NCBI RefSeq assembly: GCF_024753565.1
Contig: NZ_JANTPT010000003.1
Location: 1-64,000, forward strand
DNA length: 64,000 bases
Origin: Mechercharimyces sp. CAU 1602
GTDB lineage: Bacteria > Bacillota > Bacilli > Thermoactinomycetales > JANTPT01
Direction: 5' to 3'
Shown here: positions 1 through 64,000 of the stretch, piece after piece
Layout of the letters: each line of letters starts with the position of its first letter
How positions within the stretch are numbered: position 1 is the first letter of the stretch
Position numbers and translations under genes: made by a program
The notes under the pieces: model-generated
What the model saw: only the letters and a program-made list of their open reading frames with translations
Databases searched by the model: none
Told to the model about the DNA's origin: nothing

Positions 1-116
1 CTGGTGGCTATAGCGGAGGGGAACCACTCGTTCCCATACCGAACACGATCGTTAAGCCCTCCCGCGCCGATGGTACTTGGGACGCAGGTCCCTGGAAGAG
101 TAGGTCGTCGCCAGGC
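1..116 (+). rRNA. rrf: 5S ribosomal RNA, possibly lacking its first base or two
   Basis: The sequence has the Bacillales 5S layout. CTGG at the first bases pairs with CCAG near 111-114 to close the molecule, and the loop CCGAACACG lies at about 41-49. It ends an rRNA operon whose 16S and 23S genes would lie upstream of the window, and a strong terminator follows directly. Confidence 0.93.
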
Positions 117-122
117 TACATA

Positions 123-168
123 AACAAACAAAGCCCTCACTTTAATCGAAGTGAGGGCTTTGTTTGTT
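123..168 (+). terminator. rRNA operon terminator
   Basis: A perfect 18-bp inverted repeat (arms 123-140 and 151-168, 10-base loop) whose 3' arm ends in a T-rich run. It lies 6 bases after the 5S gene and ends the rRNA operon. From 169 to about 485 I see no supported gene. Confidence 0.9.
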
Positions 169-485
169 TGTCTGCTTCTGATTTACTAAATAAAATAAAC
201 ATAGCAGAGCGCGGATGAGCGCTAAACTAGGGATGAAAAACCATAACAGGAACTGAATGAGTGAATCAGTGCTTTGCAAGAAAGTCACCACCATCTGAAA
301 AAGATTGAGATAGAAAAGAAATATGAGGATCGTTTTTTGATCTGGGGAAAGCCGATGTAATTATTGCATATAAATTATTAACCACCCTTTATGAAAAAAC
401 ACCGAATATGAACAATTTATTGGCTTCTGTGATATACTGGCGCATAGAGTGAGTGATAACGGTTTGACATATTGCTTGTTTTAAG

Positions 486-515
486 GTATGCCCCCCTTGA
501 CTAGCGGAGATAATG
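486..515 (+). promoter_or_regulatory. sigma-F/sigma-G-type promoter of csfB
   Basis: GTATG at 486-490 and GGAGATAATG at 506-515 are 15 bases apart. This matches the forespore sigma-F pattern (GYATA, 15 bases, GGNNANAATR) with one mismatch in the -35 box and none in the -10. In B. subtilis csfB is transcribed in the forespore by sigma-F. Confidence 0.7.
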
Positions 516-546
516 ATTATAAAAAGGTGAAAAGGGCGGATTTCGA

Positions 547-732
547 TTGAGCCATTTAGGAGAAACCTCATATTGCATTATCTGTGACCAACGGCGGGAT
601 GACGGCTTACTAGTATTGGATGAATTTATTTGTGAAGCGTGTGAACGAGAACTTGTGCAAACAGCAGTGACAGATCAGAAGTATTCGTATTATGTCCAAC
701 AGCTGAAAAAAATATGGTTAAAAGATGCATAA
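547..732 (+). CDS. csfB: Anti-sigma-G factor Gin (CsfB)
   Basis: A 61-residue protein with two Cys-x-x-Cys pairs (CIIC near residues 11-14 and CEAC near 29-32) that would bind one zinc, as in the Gin family. Gin is a forespore protein that holds sigma-G (and sigma-E) inactive until engulfment is complete. The start is a TTG at 547 after a purine-rich stretch (AAAAGGGCGG). It follows the rRNA operon exactly as in B. subtilis and has a forespore-type promoter just upstream. Length and cysteine spacing fit the family. Confidence 0.85.
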   Translation: MSHLGETSYCIICDQRRDDGLLVLDEFICEACERELVQTAVTDQKYSYYVQQLKKIWLKDA

Positions 733-801
733 GGGATCAAATTGATCCCTTTTTCTTTGCCTTTTAAAAGAGAAGTGAAGATATGAAGGGGATGGGGATA
801 G

Positions 802-2226
802 ATGGAGCAGAAGAGAGCACCATTATTTACAGCGTTATGTACTCATGCAGAACGCGCTGAAAAGGGGAATTTTCACGTACCAGGTCATAAGGAGGGACAA
901 GCATATGACCTGGAGGGGGAAAAGTACTTTGCCCCGCTCTTAGCTTTGGATATGACTGAACTTCCGCATTTGGATGACTTACACCATCCTGCGGGTGTGA
1001 TTGCGGAATCACAGCAGTTAGCAGCATCTGCTTTTGGAGCGAAGCATACTTTCTTTTTGGTAGGAGGGAGTACGGCAGGGAACTTGGCAGCAATTTTGTG
1101 TACAATGCAGCGAGGGGATCAATTACTTGTTCCTCGTAATGCGCACCAATCCGTTTTTCATGCGTGTATACTGGCAGGGGTGCGTCCTATTTATATAGGG
1201 GCAGAAATTGATGAGGGAACAGGACTTTGTGCGCCAATAGAGGTAGAGCAGTTAGAGGTAGTGTACACAGAATATCCTGACGTCAAAGGATTACTCCTTA
1301 CTTCTCCTCATTACAATGGAATGTATGAAAAGGTAGAGGAAGTGGCGATTTGGTGTCGACAGAAGCAGCTGTTGTTGCTGGTGGATGAGGCTCATGGTGC
1401 ACACTTTCCTTTCCATAAAGAATTGCCTCTGTCTGCTGTACAGTGCGGAGCCGATGTAGTGGTACAGTCGACACACAAGATGCTACCCGCTATGACGATG
1501 AGCTCTATGTTACATCTGGGTTCAAATCGAGTTTCTCCACAGGAGATACAACGATGGCTACGCATTATACAATCAAGCAGTCCCTCATATCCTTTGATGG
1601 CGTCATTGGATTTGGCTCGTCGTTGGATGGTAGAAAGGGGGGAGACGGAGTTAGAGCGTGTGATAGGCTTATTGACGCAGCTGCGTACAAAGCTTAGTAA
1701 GCTCTCCTATTTGAGAGAGACGAGTAAGCCATATCCGCGTGATCCCTTTAAATTATTATTAGAAACAACTACAGGTGTAACAGGTTACGCCTTAGCACAG
1801 CTTTTGGAAGAAAGAGGTTGCTACTGTGAGCTGGCGGATCCTATGCGTGTTCTTATCGTTTGTTCAGCGGCTACATTGGCAGAAGAGTTGGATCTATTAT
1901 GGAAATCGTTATTAGAGATAGATTCGATAGTGCAAAAAAATAGTATGAAACGGCAACAGAGGAAGTGCCCTACACTGAAGAATACAGCCGCTCTCCCATT
2001 AGATCAACTTACAAAAGCTCCTACAGAAAAAATAGCGTTAATAAAAGCCAGCGGTAGAGTTGCAGCTGAGACTGTGATTCCTTATCCTCCGGGGATTCCC
2101 GTGCTGTTGCCGGGAGAGGAGATATCAGTAGAAATGGTAGATTATCTGGTGGATATCTTGCAAGCAGGGGGGCAAGTGCGGGGACTTACCTCCGTTTCTA
2201 CTCCTTTGATTGACGTGGTAAAATAA
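802..2226 (+). CDS. yaaO: PLP-dependent Orn/Lys/Arg decarboxylase family protein (YaaO-like)
   Basis: A 474-residue fold-type I PLP enzyme of the basic amino acid decarboxylase family. The cofactor-binding segment DEAHGAH is at residues 195-201, and STHK at 223-226 puts the Schiff-base lysine at K226. HVPGHKEG near residues 25-32 is the substrate-loop signature. The C-terminal domain has the family's PPGIP segment. B. subtilis has YaaO at the same place, upstream of tmk. Its substrate (ornithine, lysine or arginine) cannot be read from sequence. The ATG at 802 follows AGGGGATGGGG. Confidence 0.85.
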   Translation: MEQKRAPLFTALCTHAERAEKGNFHVPGHKEGQAYDLEGEKYFAPLLALDMTELPHLDDLHHPAGVIAESQQLAASAFGAKHTFFLVGGSTAGNLAAILCTMQRGDQLLVPRNAHQSVFHACILAGVRPIYIGAEIDEGTGLCAPIEVEQLEVVYTEYPDVKGLLLTSPHYNGMYEKVEEVAIWCRQKQLLLLVDEAHGAHFPFHKELPLSAVQCGADVVVQSTHKMLPAMTMSSMLHLGSNRVSPQEIQRWLRIIQSSSPSYPLMASLDLARRWMVERGETELERVIGLLTQLRTKLSKLSYLRETSKPYPRDPFKLLLETTTGVTGYALAQLLEERGCYCELADPMRVLIVCSAATLAEELDLLWKSLLEIDSIVQKNSMKRQQRKCPTLKNTAALPLDQLTKAPTEKIALIKASGRVAAETVIPYPPGIPVLLPGEEISVEMVDYLVDILQAGGQVRGLTSVSTPLIDVVK

Positions 2227-2274
2227 GAGCAGATGATCAGGAAAGTAAGTGGTGATTTTCAGGGGGACAGATTC

Positions 2275-3251
<977 letters not shown>

Positions 3252-3268
3252 TGGTAAGTGAGGATTAG

Positions 3269-4312
3269 ATGATGTCATTTGATAATATAAAGGGTCAAGA
3301 TCAGGTAGTGAAACAATTGCAATATGGGTTAAAAAACAAGCGTATATCACATGCCTACTGTTTTTCAGGACCAGAAGGAGCAGAGAAGGAGTTAGTAGCA
3401 TGGAATTTTGCTAAAGCTCTTAACTGCGAAGAAGAAGAGATAGATGCCTGTGACCAGTGTCGAACATGCCGTCAAATTGAGCATAGAAATCATCCAGATG
3501 TTCGGGAGCTAGAGCCAGATGGCACCACTATTAAAATAGGGCAGGTGCGGCAGTTAAAGCAGGAATTCTCACGAAGAGCGACGGAAGGATTTACTCGCAT
3601 CTTGATCATTAGACACGCGGAAACGATGACTTTGCAGGCAGCAAATAGCTTATTAAAATTTTTAGAAGAACCGATCACGCCGATGGTGGCGATCCTTATC
3701 ACTGATCATCTTCACGGAATGCTACCTACCATTTACTCACGGTGCCAACCGGTGCGCTTTGTTACGGTTCATCCGCTTCAGCGCAAGAAGCAGCTACTAA
3801 AATTAGGTGTTACAGAGCAAAAATGTTTGATTTTGGCGCAGATGGATGTACAAATAGAGACGGCTCTTCAACTTAGTCAGCTGGAATCGTTTGATCTTTT
3901 TTGTGAGCTGGTGATACAATGGAGTGAGAAAGTATTTGCTGGTAAGAATGAAGCACTCATAGAGATTACGACAAAGCTTCTCTCCGCAATGACCGATGAG
4001 AAAGAAACCTTGTGGATGCTCGATATCCTATTTTTGTGGTTTAGAGAAATTCTAAATCAACAGTTGGGACGCACGGAGCACCTTGTGTTTTTCTCATGGG
4101 AAGAAGAACGGAGGCGTCAAGCAAAATACTGGACACCGCATAAAGTGGCACAAGCTATGGAGAATATCCTGTTGGCCCGGCAGCAATTGATGGGACCCGT
4201 ACCATCCCAGTCGATTTTGGAGTACATGGTGCTGGCTATGCAGGAGGGATCATTAGATGTTAGAAGTCGTAGGCGTCCGCTTTCGCGAAGCAGGAAAGAT
4301 CTACTATTTTGA
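3269..4312 (+). CDS. holB: DNA polymerase III subunit delta prime
   Basis: Clamp-loader subunit (about 347 residues) that helps place the sliding clamp on DNA. The zinc knuckle has a lone cysteine followed by CDQCRTC near residues 53-69, a degenerate P-loop (GPEGAEKE, not expected to bind ATP as in other delta prime subunits), LLKFLEEP, and the SRC sensor motif (YSRCQ). Start codons at 3269 and 3272 are both possible. Its last 56 bases overlap ricT in another frame, so the arginine-rich C-terminal tail (about 18 residues) is read from the start of ricT. Confidence 0.9.
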   Translation: MMSFDNIKGQDQVVKQLQYGLKNKRISHAYCFSGPEGAEKELVAWNFAKALNCEEEEIDACDQCRTCRQIEHRNHPDVRELEPDGTTIKIGQVRQLKQEFSRRATEGFTRILIIRHAETMTLQAANSLLKFLEEPITPMVAILITDHLHGMLPTIYSRCQPVRFVTVHPLQRKKQLLKLGVTEQKCLILAQMDVQIETALQLSQLESFDLFCELVIQWSEKVFAGKNEALIEITTKLLSAMTDEKETLWMLDILFLWFREILNQQLGRTEHLVFFSWEEERRRQAKYWTPHKVAQAMENILLARQQLMGPVPSQSILEYMVLAMQEGSLDVRSRRRPLSRSRKDLLF

Positions 4313-5054
4313 TCCCGGAGAGCATCTTCTTTCTAAAGGCGATCATGTGATTGTAGAAACGGTGCGTGGGATCGAATACGGTGAAGTGGTTTTAGGTAAA
4401 CAATATATGCACGAAGACGAAGTCGTTTTGCCTTTAAGAAAAATCATACGCAAAGCGAACACACATGATTATCAGCAAATGGAAAGCAATGAGGGTGCCG
4501 CTATTAAGGCACTATCCATTTGTAAAGAGAAAGTGGATGAGCATCACTTGGATATGAAGCTGGTTGATGCAGAATATACATTTGATCGCAATAAAGTTAT
4601 TTTCTACTTTACTGCTGATGGGCGTGTTGATTTTCGTCAGCTCGTGCGAGACTTGGCTACTATCTTCCGAACGCGGATTGAATTAAGGCAGATTGGTGTG
4701 CGTGATGAAGCAAAGATGTTAGGTGGAATCGGTCCTTGTGGTCGTGTCCTCTGCTGTTCATCTTTTTTAGGTGATTTTGAGCCTGTATCGATTAAAATGG
4801 CAAAAGATCAAAATTTATCTCTCAACCCCACAAAGATATCAGGGTTATGCGGTCGCCTGATGTGTTGCCTCAAGTTTGAAAATGAGGCTTATGTGGAAGC
4901 GAAGAAAAAGCTCCCCGATATTGGTGAGAAAGTGTCTACACCGAACGGGGAGGGGAAAGTAGTCGTGCTCAATCTATTAGAACGAAGAGTTCAAGTGGAA
5001 TTAGCGGAATCAGGGCAGACAGTCGAACACTCAGCAGATGAAGTGCAATTATAG
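4257..5054 (+). CDS. ricT: RicT (YaaT), PSP1-domain regulatory protein
   Basis: A 265-residue PSP1-domain protein. In B. subtilis RicT works with RicA (YmcA) and RicF (YlbF) to promote RNase Y-dependent RNA processing, and so biofilm formation, competence and the Spo0A phosphorelay. The cysteine clusters CGRVLCCSSF and CGRLMCCLKFE (residues about 161-205) hold the iron-sulfur clusters found on that complex. The ATG at 4257 follows GGAGGG at a good distance, inside the end of holB. Confidence 0.92.
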   Translation: MLEVVGVRFREAGKIYYFDPGEHLLSKGDHVIVETVRGIEYGEVVLGKQYMHEDEVVLPLRKIIRKANTHDYQQMESNEGAAIKALSICKEKVDEHHLDMKLVDAEYTFDRNKVIFYFTADGRVDFRQLVRDLATIFRTRIELRQIGVRDEAKMLGGIGPCGRVLCCSSFLGDFEPVSIKMAKDQNLSLNPTKISGLCGRLMCCLKFENEAYVEAKKKLPDIGEKVSTPNGEGKVVVLNLLERRVQVELAESGQTVEHSADEVQL

Positions 5055-5161
5055 TTCATCATGAGGTCGGCGTCTCCTTGACTTCATTGCTGCTGTAGGG
5101 GTTGCTCACAGGAGATTAATGAGTTTCCGTTATTATATATGTAGGTGATCGAGGTGGGGGC

Positions 5162-5494
5162 GTGGATAAGAAAGAGCTATTTACGCGAGTAACCCAAATT
5201 GAGGATCAGCTTGGGGGACTTTATAGTCAACTAGGCAGTTTGAAAGAACAGATTGTCCAATTGCTTGAAGAGAATACACGCTTGCAAATGGAGAATCAAC
5301 ATCTTCGTGATCAGCTGAAAGAGGAGCATCCGGGGATCGACTCCAGTGAGGTTTTATTAGAAGAAAAGACTGGAGAAGGATATGACAACTTAGCAAAGCT
5401 ATACAATGAAGGCTTTCATATCTGTAATGTACATTATGGCAATATGAGAGCGGAAGAGGATTGTCTTTTTTGTCTAGCATTTTTAAACAAATAG
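5162..5494 (+). CDS. yabA: Replication initiation control protein YabA
   Basis: A 110-residue regulator that binds DnaA and the DnaN clamp and limits re-initiation of replication. The N-terminal half is a leucine-rich coiled coil (tetramerisation), followed by an acidic linker. The C-terminal zinc module ends HICNVHYG then CLFCLAFL, matching the family's His/Cys ligands. Start is GTG 5162 after GAGGTGGGGG. It lies 107 bases after ricT. Confidence 0.92.
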
Positions 5495-5512
5495 CCGGGA
5501 AACCGGCTATTT
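5489..5512 (+). terminator. Hairpin between yabA and yazA
   Basis: A perfect 10-bp stem (5489-5498 with 5503-5512) capped by a GAAA tetraloop, followed by only a short T run. It may be a weak terminator or an RNA-stability element, since yazA begins 16 bases later. Confidence 0.6.
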
Positions 5513-5527
5513 CTCATGAGGTGACAT

Positions 5528-5806
5528 ATGAGTGATCATGAGGATTACGTAGTATACATGGTGCAATGTGGAGATGGCAGTTTATATACAGGTATTACGA
5601 AACAATTGGAAAAAAGGTTAGCAGAACATCGCGCGGGTAAAGGGGCAAAATATACTCGTGGTAGAAATCCACTGACTGTTCGTTATGTGGAGATGGGGCT
5701 AACTCATTCGAAAGCATTGAGGCGGGAGCAAGTGATTAAGCGGCTGCGGCGAACAGAGAAATTGAAGTTGATCGCAGCGTATGAAGGAACGGTGTTAGGA
5801 GAATGA
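5528..5806 (+). CDS. yazA: GIY-YIG nuclease superfamily protein YazA
   Basis: A 92-residue GIY-YIG domain protein of the UPF0213 group. The signature is VVYMVQC then LYTGIT, with the arginine helix (KRLAEHRAGKGAKYTRGR) and the conserved glutamate in REQVIKRL. The role is unknown; the fold is that of single-strand endonucleases such as the UvrC N-terminus. It overlaps rsmI by 4 bases, as in B. subtilis, which suggests coupled translation. Confidence 0.88.
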   Translation: MSDHEDYVVYMVQCGDGSLYTGITKQLEKRLAEHRAGKGAKYTRGRNPLTVRYVEMGLTHSKALRREQVIKRLRRTEKLKLIAAYEGTVLGE

Positions 5807-6687
5807 AGCTTCAAAAGAATAGTGAGTATAACCGTGGTGTGCTTTACATAGTAGGAACACCGATTGGAAACCTTGACGATATGACGGAAAGGGCACGTAA
5901 GACCCTTGCAGAGGTAGACTGTATTGCAGCAGAAGATACGAGGCATACACGAAAACTGCTAACGCACTTTTCTTTTTCTACTCCATTGATCAGTTACCAT
6001 GAGCATAGTAGGGTAGAGCGAGAGCTAGAGATTCTTGAACGACTCCACCGAGGGGAGTCGGTGGCGATTGTAAGCGATGCTGGGATGCCAGCCATCTCCG
6101 ATCCAGGTGCGGAGTTAGTGAAAAGAGCAATAGCAGAAGGGATCGCTGTAGTGCCAATCCCAGGTGCGAATGCAGCTTTGGCGGCATTAGTTGGCTCGGG
6201 ATTATCACCCCAACCTTTTCTGTTTCTGGGTTTTTTACCGCGTAAGTCTCAGGAACGAAAACGCGAGCTTCAGAAGTGGCGACAGGTGGAAGCGACGTTG
6301 GTAATGTATGAATCGCCACATCGGGTGAAAGCGATGTTACAAGATACTAAGAGCACATTGGGAGATCGTCAGATAGTGCTAGCACGTGAATTGACAAAAA
6401 AGCATGAGGAGTGGTTGCGTGGGTCAGTAAGTGAGTCGCTCACGTGGTTACAGGAACATGAGGCGCGCGGTGAATATACGATTGTTGTGGAAGGATTAAG
6501 GGAAGAAGCAAGGGGAGAAGAAGAGAGAGATAAGAAGTGGTGGAGACAATTAACAGTAGAAGAGCATGTGAATTGGTTCATTCGTCGTGGTAGGAATAGT
6601 AAGGAAGCGATTAAGGCGGTTGCTAAAGAAAGAGACCTGAGTAAACGTGAGGTATACCAGGTGTATCATGTGGAGGAAGAAGAGTAA
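5803..6687 (+). CDS. rsmI: 16S rRNA (cytidine(1402)-2'-O)-methyltransferase
   Basis: A 294-residue tetrapyrrole-methylase-fold enzyme that uses SAM to methylate the ribose of C1402 in the decoding centre of 16S rRNA. YIVGTPIGNLDD (residues about 16-27), AAEDTRHTRKLL, SDAGMPAISDPG and PIPGANAALAAL are the standard blocks of the family. The start overlaps yazA by 4 bases. It ends before a hairpin that also serves abrB on the other strand. Confidence 0.93.
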   Translation: MKLQKNSEYNRGVLYIVGTPIGNLDDMTERARKTLAEVDCIAAEDTRHTRKLLTHFSFSTPLISYHEHSRVERELEILERLHRGESVAIVSDAGMPAISDPGAELVKRAIAEGIAVVPIPGANAALAALVGSGLSPQPFLFLGFLPRKSQERKRELQKWRQVEATLVMYESPHRVKAMLQDTKSTLGDRQIVLARELTKKHEEWLRGSVSESLTWLQEHEARGEYTIVVEGLREEARGEEERDKKWWRQLTVEEHVNWFIRRGRNSKEAIKAVAKERDLSKREVYQVYHVEEEE

Positions 6688-6692
6688 AATAA

Positions 6693-6720
6693 AAGCGCAC
6701 CTGGTTGAGGGGGTGCGCTT
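6693..6720 (-). terminator. Terminator of abrB, probably bidirectional
   Basis: A 9-bp stem (6693-6701 with 6712-6720). On the minus strand it is followed by a T-rich run, so it is a good terminator for abrB, and it sits 6 bases after rsmI on the plus strand. A second small inverted repeat (6737-6742 with 6751-6756) lies between it and the abrB stop. Confidence 0.7.
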
Positions 6721-6794
6721 AAGAAGTAAATGAAGCTCCAATCAGAGCGGTTGGAGTGATATATGTTTTCGTAAAAGAAAGAGTATATAAAAAG

Positions 6795-7067
6795 TTATCC
6801 GTTCGTTACACTCTCGTCTTTGATCAGATTGTACATTTCTTCGACAGCTTGTTTGCTAACTACTTTGTTTTTGTAACGGATGGTTTCATCTACTTCGCCA
6901 GAGAAGATACAGGCTGGCTCATACTTTTTCAGTACGATACGCTCTCCGTCAACGTAAATTTCAAGGGCGTCTTTTTCACCAATTCCGAGAGTGCGGCGCA
7001 ATTCGATTGGAATAACCACACGGCCGAGCTCGTCCACTTTTCTAACAATACCGGTTGATTTAAGCAT
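6795..7067 (-). CDS. abrB: Transition-state regulator AbrB
   Basis: A 90-residue DNA-binding protein that represses stationary-phase and sporulation genes during growth. The N-terminal 50 residues (KSTGIVRKVDELGRVVIP and following) are the SpoVT-AbrB swapped-hairpin domain, nearly identical to B. subtilis AbrB. The C-terminal part is the dimerisation region. The frame is open for 23 more codons upstream, but the ATG at 7067 has GAGGAG just before it and fits the family. It stands alone on the minus strand with its own sigma-A promoter and Spo0A site. Confidence 0.95.
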   Translation of the reverse strand: MLKSTGIVRKVDELGRVVIPIELRRTLGIGEKDALEIYVDGERIVLKKYEPACIFSGEVDETIRYKNKVVSKQAVEEMYNLIKDESVTNG

Positions 7068-7128
7068 AATGTCAATCTCCTCTCGATTGTGTATATCTCT
7101 ATGTTTTGGTCTCGATTCGCTGTATTCT

Positions 7129-7145
7129 ACCGTCAAAATTCGACA
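7129..7145 (-). promoter_or_regulatory. Spo0A box(es) in the abrB leader
   Basis: TGTCGAA on the minus strand (7145-7139) matches the core of the Spo0A box. A weaker half-like site (TGACGGT) lies one helical turn further on. They fall about 10-27 bases downstream of the predicted start. B. subtilis abrB is repressed by Spo0A~P bound at tandem boxes in this same position. Confidence 0.65.
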
Positions 7146-7162
7146 GGAACAGCGTTAAATTA

Positions 7163-7191
7163 ATCATACCAGCGTTTACCATAATCGTCAA
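7163..7191 (-). promoter_or_regulatory. Sigma-A promoter of abrB
   Basis: Read on the minus strand, TTGACG (7191-7186) and TATGAT (7168-7163) are separated by exactly 17 bases, so transcription should begin near 7156. No other gene starts leftward here, so this is the abrB promoter. Confidence 0.8.
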
Positions 7192-7300
7192 TATGTTTAG
7201 AGGTAACTTTTCTAGTAATTTTTATCCTAGAGTCGTTAATGGAGGATTAGGCTTTATATACTAGCAGTAGAAAATAGTAGGAAAAGGAGGGGTTAGTACG

Positions 7301-8260
7301 ATGTTTCCCGTTTCTGAGAACTTAAAACATCGATTACGTGAAGTTAACCTGGAGTTGAGGCATATATTCGATGAACCTGAGGCTGAGTCAAGTTTGATAC
7401 GAGGAAAGCTAGCTGCTTTAGGCTCGTTTTTTACCGTGCGCAAGTGGAGTGATGCTGAGTTAACCGCATGGTTGGATGGGACAAGCATTATGGGTGTGGA
7501 CGGATCAGTCAACTCGACTACAGGACCTCACCCACACAACCTCTCCTTGTTCCAAGCATTGGCAAAAGGAACAACGGGAGAAGAGGAATGGGGTGCAGAT
7601 GTGTATACCCCGCTGTTGGCAGCGGAGGAGGAGCAAGAAGAAGGGGGGATGTTGGCGCGTGAGGCCAGGAAACGGGGAGCACAACTATCAGGATTAGAAT
7701 TGGATGTAGCCAAAAAGGCGATGATTACTTATCGCCCTAAAGTGATGATGATGGATGGCTCGTTGCTTCACTTTCAAATGGATGACTGGCATAAGTGGCA
7801 AGAAGTGCGAAAGGTTGCTCTGGAACAGGGTGTTTTGCTAATCGGTGTTTCAGAAGAGATCGGAACGCGAGGAATAGCACAGAAGCTTTATCCCAAACAT
7901 CCAGGACGGTCAGATCGAGAATTTTTATATGGTAGATTAATGATGGGAGAGGGTTTTGAAAGCAAACATTATACTTCTATGGGTGAAGGAATGTGGAAAG
8001 TGGCCTTCCGATCATCCTTGAGTCCTCAGCCGATTGGAGTGGATGGACTGATAGAGCAGCAGGCACAACAACAGGAGTTGATGGATTTACTCTACACATT
8101 AACCCCGGAACAGGGGAGAGGGATTCCGCTATGGCTAGATATTGTAGATAGTGAAGTAAGGGTGACCAATCAACTACTACACGCCATGATTGAGCAGTAT
8201 ATTGACCCTGCTCTGCGCCATCGTCTGTTTTTGTCTAAACGCGCTGATCGAGTGATCTAA
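7301..8260 (+). CDS. nurA: NurA-domain 5'-3' nuclease
   Basis: A 319-residue NurA-family protein. NurA is a Mn-dependent nuclease that works on DNA ends with the HerA translocase in archaea and some bacteria. Candidate catalytic acids are D67 (GVDGS), E133 (SGLELD) and D152 (MMMDGS); the last two are 19 residues apart, as E114 and D133 are in Sulfolobus NurA. A distal HYTSMGEG segment and the C-terminal helical region complete the domain. GGAGGGG precedes the ATG. The HerA partner starts 44 bases downstream. The pair is absent at this place in B. subtilis. Confidence 0.8.
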   Translation: MFPVSENLKHRLREVNLELRHIFDEPEAESSLIRGKLAALGSFFTVRKWSDAELTAWLDGTSIMGVDGSVNSTTGPHPHNLSLFQALAKGTTGEEEWGADVYTPLLAAEEEQEEGGMLAREARKRGAQLSGLELDVAKKAMITYRPKVMMMDGSLLHFQMDDWHKWQEVRKVALEQGVLLIGVSEEIGTRGIAQKLYPKHPGRSDREFLYGRLMMGEGFESKHYTSMGEGMWKVAFRSSLSPQPIGVDGLIEQQAQQQELMDLLYTLTPEQGRGIPLWLDIVDSEVRVTNQLLHAMIEQYIDPALRHRLFLSKRADRVI

Positions 8261-8304
8261 ACTGAAGCTTTCATATAGAAGTATAAGGTAGAGGGGGTAG
8301 CATC

Positions 8305-10143
8305 ATGCAAGTAGTGGGCGTGACAACGCAACAAGAAGTATATATTGTTTCCCGAGATCGTAAGTTTCGTATTAATGAGATCCTTGTCCTCCAGGATGAT
8401 GTACTAGGCAATCCACAGGGGGAAGTGGTTGAGACGATGTCTTATAATCGGTTCATTCCGATGGGGCTAGATCGTTCTATGGTTGATGCTCAAGTGATAC
8501 AGTCACTCGAACAGATTGGATATGATATTGGATCAGATGAGATTAATATGGCAAAGATGCGTCTGTTTGTGGAGGCACCACATCCAGTACGTACTGGATG
8601 CCAAGTGCGTGCTCCCCACTTTGATGAGGTTCGTCACCTCCTGGTTAAAGTGGAACCGCAAGCAGGTGGGGTGCTAGGTGAGATTCAAAGCACGGGTACA
8701 TTGGCTGCTACGCTGGACTCATCTTTGCGAGATCATGTGTATCTGTTAGAGGAAAGTGGGATGAGAAAACAAGCGGGGGTACCTTTTATCCTAGATATTA
8801 GGGCAATGCAGCAATATCCTCATATCGGTATCTTTGGAGGGTCGGGCTCTGGTAAATCATTTGGGCTCAGGGTGATGTTAGAAGAGATGATGAAGTTGAC
8901 GATTCCCACTCTTGTCTTTGATCCTCATTTTGAAATGTCGTTTGCACAAGTGAGTGAAGCATTAAAAGAGAAAGCGCCATCTTTTGCTGGGAAGTGGACG
9001 GCCGTAGAGGTGGGAAAGCATGTGGGGATTGATTTCTCAGCCCTGACTACACGTGATGTGACGGATCTATTAGGAGCGGCAGGAGGCCATTTGACCGAGT
9101 CCATGGTTAACGTGGCCCAGACACTTCATCGTCGCCGTGACTCTTTTCATTCTTTCCACGATCGCCTCCAAAACGTAGCGCAAGCGTTGGAAGAAGGGAA
9201 GGGACTGGATAAAAGGTTGAAAGCGGATGATATTACGCCAGCTGGAGTGGAGCAAGTAAAGGAATTGAAGGAACTGTTTAATCGCTATAACAGCCTTCCC
9301 CCCTCGTCAGTAAAAGGGGTACTATGGCGCTTGAAGCGTCTGGATAAAGCGGGTCTCTTCCAACAGGATATTCGTGTGATTGAGCAAGCATTAACTCAAG
9401 GGAAGTTAGTCGTTGTGCAGGGAGCGACTTGGATTATTCAAGTTTTCTCCACTTATGTGATGGGAACACTATACCGTAAGCGTCGTGAATATCAAGATGC
9501 GCGTCTTAATGGGGATGAAGGTTCATTTTTCCCACCCTTTCTCACGGTAACCGATGAAGCACACAACTTTGCACCCAAGGGATTTGATTCACCTGCTAAA
9601 TCGATTATGAAAGAGATCGCACAAGAGGGAAGGAAATACGGCGTTTTTCTTGTATTGGCAACACAGCGGCCCACGTTATTGGATGAGACGATTACAGCAC
9701 AGCTTAATACGAAGTTTGTTTTTCGTACCGTGCGGGGCACTGATATCGCTACACTGAGAGAAGAAACAGACTTAACTCCCGAAGAGGGGAAGCGTCTTCC
9801 TTACTTACGTTCGGGTGATGCGTTTGTCTCTTCAGCGATCTTTGGGCGTACCCTATTTATTCGTATCCGGGCTGCTTTTTCTGATAGCCCTCATCAGAGC
9901 AATCCGTTTGATGAGTTGTTCGCTCTCAAAGAGAAGGAAGATGAGAGTGTCCTGGATGCGATAGCACAGAAGTTGCCTATTTTTGATACGGACTTACTGG
10001 CTGTATCACAACATGTTAATCGAGAGTGTGGCTTGTCTTGGGAAGTATCACGCTTAAAAGATGAGCTAGAAAAGATGGTGAACAATGGGCGGTTAACGAA
10101 GATTTCATCACCATTAGCGACTCGCTATGATCGCAAAGAGTAA
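8305..10143 (+). CDS. herA: HerA-type DNA-translocating ATPase (DUF87)
   Basis: A 612-residue FtsK-HerA-clade ATPase. The N-terminal 130 residues form the beta-barrel (HAS) domain. Walker A GGSGSGKS is at 178-185, Walker B with TDEAHNF near 416-422, and the downstream TQRP motif (sensor) is present. The C-terminal 70 residues are helical. HerA forms hexamers that pump DNA and stimulate NurA during end resection. An AGAGGGGGTAG ribosome site precedes the ATG. A small terminator follows, so nurA and herA form a two-gene unit of their own. Confidence 0.85.
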   Translation: MQVVGVTTQQEVYIVSRDRKFRINEILVLQDDVLGNPQGEVVETMSYNRFIPMGLDRSMVDAQVIQSLEQIGYDIGSDEINMAKMRLFVEAPHPVRTGCQVRAPHFDEVRHLLVKVEPQAGGVLGEIQSTGTLAATLDSSLRDHVYLLEESGMRKQAGVPFILDIRAMQQYPHIGIFGGSGSGKSFGLRVMLEEMMKLTIPTLVFDPHFEMSFAQVSEALKEKAPSFAGKWTAVEVGKHVGIDFSALTTRDVTDLLGAAGGHLTESMVNVAQTLHRRRDSFHSFHDRLQNVAQALEEGKGLDKRLKADDITPAGVEQVKELKELFNRYNSLPPSSVKGVLWRLKRLDKAGLFQQDIRVIEQALTQGKLVVVQGATWIIQVFSTYVMGTLYRKRREYQDARLNGDEGSFFPPFLTVTDEAHNFAPKGFDSPAKSIMKEIAQEGRKYGVFLVLATQRPTLLDETITAQLNTKFVFRTVRGTDIATLREETDLTPEEGKRLPYLRSGDAFVSSAIFGRTLFIRIRAAFSDSPHQSNPFDELFALKEKEDESVLDAIAQKLPIFDTDLLAVSQHVNRECGLSWEVSRLKDELEKMVNNGRLTKISSPLATRYDRKE

Positions 10144-10146
10144 GAT

Positions 10147-10166
10147 GGGGGAACTTTCCCCTTTTT
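10147..10166 (+). terminator. Terminator of nurA-herA
   Basis: A 5-bp GC-rich stem (10148-10152 with 10157-10161) followed by five Ts, a few bases after the herA stop codon. Confidence 0.6.
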
Positions 10167-10168
10167 AC

Positions 10169-10198
10169 TTGTGGTTTCTTGTACGAGTTGGGTATAAT
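10169..10198 (+). promoter_or_regulatory. Promoter of metG T-box leader
   Basis: TTGTGG at 10169-10174 and TATAAT at 10193-10198, 18 bases apart, place the start near 10205, just before the T-box leader. Confidence 0.65.
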
Positions 10199-10204
10199 GA
10201 TAGA

Positions 10205-10515
10205 CAAACCGAAAAGTTTCTAAGGATAGTTTCCTGGGAAATAATCTATTTGATTGCTGACGGGGAAGAGTAGCGATATGTCTTGCTATGAGCAGAGAGC
10301 CGGGTTTGGGTGCGAACCGGTATAGGGACATATGGTGAATATGGCCCCTGAGATTTATCTTGAAGCCTTATGAGTTAGGGTGAGTAAAGATAAACGCTAC
10401 CTAGCGTTATCAGGTCAGTGTGGACACTGGTGGAGGACACCTCTGTGAAGAGGGATGTCGAAATTGGGTGGTACCGCGAGTCAACCTCTCGCCCCATTGG
10501 CAAGGGGTTTTTTTG
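10205..10515 (+). promoter_or_regulatory. T-box riboswitch controlling metG
   Basis: A leader of about 310 bases with the invariant T-box GGGTGGTACCGCG at 10466-10478. The antiterminator is followed by a terminator (CCCC at 10492-10495 paired with GGGG at 10504-10507, then T7). A stem I AGTA-type element lies near 10269-10273. The likely specifier codon is ATG at 10341-10343, matching the downstream methionyl-tRNA synthetase. Uncharged tRNA-Met would stabilise the antiterminator and switch metG on. The T-box and terminator are certain; the specifier position is inferred. Confidence 0.9.
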
Positions 10516-10516
10516 A

Positions 10517-12535
<2,019 letters not shown>

Positions 12536-12574
12536 TGTAGAGAGAGAAGTCAAAATGAAGGGAGGAAACGGGCG

Positions 12575-13345
12575 ATGTTATTTGATAGTCATGCCCATCT
12601 GAATGATGAGAAGTTTGCTGAGGATCGTGAGGAAACGATCAGACGCGCTCATGAAGAGAAGGGGGTTGCGCGCATCGTCAATGTGGGTTTTAATCGTGAA
12701 ACAATTCCGCCCACCCTCGAGTTGGCAGAAACATATGAGTTTATTTATGCAGCAGTTGGTTGGCATCCTGTGGATGCAGCCAACTGTACTGACGAAGATT
12801 TGCGCTGGATCGCTTCCTTGGCAGATCATCCTAAGGTGGTCGCCATAGGGGAGATGGGATTGGACTACTATTGGGATACTGTTCCACGGGCTGTACAAGA
12901 GGAACTATTTCGAAAACAGATCCGTTTAGCAAAGGAAGTAGATCTGCCGATTATTATTCATGATCGCGATGCGCATGAAGATGTGGTGCGCATCTTGCGT
13001 GAGGAAAAAGCAGATGAGGTAGGAGGGGTGATGCACTGTTTTGGTGGTGATCAAACGATCGCTAAACAATGCCTCGAACTTAACTTTTATATTGGGTTAG
13101 GGGGACCTGTTACTTTTAAAAACGCTACCCTCCCGAAAGAGATTGCAGCTATGGTTCCACTCGACCGCCTGGTGGTGGAGACGGATTGCCCTTACCTTGC
13201 TCCCCATCCTTTTCGCGGAAAGCGAAACGAATCTGCTTATGTTGGATTAGTCGCGGAAGCCATTGCCGAAATTCGTGGACTGAGTGTAGAACAACTTCAG
13301 CAAGCGACGTACGAGAATGCTTGCCGTCTATTTCGGCTCTCGTAA
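12575..13345 (+). CDS. tatD: TatD-family metal-dependent deoxyribonuclease (YabD)
   Basis: A 256-residue TIM-barrel hydrolase. The first metal site is FDSHAHL at the N-terminus, IGEMGLDYY is the central glutamate motif, IIHDRDAH and MHCFGG supply histidines, and ETDCPYLAP is the distal aspartate motif. TatD proteins are 3'-5' exonucleases linked to DNA repair. It follows metG by 40 bases, as in B. subtilis. Confidence 0.92.
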   Translation: MLFDSHAHLNDEKFAEDREETIRRAHEEKGVARIVNVGFNRETIPPTLELAETYEFIYAAVGWHPVDAANCTDEDLRWIASLADHPKVVAIGEMGLDYYWDTVPRAVQEELFRKQIRLAKEVDLPIIIHDRDAHEDVVRILREEKADEVGGVMHCFGGDQTIAKQCLELNFYIGLGGPVTFKNATLPKEIAAMVPLDRLVVETDCPYLAPHPFRGKRNESAYVGLVAEAIAEIRGLSVEQLQQATYENACRLFRLS

Positions 13346-13378
13346 GAGAAGCTGATCGTAAACAAAGTGGGGACGATG

Positions 13379-13939
13379 ATGGATCAAATGATGAAGGTTG
13401 AAGAAGTAATTGTGGTAGAAGGGATGAATGACCGCGTCGCTATCGAGCGAGCTGTTTGTGCGGATACCATTGAAACGAGGGGTTCGGCGCTAGGTGAGGA
13501 AGTGATTGCCCGAGTGAAGAAGGCACAGAAGACGCGAGGTGTGATTCTTTTTACCGATCCTGATGGGGCCGGGGAACGAATTCGCCGTATCCTGGCCGAT
13601 AAAGTTCCTGGGTGTAAGCATGCATTTTTACCAAGGAATCAGGCGCGTGGAAAAGGAAAGATTGGGGTGGAGCACGCCAGCCCTACGGCGATACGTGCGG
13701 CGTTACAGGATGTGAGGTCAGAGCTGGATACCACTTTGCCCAATTCGGATATTACTTGGGCTGAGTTTATCGATGCTGGAATGGTGGGTGGAGCGGAAGC
13801 GCGGCAATTGAGAGAGAAGATGGGACAGTTATTAGGAATCGGATATGGCAATGCCAAACAGTTTTATCGGCGATTGCATTTATTTCGTATACAGAGGGAT
13901 GAGTGGGCGCAAGCCCTACATCAAGTGAGGGAAGGTTGA
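13379..13939 (+). CDS. rnmV: Ribonuclease M5
   Basis: A Toprim-domain endoribonuclease (about 186 residues) that matures the ends of precursor 5S rRNA. The Toprim glutamate is in VVEGMNDR and the aspartates in FTDPDGAGE. GGGGA sits 5 bases before the ATG at 13379. ATG 13376 and GTG 13367 are other in-frame starts, and the first residues are not conserved. It lies between tatD and rsmA as in B. subtilis, and its substrate 5S RNA opens this window. Confidence 0.92.
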   Translation: MDQMMKVEEVIVVEGMNDRVAIERAVCADTIETRGSALGEEVIARVKKAQKTRGVILFTDPDGAGERIRRILADKVPGCKHAFLPRNQARGKGKIGVEHASPTAIRAALQDVRSELDTTLPNSDITWAEFIDAGMVGGAEARQLREKMGQLLGIGYGNAKQFYRRLHLFRIQRDEWAQALHQVREG

Positions 13940-13944
13940 ATAGA

Positions 13945-14817
13945 ATGGAAGAAAGAACGGTCACAAGGCGCACGCGCGAACTATTAAAAAAGCACAATCT
14001 CCGTTTAAAGAGAAGTTTAGGACAAAATTTCATCACAGAAGATTGGGTGCTCGATCGGATTGTGGAGGCGGCTTCTCTTGATCGTCAGACAGGTGTACTT
14101 GAAATAGGACCTGGTATCGGAGCTTTGACAGAACGCATTGCAGAAGAGGCGGGTTGGGTAACAGCGATTGAAACGGATTCCCGTCTAATTCCGGTATTAG
14201 AGGATCAATTCGCTACCACAGGGCATGTTCATATTGTCGAGGGGGATGCCTTGCAACTCGATTTGCAATCGATCGTAAAGGAACATATGGCTTCAGCAGA
14301 GCGCTATTGTGTAGTTGCCAATCTTCCCTACTACATTACCTCCCCTTTGATTATGCGCCTGCTGGAGGGAGGACTTCCACTAGAGCGGATTGTAATTATG
14401 ATTCAAAAAGAGGTAGCAGAACGAATAATGGCAGATCCAGGTGGGAAGGATTATGGTATGTTATCCATTGCTGTCCAATATTATGCTATCCCGCATTGGG
14501 TGACCAAAGTACCGAATCACGTGTTTGTACCGCGGCCGGATGTGGATTCTGCTGTTATTCAGTTGGAAGTTAGAGGGAAACCAGCAGTGGACGTGATAGA
14601 CGAATCTTTATTCTTCCAGGTGGTACGAGCTGCCTTTGCTAAACGTCGTAAGACATTGTTAAATAGCATTTCTACTTCTCTTCCGAAAAAAATGTCGAAA
14701 GAGGATGTAAGGTCTGCGCTTGAGCAGGCAGGAATAGAACCTAACCGTCGTGGAGAAACATGCTCATTAGCTGAGTTTGCGCGCTTGACGGACGCTCTTG
14801 CTGATTTTGGCATGTAG
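13945..14817 (+). CDS. rsmA: 16S rRNA dimethyladenosine transferase (KsgA)
   Basis: A 290-residue SAM enzyme that dimethylates two adjacent adenosines (A1518, A1519) near the 3' end of 16S rRNA. SLGQNF near residue 26, the SAM loop EIGPGIGALT and the catalytic NLPYYIT are visible. I chose ATG 13945 with GGAAGG just upstream; the frame is open back to 13903 inside rnmV. The start lies 5 bases after the rnmV stop. Confidence 0.94.
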   Translation: MEERTVTRRTRELLKKHNLRLKRSLGQNFITEDWVLDRIVEAASLDRQTGVLEIGPGIGALTERIAEEAGWVTAIETDSRLIPVLEDQFATTGHVHIVEGDALQLDLQSIVKEHMASAERYCVVANLPYYITSPLIMRLLEGGLPLERIVIMIQKEVAERIMADPGGKDYGMLSIAVQYYAIPHWVTKVPNHVFVPRPDVDSAVIQLEVRGKPAVDVIDESLFFQVVRAAFAKRRKTLLNSISTSLPKKMSKEDVRSALEQAGIEPNRRGETCSLAEFARLTDALADFGM

Positions 14818-14832
14818 ATATCTTTTTCTTTT

Positions 14833-14863
14833 TGTCGAAGGGATCGTTACATGTGATGTCGAA
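14833..14863 (+). promoter_or_regulatory. Pair of Spo0A-like boxes upstream of the YkuK-like gene
   Basis: Two exact TGTCGAA cores in the same orientation, 14833-14839 (inside TTTGTCGAA) and 14857-14863, lie in the 132-base gap between rsmA and the next gene. Their starts are 24 bases apart. Function is inferred only from the motif. Confidence 0.4.
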
Positions 14864-14949
14864 TCTATGTAAAGTTAGATGAGGCTTCGTTGCTTCGCAG
14901 GTGTATGATTTGCATGAAAGGTAGGAACCATTCCATTGGAGGGAAGCAA

Positions 14950-15423
14950 ATGGAATTTGTGCACCCCCGTAAGGGAAAATTCGCATTGGACGAGTTGGTA
15001 GAGGATATTGGCGCTTTTCTAGCAAGTGATCAAGCGGCAGAGTATAAAGTTGTTATCGGAACAGACTCGCAAACCAATCAACAAGGAACCACCTTTGTCA
15101 CAGCCATTATCATTCACCGCGTGGGCAAGGGCGCCTCATTTTACTATAGACGTTTTCGCAACCAACCTGTGAGGGATTTGCGTTATCGGATATATCGTGA
15201 GACAGAGCTTAGCTTAGAGTGTTTAGAGCAATTAAAAGAAAAAGGGTTACTTCAGCTTTCGATGGATTGGCCTGTAGAAATTCATTTGGATGTGGGTCAG
15301 CGTGGTCCGACGAGAAAGTTGATCCAAGATGTCGTAGGATGGGTGACAGCGGTAGGGTATACAGCAAAAATTAAGCCAGAAGCATACGCTGCTAGCGCTG
15401 TTGCGGATAGATTTACCAAATAA
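14950..15423 (+). CDS. YkuK-like ribonuclease H-like protein (DUF458)
   Basis: A 157-residue protein resembling B. subtilis YkuK (DUF458), a predicted RNase H-like fold of unknown role. VVIGTDSQTN supplies the first acidic residue and EIHLDVGQRGPT a later one; TAKIKPEAYAASAVADRFTK is the conserved C-terminal block. The start is ATG 14950, with GGAGGG ending 5 bases upstream; 20 further codons are open in frame. It takes the place of the sporulation protease gene yabG. Two Spo0A-like boxes lie upstream. Confidence 0.75.
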   Translation: MEFVHPRKGKFALDELVEDIGAFLASDQAAEYKVVIGTDSQTNQQGTTFVTAIIIHRVGKGASFYYRRFRNQPVRDLRYRIYRETELSLECLEQLKEKGLLQLSMDWPVEIHLDVGQRGPTRKLIQDVVGWVTAVGYTAKIKPEAYAASAVADRFTK

Positions 15424-15474
15424 GTAATAAACATAGGCAAGCATCAGGTTTGCTCGACAAATTTAGTAAAACCG

Positions 15475-15543
15475 TTGACAAGATCTTTGTCCCCTTGTTA
15501 TAATCTTGGTTTGTTTGACAAATGACTACCTACATGGTACAAT
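15475..15543 (+). promoter_or_regulatory. Tandem sigma-A promoters of veg
   Basis: P1 is TTGACA (15475-15480), 18 bases, TATAAT (15499-15504). P2 is TTGACA (15515-15520), 17 bases, TACAAT (15538-15543). Both are near consensus. B. subtilis veg also has two strong tandem vegetative promoters. Confidence 0.88.
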
Positions 15544-15572
15544 TGTTACGATATGAGTGAGGTGGTCGATCA

Positions 15573-15854
15573 ATGGGCAAAAATGCGCTATCCGAGATCA
15601 AACATACCTTGGATCATTACATCGGCAAGAAGATCCACCTGAAAGCAAATAGTGGTCGCAGAAAGACCATTGAACGGACGGGAATCCTAGAGGAAACCTA
15701 TCCTTCTGTTTTCATCGTTAAACTAGATGAGGCTCAGCATGCTTTTGAGCGCGTGTCTTATAGTTATGCAGACATTTTAACAGAGTCCGTTGAACTGACC
15801 GTTTTACAAGCGGAAGAGAGACTGCCTGTTAAATATATAAAGACGACCCAATAA
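15573..15854 (+). CDS. veg: Veg protein
   Basis: A 93-residue protein with the small beta-barrel Veg core. [20 protein letters not shown] and the block containing [12 protein letters not shown] are almost identical to B. subtilis Veg. Veg stimulates biofilm matrix genes, apparently by opposing SinR, and affects spore outgrowth. The ATG at 15573 follows GAGGTGG. It is a single-gene transcript with two strong promoters before it and a terminator after it. Confidence 0.93.
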
Positions 15855-15880
15855 GAACACTTTATAGTGTTCTTTTTTTT
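15853..15880 (+). terminator. Terminator of veg
   Basis: A 9-bp stem (arms 15853-15861 and 15866-15874, loop of 4) followed by a T run. It begins at the veg stop codon. Confidence 0.88.
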
Positions 15881-15931
15881 GTTCTAACACATACTAAGGG
15901 TAGTTCCGCAGATCAAGGAGGAGATGGTTCT

Positions 15932-16111
15932 TTGGCACGAAGTAGAGGAGTTATGTCCGAGGCTTTGAAGGTAGAATTAGCCAAAGAATTGGGGTTTTAT
16001 GATGTCGTCCAACAAGAGGGTTGGGGCGGGATTAAAGCACGTGATGCCGGCAATATGGTAAAGCGAGCGATCCAGCTAGCTGAGGAACGGTTGCAGCATT
16101 CACAGCACTAA
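15932..16111 (+). CDS. sspF: Small acid-soluble spore protein SspF-like (alpha/beta type)
   Basis: A 59-residue protein beginning [20 protein letters not shown]. It carries the alpha/beta SASP-like features: MSE...[30 protein letters not shown] and a lysine/arginine-rich tail. SspF binds spore DNA in the forespore. The start is TTG 15932, with AAGGAGGAG at 15915-15923 eight bases upstream. A sigma-G-like -10 box, CATACTA, lies at 15890-15896; its -35 partner is poor. Position between veg and ispE is the B. subtilis order. Confidence 0.9.
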
Positions 16112-16129
16112 CCATTAATCTGCGGAGCG

Positions 16130-16165
16130 AGGACTTAGAAGGGAACCCCTTCTAAGTCCTTCTTA
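16130..16165 (+). terminator. Terminator of sspF
   Basis: A perfect 14-bp stem (16130-16143 with 16147-16160) with a 3-base loop, followed by a T-rich stretch. Confidence 0.85.
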
Positions 16166-16249
16166 CTTAAGTTTTTATTTGTAGTAGAACATGATACAAT
16201 AGAAGGGCTAGTTTTAATGAAATTATGACGGATGGGGGGGATCCTTGAG

Positions 16250-17128
16250 ATGGAGATATCGGTTAAAGCTCCGGCTAAAATAAATCTAACGTTAGATGTG
16301 TTACATAAACGGGATGATGGTTACCATGAGTTGGAAATGGTTATGACATCAATCGACTTAGCTGATCGGATTGATTTAGTATCCACATCCCAGCCCTCTG
16401 TTCGCCTCCGTAGTACTTCAGGATTTGTGCCGCAAGATGAACGTAATTTAGCTTATCGTGCAGCAGCCCTCCTAAAAGAAAATTACGATGTGAAGCCAGG
16501 TGTATTTATTACTATTCATAAGCATATCCCCGTTGCTGCAGGTTTAGCGGGTGGGAGTAGCGATGCCGCAGCTACGTTGATCGGATTAAATAAGTTGTGG
16601 AATTTAGGACTTACTTTAGATGAATTGGTTGAATTAGGTGCTCAGATTGGGTCAGACGTCCCTTACTGTGTTCATGCTGGAACAGCGCTCGTGCGTGGTC
16701 GTGGAGAACGTTTAATGCCGATTTCCTCACCACCTGCTTGCTGGGTTGTTTTAGCAAAACCAGAACATGGAGTATCTACTGCAGAAGTATTCCAAAAGTT
16801 TGAGCAGGTTTCTCCCGATAATAGTCCTGATACAAAAGCGATGGTAGCGGCGTTGGAGCAGGGAGACTTTTCTGGAATCTGCGCTTCATTGGGTAATGTG
16901 TTAGAAGATGTCACGTTAAAGTCATACCCGACTGTAGGGCGCATCAAGGATAAGATGAAAGAATTTGGTGCAGAAGGAGTACTCATGTCTGGGAGCGGAC
17001 CAACCGTTTTTGGGTTGGTACGACAAGAGGCGAGAGCTCGCAGGATCGTCAATGGATTGCGTGGATTTTGTCGTCATGTCTATATGGTGCGGATGCTGGG
17101 TCAGCTTGATCAAAACCGAACAAAGTGA
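16250..17128 (+). CDS. ispE: 4-diphosphocytidyl-2-C-methyl-D-erythritol kinase
   Basis: A 292-residue GHMP kinase of the MEP isoprenoid pathway that phosphorylates [17 protein letters not shown] opens the protein; the ATP loop [15 protein letters not shown] is near residues 93-107; the third GHMP motif is [10 protein letters not shown] near the end. ATG 16250 is preferred over the in-frame ATG 16232, because the G-rich ribosome site overlaps the latter. A possible -10 (TACAAT at 16195-16200) lies upstream. Confidence 0.94.
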
Positions 17129-17172
17129 TATATTTTTGACATTACATTCGGATTTTGGAGGTCAAGTGAAAA

Positions 17173-18006
17173 ATGAAGTGGAAGCGGAGCGCAAGGCTGG
17201 TCGATATGACCTATCAATTGATTCAGCGTCCGCATTCCCTCATTCCGTTAGGAGAGTTTGCGCAAACGTATCAAGCTGCTAAATCATCCATTAGTGAAGA
17301 TTTAGCGATTATTCAAGAGACGTTTCGAACAGAAGGAATGGGAGAATTGCAGACAGTTGCTGGGGCGACAGGAGGAGTACGCTTTATTCCCCGTATGAAG
17401 CGGGAGCAAGCAGAAAAGTGGATACAGAGTATGTGTCAGCGTTTAGCCGATCCAGAGCGTCTCTTACCTGGAGGTTATTTGTATTTGTCTGATTTTTTGG
17501 GTGACCCGACTGCTTTATCTCAGTTAGGCTGGATTTGGGCGACTGTATTTGCAGATCGTCAAGCCGATGTTGTGGTAACAGTAGAGACGAAGGGAATTCC
17601 ACTAGCGCATGCAGTCGCCTCCAATCTAGGGATACCAGTGGTTGTAGTGCGAAAGGGCCACCGTGTAACAGAAGGATCGGTTGTGACCATCAATACAATC
17701 TCAGGTTCACGCAAAGATATTCGTACTCTGTCCTTATCTCGCCGTAGCTTGGCGGAAGGTGCACGTGTCATCGTGATTGATGACTTTATGAAAGCAGGCG
17801 GGACCTTTCGGGGCTTGATCGACCTGATGAAAGAATTCCGTGCCGAAGTCGTAGGTACAGGTGTGATGGTAGAGTCCGAAGTAGAGGGGCGCTTAGTAAG
17901 TGGGATAGCTTCACTGATGAAAATAACGACGATTGACGAACAAGCAGGTGATGTTGAGGTGGCAACAGGCACCATTCTTGATGATGAAGGCGGGTGGATG
18001 GAGTGA
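17173..18006 (+). CDS. purR: Purine operon repressor PurR
   Basis: A 277-residue repressor of purine genes. An N-terminal winged-helix domain (RLVDMTYQLIQRPHSLIPL) precedes a PRTase-fold effector domain, with the PRPP loop VIVIDDFMKAGGT near residues 198-210. In B. subtilis, PRPP prevents PurR from binding PurBoxes. GGAGG lies 11 bases before the ATG. It overlaps ridA, as in B. subtilis where purR and yabJ form one operon. Confidence 0.95.
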   Translation: MKWKRSARLVDMTYQLIQRPHSLIPLGEFAQTYQAAKSSISEDLAIIQETFRTEGMGELQTVAGATGGVRFIPRMKREQAEKWIQSMCQRLADPERLLPGGYLYLSDFLGDPTALSQLGWIWATVFADRQADVVVTVETKGIPLAHAVASNLGIPVVVVRKGHRVTEGSVVTINTISGSRKDIRTLSLSRRSLAEGARVIVIDDFMKAGGTFRGLIDLMKEFRAEVVGTGVMVESEVEGRLVSGIASLMKITTIDEQAGDVEVATGTILDDEGGWME

Positions 18007-18383
18007 AAGTGGTTAAAACGACCGCAGCCCCACAGGCGATTGGACCTTACTCACAGGCAGTCGTTAGTGGTGGTCACGTTTATACTTCGGGACAAATCCC
18101 TCTTACTGCAGATGGAGAGCTTATCCAAGGGGATGTAACAGCTCAAACGGAGCAAGTGCTAAGTAATGTGCGTGCAGTATTAGAAGCGGCAGGTACAGAC
18201 ATGAATCATGTGGTGAAGGTAACGATCTTCCTGTCCGATATGAACCATTTTCAGCAAGTGAATGAGGTGTATGCGGCACACTTTGATCGTCATCAGCCCG
18301 CACGTTCGTGTGTCGAAGTGAGCCGCTTACCAAAAGATGTGCAAATAGAAGTAGAAGCGATAGCTGTAATACCAACTTTATAG
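18003..18383 (+). CDS. ridA: RidA family 2-iminobutanoate/2-iminopropanoate deaminase (YabJ)
   Basis: A 126-residue YjgF/YER057c/UK114 protein. RidA hydrolyses reactive enamine/imine intermediates made by PLP enzymes. APQAIGPYSQAV near the start, LSNVRAVLEAAG, and the C-terminal RSCVEVSRLPKDVQIEVEAI with the catalytic arginine are conserved. GTG 18003 gives the family's usual N-terminus; GTG 17994 is the alternative. The start overlaps the purR stop. Confidence 0.92.
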   Translation: MKVVKTTAAPQAIGPYSQAVVSGGHVYTSGQIPLTADGELIQGDVTAQTEQVLSNVRAVLEAAGTDMNHVVKVTIFLSDMNHFQQVNEVYAAHFDRHQPARSCVEVSRLPKDVQIEVEAIAVIPTL

Positions 18384-18405
18384 AGAAAAATCTTGGAATT
18401 AAATT

Positions 18406-18433
18406 GAAGGATTCTTACCCAACCTTGTGGAAT
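18406..18433 (+). promoter_or_regulatory. Sigma-H promoter of spoVG
   Basis: GAAGGATTC (18406-18414) and GTGGAAT (18427-18433) are 12 bases apart. They fit the sigma-H pattern RNAGGAWWW and RNNGAAT with one mismatch (the last base). B. subtilis spoVG is a classic sigma-H gene that is also repressed by AbrB. Confidence 0.82.
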
Positions 18434-18467
18434 AGATAGATGGAATGCACTAGGGAATGGGTGGTGA

Positions 18468-18779
18468 ATGAGGTTGGATATAACGGAAGTTCGTCTACGC
18501 CGGGTGAATCAAGCAGGAAGGATGCGTGCGATCGCCTCCATTACAATCGACCAAGAATTTGTTATTCATGATATTCGTGTGATTTATGGTAACAATGGTC
18601 TGTTTGTGGCGATGCCGAGTAAGAAGACGCCTACAGGAGAATTTCGCGATATCGCCCATCCGATTTCCCCGAAGATGCGGGAGAAAATTGAAGACGCAGT
18701 TTTGGGCGCATTCCTTCAAGCGGATGAGAAAAATATGGGTAGGCAAGTGTTTGAAGGTCAATTACCGTTAGATGCCTAA
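18468..18779 (+). CDS. spoVG: SpoVG, RNA-binding regulatory protein
   Basis: A 103-residue protein close to B. subtilis Spo[16 protein letters not shown] opens it, followed by the central block containing FVIHDIRVI and [10 protein letters not shown] and then FRDIAHPI. SpoVG affects sporulation septation, capsule and other traits and binds nucleic acid in several Firmicutes. GGGTGGTGA precedes the ATG. It has its own sigma-H promoter and terminator. Confidence 0.96.
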
Positions 18780-18792
18780 ATACATAGGAGAG

Positions 18793-18826
18793 AAGCTTCC
18801 TGCAAAAGTGGGGAGCTTTTTTTAAG
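18793..18826 (+). terminator. Terminator of spoVG
   Basis: An 8-bp stem with one G-T pair (18793-18800 with the arm ending at about 18819), followed by a run of Ts. Confidence 0.8.
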
Positions 18827-18939
18827 GGGGATGATCGAAGAAGTGCTCGACAACTGCGTTAGAATCAGTTGAATTATAGGCTTTTTTAAGATATAGTTTG
18901 ATTGGAGTTTGATTGGAGAAAACGGGGGTGCGTCCTTCC

Positions 18940-20313
18940 ATGGACCAACTACAAGCAGTTGTTTTAGCGGCTGGTCAGGGAACGCGAATGAAGTCAAACA
19001 AACATAAGGTACTGCATAAAGTGTGTGGTAAACCGATGATTGATTACATTGTAGATTCCTTGCAAGAGTTAGGGATTAAACAGCCGATTATAGTAACAGG
19101 ATACCAATCAGAAGCATTAGAGGAGCACCTAGGTGAGCGTGCTTTATTTGTGCGTCAAGAAGAACAGTTGGGGACTGCTCATGCTGTCATGCAAGCAAAA
19201 GAATTATTGGCAGAAAAACAAGGAACGACACTGGTGATGCATGGTGACCACCCGCTTTTTACCACAGAGACATTAGAGCGATTGATCCATCATCATCGTG
19301 AGCAAGAAGCGGCGGCAACTATCTTGACAGCAACTCTTCCTGATCCAACAGGATATGGCCGTGTGATTCGTGGAGAGGATCAGCTGGTAGATGGGGTTGT
19401 TGAACAGAAGGACGCGAGTGAAGAAGAGCGTGCGATCTGTGAAGTGAACACAGGAACATACTGTTTTGATAATGAGAAGTTATTAACATCGCTCTCACAG
19501 GTTTCGAATGATAATGCACAGGGTGAATATTACCTTCCTGATGTGATTACCATATTGAGAAGCGGAGAAGAGAGAGTAGAAGCTACCCTCATGGATGATG
19601 TAAATGAAGCGCATGGTGTAAATCACCGTGTACAATTAGCGGAGGCAGAAAAGATTATGCGTCGTCGCATCCTTCACCAACACATGGTTAACGGGGTAAC
19701 CATTATTGACCCGGACAACACCTATGTTGAAGCGGGAGTGACGATTGGAAGTGACACGGTGATCCATCCCGGCACACATTTGCGGGGAGCAACTAAGATC
19801 GGTAGTGACTGCACGATCGGACCACAGGCAGATTTGACGAATGTGGTTATTGCGGACTCAGTAACCGTTCAGTATTCCGTGGTACTAGATAGTCAGCTCG
19901 GTGAGGGAGTAAACGTGGGTCCGTACGCACGTATTCGACCAGGCTCCAAGCTAGAAAAGCAGGCAAAAGTGGGCTGTTTTATCGATATGAAGAATGCGCA
20001 TATTGGTGAAGGAACGAAAGTGCCTCATCACGCGTACATCGGAGATGCGAAACTAGGGAAAAAAGTAAACATCGGCTGTGGTACGATTACAGTAAATTAC
20101 GATGGCAGAAAAAAGCAGCAGACAGTGATTGCAGATGGAGCATTCGTGGGTTGTAACGTAAACTTGATTGCACCTGTAAGTGTGGGTGAGGGTGCTTACG
20201 TCGCCGCGGGCTCATCAATCAATCAGGATGTGCCAGCAGATGGGTTTGCTATTGCAAGGCAACGGCAAACCGTTAAGCCACAGTATGTAAAACGTATGAA
20301 AGATAAACTTTAA
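18940..20313 (+). CDS. glmU: Bifunctional UDP-N-acetylglucosamine pyrophosphorylase / glucosamine-1-phosphate acetyltransferase
   Basis: A 457-residue enzyme making UDP-GlcNAc for cell wall. The N-terminal Rossmann domain has AVVLAAGQGTRMKS; the C-terminal half is a left-handed beta helix of hexapeptide repeats (about residues 250-440) with GCGTITVNYDG for acetyl-CoA. ATG 18940 gives the same N-terminus as B. subtilis GcaD; GTG 18928 and TTG 18913 are upstream in frame. An 11-base tandem duplication lies in the leader at 18897-18918. Confidence 0.95.
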   Translation: MDQLQAVVLAAGQGTRMKSNKHKVLHKVCGKPMIDYIVDSLQELGIKQPIIVTGYQSEALEEHLGERALFVRQEEQLGTAHAVMQAKELLAEKQGTTLVMHGDHPLFTTETLERLIHHHREQEAAATILTATLPDPTGYGRVIRGEDQLVDGVVEQKDASEEERAICEVNTGTYCFDNEKLLTSLSQVSNDNAQGEYYLPDVITILRSGEERVEATLMDDVNEAHGVNHRVQLAEAEKIMRRRILHQHMVNGVTIIDPDNTYVEAGVTIGSDTVIHPGTHLRGATKIGSDCTIGPQADLTNVVIADSVTVQYSVVLDSQLGEGVNVGPYARIRPGSKLEKQAKVGCFIDMKNAHIGEGTKVPHHAYIGDAKLGKKVNIGCGTITVNYDGRKKQQTVIADGAFVGCNVNLIAPVSVGEGAYVAAGSSINQDVPADGFAIARQRQTVKPQYVKRMKDKL

Positions 20314-20341
20314 AGAATAGTCGATGGAGGGCATAATAGCG

Positions 20342-21292
20342 ATGACTAAATTGCGCCAATCGCGTTTGCAAATTTTTACTGGAAACGCTAATCCTCAGTT
20401 AGCGAAGGAGATTGCCGATCATATTGGAATCCCTTTGGGCAGAGCTCATGTAGGTCGCTTTAGTGATGGGGAGATTACAGTTCGGCTAGACGAAAGCGTT
20501 CGAGGTTCCGATGTATACGTGGTTCAACCCACTTGCTACCCTGTAAATGATAACCTGATGGAATTGTTGGTTATGGTAGACGCATTAAAGAGGGCATCTG
20601 CGCGTACGATCAATGTCGTTATTCCTTACTATGGTTATGCACGACAAGATCGTAAGACACGAGCACGAGATCCGATTACATCCAAACTGGTGGCCAACCT
20701 GATTGAAAAAGCAGGTGCTGACCGTGTGATTACGATGGATTTACACGCGACGCAGTTGCAAGGATTTTTTGATATTCCCGTTGATCATCTCCTCGGTGTA
20801 CCCATCCTAGGGGACTATTTCTGTGGTAAAAACTTAGACGATGTGGTCGTCGTATCCCCAGATCATGGTGGTGTGATCCGAGCGCGTAAGTTAGCAGAAC
20901 GCTTAGAATCTCCTATTGCTATCATTGATAAACGTCGTCCGGAACCCAACGTTGCTGAAGTGATGAATATTGTAGGGAAAGTAAAAGGAAAAACGGCGAT
21001 TATTATAGATGACATCATTGATACTGCGGGTACTATTGCGCTTGCCGCTGCAGCACTAAAGGAGCAGGGAGCAAAAGCGGTATACGCGTGCTGTACTCAC
21101 CCTGTCTTTTCTGGACCGGCATTAGAGCGTATTTATCATGCTGATATCGAGGAGATGATCGTCACCAACACGATTCCGCTATCAGAAGAGAAGAAGTTGA
21201 ATAAGGTGAAGGTACTATCTGTTGCTTCGTTGATGGGTGAAGCTATCATCCGTGTGCATGAAGAAATGTCTGTCAGTAAATTGTTCGACTAA
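20342..21292 (+). CDS. prs: Ribose-phosphate pyrophosphokinase
   Basis: Makes PRPP from ribose-5-phosphate and ATP for nucleotide, His and Trp synthesis. It has 316 residues. [30 protein letters not shown] and the PRPP loop containing DDIIDTAGT are all present. ATG 20342 is used; GGAGG lies about 10 bases upstream and the in-frame ATG 20324 would add 6 residues. It follows glmU by 28 bases and is probably cotranscribed with it. Confidence 0.95.
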
Positions 21293-21309
21293 GGATAGCC
21301 CTCTCTCTT

Positions 21310-21335
21310 GTTTGAGTACCCTATCTTCGGGGTAT
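21310..21335 (+). promoter_or_regulatory. Sigma-B-type promoter of ctc
   Basis: GTTTGA (21310-21315), 14 bases, GGGTAT (21330-21335), between prs and ctc. This matches the general-stress sigma-B consensus (GTTTAA, 12-14, GGGWAW) at 11 of 12 positions. ctc was one of the first sigma-B-dependent genes described in B. subtilis. Confidence 0.7.
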
Positions 21336-21375
21336 ATTGATAACAGACACGGTACTTAACCGAAGGAGAGGATGT

Positions 21376-22005
21376 ATGATGACGACCAAGATCACTGCGG
21401 AAAAACGAGAGGGGAAGCCCCGTTCTATCATTACTCGTTTGCGTCGAAGTGGTAGAGTCCCAGGAATATTGTATGGGGTAGGTACGGATAATCAACTTCT
21501 TCATGTCGATGAGGGGGAGATGAAGCGTCTTTTGCATAACGAGGGACTTTCATCTGTTGTGAGCTTACAGTTAGGGCAGCAACCGTTTAACGTGATGATT
21601 CGCGAACTGCAACGCGATCATGTGAAAGGGCATTTTGTTCATGTAGACTTTGAAGCAATCTCCATGAACGAGGTGCTGGAGGTAGACGTCCCACTCGAAT
21701 TGACGGGAACACCGATAGGGGAGAAAGAGAACGGAGTTTTGGAACAACCTCTTCGTACGATTTCTATCCGATGTCTACCAAGCGATATCCCCGATTCATT
21801 ATCCGTCGATGTACAAGCACTTGATGTAGGCGATTCCCTGGCCGTAAAGGATATTGCGATCCAAAGCGGAATTGAAGTCTTGACGGATGAAAATGAAGTC
21901 GTTGCTACGGTGACCACACCACAGCATAACGTTGCAGCAGAAGAAAATGATGAAGACGAAGGAGTGGCAGCAGCCACTGAAGAAGAGAGTGAGGAGCAAG
22001 AGTAA
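21376..22005 (+). CDS. ctc: Ribosomal protein bL25 / general stress protein Ctc
   Basis: A 209-residue two-domain L25 (TL5/CTC type) protein binding 5S rRNA. The N-terminal L25 barrel has KREGKPRSIITRLRRSGRVPGILYG. The C-terminal beta domain (VDVPLELTGTPIGEKENGVLEQ) follows, then a very acidic tail. AAGGAGAGG precedes ATG 21376; ATG 21379 is equally possible. A sigma-B-type promoter lies just upstream. Confidence 0.95.
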   Translation: MMTTKITAEKREGKPRSIITRLRRSGRVPGILYGVGTDNQLLHVDEGEMKRLLHNEGLSSVVSLQLGQQPFNVMIRELQRDHVKGHFVHVDFEAISMNEVLEVDVPLELTGTPIGEKENGVLEQPLRTISIRCLPSDIPDSLSVDVQALDVGDSLAVKDIAIQSGIEVLTDENEVVATVTTPQHNVAAEENDEDEGVAAATEEESEEQE

Positions 22006-22034
22006 TTTTTGCTCTAAGATATAGTAAATAGTGT

Positions 22035-22060
22035 TGGCGCAACCACTTGTGGTTGCGCCA
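22035..22060 (+). terminator. Strong hairpin between ctc and pth
   Basis: A perfect 11-bp GC-rich stem (22035-22045 with 22050-22060) and 4-base loop, without a clear T run. It may reduce read-through from ctc or protect mRNA ends. Confidence 0.6.
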
Positions 22061-22084
22061 CTTGAACGTTAGGGGAGAAAAGTA

Positions 22085-22675
22085 TTGAAACTGATTGTAG
22101 GACTAGGTAATCCGGGGCCGCGCTACGACTTAACGCGGCATAATGTTGGGTTTTGGGTGATTGAAGAGTTAAGTCGGCGTTGGGCCATTCCAGTGACTCA
22201 ATCTAAGTGGAAAGGGATGAAGGGAGAGGGGCGCATCGCGAATGAGAAAGTGGTGTTGCTTATGCCGATGACATATATGAATCTTTCGGGGGAATCCGTG
22301 AGAGAGGCTTTGGACTGGCTCAAAGCGGACATAGATGACTTACTGGTCATCTATGATGATCTGGACTTGTCTCCGGGATCACTTCGGTTGCGTATGAAAG
22401 GAAGTGCTGGAGGGCATAACGGAATGAAATCGATCATCCAGCATTTAGGAACAGACGAATTTAAGCGTATGAAGGTAGGAATTGGTCGTCCAGCAAAGCG
22501 GATTCCTGTTTCCGATTATGTGCTTTCACCTTTTTCTAAAGAAGAGAGTCCACTGATAGATGAGGCAGTGGGGGCAGCGGGGGATGCAGTTAAAACCTGG
22601 ATGGAGGATTCATTTCTCGTAGCGATGAATCAATATAATAAGCGGATTGTGGCTGAGGGGAAGCAGGGCGAATAA
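22085..22675 (+). CDS. pth: Peptidyl-tRNA hydrolase
   Basis: A 196-residue esterase that recycles peptidyl-tRNA released from stalled ribosomes. VGLGNPGPRYDLTRHNVGFW contains the catalytic histidine; PMTYMNLSG, VIYDDLDL with the aspartate, and AGGHNGMKSI follow. The start is TTG 22085 with GGGGAGA upstream. In B. subtilis this gene is spoVC. Confidence 0.95.
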   Translation: MKLIVGLGNPGPRYDLTRHNVGFWVIEELSRRWAIPVTQSKWKGMKGEGRIANEKVVLLMPMTYMNLSGESVREALDWLKADIDDLLVIYDDLDLSPGSLRLRMKGSAGGHNGMKSIIQHLGTDEFKRMKVGIGRPAKRIPVSDYVLSPFSKEESPLIDEAVGAAGDAVKTWMEDSFLVAMNQYNKRIVAEGKQGE

Positions 22676-22745
22676 CACCATGTATAGCTATGCTACACTT
22701 GCGTCGATACTATAGGGGAATATTCTTGTGGTTGGGGGCGTATGC

Positions 22746-22973
22746 ATGGCTATACATTATACTTGTCGTTATTGTCGGATCGAATTGGGTCAGATTGAAG
22801 AACACATGGACGATATACGACTGGGTTTCCATCAGTTGACCCCAGATCAGCTCAGAGATATAATTACCTATGATCTTTCCGGGCAGACTGAAGTTCGTGT
22901 GGTATGTGAAACATGCCAAGAAATGTTAGAACTTCATCCAGAGTTGTCTCTCCTACCCAACCCCCTGCAATAG
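22746..22973 (+). CDS. fin: Anti-sigma-F factor Fin (YabK)
   Basis: A 75-residue zinc protein with CRYC near residues 8-11 and CETC near 58-61. Fin is made in the forespore under sigma-F and turns sigma-F off so that sigma-G can take over. The frame is open from 22728, but ATG 22746 follows GGGGGCG and gives the family's usual start MAIHYTC. It lies between pth and mfd, as in B. subtilis. I found no convincing sigma-F box upstream. Confidence 0.9.
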   Translation: MAIHYTCRYCRIELGQIEEHMDDIRLGFHQLTPDQLRDIITYDLSGQTEVRVVCETCQEMLELHPELSLLPNPLQ

Positions 22974-23113
22974 GGAGTGTGTTGTTTGTAGGAGGGCTAT
23001 TTTGCGCTATTGCGGATTGTTTTCCAAGCCATGGCTGAAGGTTTCGCTACGGCTTTTTACCCATTGTAAAAGTTTTCATATAGTTTTGTCGATGAGAGGG
23101 GGAAATAAAGAAA

Positions 23114-26100
23114 TTGGAATCACTTATTCAAATGTTTAGCCAGGATGCCGACTTTCAGTCGACGCTGGCAGGTCATAAAGCGGGTATGCCAGAACAGCTT
23201 GTTGCTGGTTTGAGTGGCGCCAGCCGTAGTTTGTATATTGCGACACTCTTTCGGGAGCTAAAACAGCCCATGGTCGTGATAACCCACAATCTAAATCAAG
23301 CTCAAAAAGCGGCTGAGGATATAGGGGAGTGGCTCCCTGCTGAACAGGTACTTCTCTATCCAGCTAATGAAGTGGTGACAACGGAGATTGCTCTTTCCAA
23401 CCATGAGACCTACGCGGAACGAGTAAATGTGTTGTCAAAACTAGCACAAGGATTTACAGGTGTGTTGATTGTTCCGTTTGCAGGGATGCGTAAATTGCTC
23501 CCCCCTAAAGAAACCGTGAGAAAAGGTCATATTTATTTGCGGGTGGCAGAAGAAAGTCCGATTGAGCCACTTATCCACCGATTAGTAGAAACAGGTTATG
23601 AACGAGTAGATATGGTAGAAAGAAGAGGAGAATTTAGTGTACGGGGTGGAATCATGGATTTGTATCCCGTTACCTCTGAGCATCCTATACGCATCGAATG
23701 GTTTGATGATGAAGTAGATTCAATCCGGTCATTCTCAGTGACCGATCAACGTTCGCAAAAGAAGCATCAAGCTGTAACCATCCCGCCTGCGAAAGAACTA
23801 TTTGCTGCACCAGCCACCCTTAAACAAGCAGGGGCACAGGTGAGGAAGCTGTTAGCTGAGCGCCTAAACGAGACGAAAAATACGGAATTAAAGGCGAAGC
23901 TGGATGAAAAAGTGGGCTGGGAGATCGAGCAGTTCAGCTCTGCATCTACATTTACAGGGATGTATAAGTATATTTCTCTATTATATCCCCAGTATGAAAC
24001 GCTAGTAGATTATATGCCGGCAGATGCGCTATGTATCATGGATGAGCCAGCAAGAATTATGGAAGCAGCAAAGCAGATGGAACGGGAAGAAGGAGAATGG
24101 CAGACTGCGTTATTGCAACAAGGGGAGTTTTTACCGCAGTTGAAAATTTCCCTCACCTATGAGGAATGCATGGGAATTTCTAATCCGCGACTTTATCTCT
24201 CGCTCTTTATGCGCCAGGTTCCAGGTACTCAGCCGCAAAACATAGTACAATTTATCAGCCGCAGCATGCAGCAGTTTCACAGTCAAATGCACGTGTTAAA
24301 GACAGAGTGGGAACGCTGGGAGAAATCTAATTACCGTGTTATATTTACGGCTAGCAGTCAAGAGCGTGCGGAACGCTTGGAACGCATTCTACTCGACTAT
24401 GGAATGGAAGTAGCGCGTGATCCACATGAGCGGATTCCGCGTGTAGGAAAGCCGGTTATATTTGTTGGAGCCATTCAAAACGGATTTGAACTGTCAGGAA
24501 CACGGTTAGTTGTGGTGACAGAGGGCGAGGTTTTTACGCAGCAGCAAAGACGAAGACGGATGCCGAGCAAAGTAGATCATGCTGAAAAGATAAAAGATTA
24601 TCAAGATCTGAAACCGGGCGATTATGTGGTTCATGTTAACCATGGGATCGGGCGGTATATTGGCATTGAGACGCTAGAGGTAGGTGGATTGCACAAGGAT
24701 TACCTCTTAGTGCAATATGCGGGTAATGATAAGTTATATGTACCTATCGATCAGATAGATCAAGTGCAAAAATATATTGGTGGCGAAGAGCGTAAGCCGA
24801 AAGTATATAGTTTAGGCGGTAGTGAATGGAGCAAGGTAAAAAATAAAGTGCGATCCTCTGTCGAGGATATTGCCGCTGACCTGATTCAGCTGTATGCGAA
24901 GCGAAAGCAGGCGAAAGGATACTCATTCAGTCCTGATACCCCTTACCAGCGTGAATTTGAAGCGATGTTCCCGTATGAAGAGACACCGGATCAGTTGCGC
25001 TCAATTGAAGAGATTAAGAAAAATATGGAGAGCGAGCAACCGATGGATCGCTTATTGTGTGGGGATGTAGGGTACGGAAAGACTGAGGTGGCCATTCGGG
25101 CTGCGTTTAAAGCGACGATGGAAGGTAAGCAAGTGGCTGTATTGGTGCCGACGACGATCTTGGCACAGCAGCATTACGAAACGTTTTGTGAACGCTTTTC
25201 CGATTACCCTGTGCAGATTCGTGTGTTGAGCCGCTTTCGTGGTCGCAAGGAACAGAAAGAGACGATTCAAGGCGTTGGGCAGGGTACGGTAGATATTGTG
25301 ATAGGAACACATCGCATCTTATCCAAGGACGTAAGTTATAAGGATTTGGGTTTACTTATTATTGATGAAGAACAACGCTTTGGTGTAAAGCATAAAGAGA
25401 AGATTAAAGAGATGAAACATAATGTAGATGTGCTTACGCTTACAGCCACCCCGATCCCCCGTACGCTTCATATGAGCATGGTAGGGGTTAGAGACTTATC
25501 TGTTATTGAAACCCCACCAGAAAACCGTTTCCCTGTGCAAACTTATGTACTAGAATACTCAGGAGCATTGGTGCGGGAAGTGGTGGAACGAGAGATTGCT
25601 CGTGGTGGACAAGTGTACTTCCTTTATAATCAAGTACAAAATATTGATCTGATGGCAGAACAAATTCAAATGTTAGTTCCTGAAGCACGTGTATCTGTTG
25701 CCCATGGACAAATGAAAGAGACGGAATTAGAGCGAGTAATGCTCGACTTCCTAGATGGTGAAACGGATGTGCTGGTAAGCACCACTATTATTGAAACAGG
25801 GGTCGATATTCCTAATGTGAATACCCTTATTATTTATGATGCTGATAAAATGGGCTTGTCACAGCTGTATCAGCTAAGAGGGCGTGTGGGGCGTTCAAAT
25901 CGAATTGCGTACGCTTACTTCACGTACCAACGGGATAAAGTGTTGTCTGAGGTGGCGGAAAAAAGATTGCAAGCAATCCGGGAATTTACAGAACTAGGTT
26001 CAGGGTTTAAAATAGCAATGAGGGACTTGTCCATTCGAGGGGCAGGGAATTTATTAGGGGCCGAACAGCATGGCCATATAGCTAGCGTTGGTTTTGAACT

Positions 26101-26650
26101 ATATAGTCAAATGTTAAAAGAGGCGATTCAAGAAAAAGAAGGAAAAGAAGAAGTAGAAGAGACGATGGAGCCAGAGATTGAATTAAAGGCAGATGCTTAT
26201 ATTCCCTCTGAATATATTGAGGATGGAAAGCAGAAGATCGAGATCTATAAAAAGATTCGTGCTGTACAATCTCTAGCTGAAGCGAGTGATTTAGAAGAAG
26301 AGATTGAAGATCGCTTTGGTGATATACCTAATTCTGTACGAACCTTACTGTTGATTGCACGTCTGCGAGCGTATTGTATTGGATACAAAGTTGAAAGTAT
26401 GATACAAAAGGAACATGAGATTGTGATGAAGCTACATCCAAGTCAGAATCAAACGATCGATGGACAAAAACTCTTTCAGCTAGCACAGGAGTTTCCGGGT
26501 CGGGTTCGCTTATCTTCTGGGGAACGAATCGGGATCATATTCCGTGTTCGTGGCCTCACTCACGAGAAGGCATTGGAAATAGTAGAGCAATTTCTGATAA
26601 AATATGAGTTCGTTCTAATGAAGGGAGCTTTTCAGAATGCAGCCAATTAA
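23114..26650 (+). CDS. mfd: Transcription-repair coupling factor
   Basis: A 1178-residue ATPase that removes RNA polymerase stalled at DNA damage and recruits UvrA. A UvrB-like N-terminus is followed by the RNA-polymerase-interaction domain ([12 protein letters not shown]), Walker [10 protein letters not shown], the DEEQRFG box, the TATPIPRTL motif, the RecG-like TRG region and the C-terminal D7 domain. Length is one residue more than B. subtilis Mfd. It starts at TTG 23114 and overlaps the next gene by 14 bases. Confidence 0.97.
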
Positions 26651-27713
26651 AAAATTTATGATGCTCATGCTTGTTTCCGTCCTCTCTCTATCACTCTTTC
26701 TAGCAGGGTGTTCTAAAGAGGATAAAGAAGCGGACAAAGGGGTTACCAGTGAAACAACTTGGCCGTTAAAGACGACTAGCGATAAAGTGATTGCTACGTA
26801 TGACGGTGGAGAAGTGACACAAGGGGAATTTAATCTTTATCTTAATATGCAGAACTTCTTCCGTCCGGGACAGATTGAGATGATGATTAAGTCACAACCG
26901 CAACTGCAGGAAGAGTTATTGAAGCAGTATGCAGTAGAGAAAAAATTGACTAGTGATGCAGAAGAAAGCAAGGACTTAGATAAAACCGTAAAAGAACAGA
27001 TGACTGAAATAGAGAAGCAAATAAAAGCAGCACCGCCAGCTGAGGGTGAAAAAGAAGGCGAAGTGACGCTGGAGAAGAAATTAGAAGATGCTGGTATAGA
27101 AAAGAAGCAACTAGAGTCGTTCTTAAAGCAAAGCAAGCAAGTGGTTAACCAGTTGGAGAAAGAGGCAAAAGGAGAAGAGCGGGAAATGATCAAGCTGCAA
27201 CATATCTTGATCTCTACCCAGCAGCCGATCCCAGATGAGAAAGATAAAGAAAAAGAGCCGAAACCTCGTTCTGATAAAGAAGCGAAAGCAATCGCCGCTG
27301 ACATTAAGAAACAATTAGATGAAGGGGCCGACTTTGCGAAATTGGCTAAAGAAAAATCAGACGATCCAGGGTCAGCAGCTCAAGGTGGCGAGCTTTCAGG
27401 AACAGCGGATAGCTGGGTTCCTCAGTTCTCAGAAGCAGCACAAAAACAAGAACTGAACAAAGTAGGAGAGTTGGTTAAGACCGACTATGGTTACCACATT
27501 ATTAAAGTGTTGGAGCGGAATAAAAGGGCTTACTCTGAATTAGATCAAGCTGCGCAAGATTCCATTTTGCAGGAGACGTTCGGTAAACATATGGAAAAGA
27601 TGAAGTTGAAAGATCTTAAGTTACCTGATTTTGAAAAAGAAGCAGAGAAGAATAAGTCAACTGAGGGTGAATCGAAAGAAGAGCAGCCAGAGAAAGAAAA
27701 AGAGGAGAAGTAG
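26637..27713 (+). CDS. PrsA-like peptidylprolyl isomerase lipoprotein
   Basis: A 358-residue exported foldase. The signal peptide has the lipobox LAGC (Cys near residue 25), followed by a SurA/PrsA-like helical N-domain, a parvulin domain (LQHILIS ... KSDDPGSAAQGGELS ... GYHIIKVL, about residues 182-298), and a highly charged Lys/Glu C-terminal tail. PrsA proteins fold secreted proteins outside the membrane. The start overlaps the end of mfd; B. subtilis has no gene here. It is distinct from PrsA proper but the same architecture. Confidence 0.85.
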   Translation: MQPIKKFMMLMLVSVLSLSLFLAGCSKEDKEADKGVTSETTWPLKTTSDKVIATYDGGEVTQGEFNLYLNMQNFFRPGQIEMMIKSQPQLQEELLKQYAVEKKLTSDAEESKDLDKTVKEQMTEIEKQIKAAPPAEGEKEGEVTLEKKLEDAGIEKKQLESFLKQSKQVVNQLEKEAKGEEREMIKLQHILISTQQPIPDEKDKEKEPKPRSDKEAKAIAADIKKQLDEGADFAKLAKEKSDDPGSAAQGGELSGTADSWVPQFSEAAQKQELNKVGELVKTDYGYHIIKVLERNKRAYSELDQAAQDSILQETFGKHMEKMKLKDLKLPDFEKEAEKNKSTEGESKEEQPEKEKEEK

Positions 27714-27718
27714 GATCG

Positions 27719-27747
27719 AAGAGCGGGGCAGATGCCTCGCTCTTTTT
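27719..27747 (+). terminator. Terminator after the PrsA-like gene
   Basis: An 11-bp stem with one G-T pair (27719-27729 with 27734-27744), continuing into a T run. It ends the mfd/prsA-like unit. Confidence 0.88.
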
Positions 27748-27789
27748 ATGGTTGTTCTTTTTGTTATAAAATGGTAAATAGATGCCAAC

Positions 27790-27819
27790 GCATAATATAC
27801 TGGTAGTGGATGAATACTA
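27790..27819 (+). promoter_or_regulatory. Sigma-G promoter of spoVT
   Basis: GCATA (27790-27794), 18 bases, AATACTA (27813-27819). This fits the sigma-G pattern (GHATR, 18, CATWHTA) with one mismatch. spoVT is a late forespore sigma-G gene in B. subtilis. Confidence 0.65.
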
Positions 27820-27895
27820 TGGTCGTATTTCAAAACGGCGTATAGCCTAGGTCTGATAAACGATATTCGATATAGAAAGTGAGGCATCATGATTG

Positions 27896-28438
27896 ATGAA
27901 AGCGACTGGTATCGTGCGCCGGATCGATGATTTGGGACGAGTAGTAATCCCGAAAGAGATTCGGCGAACGCTTCGTATTCGGGAAGGTGACCCGCTGGAG
28001 ATTTTTGTAGATCGCGATGGGGAAGTAATTTTGAAGAAGTATTCTCCGATCGGGGAGCTGGGAGATTTTGCGCAGGAGTATGCAGAATCGATTTATGAAA
28101 GCTTACAACATTTTGTTCTCATATGTGATCGTGATCATGTCATTGCCGTGGCGGGTATTTCGAAAAAAGAGTACCTGGATAAACCAGTAGGTGAACTGAC
28201 GGAAGATTGTATGGAGCAAAGAAAGAAAGTGGTTGAAAATTCTCCTGCGGAAGGAAAAATCATTCGCGATCTTGAAGAATCTTATCAATCTTATGTGATC
28301 GTCCCTATTGTATCCGGGGGAGATCCGATCGGGGCAGTCGTCATCCTCTCAAAAGAAGGGGACAAACAGATGGGCGAGTTGGAAGAGAAGGTAGGAATGA
28401 CGGCGGCTGCTTTTCTGGGGAAACAGATGGAGCAATAA
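27896..28438 (+). CDS. spoVT: Stage V sporulation regulator SpoVT
   Basis: A 180-residue forespore transcription factor. The N-terminal AbrB-type domain (MKATGIVRRIDDLGRVVIP and the next 35 residues) is essentially identical to B. subtilis SpoVT, followed by a GAF-like C-terminal domain. It modulates sigma-G genes, including those for SASPs and germination. The frame opens with TTG at 27893 but ATG 27896 is the natural start. Single-gene unit with a sigma-G promoter and its own terminator. Confidence 0.96.
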   Translation: MKATGIVRRIDDLGRVVIPKEIRRTLRIREGDPLEIFVDRDGEVILKKYSPIGELGDFAQEYAESIYESLQHFVLICDRDHVIAVAGISKKEYLDKPVGELTEDCMEQRKKVVENSPAEGKIIRDLEESYQSYVIVPIVSGGDPIGAVVILSKEGDKQMGELEEKVGMTAAAFLGKQMEQ

Positions 28439-28454
28439 TATCACCTGTACATGG

Positions 28455-28486
28455 AAAGCAGGCTCAGCACAGCCTGCTTTTTTATT
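28455..28486 (+). terminator. Terminator of spoVT
   Basis: A perfect 10-bp stem (28455-28464 with 28471-28480), 6-base loop, then a T-rich tail. Confidence 0.9.
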
Positions 28487-28589
28487 TTTGTCTACCCAGT
28501 ATAGATGGATGTATCGCAGGAGCGTTTACTTTCTTCTCGTCGTCTGTGTATAATGGGATTTATTGCTGTAAGAAGAGGAGAAACGAAAG

Positions 28590-30254
28590 ATGGGGAGAAC
28601 AGAAACCTCCTTCGTTAAGGGGGCTTTTATTTTAGCGATTGCCGCCTTTATCAGTAAATTATTAGGTGCGTTATATCGAATTCCATATCAAAATTTAACA
28701 GGGGATACAGGTATGTTTGTCTATCAACAGGTGTATCCCTTGTATAGCATATTATTTATTTTTGCTACCGCCGGATTCCCGGTGGCAATTTCAAAAATGG
28801 TTTCAGAAAAGTTCGCATGGGGGCAAGAGGAAGAGGCATATGCTATTTATCGTCTTTCGCTTGTACTTCTTGCTATCTTCGGGGTAATCACCTTTCTGCT
28901 GCTCTACGCAGGCGCCCCGTATATTTCCACTTGGATGGGGAGCAAAGAGATGCTTACGCTGCCGATTCGCGCGGCTGCATGGGCATTATTAGTGTTACCC
29001 GTGTTAGCAGCAATGCGTGGCTACTCTCAAGGGCAAGAAAATATGACTCCAACCGCGGTTTCACAGGTGATAGAACAACTTGTGAGGGTGATGGTTATCT
29101 TACTGCTCTCGTGGTGGATGATGGACAATGGTTACGGAGTCGTGTATGCAGGGGCAGGAGCATTATTTGCTCCTTTCATCGGTGCATCTTGTGCTCTGTT
29201 GCTTTTGGGATGGATGCGAACCCGAACGGGAGAGCGTCTTCGTTTACAGGGATGGAAACATCAACTTCGTATCAATGGATCGTTTTCACGACGTCGTGTC
29301 GCTCGTGAATTGGTGCAGCTATCGCTCCCTATCTGTCTTGGATCGCTGGCACTTCCTTTGTATGGTGTCATTGATTCCTTTACTGTTGCCAATTTCTTAA
29401 TATATAGTGGGTGGGAACCGGCGCAAGCGATAGCAGTAAAAGGGGTTTTTGATCGCGGGCAACCATTGATTCAATTTGGTTCATTTTTTGCGGGGGCACT
29501 GGCGCTATCAGTTGTTCCAGCCGTTGCAAAAGCACGTGCGGAAGGCGAAGGGAAACGAGCAGAGGGTGCAGGCAGAACAGCGATGCGTCTTACGATGATG
29601 CTAGGATTACCGGCGGCAGTAGGGTTGTCACTGGTGGCACAACCGGTGAATGTGATGTTGTATGAAAATAGAGAAGGATCTTTGGCATTGGGCATTCTTT
29701 CTTTCTCCATTATACTGGCCGCCTTAACGATGGTTTCGACGGCCATCCTTCAGGGTTACGGTGAGGTAAGGCGTCCCGCGTGGTATCTGTTAGTGGGAGT
29801 AGGGTCTAAAGTGATCCTAAACTTTTTCCTTGTACCGTTATGGGGAATTGAGGGAGCAGCGGTTGCAACCATATTAGGATATGGAGTGACAACAGTACTA
29901 AACCTACGATGGTTAGGGAGAGCGGTACAAGCCCCTGTATTTGATTGGGGAGAAAAGAAGAAAGGGATATTGCTTGCACTGTCAGCTATGATTGTTGTGG
30001 TGGGGGTAGTCGTTCTAGGAGGGGATATGCTGGTAGCAGATGCATCCAATCGACTGGGGATGTCATTAATTTCACTGGTGGCTGTGTTCTCTGGTGCTCT
30101 TATCTACCCATTCGTGTTGTTCCGTTGTAAGGCGATTACACGAGCTGATTTGCTACGGCTATCGGCTGGGAAACAAGAACGCCTCCTTCCACGTCTGGAA
30201 AAGTGGGGTCTTATAGAGAAAGAAAATGAAAAGAACAGTGATGGTTCATTATAG
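28590..30254 (+). CDS. MurJ/SpoVB-family lipid flippase-like membrane protein (YabM-like)
   Basis: A 554-residue MOP-superfamily (polysaccharide exporter) protein with about 14 predicted membrane helices. The opening SFVKGAFILAIAAFISKLLG and YRIPYQNLTGDTGMF are typical of the YabM/SpoVB/YtgP group, which moves wall precursors or related lipids across the membrane. B. subtilis yabM lies at the same position. AGGAG precedes the ATG. The C-terminal 40 residues are cytoplasmic and charged. Confidence 0.88.
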   Translation: MGRTETSFVKGAFILAIAAFISKLLGALYRIPYQNLTGDTGMFVYQQVYPLYSILFIFATAGFPVAISKMVSEKFAWGQEEEAYAIYRLSLVLLAIFGVITFLLLYAGAPYISTWMGSKEMLTLPIRAAAWALLVLPVLAAMRGYSQGQENMTPTAVSQVIEQLVRVMVILLLSWWMMDNGYGVVYAGAGALFAPFIGASCALLLLGWMRTRTGERLRLQGWKHQLRINGSFSRRRVARELVQLSLPICLGSLALPLYGVIDSFTVANFLIYSGWEPAQAIAVKGVFDRGQPLIQFGSFFAGALALSVVPAVAKARAEGEGKRAEGAGRTAMRLTMMLGLPAAVGLSLVAQPVNVMLYENREGSLALGILSFSIILAALTMVSTAILQGYGEVRRPAWYLLVGVGSKVILNFFLVPLWGIEGAAVATILGYGVTTVLNLRWLGRAVQAPVFDWGEKKKGILLALSAMIVVVGVVVLGGDMLVADASNRLGMSLISLVAVFSGALIYPFVLFRCKAITRADLLRLSAGKQERLLPRLEKWGLIEKENEKNSDGSL

Positions 30255-30275
30255 GATGAAGAGGGAGGGAATAGC

Positions 30276-31742
30276 ATGATCGCTAAAGTTACGATAGTAG
30301 GTCTTGGCTCTGGAGATGAACATGATTTGAGTTTAGCCATGTTTCGGCGGTTGCAACAAGCAGATACCGTTTACGTACGAACGGCGGATCACCCTATTAC
30401 AGCATGGTTACAAATGGAAGGTATCTCGATGCAAGCGCTGGATGAAGTTTATGAGAAGCATGATGATTTCGCTTCGGTTTATCAGGAGATTGCGGATCTC
30501 TTGATGAAGAAAGCGAATGATGAGAAGGCAGAGGTGATATACGCTGTGCCGGGTCATCCTATGGTAGCGGAGCAGAGTGTACAACTTTTGCTGCAACAAG
30601 GAGATCAGCATGGAGTTCAAGTAGAAGTGGTTGGGGGTCATAGCTTCCTTGATGCTGCCTTTGCTCGTCTACAGTTTGATCCGATCGAAGGATTTCAGAT
30701 GTTGGATGCGTCCCACCTGGAGAGTGAACGGATTGATCCTGCTTTGCATCAAATCTTTTGTCAAGTGTACGATGGGCTGACAGCTTCGGAAGTGAAGCTA
30801 TCGTTAATGGAACATATGCCAGATGATACAGTGGTTCAAGTGGCATCTAGTTTAGGGATAGAGGGTGAGGAAAGGATTTTAACGGTCCCCTTGTATGAAT
30901 TAGATCGTATTGATTCATGGGATAATCGCACGATTATTTATGTAGCTCCGCAGCGAAATGAACAGGTATTATATCGTAGGTTTGACTTTTTAACGGCTGT
31001 GATTGCACACTTGCGAGGACCAGATGGGTGTCCATGGGATCAAGAGCAGACACACGAAAGTTTACGCCCGTACTTATTGGAGGAAGCATACGAATTCCTC
31101 GAAGCCATTGCAGAGGATGATCCAGAGCAGATGGCAGATGAGTTAGGGGATGTTTTGTTACAAGTGCTGCTACACGCTCAGATCGGTGCAGAGGAAGGCA
31201 CGTTTGATATCGGTGATGTGATAGAATGCTTATCAGCCAAAATGATTCGTCGCCATCCCCATGTGTTTGCGGAAGGTGAAGCTAAAAATGCCGACGAGGT
31301 ACTGTACAATTGGGAGCAGTTGAAGCAAGCGGAGAAAGAAGGGGTTGAAAAGAAAGAATCCTCACTTCTAGATGGGATTCCGAAAACATTCCCAGCGATT
31401 CAGCGTGCACTAAAACTACATAAACGAATGGCAAAAGTAGGGTTTGATTGGGATAGCGCGGATGAGATCCGACCGAAGCTGCTGGAGGAATTGGACGAGC
31501 TATATGAAGCTGAGGGGGAAGAGGAGCAGGAGAAAGAGATGGGCGATCTCTTGTTTGTCGTTCTAGCCATCGCACATCATTTAGGTGTAGATGCGGAACA
31601 AGCCTTATTATCCACTTGTCGTAAGGTAACTTATCGCTTTGCTCATATTGAACAGCAAGCAAAAGAGGAAGATATTGATTTGTCAGATGCTTCCATAGCA
31701 CAGATGGATCAATGGTGGGATGAAGCGAAAGCACAGGAGTAA
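30276..31742 (+). CDS. yabN: YabN: tetrapyrrole methylase-like domain fused to MazG nucleotide pyrophosphohydrolase
   Basis: A 488-residue fusion. The N-terminal 225 residues form a SAM methyltransferase-like fold (GLGSGDEHDLS; YAVPGHPMVAEQSVQLL). The C-terminal MazG domain (residues about 230-488) has LRGPDGCPWDQEQTHESL and the acidic EEAYEFLEAI and DELGDVLLQVLLH motifs that bind metal. MazG hydrolyses NTPs to NMP and pyrophosphate. What the methylase-like half does is unknown. The ATG follows GAGGGAGGG. Confidence 0.93.
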   Translation: MIAKVTIVGLGSGDEHDLSLAMFRRLQQADTVYVRTADHPITAWLQMEGISMQALDEVYEKHDDFASVYQEIADLLMKKANDEKAEVIYAVPGHPMVAEQSVQLLLQQGDQHGVQVEVVGGHSFLDAAFARLQFDPIEGFQMLDASHLESERIDPALHQIFCQVYDGLTASEVKLSLMEHMPDDTVVQVASSLGIEGEERILTVPLYELDRIDSWDNRTIIYVAPQRNEQVLYRRFDFLTAVIAHLRGPDGCPWDQEQTHESLRPYLLEEAYEFLEAIAEDDPEQMADELGDVLLQVLLHAQIGAEEGTFDIGDVIECLSAKMIRRHPHVFAEGEAKNADEVLYNWEQLKQAEKEGVEKKESSLLDGIPKTFPAIQRALKLHKRMAKVGFDWDSADEIRPKLLEELDELYEAEGEEEQEKEMGDLLFVVLAIAHHLGVDAEQALLSTCRKVTYRFAHIEQQAKEEDIDLSDASIAQMDQWWDEAKAQE

Positions 31743-31854
31743 CGGGTAGGGGCAGGGATTTCTCGTTCTATCTCGAAACTTATAGACAATCGCTCTACTA
31801 GACGTAGGTTTTGTATAAAGTTAGCTTAAACAGAAAAGAAAAGGTGAAGTGAAG

Positions 31855-32118
31855 ATGCGGTTAGACAAGTATTTAAAGGTTTCTCGCCTCATTAAAAGGC
31901 GGACGCTAGCAAAAGAAGTGTGTGACAAAGGTCGAGTCGAAGTGAATGGAAAGCAGGCTAAGGCTGGTGTTGATGTGCGGATTGGCGATGAAATCCGCAT
32001 CCGTTTTGGACACAAACGGATTACGATCCGCGTTGAATCCTTGCAGGAAAAGGTAAGGAAAGAGGAATCCCCTACCTTATATACGCTCTTACACGAAGAA
32101 AATATCGCTTCGTCATAG
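31855..32118 (+). CDS. rqcP: RqcP (YabO), S4-domain ribosome quality-control factor
   Basis: An 87-residue S4 RNA-binding protein that works with RqcH to add alanine tails on stalled 50S-nascent chain complexes. MRLDKYLKVSRLIKRRTLAK is almost the B. subtilis sequence. Start is ATG 31855 with AAGGTG 8 bases upstream; GTG 31849 is the in-frame alternative. It begins the sporulation cluster that continues with yabP and yabQ. Confidence 0.94.
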   Translation: MRLDKYLKVSRLIKRRTLAKEVCDKGRVEVNGKQAKAGVDVRIGDEIRIRFGHKRITIRVESLQEKVRKEESPTLYTLLHEENIASS

Positions 32119-32187
32119 AATGTACGCTTGATCAGTTCTATCTCCATCCCCTTGTCCATATGATAAGAGCAAAAGGAGGGACAAGGG

Positions 32188-32484
32188 ATGGAAGAAGAAA
32201 TCTATGTGAGTAGTAGTAGCCGACACGAGATTGCGATGGTAAACAGAAACACCTTGGAAGTTACGGGTGTGACCAGTGTAGAGAGCTTTGATAGTGAGGA
32301 GTTTCTCCTAAATACAGAGTATGGCTATCTAGGGATTCGTGGCGACGAGCTGCATATTAAAAATCTAGATTTAGCCGAGGGAAGTGTATCGATTGAGGGG
32401 AACTTCTACGAAATGAGCTACCTTGATGATGGAATGGCACGCTCAGAGAAAGTGAAAGGTATGTTTGGAAGGTTATTCCGGTGA
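32188..32484 (+). CDS. yabP: Sporulation protein YabP
   Basis: A 98-residue YabP/YqfC-family protein (beta-rich, SSRHEIAMVNRNTLEVTGV and VESFDSEEFLL). In B. subtilis yabP is a sigma-E gene required for normal sporulation, probably in coat or cortex assembly from the mother cell. AAGGAGGG precedes the ATG. It overlaps yabQ by 4 bases. Confidence 0.92.
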   Translation: MEEEIYVSSSSRHEIAMVNRNTLEVTGVTSVESFDSEEFLLNTEYGYLGIRGDELHIKNLDLAEGSVSIEGNFYEMSYLDDGMARSEKVKGMFGRLFR

Positions 32485-33053
32485 CACTATCCACACAGTG
32501 GATCACGCTCTTATGCATGATCGGTTCGGGTTGGATGATGGGTGTGATCTGGGATGGATATCGGGTATTAATCCACCGCTTCTCGTTACGAGGATGGACG
32601 ATCACGGTCGTGGATATTATGTATTGGCTCGTCTGTGTATCCCTTGTTTTTAGTCTCCTCTTTTATAGTAATTGGGGGCAGTTGCGCGTCTATGTGTTTG
32701 TGGCTGTGATCGGAGGGTATACAATCTATCAATACTGGTTTAGCGCGACTGCGTTTCATGTGATGAAGCGAACCTTTGCCATGATCGAGCTGATTTTTTA
32801 TCAGTTTGTGCGTATGCTGGTCATGGTGATCGGTGGCCCGATATATTGGCTGTGGGTATTGGTTGTTTCTCTGTTGTCCTGGTTATGGCGCCTGGCTCGC
32901 TCCATTGCGACTATTGTGTGGCGCTTGTTGTCACCGTTACTCAGGTGGATGGCGAGTCCACTCGCTCCACTTATCCGCTGGTTGAATAGGATGGCGCGTC
33001 TAGCGTGGGGGAGGGTGAAGAGGATGAGAGACTGGTTATTTTCAAAAAGGTAA
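32481..33053 (+). CDS. yabQ: Sporulation membrane protein YabQ
   Basis: A 190-residue protein with about five hydrophobic helices in the first 140 residues and a basic C-terminus. Members of this family are needed for cortex formation and sit in the outer forespore membrane in B. subtilis. The GTG start at 32481 overlaps the yabP stop, and GGAAGG lies 8 bases upstream. Confidence 0.88.
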   Translation: MTLSTQWITLLCMIGSGWMMGVIWDGYRVLIHRFSLRGWTITVVDIMYWLVCVSLVFSLLFYSNWGQLRVYVFVAVIGGYTIYQYWFSATAFHVMKRTFAMIELIFYQFVRMLVMVIGGPIYWLWVLVVSLLSWLWRLARSIATIVWRLLSPLLRWMASPLAPLIRWLNRMARLAWGRVKRMRDWLFSKR

Positions 33054-33059
33054 AGGGTG

Positions 33060-33452
33060 ATGGTATTGAAACGTTCACAACATCCAGATGAACCCCATAT
33101 CGTCTCGTTCGAGACACGTCGCTCTTCGGAAGAGCCTGCTGCGAAAAAGCCGCAGGCCAAGAAGCGTGTGCTAGCCCCGGGGGTTAAACGTCGCCGCCGT
33201 CTCTGGTTAGCTATCATGGTGGTTTTTATTCTGTGGAGCGGTGGAGAAATCATCTATCAATCGTTTAAAGTACAGGCAAAAGAGCAAGAGTATGCAAAGG
33301 TGGAAGAAGAGTTTGCCCAGTTGAAAGCGGAACGAAAAAAGTTAGAAAAAGAAGTGGAACGCTTACAGACGGATGAGTATATGATGTATCTCGCACGAAA
33401 GTTTGGTTACAAACTGCCAGGGGAAGAAACATATGCGGAACCAGAACGGTAA
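33060..33452 (+). CDS. divIC: Cell-division protein DivIC (FtsB-like)
   Basis: A 130-residue bitopic protein: a basic cytoplasmic N-terminus ending in KRRRR, one membrane helix (LWLAIMVVFILWSGGEIIY, about residues 47-65), an extracellular leucine-zipper-like coiled coil and the conserved DEYMMYLARKFGYKLPGE segment. It partners with FtsL and DivIB in the divisome. The start may be GTG 33057 or ATG 33060. Confidence 0.92.
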   Translation: MVLKRSQHPDEPHIVSFETRRSSEEPAAKKPQAKKRVLAPGVKRRRRLWLAIMVVFILWSGGEIIYQSFKVQAKEQEYAKVEEEFAQLKAERKKLEKEVERLQTDEYMMYLARKFGYKLPGEETYAEPER

Positions 33453-33460
33453 GGACGAGT

Positions 33461-33500
33461 AAACCGACTGTTTGGTTATAGGACAAGCAGCCGGTTTTAT
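33461..33500 (+). terminator. Terminator of the yabP-divIC unit
   Basis: An inverted repeat with one mismatch (33461-33470 with about 33488-33496), followed by a T-rich tail. Confidence 0.6.
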
Positions 33501-33548
33501 TTGTGTGTATGTGAGGATATAATGATAGAAAAAAACTCGCGTTTTTCC

Positions 33549-33578
33549 TTGACTTGTTCTCTACATTCTGTGTATAAT
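33549..33578 (+). promoter_or_regulatory. Promoter of the tRNA-Met pair
   Basis: TTGACT (33549-33554), 18 bases, TATAAT (33573-33578), starting transcription about 15 bases before the first tRNA. Confidence 0.85.
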
Positions 33579-33598
33579 AGTCCTTGTGACACAGACGG

Positions 33599-33674
<76 letters not shown>

Positions 33675-33710
33675 AAACCGAGTAAGAGGATCACTTCTTA
33701 CTATTCTTAT

Positions 33711-33787
33711 GGCGGCGTAGCTCAACTGGTTAGAGCGTACGGTTCATACCCGTGAGGCTAGGGGTTCGAGTCCCTTCGCCGCTACCA
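33711..33787 (+). tRNA. Elongator tRNA-Met (anticodon CAT)
   Basis: A 77-base tRNA with encoded CCA. The acceptor GGCGGCG pairs with CGCCGCT (G1-U72 wobble, as in B. subtilis tRNA-Met). The anticodon loop is TTCATAC with an ACGG/CCGT stem, unlike the initiator. Confidence 0.94.
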
Positions 33788-33800
33788 TAGGAAGCAAGGG

Positions 33801-33854
33801 GAAGGCGTGGGGCAACCTTCGTACTGCGAGGGTATTTGCTAGCGCCTTCTTTTT
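33801..33854 (+). terminator. Terminator of the tRNA operon
   Basis: A long stem: 33801-33807 pairs with 33843-33849, with further inner pairing (ACCTTCG with CGAGGGT), followed by T5. It ends just before the DUF402 gene. Confidence 0.85.
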
Positions 33855-33883
33855 CATATTCATGACGAGGGGTAGGAGGTATT

Positions 33884-34366
33884 GTGGATGTTACGATTAA
33901 AAAGATTAAGTTTACAACTATTAATAAAACATACACAGAAGAAGTACGGGATTGGCGTGGCCGACACTGCTTCGCAACGCAATATCCTAATCCGGATGGT
34001 AAACGGATCTTCCTCACCTATTACTTTGTAAAAAAAGGATATACGATTTCAAAAGTGTTTGATCGCACTGGTAAATTTCTGTATTTTTATTGCGATGTCA
34101 TGGATATGAGACAAACAAGTCGTTTACGCTATGTGATGGTGGATTTGTTATTAGACCTCATCATATATCCGGATGGGCGTTATCATGTGATCGATATCGA
34201 TGAGTTTGCTGTTTCAATCGAGAAGGGGCAATTGAAAAAAAGGCAGCAGGTACACGCATTAAAGACATTACATAAGATGATTCAGTTACATATGAAGCGC
34301 GCACTTATACCAGTAGATTTACATAAAATCCAAATGCATCCACTAGGTCCGTCGCCATCAGAGTGA
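33884..34366 (+). CDS. DUF402-domain protein
   Basis: A 160-residue DUF402 protein. Conserved features: KRIFLTYYFVKKGYTISKVFD, FLYFYCDVMD, and the acidic DLLLDLIIYPDGRYHVIDIDE stretch that would bind metal. Related proteins of Firmicutes (for example Staphylococcus Sav1835) hydrolyse nucleoside tri/diphosphates, so a phosphatase role is possible but not shown here. GTG start after TAGGAGG. It lies between tRNA-Met and spoIIE, a place taken by tRNA-Glu in B. subtilis. Confidence 0.75.
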   Translation: MDVTIKKIKFTTINKTYTEEVRDWRGRHCFATQYPNPDGKRIFLTYYFVKKGYTISKVFDRTGKFLYFYCDVMDMRQTSRLRYVMVDLLLDLIIYPDGRYHVIDIDEFAVSIEKGQLKKRQQVHALKTLHKMIQLHMKRALIPVDLHKIQMHPLGPSPSE

Positions 34367-34459
34367 TATACAGCATGGGATTCCTAATGTTACTGTCGAC
34401 TCGTGCATAGGTGAAGAAGGGCCTATGCCGTGTATAACCCTAGTGTTCTTCTGAATATC

Positions 34460-34488
34460 GCCCCGTTCCGTAGGGAATCGGGTCTTTT
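34460..34488 (+). terminator. Terminator after the DUF402 gene
   Basis: CCCGTTCC pairs with GGAA and CGGG across one bulged base, then T7. A second hairpin without a T run (arms 34405-34411 and 34422-34428) lies upstream. The rest of 34367-34690 holds no supported gene. Confidence 0.75.
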
Positions 34489-34540
34489 TTTGTGTGTGGA
34501 TAAAAAGAAATATGAGAGGAAAGTATGGGAGATCTTCGAA

Positions 34541-34764
34541 ACTTTTGTCGTTTTCTTCCCCTTTCTATAGCGCCTCGACAAGGTCATACAGGGAAGCCGC
34601 TCATATGTGTACGAACTTAGGGGAGCGCATGTTTGTACTTGGGATAAAGACAAAGAAGCAAATACGCGTAACAACAAGGAGAAACGACGCTTTATAAATT
34701 GTCGGAAGATTTTTTTAATAACACAGGCATTACGACAAACTTATCTATATGCCCCCGTTATAAT
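34541..34764 (+). promoter_or_regulatory. spoIIE control region with Spo0A-like boxes
   Basis: TATAAT at 34759-34764 is the only clear -10 before spoIIE, and no good -35 lies 17 bases upstream. Spo0A-like boxes (core TTGTCG) appear at about 34543-34553, 34574-34582 (minus), 34698-34708 and 34731-34739 (minus); the last covers the -35 region. In B. subtilis spoIIE has a sigma-A promoter with 21-base spacing that needs Spo0A~P. The arrangement here fits that. Confidence 0.55.
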
Positions 34765-34803
34765 GAGTGGCACACCGAAAAAAAACGGGGGTGCCGAAAA
34801 ATT

Positions 34804-37272
34804 ATGATGAGTATGACTCAATGGCTAGAGAGAATCGGTTTTAGTTCTAACGGTGAAGTTGTGATGGCGAGTAAGTGGAGACGGGGAAGTGGACTTTGGA
34901 TGCGGCAATGGATGTACTCATGGAATGTACCGATGTTGCTGATGGGCTTCTTGTTGGGAAGAGCGATGATTATGGATGTGGTTTCTCCTTTTGCCGTCGC
35001 TTTTGTGGCAGTACTCTTTCACGTAGGGACACGCTTTTGGCCGTTGGCTATGCTCGCCTGTATGGGAGGGGCGCTTACTTACTCAATAGAGCATGCGGGT
35101 TGGATGACAGGATTACTTCTTACTCTGGTAGGGGTACAAAAGGGGTTGATGCTGATAGGGCGGGGACGCATCAATGACTTGCCACTGGTGGTCATTGTTG
35201 CAACAAGTGCGGCTCATGTATTGATGCTTTCGCTAGAAGGTTGGACAAGCTATAGTGCGCTGCTGGCCATGGCGGATGTGCTTCTAAGTGTGATTCTCAC
35301 CTTAATTTTTTTGCAATCATTACCCTTCTTTACAGCGCGTAGGAGACAGATGAAACTACGCAATGAAGAGATGATCAGCTTAGTGATTCTTGTTAGCTCT
35401 GTACTGACAGGGGCGATGGCATGGGAATGGCAAGGGATATCTGTGGCCCATATTTTAGCACAGTACATGATCTTGATATTGGCACTTGTGGGAGGTGCGA
35501 TGGTTGGGGCGGCAGTAGGGGTGGTTGCGGGAACGATATTGTGTTTATCCCAACCACAAGCTGTATATCAGATTAGTCTCTTAGCGTTTGCGGGAATGCT
35601 AGCAGGTTTATTTAAAGAAGGGAAGAGGTGGGGGGTGGCCCTCGGATTTATATTAGGTAGTTCTATGCTTGCTCTGTACGGGACTGGAGCGACGGAGGTG
35701 TGGCTCTCTTTACTTGAGACCGGGGTGGCTGTCTCGCTCTTTTTGCTGACACCTACATCTGTACTACAGAGATTGCGGAAGATGGTTCCTGGTACAGAAG
35801 AGTATCAGCAGACTCAGCAAGATTATGCGCGGCGCTTGCGGGATGTCACCTCTGCCAAGATTGAACAGTTAACTGAGCTATTTCAAGAATTAGCAGATCG
35901 GTTTCGAGAGGATGGAGGGGAATTTCGAAAACAGGATGAGGCATACATGAATCGTTTTATCTCAGCTACAGTGGATCAAACATGTCGCACCTGTCACAAG
36001 TTTGAGCAGTGTTGGGAGAAACAATTTATGAAAAGTTATCAAGGGATGTCAGATCTGATGGCGATGGTGGAAGTGGGAGGGGATCAACGCATAAAGGTTC
36101 CATGGTTTTGGGCAGAGCACTGCGTTAAAGCGCAAAAGGTGGTGGATTCAGTGCAGGAGCGCTACAACCTGTATGAACGGGACATGCAGTGGTGGGAGCG
36201 ATTGAAGGAATCCAACCGCTTGGTCTCCGATCAGTTGAGCGGGGTAGCGGAAGTGATGAAAGACTTCTCATGTGAAATCAAACAGGAGACACAAGTGCTG
36301 ACCGCGCAAGAAGGTCATATACATCAAGCGTTAGAAGAGTTAGGTTTATCTATTCAACAAGTGGAAGTATTAAGCTTAGAGGAGGGGAAAGTGGAGATTG
36401 AGGTGATTTTGCCACATGGAGATGCTTTGGATGAGTGTCGTAAGTTGGTAGCACCGTTGTTGACTGAAATTGTGGGCGAGCCGATTGCTGTTCATCGCAA
36501 AGTGGTACAGGGGCGTTCTGCAGGGGCGGTTATTACATTGGGATCAGCACAACGCTATGAAGTGAAAACGGGGGTGGCAGGAGCAGCCAAAGGAGGGCAA
36601 TTTCTTTCTGGGGACAGTTATTGCTACCTCAACTTAGGAACAGGGAAGTATGCGGTGGCGGTGAGTGATGGGATGGGAAACGGTCATCGGGCTCAACAAG
36701 AGAGTAACGCAGCTCTTCAGTTGTTACGCCGTCTTTTGACCGCAGGGATGAATGAACAAAAAGCAGTGAAGACAGTAAATTCCATGCTTAATTTACGCTC
36801 TCTCGATGAGGTGTATGCAACGGTTGATTTAGCAGTAGTCGATCTTAATACTGCAGATGCACGTTTTTTAAAGAGTGGGGGTACTCCTGGATTTATTAAA
36901 CGCGGTCGTGAGGTCCATAAGGTGGAGGCGGAGAATTTGCCAGTAGGGATTATCCAGGATATCGAAGTAGATCCAGTGCAAGCGGAGCTGGAGCCGGGTG
37001 ATTTAATCATTATGATGACGGATGGCATCTACGATGCACCGCATCATGCAGCTAATAAAGAAGCATTTATGAAAAGGTTGATTGCGGAAATTGAAACGAA
37101 GGATCCACAAGGGTTTGCTGACTGTTTGTTGGAAAAAGTGATTCGTTATCACAAAGGGGAGATTGAAGACGATATGACAGTGATCGTCGCTCGCGTCCAG
37201 CGCCATACCCCAGAGTGGACAACCATTCGTTTGCCGGGGGTGGGACCAGTTGAACGGCCACAAGCAGGTTGA
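34804..37272 (+). CDS. spoIIE: Stage II sporulation protein E (SpoIIE phosphatase)
   Basis: An 822-residue PP2C-type phosphatase that dephosphorylates SpoIIAA and so activates sigma-F in the forespore; it also interacts with FtsZ at the polar septum. About ten membrane helices lie in residues 25-320, a central regulatory/FtsZ-binding region follows, and the phosphatase domain (about 600-815) has GDSYCYLNLGTGKYAVAVSDGMGNG and MTDGIYDAP metal motifs. ATG 34804 gives the family length (827 in B. subtilis); the frame is open 35 codons further upstream across the promoter. Confidence 0.95.
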   Translation: MMSMTQWLERIGFSSNGEVVMASKWRRGSGLWMRQWMYSWNVPMLLMGFLLGRAMIMDVVSPFAVAFVAVLFHVGTRFWPLAMLACMGGALTYSIEHAGWMTGLLLTLVGVQKGLMLIGRGRINDLPLVVIVATSAAHVLMLSLEGWTSYSALLAMADVLLSVILTLIFLQSLPFFTARRRQMKLRNEEMISLVILVSSVLTGAMAWEWQGISVAHILAQYMILILALVGGAMVGAAVGVVAGTILCLSQPQAVYQISLLAFAGMLAGLFKEGKRWGVALGFILGSSMLALYGTGATEVWLSLLETGVAVSLFLLTPTSVLQRLRKMVPGTEEYQQTQQDYARRLRDVTSAKIEQLTELFQELADRFREDGGEFRKQDEAYMNRFISATVDQTCRTCHKFEQCWEKQFMKSYQGMSDLMAMVEVGGDQRIKVPWFWAEHCVKAQKVVDSVQERYNLYERDMQWWERLKESNRLVSDQLSGVAEVMKDFSCEIKQETQVLTAQEGHIHQALEELGLSIQQVEVLSLEEGKVEIEVILPHGDALDECRKLVAPLLTEIVGEPIAVHRKVVQGRSAGAVITLGSAQRYEVKTGVAGAAKGGQFLSGDSYCYLNLGTGKYAVAVSDGMGNGHRAQQESNAALQLLRRLLTAGMNEQKAVKTVNSMLNLRSLDEVYATVDLAVVDLNTADARFLKSGGTPGFIKRGREVHKVEAENLPVGIIQDIEVDPVQAELEPGDLIIMMTDGIYDAPHHAANKEAFMKRLIAEIETKDPQGFADCLLEKVIRYHKGEIEDDMTVIVARVQRHTPEWTTIRLPGVGPVERPQAG

Positions 37273-37356
37273 ACAAATAAGTGGGGGATGTAGTATCGAG
37301 AAAGGAGTGGAGCGAAAGAGAAAGCTGTTACATCTTTATGACCGATGTGTGCAAAG

Positions 37357-37386
37357 TTGATTTTTCAAAGAAAAGTAAGATACAAT
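37357..37386 (+). promoter_or_regulatory. Promoter upstream of tilS
   Basis: TTGATT (37357-37362), 18 bases, TACAAT (37381-37386), 74 bases before the tilS start. Confidence 0.65.
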
Positions 37387-37404
37387 GTGGAAAATCTATC
37401 GGCT

Positions 37405-37428
37405 ACCTGAGGGGTTCTCCCCTCAGGT
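37405..37428 (+). terminator. Hairpin in the tilS leader
   Basis: A perfect 10-bp stem (37405-37414 with 37419-37428), 4-base loop, short T run. It lies about 12 bases after the predicted tilS transcription start, so it could be the terminator of spoIIE, an attenuator, or a 5' stabilising hairpin. Confidence 0.6.
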
Positions 37429-37459
37429 TTCGTACTAGAGAGAAGGGAGTTGGGGGAAG

Positions 37460-38878
37460 ATGGTAAGAGATGTGGTTGCACAGCAGATTGAAGTTCACGA
37501 CTGGATTGATGAAGGCGAACTCATCTTGGTCGCTGTGTCGGGTGGGGCCGATTCGATGGCGTTGCTACACATCCTTCATACCCTTTCCCCACGTTTTTCC
37601 TGCAGGTTATTAGCGGTACATATTGATCACCAATTGCGTGGAAGTGAAAGTGATGAGGATGCAAACTATGTATTAGAACAGTGTAAGCGCTGGGGGATTG
37701 ACTGCCACACGGAGAAAATTTCTGTAAGGGATGTGTTAGCGACAGAGAAAGGGAACCTGCAAGATACTGCACGTCAACTTCGCTATGAAGCATTCGTCAA
37801 GATTGCCAAACAGACTGGGGCAACGAAGCTGGCTGTTGCTCATCACGCCGATGATCAAGTAGAGACGATCATTATGCGGCTGTTGCGAGGGACGGGTGTA
37901 GCAGGGCTACAAGGTATTCCAGTGACTCGATCATTACCTCCGGTCACGGTGATACGGCCATTATTAGGGGTGGAGCGCTCACACATCGAGCAATATTGTG
38001 AGCAAGAGGGAATAATGCCCCGTCAGGATTCTAGCAATCAATCGCTAAAATATACACGCAACCGAATCCGGCAACAAGTGGTGCCATTGCTGCAACAGAT
38101 GGAACCTCGTGTAAAAGAGCATCTGATCTCGTTAGCAGAAATGGTATCTAAGGAGGAGGAAGCGTGGAGATTATATGTGGAGCAAGCAAAAAAAGACGTT
38201 GTTGTAACGGAAGAAGCAGGACGGGTGGTTCTTGCGTGTGAACAACTGCTCTTGTTGCCACTCGCTTTACAACGAAGGTTGATTAAACTAATATTAAAAT
38301 GTCTATCCTCTTCTACAGAGCAGGAAGAGACATTTACAGCAATTACACAAACCCTGTACCTAGCTCAACATGCAGAGCCATCTGTTTCAGTAGATCTCGC
38401 TGGTGGGGTGGTTGCTCGTCGTCAATATCAGCTTCTGGTGATTGAGATGAAAAAGCAAGCACCACAAAGAGAGTCAGTAGAAAGTGTAGTACGTATTCCT
38501 ATTCCAGGTACGATCAAGCTCCCTACTTTTGCAGGCGAACTGACAGTGATTATTACAGAAAAGAAGATAGAATCACTACAAAACACTAGCTCTTACTATG
38601 CTGTTTTTGATCGCGCTTATTTGCGGGAGCCCGTCGTGGTAAGAAGCCGACGGACAGGTGATCGGATGCGTCCGTGGGGAGTAAACGGCACAAAGAAAGT
38701 AAAAGATATGTTGATTGATGCCAAGATCCCGGTAACGATACGTGATCGCGTACCTATCGTCTGCCATGGGGAAACAATTATCTGGATTCCAGGGGTACGT
38801 CGCTCCGATTGGGCGCCCGTTACGACGCTCAGCGATGAGTTAGTAATGCTCATATGGGAAGAAGAAGCACATGTTTAA
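37460..38878 (+). CDS. tilS: tRNA(Ile)-lysidine synthetase
   Basis: A 472-residue enzyme that converts the wobble C34 of tRNA-Ile (CAU) to lysidine, so it reads AUA and is charged with Ile. The PP-loop SGGADS is near residues 31-36, followed by [17 protein letters not shown] and the C-terminal TilS domain with the [15 protein letters not shown] segment. GGGAGTTGGGGG lies before the ATG. It is followed by hpt and ftsH as in B. subtilis. Confidence 0.95.
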
Positions 38879-38925
38879 TTTTTGTGTGGAGAAGGAAAGA
38901 GATTACATACACTCAGGAGGTTCTT

Positions 38926-39465
38926 ATGCACGACAACATTAAGGAAGTGTTATTTAGCGAGCAAGATATCGCCCGTGCGGTGCAACAGCTCGGTGAGCAG
39001 CTCACTGCTGATTATAAAGGTTTAAATCCACTGTGTATCTGCGTTTTGAAAGGTGCCGCTCCCTTCATGGCGGACTTGGTGCGCGCGATGGATATTGAAC
39101 TGGAAATGGATTTCATGGATGTATCCAGCTACGGTGCATCTACCAAATCATCCGGTGTGGTCAAAATCATTAAAGATCTTGACGCGAGTGTAGAGGGGCG
39201 TCATGTTCTCGTAATGGAAGATATTATTGACACAGGACTTACTTTAAGTCACCTCATCGATCTTCTGCATCATCGCAACGCGGAAACGATTAAAGTGGTT
39301 ACCTTGCTCGATAAACCGACACATCGTTCGGTCAATTTAAAACCAGATTATTACGGCTTTGATTGTCCGGATGAGTTTGTTGTGGGATATGGGCTAGACT
39401 ATAGTGAACATTATCGTAATTTACCTTATATCGGTGTGTTAAAAGAGGAAGTATATCAAGCGTGA
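38926..39465 (+). CDS. hpt: Hypoxanthine phosphoribosyltransferase
   Basis: A 179-residue purine salvage enzyme. The PRPP-binding loop [17 protein letters not shown] is near the centre, and the C-terminal base-binding segment [18 protein letters not shown] is intact. ATG 38926 with AGGAGG 6 bases upstream is the start; the frame is open back into tilS. B. subtilis keeps the same tilS-hprT-ftsH order. Confidence 0.95.
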
Positions 39466-39471
39466 TGCAAG

Positions 39472-39501
39472 TTGTGAGCTTGTAAGCCACTATGGTACAA
39501 T
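39472..39501 (+). promoter_or_regulatory. Promoter of ftsH
   Basis: TTGTGA (39472-39477), 18 bases, TACAAT (39496-39501), in the gap before ftsH. Confidence 0.6.
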
Positions 39502-39533
39502 TAATAATAGGGTAATCTGAGAGGAGGTCAAGG

Positions 39534-41456
39534 ATGAAAGGCATCTTTCGGAACGTCGCTTTTTTTATAATAATCATCCTTGTCGCCGTTGCAGTCATCA
39601 GTATGGTGTCTGGAAATGGAACGGAGACAGAAAACATTGGGTATACGGAGTACCAGGATAAATTAAACGCTAATCAGGTGGAAAGTGTAACCGTTCGTCC
39701 TGAAAGCGGAACATACTACATCGAGGGAAAATATACGGGGAAAGAGGAGAAATCCTTTATTACAACAGCCCCTATGCTTGATGAAGTCATTCTTCAACTA
39801 AGTGATAAGAACGTTAAAATCAATATGGAAGAAGAACAAGGTGACTCCTTATGGTTCGCCTTTTTAACCTCGATACTGCCAATCGCTTTGATCGTTCTCT
39901 TCTTTTTCTTCATGATGAATCAGGCGCAGGGTGGCGGCAACCGAGTAATGAACTTCGGGAAAAGTAAAGCTAAACTGTATAACGATGAGAAGAAAAAAGT
40001 AACGTTTAGCGATGTCGCCGGAGCTGATGAAGAGAAGGCGGAACTCGTCGAAGTAGTTGATTTCCTTAAGGACCCACGTAAGTTTGCCACTGTGGGTGCA
40101 CGAATTCCGAAAGGTGTATTGCTCTCTGGACCTCCCGGAACGGGGAAAACATTGCTTGCTCGTGCAGTAGCAGGTGAAGCAGGGGTACCTTTCTTCAGCA
40201 TTTCTGGTTCGGATTTTGTGGAAATGTTTGTAGGTGTCGGAGCTTCTCGTGTGCGTGACTTGTTTGAGACCGCAAAGAAAAATGCACCCTGTATCATCTT
40301 TATTGATGAAATTGATGCAGTCGGTCGGCAACGTGGTGCAGGTCTGGGTGGCGGACATGATGAACGTGAACAAACTCTTAACCAATTACTCGTAGAGATG
40401 GATGGTTTTGGTGCCAACGAAGGAATTATTATGATGGCGGCAACGAACCGGCCAGATATCTTAGATCCTGCACTTCTACGTCCGGGTCGTTTTGATCGCC
40501 AAATTATCGTAAACCGTCCAGATGTAAAAGGACGTGAAGCGGTATTGCGCGTACATGCACGCAACAAACCGTTGGAAGAGGATATGAGACTAGATATTAT
40601 CGCTCAGCGGACAACAGGCTTTACAGGTGCAGATTTGGAAAACTTGTTGAACGAAGCGGCACTATTAGCAGCAAGGCGCAATAAGAAGATGATTTCCATG
40701 GCTGAAGTGGATGAAGCGATTGATCGAGTGATTGCTGGTCCAGAAAAGAAAAGCCGCGTTATCAGTGAGAAGGAAAAGAAAACTGTCGCATATCACGAAG
40801 GTGGACATGCGGTGGTGGGGTACTTCTTAGAACATGCGGATACAGTACATAAGGTAACGGTCGTACCGCGCGGACAAGCGGGTGGATATGTCGTTATGCT
40901 TCCGAAAGAAGATCGCTTCCTCATGACGAAAAACGAATTGTTGGATCGTGTGACAGGGCTACTCGGTGGTCGAGTAGCGGAGGAGATTATTTTTGGGGAA
41001 ATTAGTACCGGTGCGCACAATGATTTTGAGAAGGCAACCCAGATCATTCGTAGTATGATTACTGAGTATGGGATGAGTGAACGTTTAGGACCGATGCAGT
41101 TTGGTCGCTCACAAGGCGGGCAAGTATTCCTCGGTCGTGATATTGGGAACGAGCCTAATTACAGTGATGCGATTGCATACGAGATTGATCAAGAGATGCA
41201 AGATATGATGCGTCAATGCTATGATCGCGCGAAAAACTTGCTTATTGAAAAGCGGGAGCTCTTAGATCTACTAGGACAAACCTTGCTCGTAAAAGAAACC
41301 TTGGATGCAGAAGAGATCGAACAGTTGATGGAGAAGGGCAAATTAGGGGATCCAGAACTGGACGAAAAAATCCGCGTCAATATTCAAGGTAACAAGAATG
41401 ACGAGCGTAATGAAGAGATTGATGTGACCAAGAAGTCTGATGACGAAGAAGTATAA
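39534..41456 (+). CDS. ftsH: ATP-dependent zinc metalloprotease FtsH
   Basis: A 640-residue membrane-anchored AAA+ protease that degrades misfolded membrane proteins and short-lived regulators. Two membrane helices (about residues 5-25 and 103-123) flank an extracellular domain. Walker A is GPPGTGKT, Walker [12 protein letters not shown], with the second region of homology after it, and the zinc site is HEGGH. The C-terminal tail is acidic. GAGGAGGT precedes the ATG. Confidence 0.97.
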
Positions 41457-41496
41457 GCGCACAGGCAAAGTTCACGAGTAACCTAGCAGAGCAAAA

Positions 41497-41553
41497 AGAA
41501 GGGGTTGTTCTCAAAAGCCTTGCACACAAAGGCGGAGAGCAACCCCCTTCTTA
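41497..41553 (+). terminator. Long stem-loop after ftsH
   Basis: Arms of about 17 bases (41497-41513 with about 41534-41553) enclosing a smaller GCCTT/AAGGC hairpin. It has little T run but great stability, and separates ftsH from coaX. Confidence 0.75.
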
Positions 41554-41580
41554 TGTGATGATGGGAAGGGTGGTGAGTCT

Positions 41581-42372
41581 ATGCTGTTATTGATGGATGT
41601 GGGCAATACCCATATTGTTATCGGTGTAGTGGAAGGCGAGGAAATGATTTACCAGTGGCGTATCCATACCGATCGTGATAAAACAGAAGATGAATATGGT
41701 ATGTTAATTCATAATCTTTTCTATCAACAAGGATTGTCAGCAGCCCATTTTGGGGGCGTCGTACTTTCGTCTGTGGTTCCACCGTTGACACATGTTCTGA
41801 CGATGATGGCTGAAAAGTATGTTGGAATGACTCCCCTAGTGGTTGGCCCCGGAGTGAAGACGGGACTAAATATCCAATATGAGAATCCACGTGAAGTAGG
41901 GGCGGATCGGATTGCGAACGCCGTAGCAGCCATTGAACTATACGGTGCTCCTGTTATTGTGGTTGACTTTGGTACAGCAACTACCTTTTGTTTTATTGAC
42001 GAGCGTGGACATTACATTGGGGGAGCGATTACACCGGGGGTAAATATTTCGACCGAGGCCCTATATCGTTCAGCAGCACAGTTGACGCGTGTTCAAATTG
42101 TAAAACCGGAAAGCGTAGTGGGTCGGAATACGATTAAGGCGGTACAAGCGGGGATTTTTTATGGATATGTGGGTGTGGTAGATGGTGTGGTCTCACGTAT
42201 GAAGAAAGAGCTAACTGTAAAACCTACAGTGGTTGCTACGGGTGGGTTAGCGGAACTGATTTGCGATGAGACCAAAACCATTGATGTGATCCATTCCAGC
42301 CTGACGTTAGTTGGATTGCGTTTAATTTATGAACGAAATAGAGAAGGAATGGTATATCATAAAGACAAGTAG
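41581..42372 (+). CDS. coaX: Type III pantothenate kinase
   Basis: A 263-residue first enzyme of coenzyme A synthesis. The phosphate loop [11 protein letters not shown] opens the protein, [15 protein letters not shown] holds the catalytic aspartate, and DFGTATTF and GGAITPGV follow. Type III kinases are ASKHA-fold, insensitive to CoA feedback, and need a monovalent cation. GGGTGGTGA precedes the ATG. Confidence 0.95.
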
Positions 42373-42425
42373 AGCAAGGGTATTGAAGATGTATAGCGGG
42401 CTACAGAGGAAAGTGGGGGAAAAAA

Positions 42426-42785
42426 GTGTCGAGTAATCCTAATTTGTATCAACAACGAGGGGGAGAAGCGTTTGTTGGTCCACTCGTGAAGGAGTTTCAC
42501 GAACGTTTGTTGCAAGATCCGAAAGTGAAATACTTATATCAAGGCATTGATATGGATATGTTAGCAAAAAGACAAGCTCTTTTTATCGGTTTTGTTTTAG
42601 GTGGACCGCCACCGCAGGGGGGCTTTAAAGAGGATTATGGCCCGCTCAATGCAGGTGATGAGCAGTTCGAAATTACAATCCGGCATCTGACCCGAGTATT
42701 ACGTGATCACGATGTGGATCTCGATCATCGGGTGAAGGTGGAAGCATTTTTGCGTTCAGTAAAGCCATTTATCGTTCGCAACTAA
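42426..42785 (+). CDS. Truncated-globin-like protein lacking canonical heme ligands
   Basis: A 119-residue protein with the group I truncated hemoglobin outline: GGEAFVGPLVKEFHERLLQDP, LAKRQALFIGFVLGGPPP, then ITIRHLTRVLRDHDVD. By eye alignment with Mycobacterium trHbN, the B10 tyrosine is replaced by H25 and the proximal F8 histidine position falls on D78 (NAGDEQFEITI). Heme binding is therefore doubtful, unless H87 substitutes. GTG start with a G-rich ribosome site. It lies between coaX and hslO (Hsp33), a redox-sensing neighbourhood; B. subtilis has no gene here. Confidence 0.7.
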   Translation: MSSNPNLYQQRGGEAFVGPLVKEFHERLLQDPKVKYLYQGIDMDMLAKRQALFIGFVLGGPPPQGGFKEDYGPLNAGDEQFEITIRHLTRVLRDHDVDLDHRVKVEAFLRSVKPFIVRN

Positions 42786-42801
42786 CAGTGAGAACTAGAG
42801 G

Positions 42802-42827
42802 AAACCCCCGTCTTGTGGGGGTTTTCA
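42802..42827 (+). terminator. Terminator between the globin-like gene and hslO
   Basis: Arms 42802-42809 and 42817-42824, 7-base loop, continuing into Ts. Confidence 0.85.
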
Positions 42828-42848
42828 TTTACGATGAGAGGTGTCTAT

Positions 42849-43718
42849 ATGGAGGATTACGGCATAAGAGTGACAGCAGCGGATGGGCAGATTCGTGGCT
42901 TTGCGGTGCAAGTGACCGGGATATTAAATGAATTACACCGTCGTCATCATACGTATCCAATTGCTAGTGCTGCGCTTGGTCGCACGCTATCAGTAGGGGC
43001 GATGATGGGAATGATGTTAAAAGATGAGCGGCATCAGCTTACGATACAGATTCAAGGAGACGGTCCATTAGGTCCTGTCGTGGTCGATGCAGATGCAAGT
43101 GGTCATGTACGTGGCTATGTACAAAATTCGGACGTGGAACTTCCCCCTAATGCAGCGGGGAAACTAAATGTAGGTGCAGGTATTGGTCAAGGAATGATTC
43201 ATGTGATAAAGGATCTTGGATTAAAAGATCCTTATCGTGGTAGCAGCCCTATCCAGAGTGGAGAGATTGGGGACGATTTCTCTTACTACTTCACCATGTC
43301 AGAACAGATCCCCTCTGCAGTCGGAGTAGGTGTGTTGGTTGATACGGACGCAAGTATCCGTACGGCTGGTGGGTTTCTCATTCAAGTAATGCCAGGTGCA
43401 GATGAGCAAATGGTGGAACAAGTGGAGCAGCAAATTCATACGATGCCAGCAGTAACAAAAGCGATGGATGAAGGCGCGACTCCTGAAGATCTCCTGCAAA
43501 TGTTATTGGGCGACTCGATGAAGGTGTTGGATAAAACTCCCCTTCATTTTCACTGCAAGTGTTCGTACGAGCGTATTCGAACGATGCTACAAAAACTTGG
43601 CGCAGAAGAGATTAGAGCAATTATTGAGGAACAGGGAAGTGCGGAAGTGATTTGTCATTTTTGTAATGAGCCGTATCAGCTAAGTAAGGAAGAGCTTGAA
43701 TCGTTGTTACCTGAATAA
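42849..43718 (+). CDS. hslO: Redox-regulated holdase chaperone Hsp33
   Basis: A 289-residue chaperone activated by oxidative unfolding. The C-terminal zinc switch has CKC near residues 234-236 and CHFC near 267-270. The core has GRTLSVGAMMGMMLKDERH. ATG 42849 follows GAGAGGTG; the frame is open 12 codons upstream through the preceding terminator, which argues against an earlier start. Confidence 0.95.
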   Translation: MEDYGIRVTAADGQIRGFAVQVTGILNELHRRHHTYPIASAALGRTLSVGAMMGMMLKDERHQLTIQIQGDGPLGPVVVDADASGHVRGYVQNSDVELPPNAAGKLNVGAGIGQGMIHVIKDLGLKDPYRGSSPIQSGEIGDDFSYYFTMSEQIPSAVGVGVLVDTDASIRTAGGFLIQVMPGADEQMVEQVEQQIHTMPAVTKAMDEGATPEDLLQMLLGDSMKVLDKTPLHFHCKCSYERIRTMLQKLGAEEIRAIIEEQGSAEVICHFCNEPYQLSKEELESLLPE

Positions 43719-43730
43719 GGAAAAAATTAA

Positions 43731-43759
43731 TTGACATCGTCTAACTCAACTGGTATGAT
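43731..43759 (+). promoter_or_regulatory. Promoter of cysK
   Basis: TTGACA (43731-43736), 17 bases, TATGAT (43754-43759), just after hslO. Confidence 0.85.
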
Positions 43760-43808
43760 GATTGCAATTAAATGTCGAGTTAACAGCTAGGAATAGGAGG
43801 CTATAACT

Positions 43809-44738
43809 ATGCGTGTGGGCCAAGATATTTTGCAACTCATCGGACATACCCCGATTGTTCGTCTGAATCGCATCGTGGGGAAAGCAGATGCTGATATCTA
43901 TCTAAAACTGGAAGCGTTTAATCCAGGTGGATCAGTCAAAGATCGGATTGCTCTGTCTATGATAGAAGTAGCGGAGAAGGAAGGGAAAATTAATCCTGGA
44001 GACACCATCCTGGAGCCGACCAGTGGAAATACCGGTGTTGGGTTAGCGATGGTGGCGGCGGCGAAAGGATATCGCGCACTGTTGGTGATGCCAGATACGA
44101 TGAGTGTGGAACGACGCAATCTCTTACGTGCGTATGGTGCAGAACTTGTTCTCACCCCAGGAGCGGAAGGGATGAAAGGAGCGATTGCGAAAGCGACTCA
44201 GATCGCAGACGCAAACCCCACATATTTTGTGCCGCAACAATTTGAAAATGCAGCCAATGTAAAAATTCATCGGGAGACAACGGCAGTGGAAATACTGCAG
44301 CAGATGGAAGGTTCTCTCGATGCATTTGTAGCAGGGATCGGAACAGGCGGTACGATCACTGGTGTAGGCGAAGTGCTAAAAGAGAAACTGCCTACAGTGC
44401 AACTGATCGCCGTCGAGCCGCAAGATTCCCCTGTCTTGTCTGGGGGAGAGCCAGGTCCCCATAAAATTCAAGGAATCGGAGCTGGCTTTGTACCTGGTAT
44501 TCTTAAAACTGATTTATATGATGAAGTGATGACCGTCTCCAATGAAGAGGCGATTCAATATGGTCGCCGCCTGGCACGGGAAGAAGGCATTTTATGTGGG
44601 ATTTCAACGGGAGCAGCCGTTGCGGTCGCCATGCGGATGGCTCGCCGCTTAGGCACGGGCAAGAAAGTGTTGGCAGTAGCTCCAAGCACAGGAGAACGGT
44701 ATCTATCGACAGTGTTGTATCAATTTGAAGAAGAGTAA
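43809..44738 (+). CDS. cysK: Cysteine synthase A (O-acetylserine sulfhydrylase)
   Basis: A 309-residue fold-type II PLP enzyme that makes cysteine from O-acetylserine and sulfide. The lysine is in [10 protein letters not shown] (about K43), the substrate loop is [12 protein letters not shown], the phosphate-binding loop is [13 protein letters not shown], and the PLP serine is in the final GISTGAAVA block. In Bacillus it also pairs with CymR as a cysteine sensor. AGGAGG precedes the ATG. Own promoter and terminator. Confidence 0.96.
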
Positions 44739-44754
44739 GTTACAACATAGGCTC

Positions 44755-44793
44755 AACCCTCTATCTCATGAATGTGGATAGAGGGTTTCGTTT
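44755..44793 (+). terminator. Terminator of cysK
   Basis: A perfect 11-bp stem (44755-44765 with 44777-44787) followed by a T-rich tail. Confidence 0.85.
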
Positions 44794-44873
44794 ATATAGT
44801 TAGACGAGAGCAGGAGTGCTCAGGTTAGATAGAGAATGATGGAGCATATACTAAAAATATAGGAGTGATCGCA

Positions 44874-45344
44874 ATGGAAAAAGCAACGTTTGGCGCAGGC
44901 TGTTTTTGGGGCGTAGAAGAGCTGTTCCGACAGTTGCCTGGTGTTAAAGATACAGCTGTTGGCTATATGGGCGGAGAGAAAGATAACCCTACCTATGAAG
45001 AGGTGTGTAGTGATCGTACGGGTCATGCCGAAGTTGTGCAGATTAGTTTTGATCCGAATGAAGTAAAGTATAGTGAGTTGTTACATGTGTTTTGGGAAAA
45101 CCATAACCCAACTACGAAGAATAGGCAGGGACCTGATATAGGAAGTCAGTATCGCTCCGCTGTTTTTACGCATAGCCCACACCAAGAAGAAGTGGCGCGG
45201 CAAGTAAAAGAGGAACTGCAGAAGTCGGGCAAGTATAAAAGTCCGATCGTAACAGAGATTACACCAGCAGCTCCTTTTTATCGTGCCGAAGAGTATCATC
45301 AGCGATACTTACACAAACGGGGGATGGGATCGTGCCATTTGTGA
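44874..45344 (+). CDS. msrA: Peptide methionine-(S)-S-oxide reductase MsrA
   Basis: A 156-residue enzyme that repairs methionine-S-sulfoxide. The catalytic cysteine is in FGAGCFWGVEE near residue 10, and GYMGG, FDPNEVKYSELL, NRQGPDIGSQYRS and the C-terminal GSC resolving cysteine follow. ATG 44874 has AGGAG upstream; GTG 44865 is the alternative. It stands where B. subtilis carries pabB, so this operon lacks the chorismate-aminating subunit. Confidence 0.94.
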   Translation: MEKATFGAGCFWGVEELFRQLPGVKDTAVGYMGGEKDNPTYEEVCSDRTGHAEVVQISFDPNEVKYSELLHVFWENHNPTTKNRQGPDIGSQYRSAVFTHSPHQEEVARQVKEELQKSGKYKSPIVTEITPAAPFYRAEEYHQRYLHKRGMGSCHL

Positions 45345-45447
45345 GGCACGCTTTATATTCTTGCCAGCAATCCTATCCTTTTCACCTCAACGGATATAGT
45401 GTACACTGATGGATAAATAAGAAGCAGGGCAAAGTAGGGTGAATATG

Positions 45448-46056
45448 ATGATATTGATGATAGATAACTACGATTCTTTTACCTATAATCTAGTGCAATA
45501 CTTGGGCGAAATGGGACAAGACTTACGTGTTGTGCGCAACGACGCTATCACAATCGCAGAAATTAAGGCGAACCCACCGGCGGCTATTGTTCTTTCCCCT
45601 GGCCCTGGTAATCCAGATGAAGCGGGAATCTGTTTGTCCGTGGTGAAAGAATTGGCAGGGGAGATTCCAATTTTAGGGGTGTGTCTAGGGCATCAAACCA
45701 TTGCACAAGCATACGGTGGACATGTTGTGCGATCAGAAAGATTGATGCACGGCAAAACTTCACTTGTTCATCACGATAACAAAACGATGTATGAGGGAAT
45801 TGCACAGCCCTTTGTCGCTACGCGCTACCATTCCCTCATAGTGGAGAAAGAGAGCCTCCCTGAGGAATTTGAGATTAGCGCTTTTACAGAGGAAGGCGAG
45901 ATTATGGGGATTCGTCATCGAAATTTGCCCATCGAAGGGGTTCAATTTCATCCAGAATCCATATTAAGCGAAGCTGGTAAACAGTTACTGTCTCAATTCC
46001 TACGTTATTACGTGGTCCAGGATGGAACGCCTCTTTCTAGTGGAGTAACGGTTTAA
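45448..46056 (+). CDS. pabA: Aminodeoxychorismate/anthranilate synthase glutamine amidotransferase
   Basis: A 202-residue class I amidotransferase that supplies ammonia for p-aminobenzoate (and in Bacillus also anthranilate) synthesis. MILMIDNYDSFTYNLVQYLG, the oxyanion loop SPGPGNP, the nucleophile GVCLGHQ and the GVQFHPES catalytic histidine-glutamate are intact. ATG 45448 follows GGGTG; ATG 45445 and GTG 45439 are also in frame. pabC follows with one base between. Confidence 0.94.
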   Translation: MILMIDNYDSFTYNLVQYLGEMGQDLRVVRNDAITIAEIKANPPAAIVLSPGPGNPDEAGICLSVVKELAGEIPILGVCLGHQTIAQAYGGHVVRSERLMHGKTSLVHHDNKTMYEGIAQPFVATRYHSLIVEKESLPEEFEISAFTEEGEIMGIRHRNLPIEGVQFHPESILSEAGKQLLSQFLRYYVVQDGTPLSSGVTV

Positions 46057-46057
46057 A

Positions 46058-46924
46058 GTGGAGTGGATCTGGTTAAATGGTGAGATGGTTCCAGCGCAAG
46101 AAGCGACGGTTTCGGTGATGGACCATGGTTTCCTCTATGGAGTGGGTCTGTTCGAAACCCTACGGCTGTATGAGGGATATCCTTTTTTGTGGCGAGACCA
46201 TCTTGAACGCCTGCAAGTAGGACTAAGACGCCTTCGGATCACCTCACCATATCAGGAAGAAGAATGGCGGCAGATTATAGCGAAAGTGTCGCAACAGAAT
46301 AAACAAGCAGATGGTGTGATTCGTATTAGTGTGACAGGTGGAGCGGAGGGCGTTGGTCTCTCCGTCTCTTCTTATGCTACTCCGACGACAGTCGTCTTTA
46401 TGCGCCCCTTACCTCAAACGGATGCGTCGTTGTATAAAGAGGGAAAGTGGTTACAGCCACTCTCTCTTCCCCGACAAGTACCGGCTGGCACAGAAAGTTT
46501 AAAGTCGCACAACTACCTTAATAGTGTTTTAGCACGGCAGGAGGTTCATGATTTTCCACAGGTGGAAGGGTTGATGTTAACCAAGGAAGGTTGGTTGGCA
46601 GAAGGAATTGTAAGCAATCTCTTTTTTGTAAAAGATGAAACGGTGTACACACCTACTACTGATCTGGGGATTCTTCCGGGTGTAACCCGCCACTTTGTGC
46701 TTACGCTAGCACAAAAGATTGGCTATAGCGTAGAAGAAGGCGCATATGGCTTGTCAAACCTGGCAGATGCAGATGAAATCTTCATTACCAATTCAGTTGT
46801 GGAGATCGTTCCGATTGCGGGAGTAGAGGGGATTGGGGAATTTCCAGTAGGTCCTGTCACCATGAAACTGCGCCAGCACTATCAACAGTGGACGATGCGA
46901 TTACAAAGTACCCACTGCTTGTAA
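46058..46924 (+). CDS. pabC: Aminodeoxychorismate lyase
   Basis: A 288-residue fold-type IV PLP enzyme that releases pyruvate from aminodeoxychorismate to give p-aminobenzoate. DHGFLYGVGLFETLR, the Schiff-base lysine in SLKSHNYLNSVLAR (near residue 150) and EGIVSNLFF / ITNSVVEIVPI are conserved. GTG start. Fourth-type transaminases such as D-amino acid aminotransferase look similar, but the position between pabA and folP settles it. Confidence 0.92.
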   Translation: MEWIWLNGEMVPAQEATVSVMDHGFLYGVGLFETLRLYEGYPFLWRDHLERLQVGLRRLRITSPYQEEEWRQIIAKVSQQNKQADGVIRISVTGGAEGVGLSVSSYATPTTVVFMRPLPQTDASLYKEGKWLQPLSLPRQVPAGTESLKSHNYLNSVLARQEVHDFPQVEGLMLTKEGWLAEGIVSNLFFVKDETVYTPTTDLGILPGVTRHFVLTLAQKIGYSVEEGAYGLSNLADADEIFITNSVVEIVPIAGVEGIGEFPVGPVTMKLRQHYQQWTMRLQSTHCL

Positions 46925-46954
46925 AAAAGGGTTAAGCATGGAGGAGGTTTTTAC

Positions 46955-47815
46955 ATGTCATTATCCGCTCAGGAAACGAGAAGATCAGGTAAGCGCCCAC
47001 TTATGGCGGGCAGTTACTCACTTCCTATTCATGAGCGCACGGTCGTGATGGGCATACTAAATGTTACACCCGATTCCTTTTCCGATGGAGGGCGTTACGA
47101 TCGCATGGAGCAAGCGTTGCGTCATGCACATCAGCTCGTGGCAGAAGGGGCAGATCTGCTCGACATCGGTGGGGAGTCGACTCGTCCGGATGCTACTCCC
47201 GTAGAGATGAATGAAGAGTTGGAACGGGTAATTCCAATTGTAGAACGATTAGCGCAGGAAGTAGATGTCCCACTTTCAGTGGATACGTATAAAGCGGAAG
47301 TGGCACGCCAAGCATTACAAGCAGGCGCACATCTGATTAACGATGTATGGGGATGTAAAAAGGATGAGCAGATGGCGGCGGTAATTGCGGAAGCAGGTGT
47401 GCCTGTGATCTTGATGCATAATCGTACGACGAGCAGGTATGAGGATTTGATCGCGGATCTATGTGCTGATCTACAGGAGAGTGTGCGAATCGCGGAAGCG
47501 GCAGGAATTGCGCAAGATAAGATCATACTCGATCCGGGTATTGGTTTTGCTAAAAGTGTAGAGGAAAATTTACATGTTATGCGAGATCTAGAGAAGATCG
47601 TCGCGCTGGGTTACCCCGTCTTGTTAGGAACATCCCGTAAGTCGATGATTGGACACACGCTACACCTTCCTGTGGAAGAACGAGTGGAGGGCACCGCCGC
47701 CACTGTTGCGTGGGGGATAAGCAAAGGCTGTTCACTAGTGCGTGTTCATGATGTGAAAGAGATGGTCCGGGTTACCAGGATGATTGATGCGATTCAAGCT
47801 GTAGCACAAGTATAG
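46955..47815 (+). CDS. folP: Dihydropteroate synthase
   Basis: A 286-residue TIM-barrel enzyme joining p-aminobenzoate with the pterin pyrophosphate; the target of sulfonamides. MGILNVTPDSFSDGGRY, DIGGESTRP, DPGIGFAKS and LLGTSRKS are present. GGAGGAGG precedes the ATG. Equivalent to sul in B. subtilis. Confidence 0.96.
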   Translation: MSLSAQETRRSGKRPLMAGSYSLPIHERTVVMGILNVTPDSFSDGGRYDRMEQALRHAHQLVAEGADLLDIGGESTRPDATPVEMNEELERVIPIVERLAQEVDVPLSVDTYKAEVARQALQAGAHLINDVWGCKKDEQMAAVIAEAGVPVILMHNRTTSRYEDLIADLCADLQESVRIAEAAGIAQDKIILDPGIGFAKSVEENLHVMRDLEKIVALGYPVLLGTSRKSMIGHTLHLPVEERVEGTAATVAWGISKGCSLVRVHDVKEMVRVTRMIDAIQAVAQV

Positions 47816-47830
47816 AAGGGATGGGATGTA

Positions 47831-48205
47831 ATGGACACCATCTTTTTCGAGAAGATGGCTTTTTATGGCTACCACGGTGTATTTGCAGAAGAAAACAAAT
47901 TGGGACAACGTTTTCTGGTTGATTTGGAGCTAGGGATTGACTTGAGAGCAGCGGCGGAAGCAGATGATTTGAAGCAGACAATTGACTATGCCAAAGTGTA
48001 TTCAGTGGTAAAAGAAGAAGTGGAAGAAAATCCTGTCGACCTGGTAGAAACAGTAGCAGAACGGATTGCCAGTCAGTTATTTGCCGCTTTTCCGATTGAA
48101 GAAGTGAGTGTCCGTCTAACCAAACCAGATCCCCCCATCCCGGGTCACTATCAAGCGGTTGGTGTTCAGATCTACCGCCGACGGTCGGAAAGACCAGACC
48201 GGTGA
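47831..48205 (+). CDS. folB: Dihydroneopterin aldolase
   Basis: A 124-residue enzyme that cleaves dihydroneopterin to hydroxymethyl-dihydropterin and glycolaldehyde. FYGYHGVFAEENKLGQRFLVDLEL contains the catalytic tyrosine and glutamate; LVETVAERIA and VRLTKPDPPIPGHY hold the conserved lysine. Start ATG 47831, 15 bases after folP. Confidence 0.95.
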   Translation: MDTIFFEKMAFYGYHGVFAEENKLGQRFLVDLELGIDLRAAAEADDLKQTIDYAKVYSVVKEEVEENPVDLVETVAERIASQLFAAFPIEEVSVRLTKPDPPIPGHYQAVGVQIYRRRSERPDR

Positions 48206-48238
48206 TGTAAGGGTAAAAAAGAGATGAGGTGGGCATGG

Positions 48239-48799
48239 ATGAAGGAGAAGAAGAGGCTCGCCTATCTCGGATTAGGTTCCAACCTGGGAGAGCGAGAACA
48301 TTATTTGCGAGAAGCGATTATACGTCTGATCCAGCCGCCACAAAATAGGTTGGAGGCGGTTTCGTCGCTTTATGAAACGGCCCCGGTCGGCTATGTGGAT
48401 CAGCCTCATTTTTTAAACATGGTGATTGCCATGCGAACGTCACTATCCCCACAAGATCTACTGCGCGAGGCGTTAGCGATCGAGCAACAGCTGGAACGTG
48501 TGCGTGAAGTGCGGTGGGGACCGCGCACGATTGATATTGACTTGCTTTTGTACGGTGAGCAGAAGATCGTGACCGAGGAGTTGAGTATCCCTCACCCACG
48601 CATGCATGAACGCGCCTTCGTGTTGCTACCACTAGTAGAGATCGCCCCTCATGTTCCGATCGTTGGTAGCGGGAAGACGGCGAGTCAATGGATGGCGGAC
48701 ACGGTGGATGGAAAAGCAAATGAAGTTAAGAAAATAGCACGTACGCTTCCTCTGATTCCTGGGGGAAAGCAGAATGAAGATCATCATACACCTGTTTGA
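48239..48799 (+). CDS. folK: 2-amino-4-hydroxy-6-hydroxymethyldihydropteridine diphosphokinase
   Basis: A 186-residue kinase that pyrophosphorylates the pterin before FolP. GLGSNLGEREHYL, SLYETAPVGYVDQPHFLN, and VRWGPRTIDIDLLLYG with the metal aspartates are intact. ATG 48239 with GAGGTGGG 5 bases upstream is preferred; the frame begins at ATG 48224 inside that ribosome site. Confidence 0.94.
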   Translation: MKEKKRLAYLGLGSNLGEREHYLREAIIRLIQPPQNRLEAVSSLYETAPVGYVDQPHFLNMVIAMRTSLSPQDLLREALAIEQQLERVREVRWGPRTIDIDLLLYGEQKIVTEELSIPHPRMHERAFVLLPLVEIAPHVPIVGSGKTASQWMADTVDGKANEVKKIARTLPLIPGGKQNEDHHTPV

Positions 48800-48839
48800 T
48801 AACGTAAAAATATAGTACTTGAGAAGGGAGGAACAGGGG

Positions 48840-49844
48840 ATGAAAATTGGACCGGTTACCTTAAAGAATAATGTCGTGCTCGCCCCGATGGCAGGGGTGT
48901 GTAACCCCGCCTTTCGTCTGATTGCCAAAGAGTTTGGTACAGGACTTGTCTGTGCGGAAATGGTAAGCGATAAAGCGATTTTAGCGGGTAATGAGCGTAC
49001 GAAAAGCATGTTGTTTGTAGATGAACGGGAGAAACCGCTCAGCTTACAAATTTTTGGTGGCGATAAAGAAACCCTGGTAGAAGCAGCAAAAGTGGTAGAT
49101 GAACAGACCAACGCAGATATTATTGATATTAATATGGGGTGCCCCGTTCCTAAGATTACGAAGTGTGATGCGGGTGCACGCTGGCTACTTGATCCTGGTA
49201 AGATTGAAGAGATGGTATCCGCTGTGGTTGAAGCGGTCGAAAAGCCAGTCACAGTAAAGATGCGCATCGGCTGGGATGATGAGAATATCTTAGCGGTCGA
49301 AAATGCACAGGCGATCGAGCGTGCTGGCGGACAAGCGGTAGCGGTGCATGGACGAACCCGCCAACAACTATATACGGGAAAAGCGGACTGGAACCATATT
49401 CGCGATGTGAAAGAAGCCGTTTCGATCCCCGTGATCGGTAATGGTGACGTCGCCACACCGGAAGATGCACGACGCATGTTGGAGCAAACGGGTTGTGACG
49501 GCGTTATGATTGGACGGGCAGCATTGGGTAATCCCTTTATGTTGTATCGTACGGTTCACTACTTGACGACGGGGGAGCTGCTACCAGAACCAACCCCGCA
49601 AGAAAAAATTGATGTTGCATTGGTGCATATGGATCGGTTGATTGCCCTGCGTGGCGAAGAAGTTGCGGTACGTGAGATGCGTAAGCATGCGACATGGTAT
49701 CTAAAAGGGATGCGAGGGTCGGCTCGCATCAAGGATGTTGTTACATCTCAAGAGACGCGCGAGGGAATGGCACAAGTGATGATTCAGTTTGTTAAAGATC
49801 TAGAAGAGAAGCAACGGGAGCGCGAAGCGGCAAAAATGGTGTAA
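48840..49844 (+). CDS. dusB: tRNA-dihydrouridine synthase DusB
   Basis: A 334-residue FMN enzyme reducing specific uridines in t[16 protein letters not shown] binds FMN, the catalytic cysteine is in [15 protein letters not shown], and HGRTRQQLY and [12 protein letters not shown] are conserved. ATG 48840 follows GGGAGG; the frame is open 7 codons upstream. It is the yacF counterpart, between folK and lysS. Confidence 0.95.
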
Positions 49845-49915
49845 TTGATCGGATAAATCTTGCGATCGGATTTGCCCATCCGCTATATTCTACTATACAA
49901 TAAGAGGCAGGAGAG

Positions 49916-49946
49916 AAGACGGGATGGGAACTCCCGTCTTTTTTGT
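49916..49946 (+). terminator. Terminator or attenuator before lysS
   Basis: A 9-bp stem (49916-49924 with 49932-49940) then a T run. A weak promoter (TTGCCC at 49872, TACAAT at 49896-49901) lies just upstream, so the hairpin could end dusB transcripts or attenuate lysS. Confidence 0.8.
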
Positions 49947-49956
49947 AAAGGAGTGA

Positions 49957-51468
<1,512 letters not shown>

Positions 51469-51500
51469 ACAGTAATAGAGTAAGATAAGGAATAGCGAAG

Positions 51501-51539
51501 AAGCATCCCCTGTAACAAACCCAGGGGATGCTTTTTTCT
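51501..51539 (+). terminator. Terminator of lysS (also facing the GDPD gene)
   Basis: A perfect 12-bp stem (51501-51512 with 51522-51533) followed by Ts. It lies between convergent lysS and the phosphodiesterase gene. Confidence 0.9.
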
Positions 51540-51567
51540 TGTTTATAGCTCATCTGTATTGATGCGC

Positions 51568-52470
51568 TTATTTCCGTTCTTGAATCACTTCATGTAAGCG
51601 GTTGGGATAGTTGGTAAACATCCCTGTTGCCCCCCAATCTAGCATTTTACGCATATCCTTCTTCTTATTGACGGTATAAGGATGAACCAGCAGGTCATGG
51701 TCACGTGCCGACTGGATATACTTTTGGTCGACGAGGTCGTGATTCATACCGATTCCGATCGCATATCTCTTAATCTCCTGCAGTTCCGCTGCTGTAATGG
51801 TAGCAGGTTCTGTATACCATAGGAGTTGTACTAAGGAAACATCAGGGTTTAAGCGATGCACTTTTTGGAGGCTCTCTTGACTAAATGACTGAATCAATAC
51901 CTGATTTTCCCGTGCTTTTTTTCCGATCAGTCCATGCTGCTCTAGTGTTTCTAGCAGTTTTTCTTCCATACCGGGATATACTTCGGGGGACTTTGTTTCA
52001 ATATAGTAGTTGGCGCGCTTCCCGAATCGGGTAAGCACTTCGTCCAAGGTAGGGACGGTTAAGCCTTTAAATAGAGGGAATGCTTTTTGGGGATATTCTT
52101 CGTTAAACCAAGAGCCAGCATCCAACTCTTTAATCTCAGCTAACGTATAATCTTTGACGAGGCCACTTCCATTAGTGGTGCGATCCAATGTTTCATCGTG
52201 AAAGGCGATCAACTCTCCATCTTTGGTCATCTGCAAGTCGATTTCGATATAATCCCCTTGCATCCATTGCCCCAAAGAATAAGAGAGCATCGTATGTTCA
52301 GGCGCAAAGCCGGATGCTCCGCGATGGGCGACATTCAAAATATTCTCCTGCTTCTTTGACAAGGACGAATCACTACCTGCCTGTGCTGCGACAGCATTGA
52401 AGGGGAAGAGTAGCGTGATGGCGAGGGTGGCAAGTAAAATTATTTTACTTAATCTCTTCATTTCTATCAT
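51568..52470 (-). CDS. Secreted glycerophosphodiester phosphodiesterase
   Basis: A 300-residue GDPD-family TIM barrel that hydrolyses glycerophosphodiesters from deacylated phospholipid or wall teichoic acid to glycerol-3-phosphate. AHRGASGFAPEHT, EIDLQMTKDG and FHDETLDRTTNG hold the metal and catalytic residues. A Sec signal peptide (KRLSKIILLATLAITLLFPF, ending AVAAQA) exports it. ATG 52470 has AAGGAGT 8 bases upstream. A sigma-A-like promoter (TTGATT, 16, TATACT) lies at 52528-52501. The lipid link fits its divergent neighbour, an Lgt-like gene. Confidence 0.9.
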   Translation of the reverse strand: MIEMKRLSKIILLATLAITLLFPFNAVAAQAGSDSSLSKKQENILNVAHRGASGFAPEHTMLSYSLGQWMQGDYIEIDLQMTKDGELIAFHDETLDRTTNGSGLVKDYTLAEIKELDAGSWFNEEYPQKAFPLFKGLTVPTLDEVLTRFGKRANYYIETKSPEVYPGMEEKLLETLEQHGLIGKKARENQVLIQSFSQESLQKVHRLNPDVSLVQLLWYTEPATITAAELQEIKRYAIGIGMNHDLVDQKYIQSARDHDLLVHPYTVNKKKDMRKMLDWGATGMFTNYPNRLHEVIQERK

Positions 52471-52500
52471 TCCTATCACTCCTTCGATTATTCCGAGCCC

Positions 52501-52528
52501 AGTATAACAGACTGATATAAAGAATCAA
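52501..52528 (-). promoter_or_regulatory. Promoter of the GDPD gene
   Basis: On the minus strand TTGATT (52528-52523), 16 bases, TATACT (52506-52501), about 30 bases before the start codon. Confidence 0.6.
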
Positions 52529-52573
52529 CTTTCTTATTGTTGAGATTGGGAGTACTTTTCTTACAAGGGAATC

Positions 52574-52602
52574 TTCGCTTTATAGCGAATAGAAGATATA
52601 AT
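52574..52602 (+). promoter_or_regulatory. Possible promoter of the Lgt-like/radical SAM unit
   Basis: A consensus -10 TATAAT at 52597-52602 with a poor -35 (TTCGCT, 52574-52579) 17 bases upstream, 52 bases before the first gene. Confidence 0.4.
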
Positions 52603-52654
52603 GTAGACAAAAATGGATGACGCCGTCGATAATTGAAGGAAAAGAAGTGGTTGT

Positions 52655-53437
52655 GTGCAGTTTCCTGTGATGATCGAGATGGGGTTTTTTACGCTTCATC
52701 CGCATATGTTATTTGAATTTCTCGCTTACTTTATCGGATTCCGCTTCTATATGTGGCAACGAAAAGGAAAGAAATCCTCCCTTTCTTATGTGCAAACCAT
52801 GTGGGTGGTAGTAGGAGCCGCTGTGGGAGCTGCCGCTGGAGCAAAGGTGCTCTACTGGTTAGAAGACCCGATTAAAACCTGGCATTCGTGGAACGATCTA
52901 TATTATTTGATGCAGGGAAAAACGATTGTCGGAGGGCTCTTAGGTGGATTGATCGGTGTGGAGTGGATGAAAAAACGTATGGGTGTCAGGCAATCAACGG
53001 GCGATGATATGGTATTTCCACTTATTGTGGGAATGGTGCTGGGGCGGATCGGTTGCTTTCTGACGGGATTGACCGACCATACCTCAGGCACAGCCACGGC
53101 GATGTGGTGGGGGATCGACTTTGGGGATGGTATGGCGCGGCATCCGACGCAACTGTATGAAATTCTCTTCTTGTGTACATTGGCAGGGGGATTGTTCTTC
53201 TTGCAGCAAAAGAGTACCCCTCATCTGCCATCAGGTGCCCTGTTTCAACTTTTTATGACAAGCTATTTGTTATTTCGCCTCGGAGTGGATCTGTTAAAAC
53301 CCACCCCAGCCCTGCTATGGGGATGGAGCAGCATTCAAGTGGCATGTATGTTAGGACTACTCTACTATCTACGGTTATTGTGGCGCTGGCTCCCTATGGA
53401 AAAGAAGATAGGAATCTATTCTGAAAAGGACGGATGA
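52655..53437 (+). CDS. Lgt-like (prolipoprotein diacylglyceryl transferase family) membrane protein with altered active site
   Basis: A 260-residue, about seven-helix protein. It keeps Lgt family landmarks: LGRIGCFLTG (R131, equivalent to the essential arginine of the Lgt signature) and ARHPTQLYE (151-159). The HGGL motif of true Lgt is VGGL here (V92), the signature asparagine is C134, and the RF..EF block reads RLGVDL. So it is probably not the housekeeping lipoprotein enzyme, though it may use phosphatidylglycerol or a similar lipid. GTG start at 52655. The next gene, a radical SAM enzyme, begins one base after its stop. Confidence 0.75.
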   Translation: MQFPVMIEMGFFTLHPHMLFEFLAYFIGFRFYMWQRKGKKSSLSYVQTMWVVVGAAVGAAAGAKVLYWLEDPIKTWHSWNDLYYLMQGKTIVGGLLGGLIGVEWMKKRMGVRQSTGDDMVFPLIVGMVLGRIGCFLTGLTDHTSGTATAMWWGIDFGDGMARHPTQLYEILFLCTLAGGLFFLQQKSTPHLPSGALFQLFMTSYLLFRLGVDLLKPTPALLWGWSSIQVACMLGLLYYLRLLWRWLPMEKKIGIYSEKDG

Positions 53438-53438
53438 C

Positions 53439-54866
53439 ATGTCTAAAACGACAAAGAATCGACCATATCTCTTTTATGAACTGACGACGAGTATTTGTTC
53501 TACCTGTCTACGGAAAGTAGAAGCGAAAATCGTTTTTCAAGATGAGAAAGTGTATATGCTAAAGCGTTGTCTGCAGCATGGACCTGAAAAAGTGCTACTG
53601 GCTAACGATGTGGAATACTTTAAACAATGCCGAGCATATATCAAACCAGGGGAGATGCCTGCACGTTGGAATACACCTATTCGCTATGGATGCCCGTATG
53701 ATTGTGGATTGTGCCCTGACCATGAACAACATAGCTGCTTAACGTTACTGGAAATTACCGATTCATGCAACTTGGCTTGTCCTATCTGTTATGCCGATTC
53801 TTCGCCGCAACGACAAGATTTTCGCTCGTTAGAGCAGATCGAGTTGATGTTAGATGCAATCGTTGCGAACGAGATCGAGCCGGATATTGTGCAGATCAGT
53901 GGAGGGGAACCTACCATTCATCCGCATTTTTTTGATATTTTAGAAATGGTAAAATCTCGTCCGATTAAGCACATCATGATTAATACCAATGGCATCAAGA
54001 TCGCTTCTGATCCCACCTTTGTCGAGCGGCTGGCCACCTATATGCCAGGCTTAGAAATCTACCTCCAATTTGATAGCTTTGAAGAGGATCCACTGCGGCA
54101 ATTGCGAGGAGTAGATCTACGCAAAGTGCGTGAGAAAGCGATTGCTCGACTAAACGAACATAATATTTCCACAACGCTGGTGGTGACATTAAAGAAAGGT
54201 GTAAACGATCATGAAGTAGGGAGAATTATCGACTACGGCATCAAACAACGCGCCGTTCGCGGGGTAACCTTCCAACCTATTCAAGCGGCAGGACGCTTAC
54301 AAGACTTCGACCCCGCGATCAATCGCCTTACCTTAAGCGAAGTGCGGCAGATGATCCTGGAGCAAGCGGATGTGTTCCGCCCAGAAGATATGATTCCAGT
54401 TCCTTGCCACCCCGATTGTCTCGCCATGGGCTATGCGCTCAAGACGGAAGAGGGAGCGATTCCACTGACAGGCATGATAGATCCGGAGGTGCTCTTACAG
54501 GGAAAACGGAGTACGATCAACTTTGAGCAGGAAGAAGAAGTGAAGGGAAAAGTATTTGATCTCTTTTCTACTCATCACTCGCCTACTTCCTCTGCCAACT
54601 CTCTGAAGGAATTACTCTGTTGCTTGCCCGCAGTTTCCACACCCGCAGAAATCACATATGATCACGTTTTTCGCGTTATCATTATGCAGTTCCTCGATGT
54701 CCATAATTTCGATGTACGCTCTGTCAAAAAGTCATGCGTCCATATCGCTCATCCAGATGGGCGCATTATTCCCTTCGATACGTATAATCTCTTTTATCGC
54801 GATGACCGAGAACAGATTTTAGAAGAGATTCGTGCTGAGATAGGAGGAGTAAAAAGTGGTAGATGA
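53439..54866 (+). CDS. Radical SAM protein of the MJ0619/tetraether-synthase (Tes) type
   Basis: A 475-residue radical SAM enzyme. The SAM cluster cysteines are C110, C114 and C117 (SCNLACPICYADS). A second cysteine set just before it (GCPYDCGLCPDHEQHSC: C85, C89, C92, C100) and the N-terminal SICSTC (C20, C23) are the family marks shared with Methanocaldococcus MJ0619 and archaeal tetraether synthases. QISGGEPTIHP is the SAM-contact motif. Relatives methylate pterins or join lipid tails carbon to carbon; the substrate here is unknown. Its neighbours are both membrane proteins, which favours a lipid substrate. Confidence 0.8.
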   Translation: MSKTTKNRPYLFYELTTSICSTCLRKVEAKIVFQDEKVYMLKRCLQHGPEKVLLANDVEYFKQCRAYIKPGEMPARWNTPIRYGCPYDCGLCPDHEQHSCLTLLEITDSCNLACPICYADSSPQRQDFRSLEQIELMLDAIVANEIEPDIVQISGGEPTIHPHFFDILEMVKSRPIKHIMINTNGIKIASDPTFVERLATYMPGLEIYLQFDSFEEDPLRQLRGVDLRKVREKAIARLNEHNISTTLVVTLKKGVNDHEVGRIIDYGIKQRAVRGVTFQPIQAAGRLQDFDPAINRLTLSEVRQMILEQADVFRPEDMIPVPCHPDCLAMGYALKTEEGAIPLTGMIDPEVLLQGKRSTINFEQEEEVKGKVFDLFSTHHSPTSSANSLKELLCCLPAVSTPAEITYDHVFRVIIMQFLDVHNFDVRSVKKSCVHIAHPDGRIIPFDTYNLFYRDDREQILEEIRAEIGGVKSGR

Positions 54867-55143
54867 AAAGAAGCAAGAAGAGGGGAAAGGTACAAAGGCA
54901 GATGTCTGGATCGGAGTAGGTATCTGCATCGGGATTTCCCTCGTGCTAAGTATTATCCCAATATTGATCGTCTTCATAGGTGTGGCCCAACTGATTGGCG
55001 TTATCCCCGCCTTTATGATTGCCAGACATAAGGGCCGACCTGGCATCGCACAGGGAGTACTTATCACGGCAGTCGCCATATTTCTCTTAAATACCGCCTG
55101 CTGGGGAATGTTATTTGGTGGGGTCATGCTAAACTCACCTTAA
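54856..55143 (+). CDS. Small two-helix membrane protein of the Lgt-like/radical SAM unit
   Basis: A 95-residue protein: a charged N-terminus, one long or two short hydrophobic segments (about residues 18-55), a basic turn (RHKGRPG) and a last helix (about 63-92). GTG start at 54856, with AGGAGGAG 6 bases upstream, overlaps the radical SAM gene by 11 bases, so they are coupled. I do not recognise the family. A membrane subunit or anchor for the enzyme is possible. Confidence 0.75.
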   Translation: MVDEKKQEEGKGTKADVWIGVGICIGISLVLSIIPILIVFIGVAQLIGVIPAFMIARHKGRPGIAQGVLITAVAIFLLNTACWGMLFGGVMLNSP

Positions 55144-55166
55144 GAGTGATCAGTATGAAGGGAACC

Positions 55167-55233
55167 GAGACGAGGTGATAGGGTCGTCGTAGTTGTAGCA
55201 CATACTTCTACGATCCCATCATCTCGTCTCTTT
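55167..55233 (+). terminator. Terminator of the Lgt-like/radical SAM unit
   Basis: A very long stem (about 23 bp with small interruptions; arms 55167-55192 and 55208-55230), then TTTAATT. From 55234 to 55389 I see no gene; TATAAT at 55265-55270 lacks a good -35. Confidence 0.85.
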
Positions 55234-55389
55234 AATTGTGGAATGATAGCACGAGATCTATCCTTATAATATGTAGATTAAAATGGTAGAAACGAGATTT
55301 TTACGCTACTTTGTTGTAATATTTAGTAGAGCATTCTGGTAGATATCTCTAGTTTACTGGGACAACTCATTAAAAGAGAGGAGATAGAG

Positions 55390-56283
55390 ATGAATTCGTA
55401 TCGCAACCCGAAGGATATCGTTCAGCCTGACTGGAATCCCTATGATCAAGAAAATAAGGAGTTGCGGAGTTGGCTTGTTACCATGGACGCTGCTTTGGAG
55501 AGGCTGTTTTCAACGGAGCTACATGAGTGGAAGGAGAAGCTGGATTTTTCAGCAGATACTATTTTGATCATCAAGGATTGGTTGGATCATAATTTTGTAT
55601 CCTACGAACAACTTAGTAATGAATTATTGGATGGATTGGCACGTTATGTGGGGGAAGTGATGCGGAGGCCACACTTAGGACACTGGTATGTGGATATTGG
55701 GGAAAATAGCGTGTATTATGGATTGCCTTGTATTCAACCCGGATTGAATTGTCCTCATACTTGGGTTACAGCTAGCTTTATTAAAGATCGTGAAAGGTTA
55801 TATAAGACAATGTTACGTCGACCTGCAAGACTGGGAAAACTAGAAACCTCTTTCTATCAGTTCGCTACTAACGAAGAAGAATTACAAGCATGGATGTCAG
55901 ATATGGAGAAGGTGCTAGATAATTTCTTCTCTCAAGTTCCGTCTACACTCGTACAAAAGTTAGACTTTACCCCATCATCGTTGCCGGTATTAGAGGAATG
56001 GATGTTGGCACGCTATCCTGATGCGGAAGCGACACGGGCCGACTATGAGTTGATGGATGGCTTAGAGCGGTACCTGGGAGAGACATTTCGGCGTGAATTG
56101 GGAGGAGAGTGGCTCTATTGTGATGAAGCCGATCATCCATTCGCTGGCTTTGTCGTCCTAGATCACTTTTACCTGCAATCAGATCCGCTATTTGCTACGG
56201 ATCTGATCATCAACCCCCTAACAAGGCGTACAGGAACGTATCTTAAAGACGTACTTACGATTCGTAAGAATCGGATGGGGTAG
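55390..56283 (+). CDS. Internally duplicated protein of unknown family
   Basis: A 297-residue soluble protein made of two copies of one domain. Residues about 25-110 and 165-245 align: LRSWLVTMDAALERLF with LQAWMSDMEKVLDNFF, LDFSADTILIIKDWL with LDFTPSSLPVLEEWM, and LLDGLARYVGEVMRR with LMDGLERYLGETFRR, each followed by a GHWY or GEWLY turn. It has no signal peptide or membrane helix. I do not recognise it; the repeated helical unit and strain-specific position resemble polymorphic-toxin immunity proteins, which is speculation. AGAGAGGAG precedes the ATG. Confidence 0.75.
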   Translation: MNSYRNPKDIVQPDWNPYDQENKELRSWLVTMDAALERLFSTELHEWKEKLDFSADTILIIKDWLDHNFVSYEQLSNELLDGLARYVGEVMRRPHLGHWYVDIGENSVYYGLPCIQPGLNCPHTWVTASFIKDRERLYKTMLRRPARLGKLETSFYQFATNEEELQAWMSDMEKVLDNFFSQVPSTLVQKLDFTPSSLPVLEEWMLARYPDAEATRADYELMDGLERYLGETFRRELGGEWLYCDEADHPFAGFVVLDHFYLQSDPLFATDLIINPLTRRTGTYLKDVLTIRKNRMG

Positions 56284-56293
56284 GAGATAACCG

Positions 56294-56512
56294 ATGATGG
56301 GGCATCTTGAGAGGAGAACTGGTCGTTGCCTTATAAATAAGTATGATTCATATGTTTCTATGCAAATTGGTATCGATCTCTATAAGAAGCACAAAGGAGA
56401 TTTGACGAAATTAACAGTGGAAGAGTTGGAAGCCGTAATTATTGAGAATCGTGATAAACTAGGATTTATAGATGGTATTAATGGAAAGCAAAGGATGATT
56501 TACTGTGAATAA
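56294..56512 (+). CDS. Small hypothetical protein
   Basis: A 72-residue reading frame. AGGAG lies about 8 bases before ATG 56294, and the frame overlaps the next gene by 8 bases, both consistent with a real gene. The C-terminal half is helical and charged (LTKLTVEELEAVIIENRDKL). No family recognised. It could be the remnant of a larger protein. Confidence 0.5.
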   Translation: MMGHLERRTGRCLINKYDSYVSMQIGIDLYKKHKGDLTKLTVEELEAVIIENRDKLGFIDGINGKQRMIYCE

Positions 56513-57044
56513 ACGACCCATCGGTGTTACGATCATTTCTCTATTTCTTATTACTGTAGGGGGATTCTTTACACTACTTCAGTTCCTTACCTCATTTCGG
56601 CGCTTAGGTAGCCAAGAAATAATATGTACACCCCTTACAGGATGTCACCAGTTAATAGAAATTAATATCCTTTATCTCACTTTTGTCATTGTGCTGACAG
56701 GAATACTACCTGTCGTTGCAGGAGTTGGTATGTTGATAGGTGAAAAGTGGGGATGGAAGCTAGCGACGGTGTATTTGGTGTACAACATATTCTATGAAAT
56801 TTTCGATTTTCTTGTAATCGCTCTTATTCGTGGAGAAAGTTTGTTTGCAAGTACATTTCTGATGATTATTACGATATTGTACTTACTCTTTATGGTCGTT
56901 TTAACTAGGACAAGTGCGTACGATTACTTTCAAATCGAGAAGAGGAGGAAGATAGCGCTTTATTTTAAAAGAGTCGCAATTGCTGTAGCTATTATGCTAG
57001 CCTATGAGCTGGTCTTGTTTTTATCGTTTCATTCACCGGGTTGA
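56505..57044 (+). CDS. Four-helix membrane protein of unknown function
   Basis: A 179-residue protein with four predicted membrane helices (about residues 7-27, 50-72, 85-108, 115-138) and a fifth near 155-175. Between helices 1 and 2 is a cysteine-containing loop (CTPLTGC). GTG start at 56505, overlapping the preceding frame. Unlike the genes before 51500 it is AT-rich. No family recognised. Confidence 0.65.
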   Translation: MNKRPIGVTIISLFLITVGGFFTLLQFLTSFRRLGSQEIICTPLTGCHQLIEINILYLTFVIVLTGILPVVAGVGMLIGEKWGWKLATVYLVYNIFYEIFDFLVIALIRGESLFASTFLMIITILYLLFMVVLTRTSAYDYFQIEKRRKIALYFKRVAIAVAIMLAYELVLFLSFHSPG

Positions 57045-57099
57045 GCGAAGGAAATAAGATGGATCTATAATTTTTTCGAGAATGATTAGGAGTGATCGT

Positions 57100-57870
57100 A
57101 TGAAAAAGGTAATCATTAGCATTATATTGGGGTTCGTGATAATATCAGGCTGTTCACCAGAACAAGCCAAAAGTACCAATAGTGGTAAAGTAGAGGAGGA
57201 TAAGAGTAATTTAATAGAAAAAGACCGCTCCGTAGAAAAAATGATAGAAGAAGGCCCAGGGACATTTGCAGGTAATAGCTATGACGAGGAAAAAATAAAA
57301 GCAGAATTAGACAAAATACAAAATGGTGATAACAAAGAAGAGATTTATACCAAGCTAATTCAATTGTTAGCTGAAGACTATAGCCCTTTGTTTAAAGAGT
57401 TAAAAGAATTTAATACTGATTTCGAGTTTCAAAATACAGAAGTACCAGATGGTGTAGAATCACCGGCATCAACAGAAAAAATAATGAATGCAGTGATTTT
57501 ATTAGATGCAAGTGGGAGTATGGAAGGTAAGATAGATGGTGAGTCAAAGATGAGTTTAGCTAAAGAAGCTGTGAAAAACTTTGCACAATCATTACCTGAA
57601 GGATCTAATCTTGAATTGCGGGTATATGGACATAAAGGTAGTAACAGTAATAGTGATAAATCTATATCTTGCTCTAGCACTGAAGTCGTGTATCCTTTAG
57701 AAAAGTATGATCAAGCTGTATTTGGGAGAGCTCTTAATAGGTTTAAACCGACAGGATGGACACCGATTGCAGCAGCTATTGAAGGAGCTAAGGAGGATTT
57801 AAAGTCTCATACAGGGGAAAATGTAAAGAACATTGGACTTGAGTCAATAAGTGAGACAGTAAAAAGTTAA
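57100..57870 (+). pseudogene. von Willebrand A-domain lipoprotein, cut off by IS-A
   Basis: A lipoprotein signal peptide (lipobox IISGC, C18) and acidic linker lead to a vWA domain with the MIDAS motif DASGSM (D136-M141) and the MIDAS threonine in PTGWTPIAAAI. The domain stops at about residue 246, where the IS-A repeat begins at 57840; the last ten residues and the stop come from the IS. The last beta strands and the third MIDAS aspartate are missing, and I do not find them on the far side of the IS. ATG 57100 has AGGAG upstream. Confidence 0.85.
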
Positions 57871-57872
57871 GT

Positions 57873-58781
57873 CTAAGCTGACAGAGATTGATTAAGTTGA
57901 TCCTCAACAGTTTGAGGAGTGAGATAATCTAGTCCACTATGAACTCGGTTTCGGTTATACCAGCCCTCAATGAATTGAAAGATTGCCACTTTTGCCTCAT
58001 CAAAGTCTCGATAGCACCTATGATGAACCTCTTCTTTTTTTAAGATAGCATGGAAAGATTCGATACAGGCATTGTCATAGGGACATCCATTTGCACTGAA
58101 GGATTGCTGGATGTCTTTTTGTTGAAGGAATTGGGTAAGTTCCTCACTCGTATATTGGGAACCTAAGTCCGAATGTAAGATAAGTCCCGGAGCAGTTGGT
58201 TGCGATAGACAAGCATTTTTGATGGCTTTCATGACCACCTCGGTGGTCATCCGACGAGAAAAAGAATAACCAACAATTTTCTTCGAATGGAGATCCATAA
58301 CTGAGGCTAAATAGCACCAACCATCTTGAGAGGTGTGAACATAGGTCAGATCCGATACCCACTTCTGATTTAATCCCATTGTGGTGAAATCCCTCTTTAA
58401 GAGGTTCGTGCGTTCTTGGATGGATGTTTTCTTGGAATAGGGTCGGAATTTCTTATGGGTGATCGAGAAGATGCCCATTTTACGCATCAAGCGCTGCACC
58501 CTCTTTAGGCTCAACGACAGCCCTTGATTAAACAGCATCCGATGAATCTTAGGTGCTCCATAGCGTTGTTTGCTTTTTCGGTAAATCTCAAGGATCATTC
58601 GCTTCAATTTCTGGTTCTCTCGGTCACGAGAAGATGGTTTTTGATTCAACGATCGGTAGTACGTACTTCTTGGCACATCGAGAGTCTCACACACCATTTG
58701 CACGGGATGTTGCTTCTTGATCTCTTGAATCGCAGTTAAAACCTCTTTGTCGGCTACTTTTTTGCGAATATGGCCATAGCC
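57873..58781 (-). CDS. IS3-family transposase OrfB (IS-A)
   Basis: DDE integrase-type transposase, reached by ribosomal frameshifting from orfA. The catalytic acids lie in WVSDLTYVH, LHSDLGSQYTS and CIESFHAILKKEE; the HTH_21-like N-terminus (VCETLDVPRSTYYR) and C-terminal RVHSGLDYLTP are intact. The open frame extends upstream to 58901 inside orfA, but real coding begins near the lysine-rich overlap (KKGYGHIRKK), which I place at about 58781. All family blocks are present, so it may be active. Confidence 0.88.
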   Translation of the reverse strand, partial: GYGHIRKKVADKEVLTAIQEIKKQHPVQMVCETLDVPRSTYYRSLNQKPSSRDRENQKLKRMILEIYRKSKQRYGAPKIHRMLFNQGLSLSLKRVQRLMRKMGIFSITHKKFRPYSKKTSIQERTNLLKRDFTTMGLNQKWVSDLTYVHTSQDGWCYLASVMDLHSKKIVGYSFSRRMTTEVVMKAIKNACLSQPTAPGLILHSDLGSQYTSEELTQFLQQKDIQQSFSANGCPYDNACIESFHAILKKEEVHHRCYRDFDEAKVAIFQFIEGWYNRNRVHSGLDYLTPQTVEDQLNQSLSA

Positions 58782-59029
58782 TTTTTTAGGATTTCGTTTT
58801 CTTCCTTTAGCTTCAACATCTCTTTCTTCATCTGCTGATAGTCCGCAGGGGTCATTTTCTCCTCTCCGGTTCCTTCGATGGGAGTGAAGGCTTTGATCCA
58901 TTTGTAAATTGTTACTTCCGATAGGCCATATTCGCTACTTAATTTTCGAACCGATTGGCCCGATTGATAGAGCTCGACCACCATTTCTTTGAACTCCCAA
59001 TTGTATTTCCCATTCGTTTTTCGTTCCAT
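58754..59029 (-). CDS. IS3-family transposase OrfA (IS-A)
   Basis: A 91-residue HTH_8 DNA-binding protein: KYNWEFKEMVVELYQSGQSV, then the helix-turn-helix LSSEYGLSEVTIYKWIK and a C-terminal leucine zipper ending in LKKAMAIFAKK. A run of As near its end gives the usual -1 frameshift site leading into orfB. Confidence 0.88.
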   Translation of the reverse strand: MERKTNGKYNWEFKEMVVELYQSGQSVRKLSSEYGLSEVTIYKWIKAFTPIEGTGEEKMTPADYQQMKKEMLKLKEENEILKKAMAIFAKK

Positions 59030-59174
59030 CCGGACACATCCCCCTTATTTATCTTCATTGTAGGGACTTAACCTTTTTGTGTCCACAAAACTATACTAAC
59101 TCCATAGGGATTGAACGGTACTGATGACTAAACCCTTGAGGTTGAAATCTTCGAAGACAAATGATTTATATTCT

Positions 59175-59575
59175 GTCTTCTATTCCTCTTTAATCACTTC
59201 CTAGAAAAGTGGAATGAAGCCAATAGGAAAAAGAAAAGGGACTCTCTTATCAAGCTTGTTCACGTCAACTAACACAATTGAAAAAAAGTTGGTGTGGATA
59301 AAGGAAGTCAATTCTACCTCCCTTCAACAATCCCTAAAACATAGCGGATGATTTTTCCCTATTTCAAAAAAACAGATATACTGTATTTTACAAAGTAGAC
59401 GGAACAAGGTTCAATCTTACGCGAGTCAATGCGAACAAAACAAGGACGTACATCTTTTGAAGTCGCTTTACAGGATCAAACTGTCCAATCTAGGTTAGAT
59501 GAAGTTTGCTAAGTCCTCTCTCTGAATATATCGAAAGAAGGATCAAGAGTTTTTGTCGTTAGGACGACGGTTTAG
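59175..59575 (+). pseudogene. Decayed TnpB (IS200/IS605-type) remnant
   Basis: Translated piecewise in several frames, this stretch gives TnpB blocks in order: FLEKWNEANRKKK, SYQACSRQLTQLKK, LVWIKEVNSTSLQQSLKH, RRNKVQSYASQ, IKLSNLG, MKFAKS and VFVVRTT. Several frameshifts and stops separate them. They cover roughly the N-terminal half; the RuvC catalytic acids and zinc finger are gone. A hairpin like an IS605 right end follows at 59603. TnpB is an RNA-guided nuclease, but this copy is dead. Confidence 0.75.
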
Positions 59576-59602
59576 ATCTTGTAAGTAGATGGGAGTTCCA
59601 AA

Positions 59603-59642
59603 GAATCTCCTCCTCTTAGCGTAGCGTAGGTGGAGGAGATTC
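59603..59642 (+). repeat. Hairpin at the presumed right end of the TnpB element
   Basis: A perfect 11-bp stem (59603-59613 with 59632-59642) with an 18-base loop, about 30 bases after the last TnpB block. IS200/IS605 elements end in such subterminal hairpins. Confidence 0.6.
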
Positions 59643-59675
59643 AAACGGAATGAAACTTACCTATATGCAAAGTGC

Positions 59676-59802
59676 GATTCCGTGTAAAAATAGGTATGAA
59701 AATGCATTTTAGATTGCCCATATAATTGAAAATTCGTGTGTAAAAATAGGTGGATCAAAAATAGAGTTATTTTTACACGGAATCAGTATGTATTTTTACA
59801 CA
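59676..59802 (+). repeat. Cluster of inverted repeats with core GTGTAAAAATA
   Basis: The 17 bases at 59676-59692 reappear inverted and perfect at 59768-59784. Two further copies of the core occur at 59738-59748 (direct) and near 59791-59802 (inverted). The core resembles IS256-type terminal repeats, so this may be a MITE or nested IS ends. No gene lies here. Confidence 0.7.
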
Positions 59803-59871
59803 AAAGAAAAGAAAAAATTCTTTTGTATCAGTTGAATCACACAAAATTATTAGGTAGAAAAAATATGAAAG

Positions 59872-59920
59872 GTTTAGAAGTGACTACCTAGAGAGTAGCG
59901 GTAGGTAGCCACTTCTAAAC
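59872..59920 (+). repeat. 19-bp near-perfect hairpin
   Basis: Arms 59872-59890 and 59902-59920 pair with one mismatch around an 11-base loop. No T run follows. It may be the trace of another mobile element or a terminator. From 59921 to 60294 I see no gene. Confidence 0.55.
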
Positions 59921-60294
59921 AGCCAGTTCTCAACAATACTCGATTTTACCTGGGAGCTATTAAAAAGATGCTGTGTATATGTTTCTGATTTGGAGAAATA
60001 TCTGGTCGAAACCATTTTTCATTACCCTCTTAATAAACAAAGTGGAAACGAAAAAGAAACTAAAATAGGTTCATCATTGTAGTTTGATCTTTAATATAGG
60101 GCCTTATTTGAATACGTAAAATAATTTCCATCTGATTGAAAAGTATGCTTATACTTGACAAAAACTCGTGCCCTGACAGAATTAGCGACAAAATGAAGGA
60201 GGAGAAACGCTCCACTAATTACCTAGTTTTTTGACTCCCTCTTAGTATGAGGTATCCTCTTTCTAAAAATAATTTCTATTTATATCCATTATTA

Positions 60295-60323
60295 TTGACA
60301 ATACTACCTGGAGCATATATTAT
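60295..60323 (+). promoter_or_regulatory. Promoter of thrS
   Basis: TTGACA (60295-60300), 17 bases, TATTAT (60318-60323); start expected near 60330, giving a leader of about 160 bases. Confidence 0.7.
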
Positions 60324-60335
60324 CTGGAGGATGTA

Positions 60336-60365
60336 GTGTATTCGAAAATGTTTATGTATTACTAA
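60336..60365 (+). CDS. Candidate 9-codon leader peptide before thrS
   Basis: GTG at 60336 is preceded by GGAGG 5 bases upstream and reads MYSKMFMYY then TAA. It precedes a terminator-like hairpin, the layout of attenuation leaders. It has no threonine codons. Short frames occur by chance, so this is only a candidate. Confidence 0.3.
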   Translation: MYSKMFMYY

Positions 60366-60380
60366 ATGTAGGATGGAGCC

Positions 60381-60432
60381 ATAAACAAGCGTTTTGTTCC
60401 TGGTGAGAGGAGATGAGGCGTTTGTTTATTTT
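60381..60432 (+). terminator. Terminator-like hairpin in the thrS leader
   Basis: An 11-bp stem with one G-T pair (60381-60391 with 60419-60429) followed by Ts, between the promoter and the thrS start. No T-box consensus is present in the leader. It could be an attenuator. Confidence 0.6.
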
Positions 60433-60491
60433 CATATTAAACTGGAAAATCTGTTGACAGTATAGGTTAATCAGAAGAAGGGGTGTTTTGA

Positions 60492-62426
60492 GTGACAAAA
60501 CGGATTAAAGTAAGGCTGAAAAATGGTGAAAAAAAGTCTTATCTTGTGGGTGTAACTGCTTTAGAGATTGCACAGTCAATTTCCAGAAGCTTAGCAAAGG
60601 AAGCTGTTGTAGCGAAAGTTGATAATAAAATTATTGATCTGTCTCGTAAATTAAATCAGGATGTTGATCTTGAGATTTTAACACTACGTGATCCAGAAGG
60701 TTTGGATGTTATGAGACATTCTGCTGCACATGTGATGGCTCATGCTGTATTTAGGTTATATCCAAATGTGAAGTTAGCCATAGGTCCAACAACGGAGAAT
60801 GGTTTTTACTATGACTTCGCTGATCAAACCCTTACCCCAGAAGACTTCCCCAAAATTGAATTAGAAATGAAAAAAATAATTAAGGAAAACCTTGCGATAG
60901 AAAGGGAAGTTATATCTCGTGATAGGGCAATAGAATTATTTCGCGAACGAGAAGATCGTTTTAAGGTTGAAATAATTAAAGATATCCCTAAAGACGAATA
61001 TGTTACTATTTATCGTCAAGGAGAGTTTGTAGATTTGTGCCGAGGCCCTCATCTTACTTCAACTGGGAAAGTGAAAATTTTTAAATTGATGACCGTTTCA
61101 GGGGCCTATTGGAAAGGAGATTCCAATAGAGAATCATTGACTCGTATCTATGCAGCTGCTTTTAGGAAGAAAGAAGAGTTACATGACTATATCCACCAAC
61201 TTGAAGAAGCAAAACAGCGAGACCATCGGAAGCTAGGAAAGGAATTAGAAATTTTTGCATTGTCTAGTGAAGTAGGACAAGGATTACCCATTTGGCTACC
61301 TAAAGGAGCAAAAATTCGTCGTATTATTGAGCGGTATATTGTTGATTTGGAAGAGAGCCTAGGTTATGAACATGTCTATACTCCACACTTGGCAAATGTT
61401 GAGTTATATAAGACATCTGGGCACTGGGATCACTATCAAGATGATATGTATCCATCGATGAAAGTTGATCAAGAGGAGCTAGTGCTACGTCCTATGAACT
61501 GTCCTCATCATATGCAAGTATATAAGTCCCGTATGCGAAGTTATCGAGACTTGCCACTTAGAATTGCAGAGTTAGGGATGATGCATCGCTATGAGATGTC
61601 AGGTGCTCTCGCAGGTCTTCAACGCGTTCGAGTTATGACTTTAAATGATGCTCATATTTTCTGTCGTCCCGAACAGATTAAAGAAGAATTCTCCCGAGTC
61701 GTACGATTAATCGAAAAGGTTTACACAGATTTTGGTATTAATGACTATTATCATCGACTATCCTATCGTGATCCGAAGGATAAAGACAAATACATTCAAA
61801 ATGATGAAATGTGGGAATTAGCTCAAGGTATGCTAAAGGAAACAATGGATGAATTAGGTCTAACTTATGTAGAAGCACCGGGGGAAGCCGCCTTTTATGG
61901 TCCGAAACTAGATGTACAAGTTAGAACTGCGTTAGGAAAAGACGAGACTCTTTCTACAGTCCAACTTGACTTTCAGCTTCCTATACGTTTTGATCTAAAT
62001 TATATTGGAGAGGATAGTAAAGGACATAGACCTGTAGTAATTCACCGTGGGGTTTTAAGCACTATGGAGCGTTTTGTTTCGTTCCTAATAGAGCAGTATA
62101 AAGGCGCATTTCCAGTTTGGTTGGCACCCATTCAGGTTCGAATATTAACTGTCAATAAGATTTTTGATGAATATGCGGAAGAAATTTCTGAGAATTTAAG
62201 TGAAGCTGGTATTCGAGTTGAAATGGATTCAAGTGATGAGAAATTAGGTTATAAAATAAGGAAGTCTCAGACCGAAAAAATTCCCTATACTATAGTTCTT
62301 GGTGAGAAAGAAAGGGAGAGTCGCACTTTAAGTGTTAGGAAGTATGGAGAAGATGAGATTAGTGAAATGTTACTGGAAACTTTCTTAATGAATTTACTTG
62401 AAGAAGATAAATTGAGGAAGATATGA
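60492..62426 (+). CDS. thrS: Threonyl-tRNA synthetase
   Basis: A 644-residue class II synthetase. TGS domain (residues 1-62); editing domain with [10 protein letters not shown] near residues 76-85 and DLCRGPH near 179-185; catalytic core with zinc ligands in RPMNCPHH (Cys) and NDAHIFC (His), the class II motif with [14 protein letters not shown], and motif 3 near [12 protein letters not shown]; then the anticodon-binding domain. GTG start with AAGGGGTG. The gene is clearly more AT-rich than the core region, lies between IS copies, and lacks the T-box usual for Bacillales thrS. It may be an extra, acquired copy. Confidence 0.95.
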
Positions 62427-62515
62427 TAGGTGTAAAATCTGAGTGTTAGTCTAAAAAGTGGACACAAAGAATTGAGAATGCCACAATAAAAGCAAATCAA
62501 TTCGAGGTGTTCGAA

Positions 62516-62800
62516 ATGAAAAGATATGATCGGGAATTTAAAAAGCAGACGGTCGAGATGATTCAAGAAGAAGGGAAGTCGGTCGCACAAGTCGCTCGTG
62601 AGTTAGGTATTTCGAATATAACCTTGTATTATTGGGTCCGGCAATACAAGCAAGATCGGAAAGAAGCGTTCCCGGGAAGCGGGAATCTGAAGCCCTCTGA
62701 TCGTGAATATCAGGAGTTACAGAAGCGCATTCGTGATCTGGAGGAGGAGAATGCCATCTTAAAAAAGGCTACGCACTTCTTCACAAAAGACCGGAAGTGA
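62516..62800 (+). CDS. IS3-family transposase OrfA (IS-B)
   Basis: A 94-residue HTH_8 protein: KRYDREFKKQTVEMIQEEGK, helix-turn-helix VARELGISNITLYYWVRQ, zipper and LKKATHFFTK. GAGGTG precedes ATG 62516. A TTAAAAAAG slippery run lies near 62760, and the -1 frame stays open from there into orfB, so OrfAB could be made. Confidence 0.88.
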   Translation: MKRYDREFKKQTVEMIQEEGKSVAQVARELGISNITLYYWVRQYKQDRKEAFPGSGNLKPSDREYQELQKRIRDLEEENAILKKATHFFTKDRK

Positions 62801-63619
62801 TCTACTCCTTCATCGATCAAAACCGCTCTTACTTCCGGGTGGAGAAGATGTGTCAGGTGATGCAAGTATCTAAGAGCGGTTATTATGAGTGGAGGAATCG
62901 CCCCATGAGTCGGCAGAAACAGCGGAGAAAACAGATTGTAGAACGTGTAGGGCATCTCTTCCTCGCCTCCCGTCGTCTTTATGGGAGTCCGAAGATCACG
63001 AAGATGTTGGGAAAAGAAGGCCTTCGTGTCTCACAGAAAACCGTTGCTAGAGTCATGAAGGAAAAGGGCTATTTCTCACGAACCGTCAAGAAATACAAAG
63101 CCACGACGCAATCCAAACATGACTATCCTGTTCATAAGAACATTCTTAACCAATCCTTCATCGCCCAGCGTCCCGATGAAGTGTGGATGGCGGACATGAC
63201 TTTTGTTCCGACACAAGAGGGATGGCTCTATCTCGCCAGTATTATGGATCTTTACACGCGAAAAATTGTGGGTTGGTATGCGGATCGTCGGATGACCAAA
63301 GAACTCGTCTTGAAAGCCTTAGATCGCGCTTATGACCAGCAAAGACCGAAGGAATCCGTTCTCCATCACTCTGATCGCGGAAGCCAGTACGCTTCTCATG
63401 AATACCAAGATCGACTCCAGCAATACGCAATGCAAGGAAGCATGAGCCGAAAGGGGAACTGCTACGACAACGCTTGCATTGATCCTTCCATAGCATCATC
63501 AAACGAGAGCTCGTTTATCTCTCTCGCTTCGAGACCCGAAAACAGGCTCAACAAAGCATCTTTGAATACATCGAATGTTTCTATAACAAGAAAAGAGTTC
63601 ACTCATCGCTTGACTATTG
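62797..63619 (+). pseudogene. IS3-family transposase OrfB (IS-B), broken
   Basis: DDE transposase with WMADMTFVPT and LHHSDRGSQYAS. One base is missing at about 63482 (after NACI), so [11 protein letters not shown] is read out of frame. Correcting by one base restores the family sequence through RVHSSLDY, where the gene is cut by the next IS. Inactive. Confidence 0.88.
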
Positions 63620-64000
63620 TGGAGTTAGTATAGTTTTGTGGACACAAAAAGGTTAAGTCCCTAAAATGAAGATAAATAAGGGGGATGTGTCCGGATGGAA
63701 CAAAAAACGAATGGGAAATACAATCGGGAGTTCAAAGAAATGGTGGTCGAGCTTTACCAATCGGGCCAATCGGTTCGAAAATGAAGTAGCGAATATGGCC
63801 TATTGGAAGTGACGACTTATAAATGGATCAAAGCCTTCACTCCCATCGCCGTACTACCGATCGTTGAATCAAAAACCATCTTCTCGTGACCGGGAGAACC
63901 AGAAATTGAAGTGAATGATCCTTGAGATTTACCTAAAAAGCAAACAGCGCTATGGGGCACCCAAAATCCATTGGATGCTGTATCATCAAGGGCTGTCGTT
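63620..64000 (+). mobile_element. Second, decayed copy of IS-A (runs off the window)
   Basis: It begins with the same TGGAGTTAGTATAG end as IS-A, in the opposite orientation to the copy at 57840. orfA (start 63695) has a stop TGA at 63782 where the intact copy reads TTA. Near 63850 the sequence jumps from orfA to orfB; the matching points in the intact copy are about 210 bases apart. The rest continues past the window. Confidence 0.88.

Follow-up and report, generated by a model that had tools for sequence, protein, structure and literature searches.

The locus consists of three closely spaced genes on the forward strand, which encode an Lgt-like enzyme (LgtX), a radical SAM enzyme, and a small membrane protein (Cys-tail protein), followed by a hairpin. 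The window is the whole 64,000-nucleotide stretch of Mechercharimyces sp. CAU 1602 DNA that was analysed, and its numbering is used for the features below.

52655..53437, forward strand: lgtX, encoding an Lgt paralogue of 260 aa with the Lgt fold (ORF calls, PF01790 search, alignment, structure prediction); changed residues H17, V92, and C134 (E. coli Y26, H103, and N146); kept residues R131, E169, Y204, R208, D212, and K215.
53045..53056, forward strand: codons of R131-I-G-C134, the altered Lgt signature (Asn to Cys in 31/31 homologues).
53439..54866, forward strand: Tes/TrsS-like radical SAM enzyme, 475 aa (profile searches, alignment, tree), with a rubredoxin-type motif, an N-terminal auxiliary cluster, a SAM cluster, and conserved C-terminal C323, C394, C395, and C433 plus M416.
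54856..55143, forward strand: Cys-tail protein, 95 aa, with three hydrophobic segments, the last of which has the invariant C82 thirteen residues before the C-terminus.
55099..55101, forward strand: codon of C82, the invariant tail cysteine and proposed lipid acceptor.
55167..55230, forward strand: hairpin and U-rich tail, the probable common terminator.

The reading frames and coordinates of the three genes, the 1-base gap between lgtX and the radical SAM gene, and the 11-base overlap between the radical SAM and Cys-tail genes agreed with an earlier note on this DNA, as did the shared terminator: a single hairpin (55167-55230) follows the third gene. The folding-energy analysis gave -38.9 kcal/mol and a z value of -4.0 for this hairpin, which precedes the U-rich tail; it was absent from the output of a simple terminator scan. 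The transcript of the three genes probably ends there. The divergent gene for a secreted glycerophosphodiesterase, which had also been described, was present (PF03009, 1.7e-53). This enzyme was considered as a fourth member of the unit and rejected, as a homologue was found beside 0 of the 27 other loci. A perfect inverted repeat, TTCGCT-TTAT-AGCGAA (window 52574-52589), lies upstream of a TATAAT sequence (52597-52602) before lgtX and is a possible operator. Inspection by eye of the regions upstream of the loci gave no common motif that would point to a shared regulator or a sporulation promoter. An IS3-type transposase-like ORF is located on the reverse strand about 2.7 kb downstream of the unit (window 57873-58901).

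LgtX was found in 26 of 398 Bacilli genomes and the radical SAM enzyme in exactly the same 26, neither occurring alone. The two genes were adjacent in 26/26 of these genomes and mostly overlapped. The identity of the radical SAM enzyme was 63-76% across many Bacilli families, which is conservation far beyond chance; the corresponding values were 44-62% for LgtX and 31-40% for the Cys-tail protein, the fastest evolving component. In Bacilli, no flanking genes beyond the three were conserved. Within the order of the host, the unit occurred in 5 of 42 genomes, and this patchy distribution suggests block-wise gain and loss. The pair was also present on a megaplasmid of Persicobacter psychrovividus (Bacteroidota; 41% identity for LgtX and 59% for the radical SAM enzyme) and in two further Bacillota classes (G582 and the G700 group). 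A divergent pair was observed on plasmids of Mycobacterium avium and M. branderi and in Nonomuraea (Actinomycetota), and the mycobacterial radical SAM enzyme has no N-terminal auxiliary cluster cysteines. Co-occurrence in the same Bacilli genomes, constant adjacency, and the pairs in further phyla show that the neighbours are conserved together; a lack of such conservation would, according to the earlier note, have spoken against its reading. A phage origin was rejected, as no match was obtained among 50,697 phage records.

A whole-genome profile search of the host gave a second PF01790 match, on contig C2, with 265 bits compared with 81 bits for LgtX. This canonical Lgt adjoins an hprK-like gene and has intact HGGL and GRWGNFMN motifs. 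Because a separate normal Lgt is encoded in the same genome, LgtX is a paralogue and not the only Lgt of the cell, a doubt that the earlier note had raised. Normal Lgt was present in eleven sampled relatives, and the LgtX type scored above the cut-off only in those with the radical SAM gene. The score of LgtX lies above the cut-off of the Pfam LGT family (PF01790; 81 vs 24.9 bits) and below those of the curated NCBIfam Lgt families (51.7 vs 334 for NF000778 and 41.5 vs 118.9 for TIGR00544). The predicted structure of LgtX (mean pLDDT 85) matched only E. coli Lgt among solved structures (Foldseek E 4e-7), and its comparison with 5azb gave a VIA-align Z of 15.9 and an rmsd of 4.3 over 236 residues; the weaker VIA-align rows below 5azb were disregarded as common helical matches.

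We aligned 31 LgtX sequences with the Lgt of the host genome and with that of E. coli, whose residue numbering agrees with the papers. The GRIG arginine (R131) and the HPTQLYE block are kept, and V92 and C134 occupy the positions of H103 and N146, as previously described; a third change, H17 at the position of Y26, had been overlooked. In all 31 LgtX sequences, H103 is replaced by V, L, or M, N146 by C, and Y26 by H; R143, G154, E202, Y235, and R239 are unchanged, E243 is D or E, and R246 is K or R. The LgtX proteins of G582 and G700 have the changes at H103 and N146 in common and keep a tyrosine at Y26, so that H103 and N146 are replaced in every aligned lineage and Y26 in all but two. In E. 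coli Lgt, Y26, H103, R143, N146, G154, and R239 are each required (PMC4728403; PMC13251419). Binding and activation of the phospholipid have been assigned to R143 and R239, and R143, E202, Y235, R239, and G154 are essential or lie in the substrate pocket (PMC4728403; PMC13251419). Among the required residues, LgtX keeps only R143, G154, and R239. Because the phospholipid-binding R143 and R239 are unchanged, LgtX as judged from its residues keeps the donor (phospholipid) side, with several other essential positions swapped together; the replaced positions would serve the acceptor. LgtX thus resembles Lgt (PF01790; E. coli 5AZB) in its fold, the GRxG arginine, G154, E202, Y235, R239, and the acidic/basic pair 243/246. 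It differs in the three replacements at positions essential in E. coli, in a shorter head region, in the radical SAM gene that is always beside it, and in the normal Lgt that accompanies it in the genome. The LgtX tree has long branches and was used for its broad order alone, which is G582, then G700, then Bacilli with Persicobacter, in agreement with the radical SAM tree. In genomes of the same order as the host, two other loci, L122 (G025:C1:139727-140332) and L123 (G036:C11:8656-9207), encode degenerate Lgt-like proteins of 242 and 245 aa, respectively, without the GRxG arginine and HGG motifs.

With regard to the radical SAM enzyme, the rubredoxin motif C20-X2-C23-X20-C44-X2-H47 corresponds to the C-X2-C-X20-C-X2-H reported for MJ0619/GDGT-MAS, C85-X3-C89-X2-C92 with a conserved His matches the N-terminal cluster of that enzyme, and the SAM cluster is C110-X3-C114-X2-C117. 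The residues C20/C23/C44/H47, C85/C89/C92, and C110/C114/C117 are invariant in the alignment; both cysteine sets of MJ0619 and the tetraether synthases are present, as had been claimed. M416, the equivalent of M439, is also invariant. The C-terminal cysteines are rearranged (PFC to PFD, CC to SC, and an extra LLCC compared with Tes), and the model is poor in the region of the C-terminal [Fe4S4] cluster. The best NCBIfam match was TrsS (NF045646), with 327 bits against a cut-off of 490, and the score for Tes (NF045702) was 290.6 bits against a cut-off of 450. In the maximum-likelihood tree, the window enzyme and the other LgtX-linked enzymes fell outside the Tes+TrsS clade (support 100/99), which contains a true TrsS (L102, 707 bits). 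By sequence, the radical SAM enzyme is a separate family of the Tes/TrsS branch and belongs to neither. The earlier label of an MJ0619/Tes-type enzyme therefore holds for the motifs and layout and fails for family membership, since both cut-offs are missed and the enzyme lies outside the clade of both.

The closest solved structure in the sequence-level search was GDGT-MAS (7tol, E 1e-70), and the predicted model, although poor (pLDDT 63), still gave GDGT-MAS as its best structural match (Foldseek E 2e-31). Full-length homology to Tes/GDGT-MAS (MJ0619, 7TOL) includes the rubredoxin motif, the N-terminal auxiliary and SAM clusters, and the Met at the M439 position, whereas the window enzyme is bacterial and paired with LgtX. 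The domain layout is shared with the TrsS radical SAM (seleno)protein, whose loci lack LgtX. The statement in the earlier note that MJ0619 methylates pterins is out of date: MJ0619 is the tetraether synthase of archaea, for which the authors were unable to corroborate a pterin methylase activity (PMC9433317). The pterin methylase reading of the window enzyme was set aside on this literature. A search of the host genome for a further homologue gave only a short stretch of 33% identity in another radical SAM gene.

We scanned every small membrane ORF on the same strand within 400 bases, with or without a cysteine. A Cys-tail membrane protein was present beside the pair in 33 of 34 LgtX loci, a count that includes loci ill-suited to the scan (merged ORFs in L063 and L065, opposite strand in L012); a search near the remaining locus, L048, gave no Cys-tail gene. 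Two such genes were found in several loci (L038, L063, and L064). In 37/37 tail proteins, a cysteine is found in the last transmembrane helix, at a distance of 1-15 residues from the C-terminus. This cysteine follows the last Lys/Arg by a median of 21 residues, and no Lys/Arg comes after it in 34 of the 37. The background was 17 of 89 other ORFs ending in a transmembrane segment in the same loci, and 12 of 34 when short ones alone were counted. A single case would mean little on this background; the agreement of all groups carries weight. Among the radical SAM loci without LgtX, a Cys-tail neighbour was seen in only 1 of 20, a dubious 49-aa ORF in L113, and on this neighbourhood evidence the Cys-tail protein goes with LgtX.

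The tail proteins can be sorted into some ten groups, between which sequence similarity is slight or absent. Their ends read FLLNAACFG in most Bacilli, AGICTGLNP in Actinomycetota, GTGICGSLLS in Persicobacter, and LLLGTCSVLF in G700, and one Bacilli family consists of a B-box-like zinc finger and one helix ending in AICGAMI. A cysteine at the outer end of the helix after a positive region is predicted by the positive-inside rule for 37/37 proteins. Because the cysteine follows the last Lys/Arg by about 21 residues and positive charges are absent after it, its predicted position is the outer face, like that of a lipoprotein cysteine, a placement resting on the positive-inside rule only. The tail would look like the signal segment of a lipoprotein that has become a C-terminus, with a positive region inside, a hydrophobic helix, and a cysteine at the outer face, to which the active site of Lgt opens. 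A lipobox ([LVI][ASTVI][GAS]C) was read in 0 of 37 tails. The fast evolution of the tail is as might be expected of a substrate. Weak candidates for Cys-tail paralogues elsewhere were found in G161 and G331 (one each). The MYXO-CTERM/myxosortase system likewise has a C-terminal membrane tag that contains an invariant cysteine; there, the cysteine-bearing signature motif is placed first, and an intramembrane protease serves as the partner (PMC11980579). In the Cys-tail proteins, by contrast, the cysteine lies at the distal end of the last helix, with an Lgt paralogue as the partner. The small membrane protein, to which the earlier note gave no role, is a constant component of the system.

We propose, with a probability of roughly 40%, that the locus encodes a three-protein lipid-modification system: LgtX would S-lipidate the tail cysteine, and remodelling of the lipid would fall to the radical SAM enzyme. 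Of this, the gene set, the altered residues, and the rule for the tails are observations; we infer the topology, acceptor, donor, and radical step. The gene set occurs across Bacillota, Bacteroidota, and Actinomycetota, besides a housekeeping Lgt where this was checked. LgtX would bind a glycerophospholipid, for example phosphatidylglycerol, in the Lgt-type pocket (R131, E169, Y204, and R208) at the outer membrane face and would transfer diacylglyceryl as a thioether to the cysteine at the end of the Cys-tail protein's last transmembrane helix. Coordinated replacement at H103, Y26, and N146 may fit LgtX to this non-lipobox acceptor. More weakly, the cytosolic radical SAM enzyme may prepare or edit the lipid by hydrogen abstraction from an inert chain carbon and formation of a C-C or C-S bond, in the manner of tetraether synthase. 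The protein would thereby receive an unusual lipid (joined, branched, or sulphur-bearing). Work on lipid chains is suggested by family resemblance, and the enzyme could act either before or after the transfer.

Several observations count against this proposal, namely the 0/37 lipoboxes, the missing tail in L048, the tail on the opposite strand in L012, and the missing auxiliary-cluster cysteines of the mycobacterial enzyme. A cytosolic radical enzyme and an outer-face transferase would also have to share a lipid. LgtX may perform another reaction or none, because it has lost three residues that E. coli Lgt requires. The suggestion of lipid chemistry for both enzymes made in the earlier note stands as the best guess.

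The alternative that survives best, though we consider it unlikely, is that a membrane lipid is made and no protein is lipidated. The radical SAM enzyme would join or methylate lipid tails, as in Tes and Mss, LgtX would present phosphatidylglycerol or move diacylglyceryl to a lipid thiol, and the Cys-tail protein would be an assembly factor. The nearest solved relative is indeed a tetraether lipid synthase, which passes through a thiolated lipid intermediate (PMC9433317). In addition, genes for the lipid coupling enzymes Mss and Ger have been reported in Bacillota, including a few Paenibacillaceae (PMC13274423). Mss, a bacterial membrane-spanning lipid synthase, was also likened to Tes by its authors and acts on bacterial lipid tails; it was studied in anaerobes together with Ger (PMC13274423). 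However, the window enzyme lies outside the Tes+TrsS clade with 290 bits against the 450 for Tes, and the invariant tail cysteine in an otherwise variable small protein is left unaccounted for. It is because this cysteine is invariant that the protein-lipidation proposal departs from the making of a cross-linked membrane lipid.

It is distinctly unlikely that the radical SAM enzyme works like TrsS, with a small molecule or the tail cysteine as the target of its sulphur or selenium chemistry and LgtX as a mere membrane partner. TrsS is the best NCBIfam match (327 bits), and TrsS-type loci appear to adjoin genes resembling those for cysteine desulfurase, C-GCAxxG-C-C, and XdhC proteins; further related radical enzymes are paired with methyltransferases. 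Next to the LgtX-linked enzymes, however, no such gene is conserved, and the phospholipid pocket is retained in LgtX.

We regard as improbable the explanation that LgtX is a second, divergent prolipoprotein diacylglyceryl transferase for lipobox proteins and that the other two genes are accidental neighbours. The PF01790 match and the Lgt fold agree with it, and one paper reports that second Lgt genes are common and that N146C occurs in the Lgt of Leptospira, which partly complements E. coli (PMC13251419). This 2026 paper describes a mycobacterial second Lgt, MSMEG_5408, with the same Y26H and N146C changes as LgtX; the passage on it presents a presumed low-activity Lgt and mentions no radical SAM or tail protein as a partner (PMC13251419). 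The mycobacterial plasmid lgtX genes carry changes of the MSMEG_5408 type (Y26H, N146C) and lie close to a radical SAM gene. Accidental neighbours are at odds with the finding that LgtX and the radical enzyme, in several phyla, co-occur perfectly and are adjacent, and with the Cys-tail gene in 33/34 loci. Most improbable is a sactipeptide-like route, in which the Cys-tail protein resembles a precursor peptide, the radical SAM enzyme directly cross-links or alkylates its cysteine, and LgtX anchors what is formed. The protein is small and fast evolving, has one fixed residue, is duplicated in some loci, and is encoded next to a radical SAM gene. However, neither a leader peptide nor a recognition domain was seen, the predicted position of the cysteine at the outer face is remote from a cytosolic enzyme, and no peptide-maturase family scored above its cut-off in the NCBIfam search.

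We found no paper in the open literature that describes a unit of Lgt and radical SAM enzymes together. Both enzymes belong to known superfamilies yet miss curated membership, and their combination with a dedicated Cys-tail protein appears to be new; the undescribed conserved system suspected in the earlier note is real, conserved, and apparently undescribed. There is a real chance that it represents a new kind of lipidation pathway. In its full form, in which an Lgt paralogue attaches a radical-SAM-remodelled glycerolipid (cross-linked, branched, or sulphur-bearing) to the C-terminal cysteine of a dedicated transmembrane protein and so yields an uncleaved "tail-lipidated" membrane protein in three phyla, this remains doubtful. 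About 1,300 sequenced genomes are reported to carry two Lgt copies (PMC13251419), and Tes-like radical enzymes occur in bacteria without known biphytanyl lipids (PMC9433317). The locus joins one class of second Lgt and one class of Tes-like enzyme in a gene set that is widespread and includes an evident candidate for the substrate, and both can therefore be addressed together. If the proposal is true, a C-terminal transmembrane cysteine is lipidated by an Lgt relative, and Tes-type chemistry has a new use in bacteria.

The gene context differed between branches of the radical SAM enzymes. TrsS-like radical SAM genes are beside cysteine desulfurase-like genes in L143 (1-5891) and L097 (7008-12294), and L143 also contains C-GCAxxG-C-C-, CoA-ligase-, and XdhC-like genes, a set suggestive of sulphur or selenium chemistry. 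In two genera of the G700 group (L098, 8116-9277; L141, 4318-5428), an isoprenylcysteine-methyltransferase-like (ICMT-like) membrane protein and a DUF4395 protein are encoded between the radical SAM gene and lgtX. Because of this difference in context, the chemistry may also differ between branches. A related radical SAM enzyme is paired with a methyltransferase, without LgtX, in L061 (5193-8339) and L099 (5406-7919), and the Mycolicibacterium radical SAM/methyltransferase pairing also has CcdA and a thioredoxin-like protein. In G582, an ArsP_1 permease gene overlaps the end of lgtX (L096, 8944-9822). On the Persicobacter megaplasmid (L060, 11572-17001), a very large gene that resembles a polyunsaturated fatty acid synthase with repeated carrier domains is found some 2 kb away from the unit.
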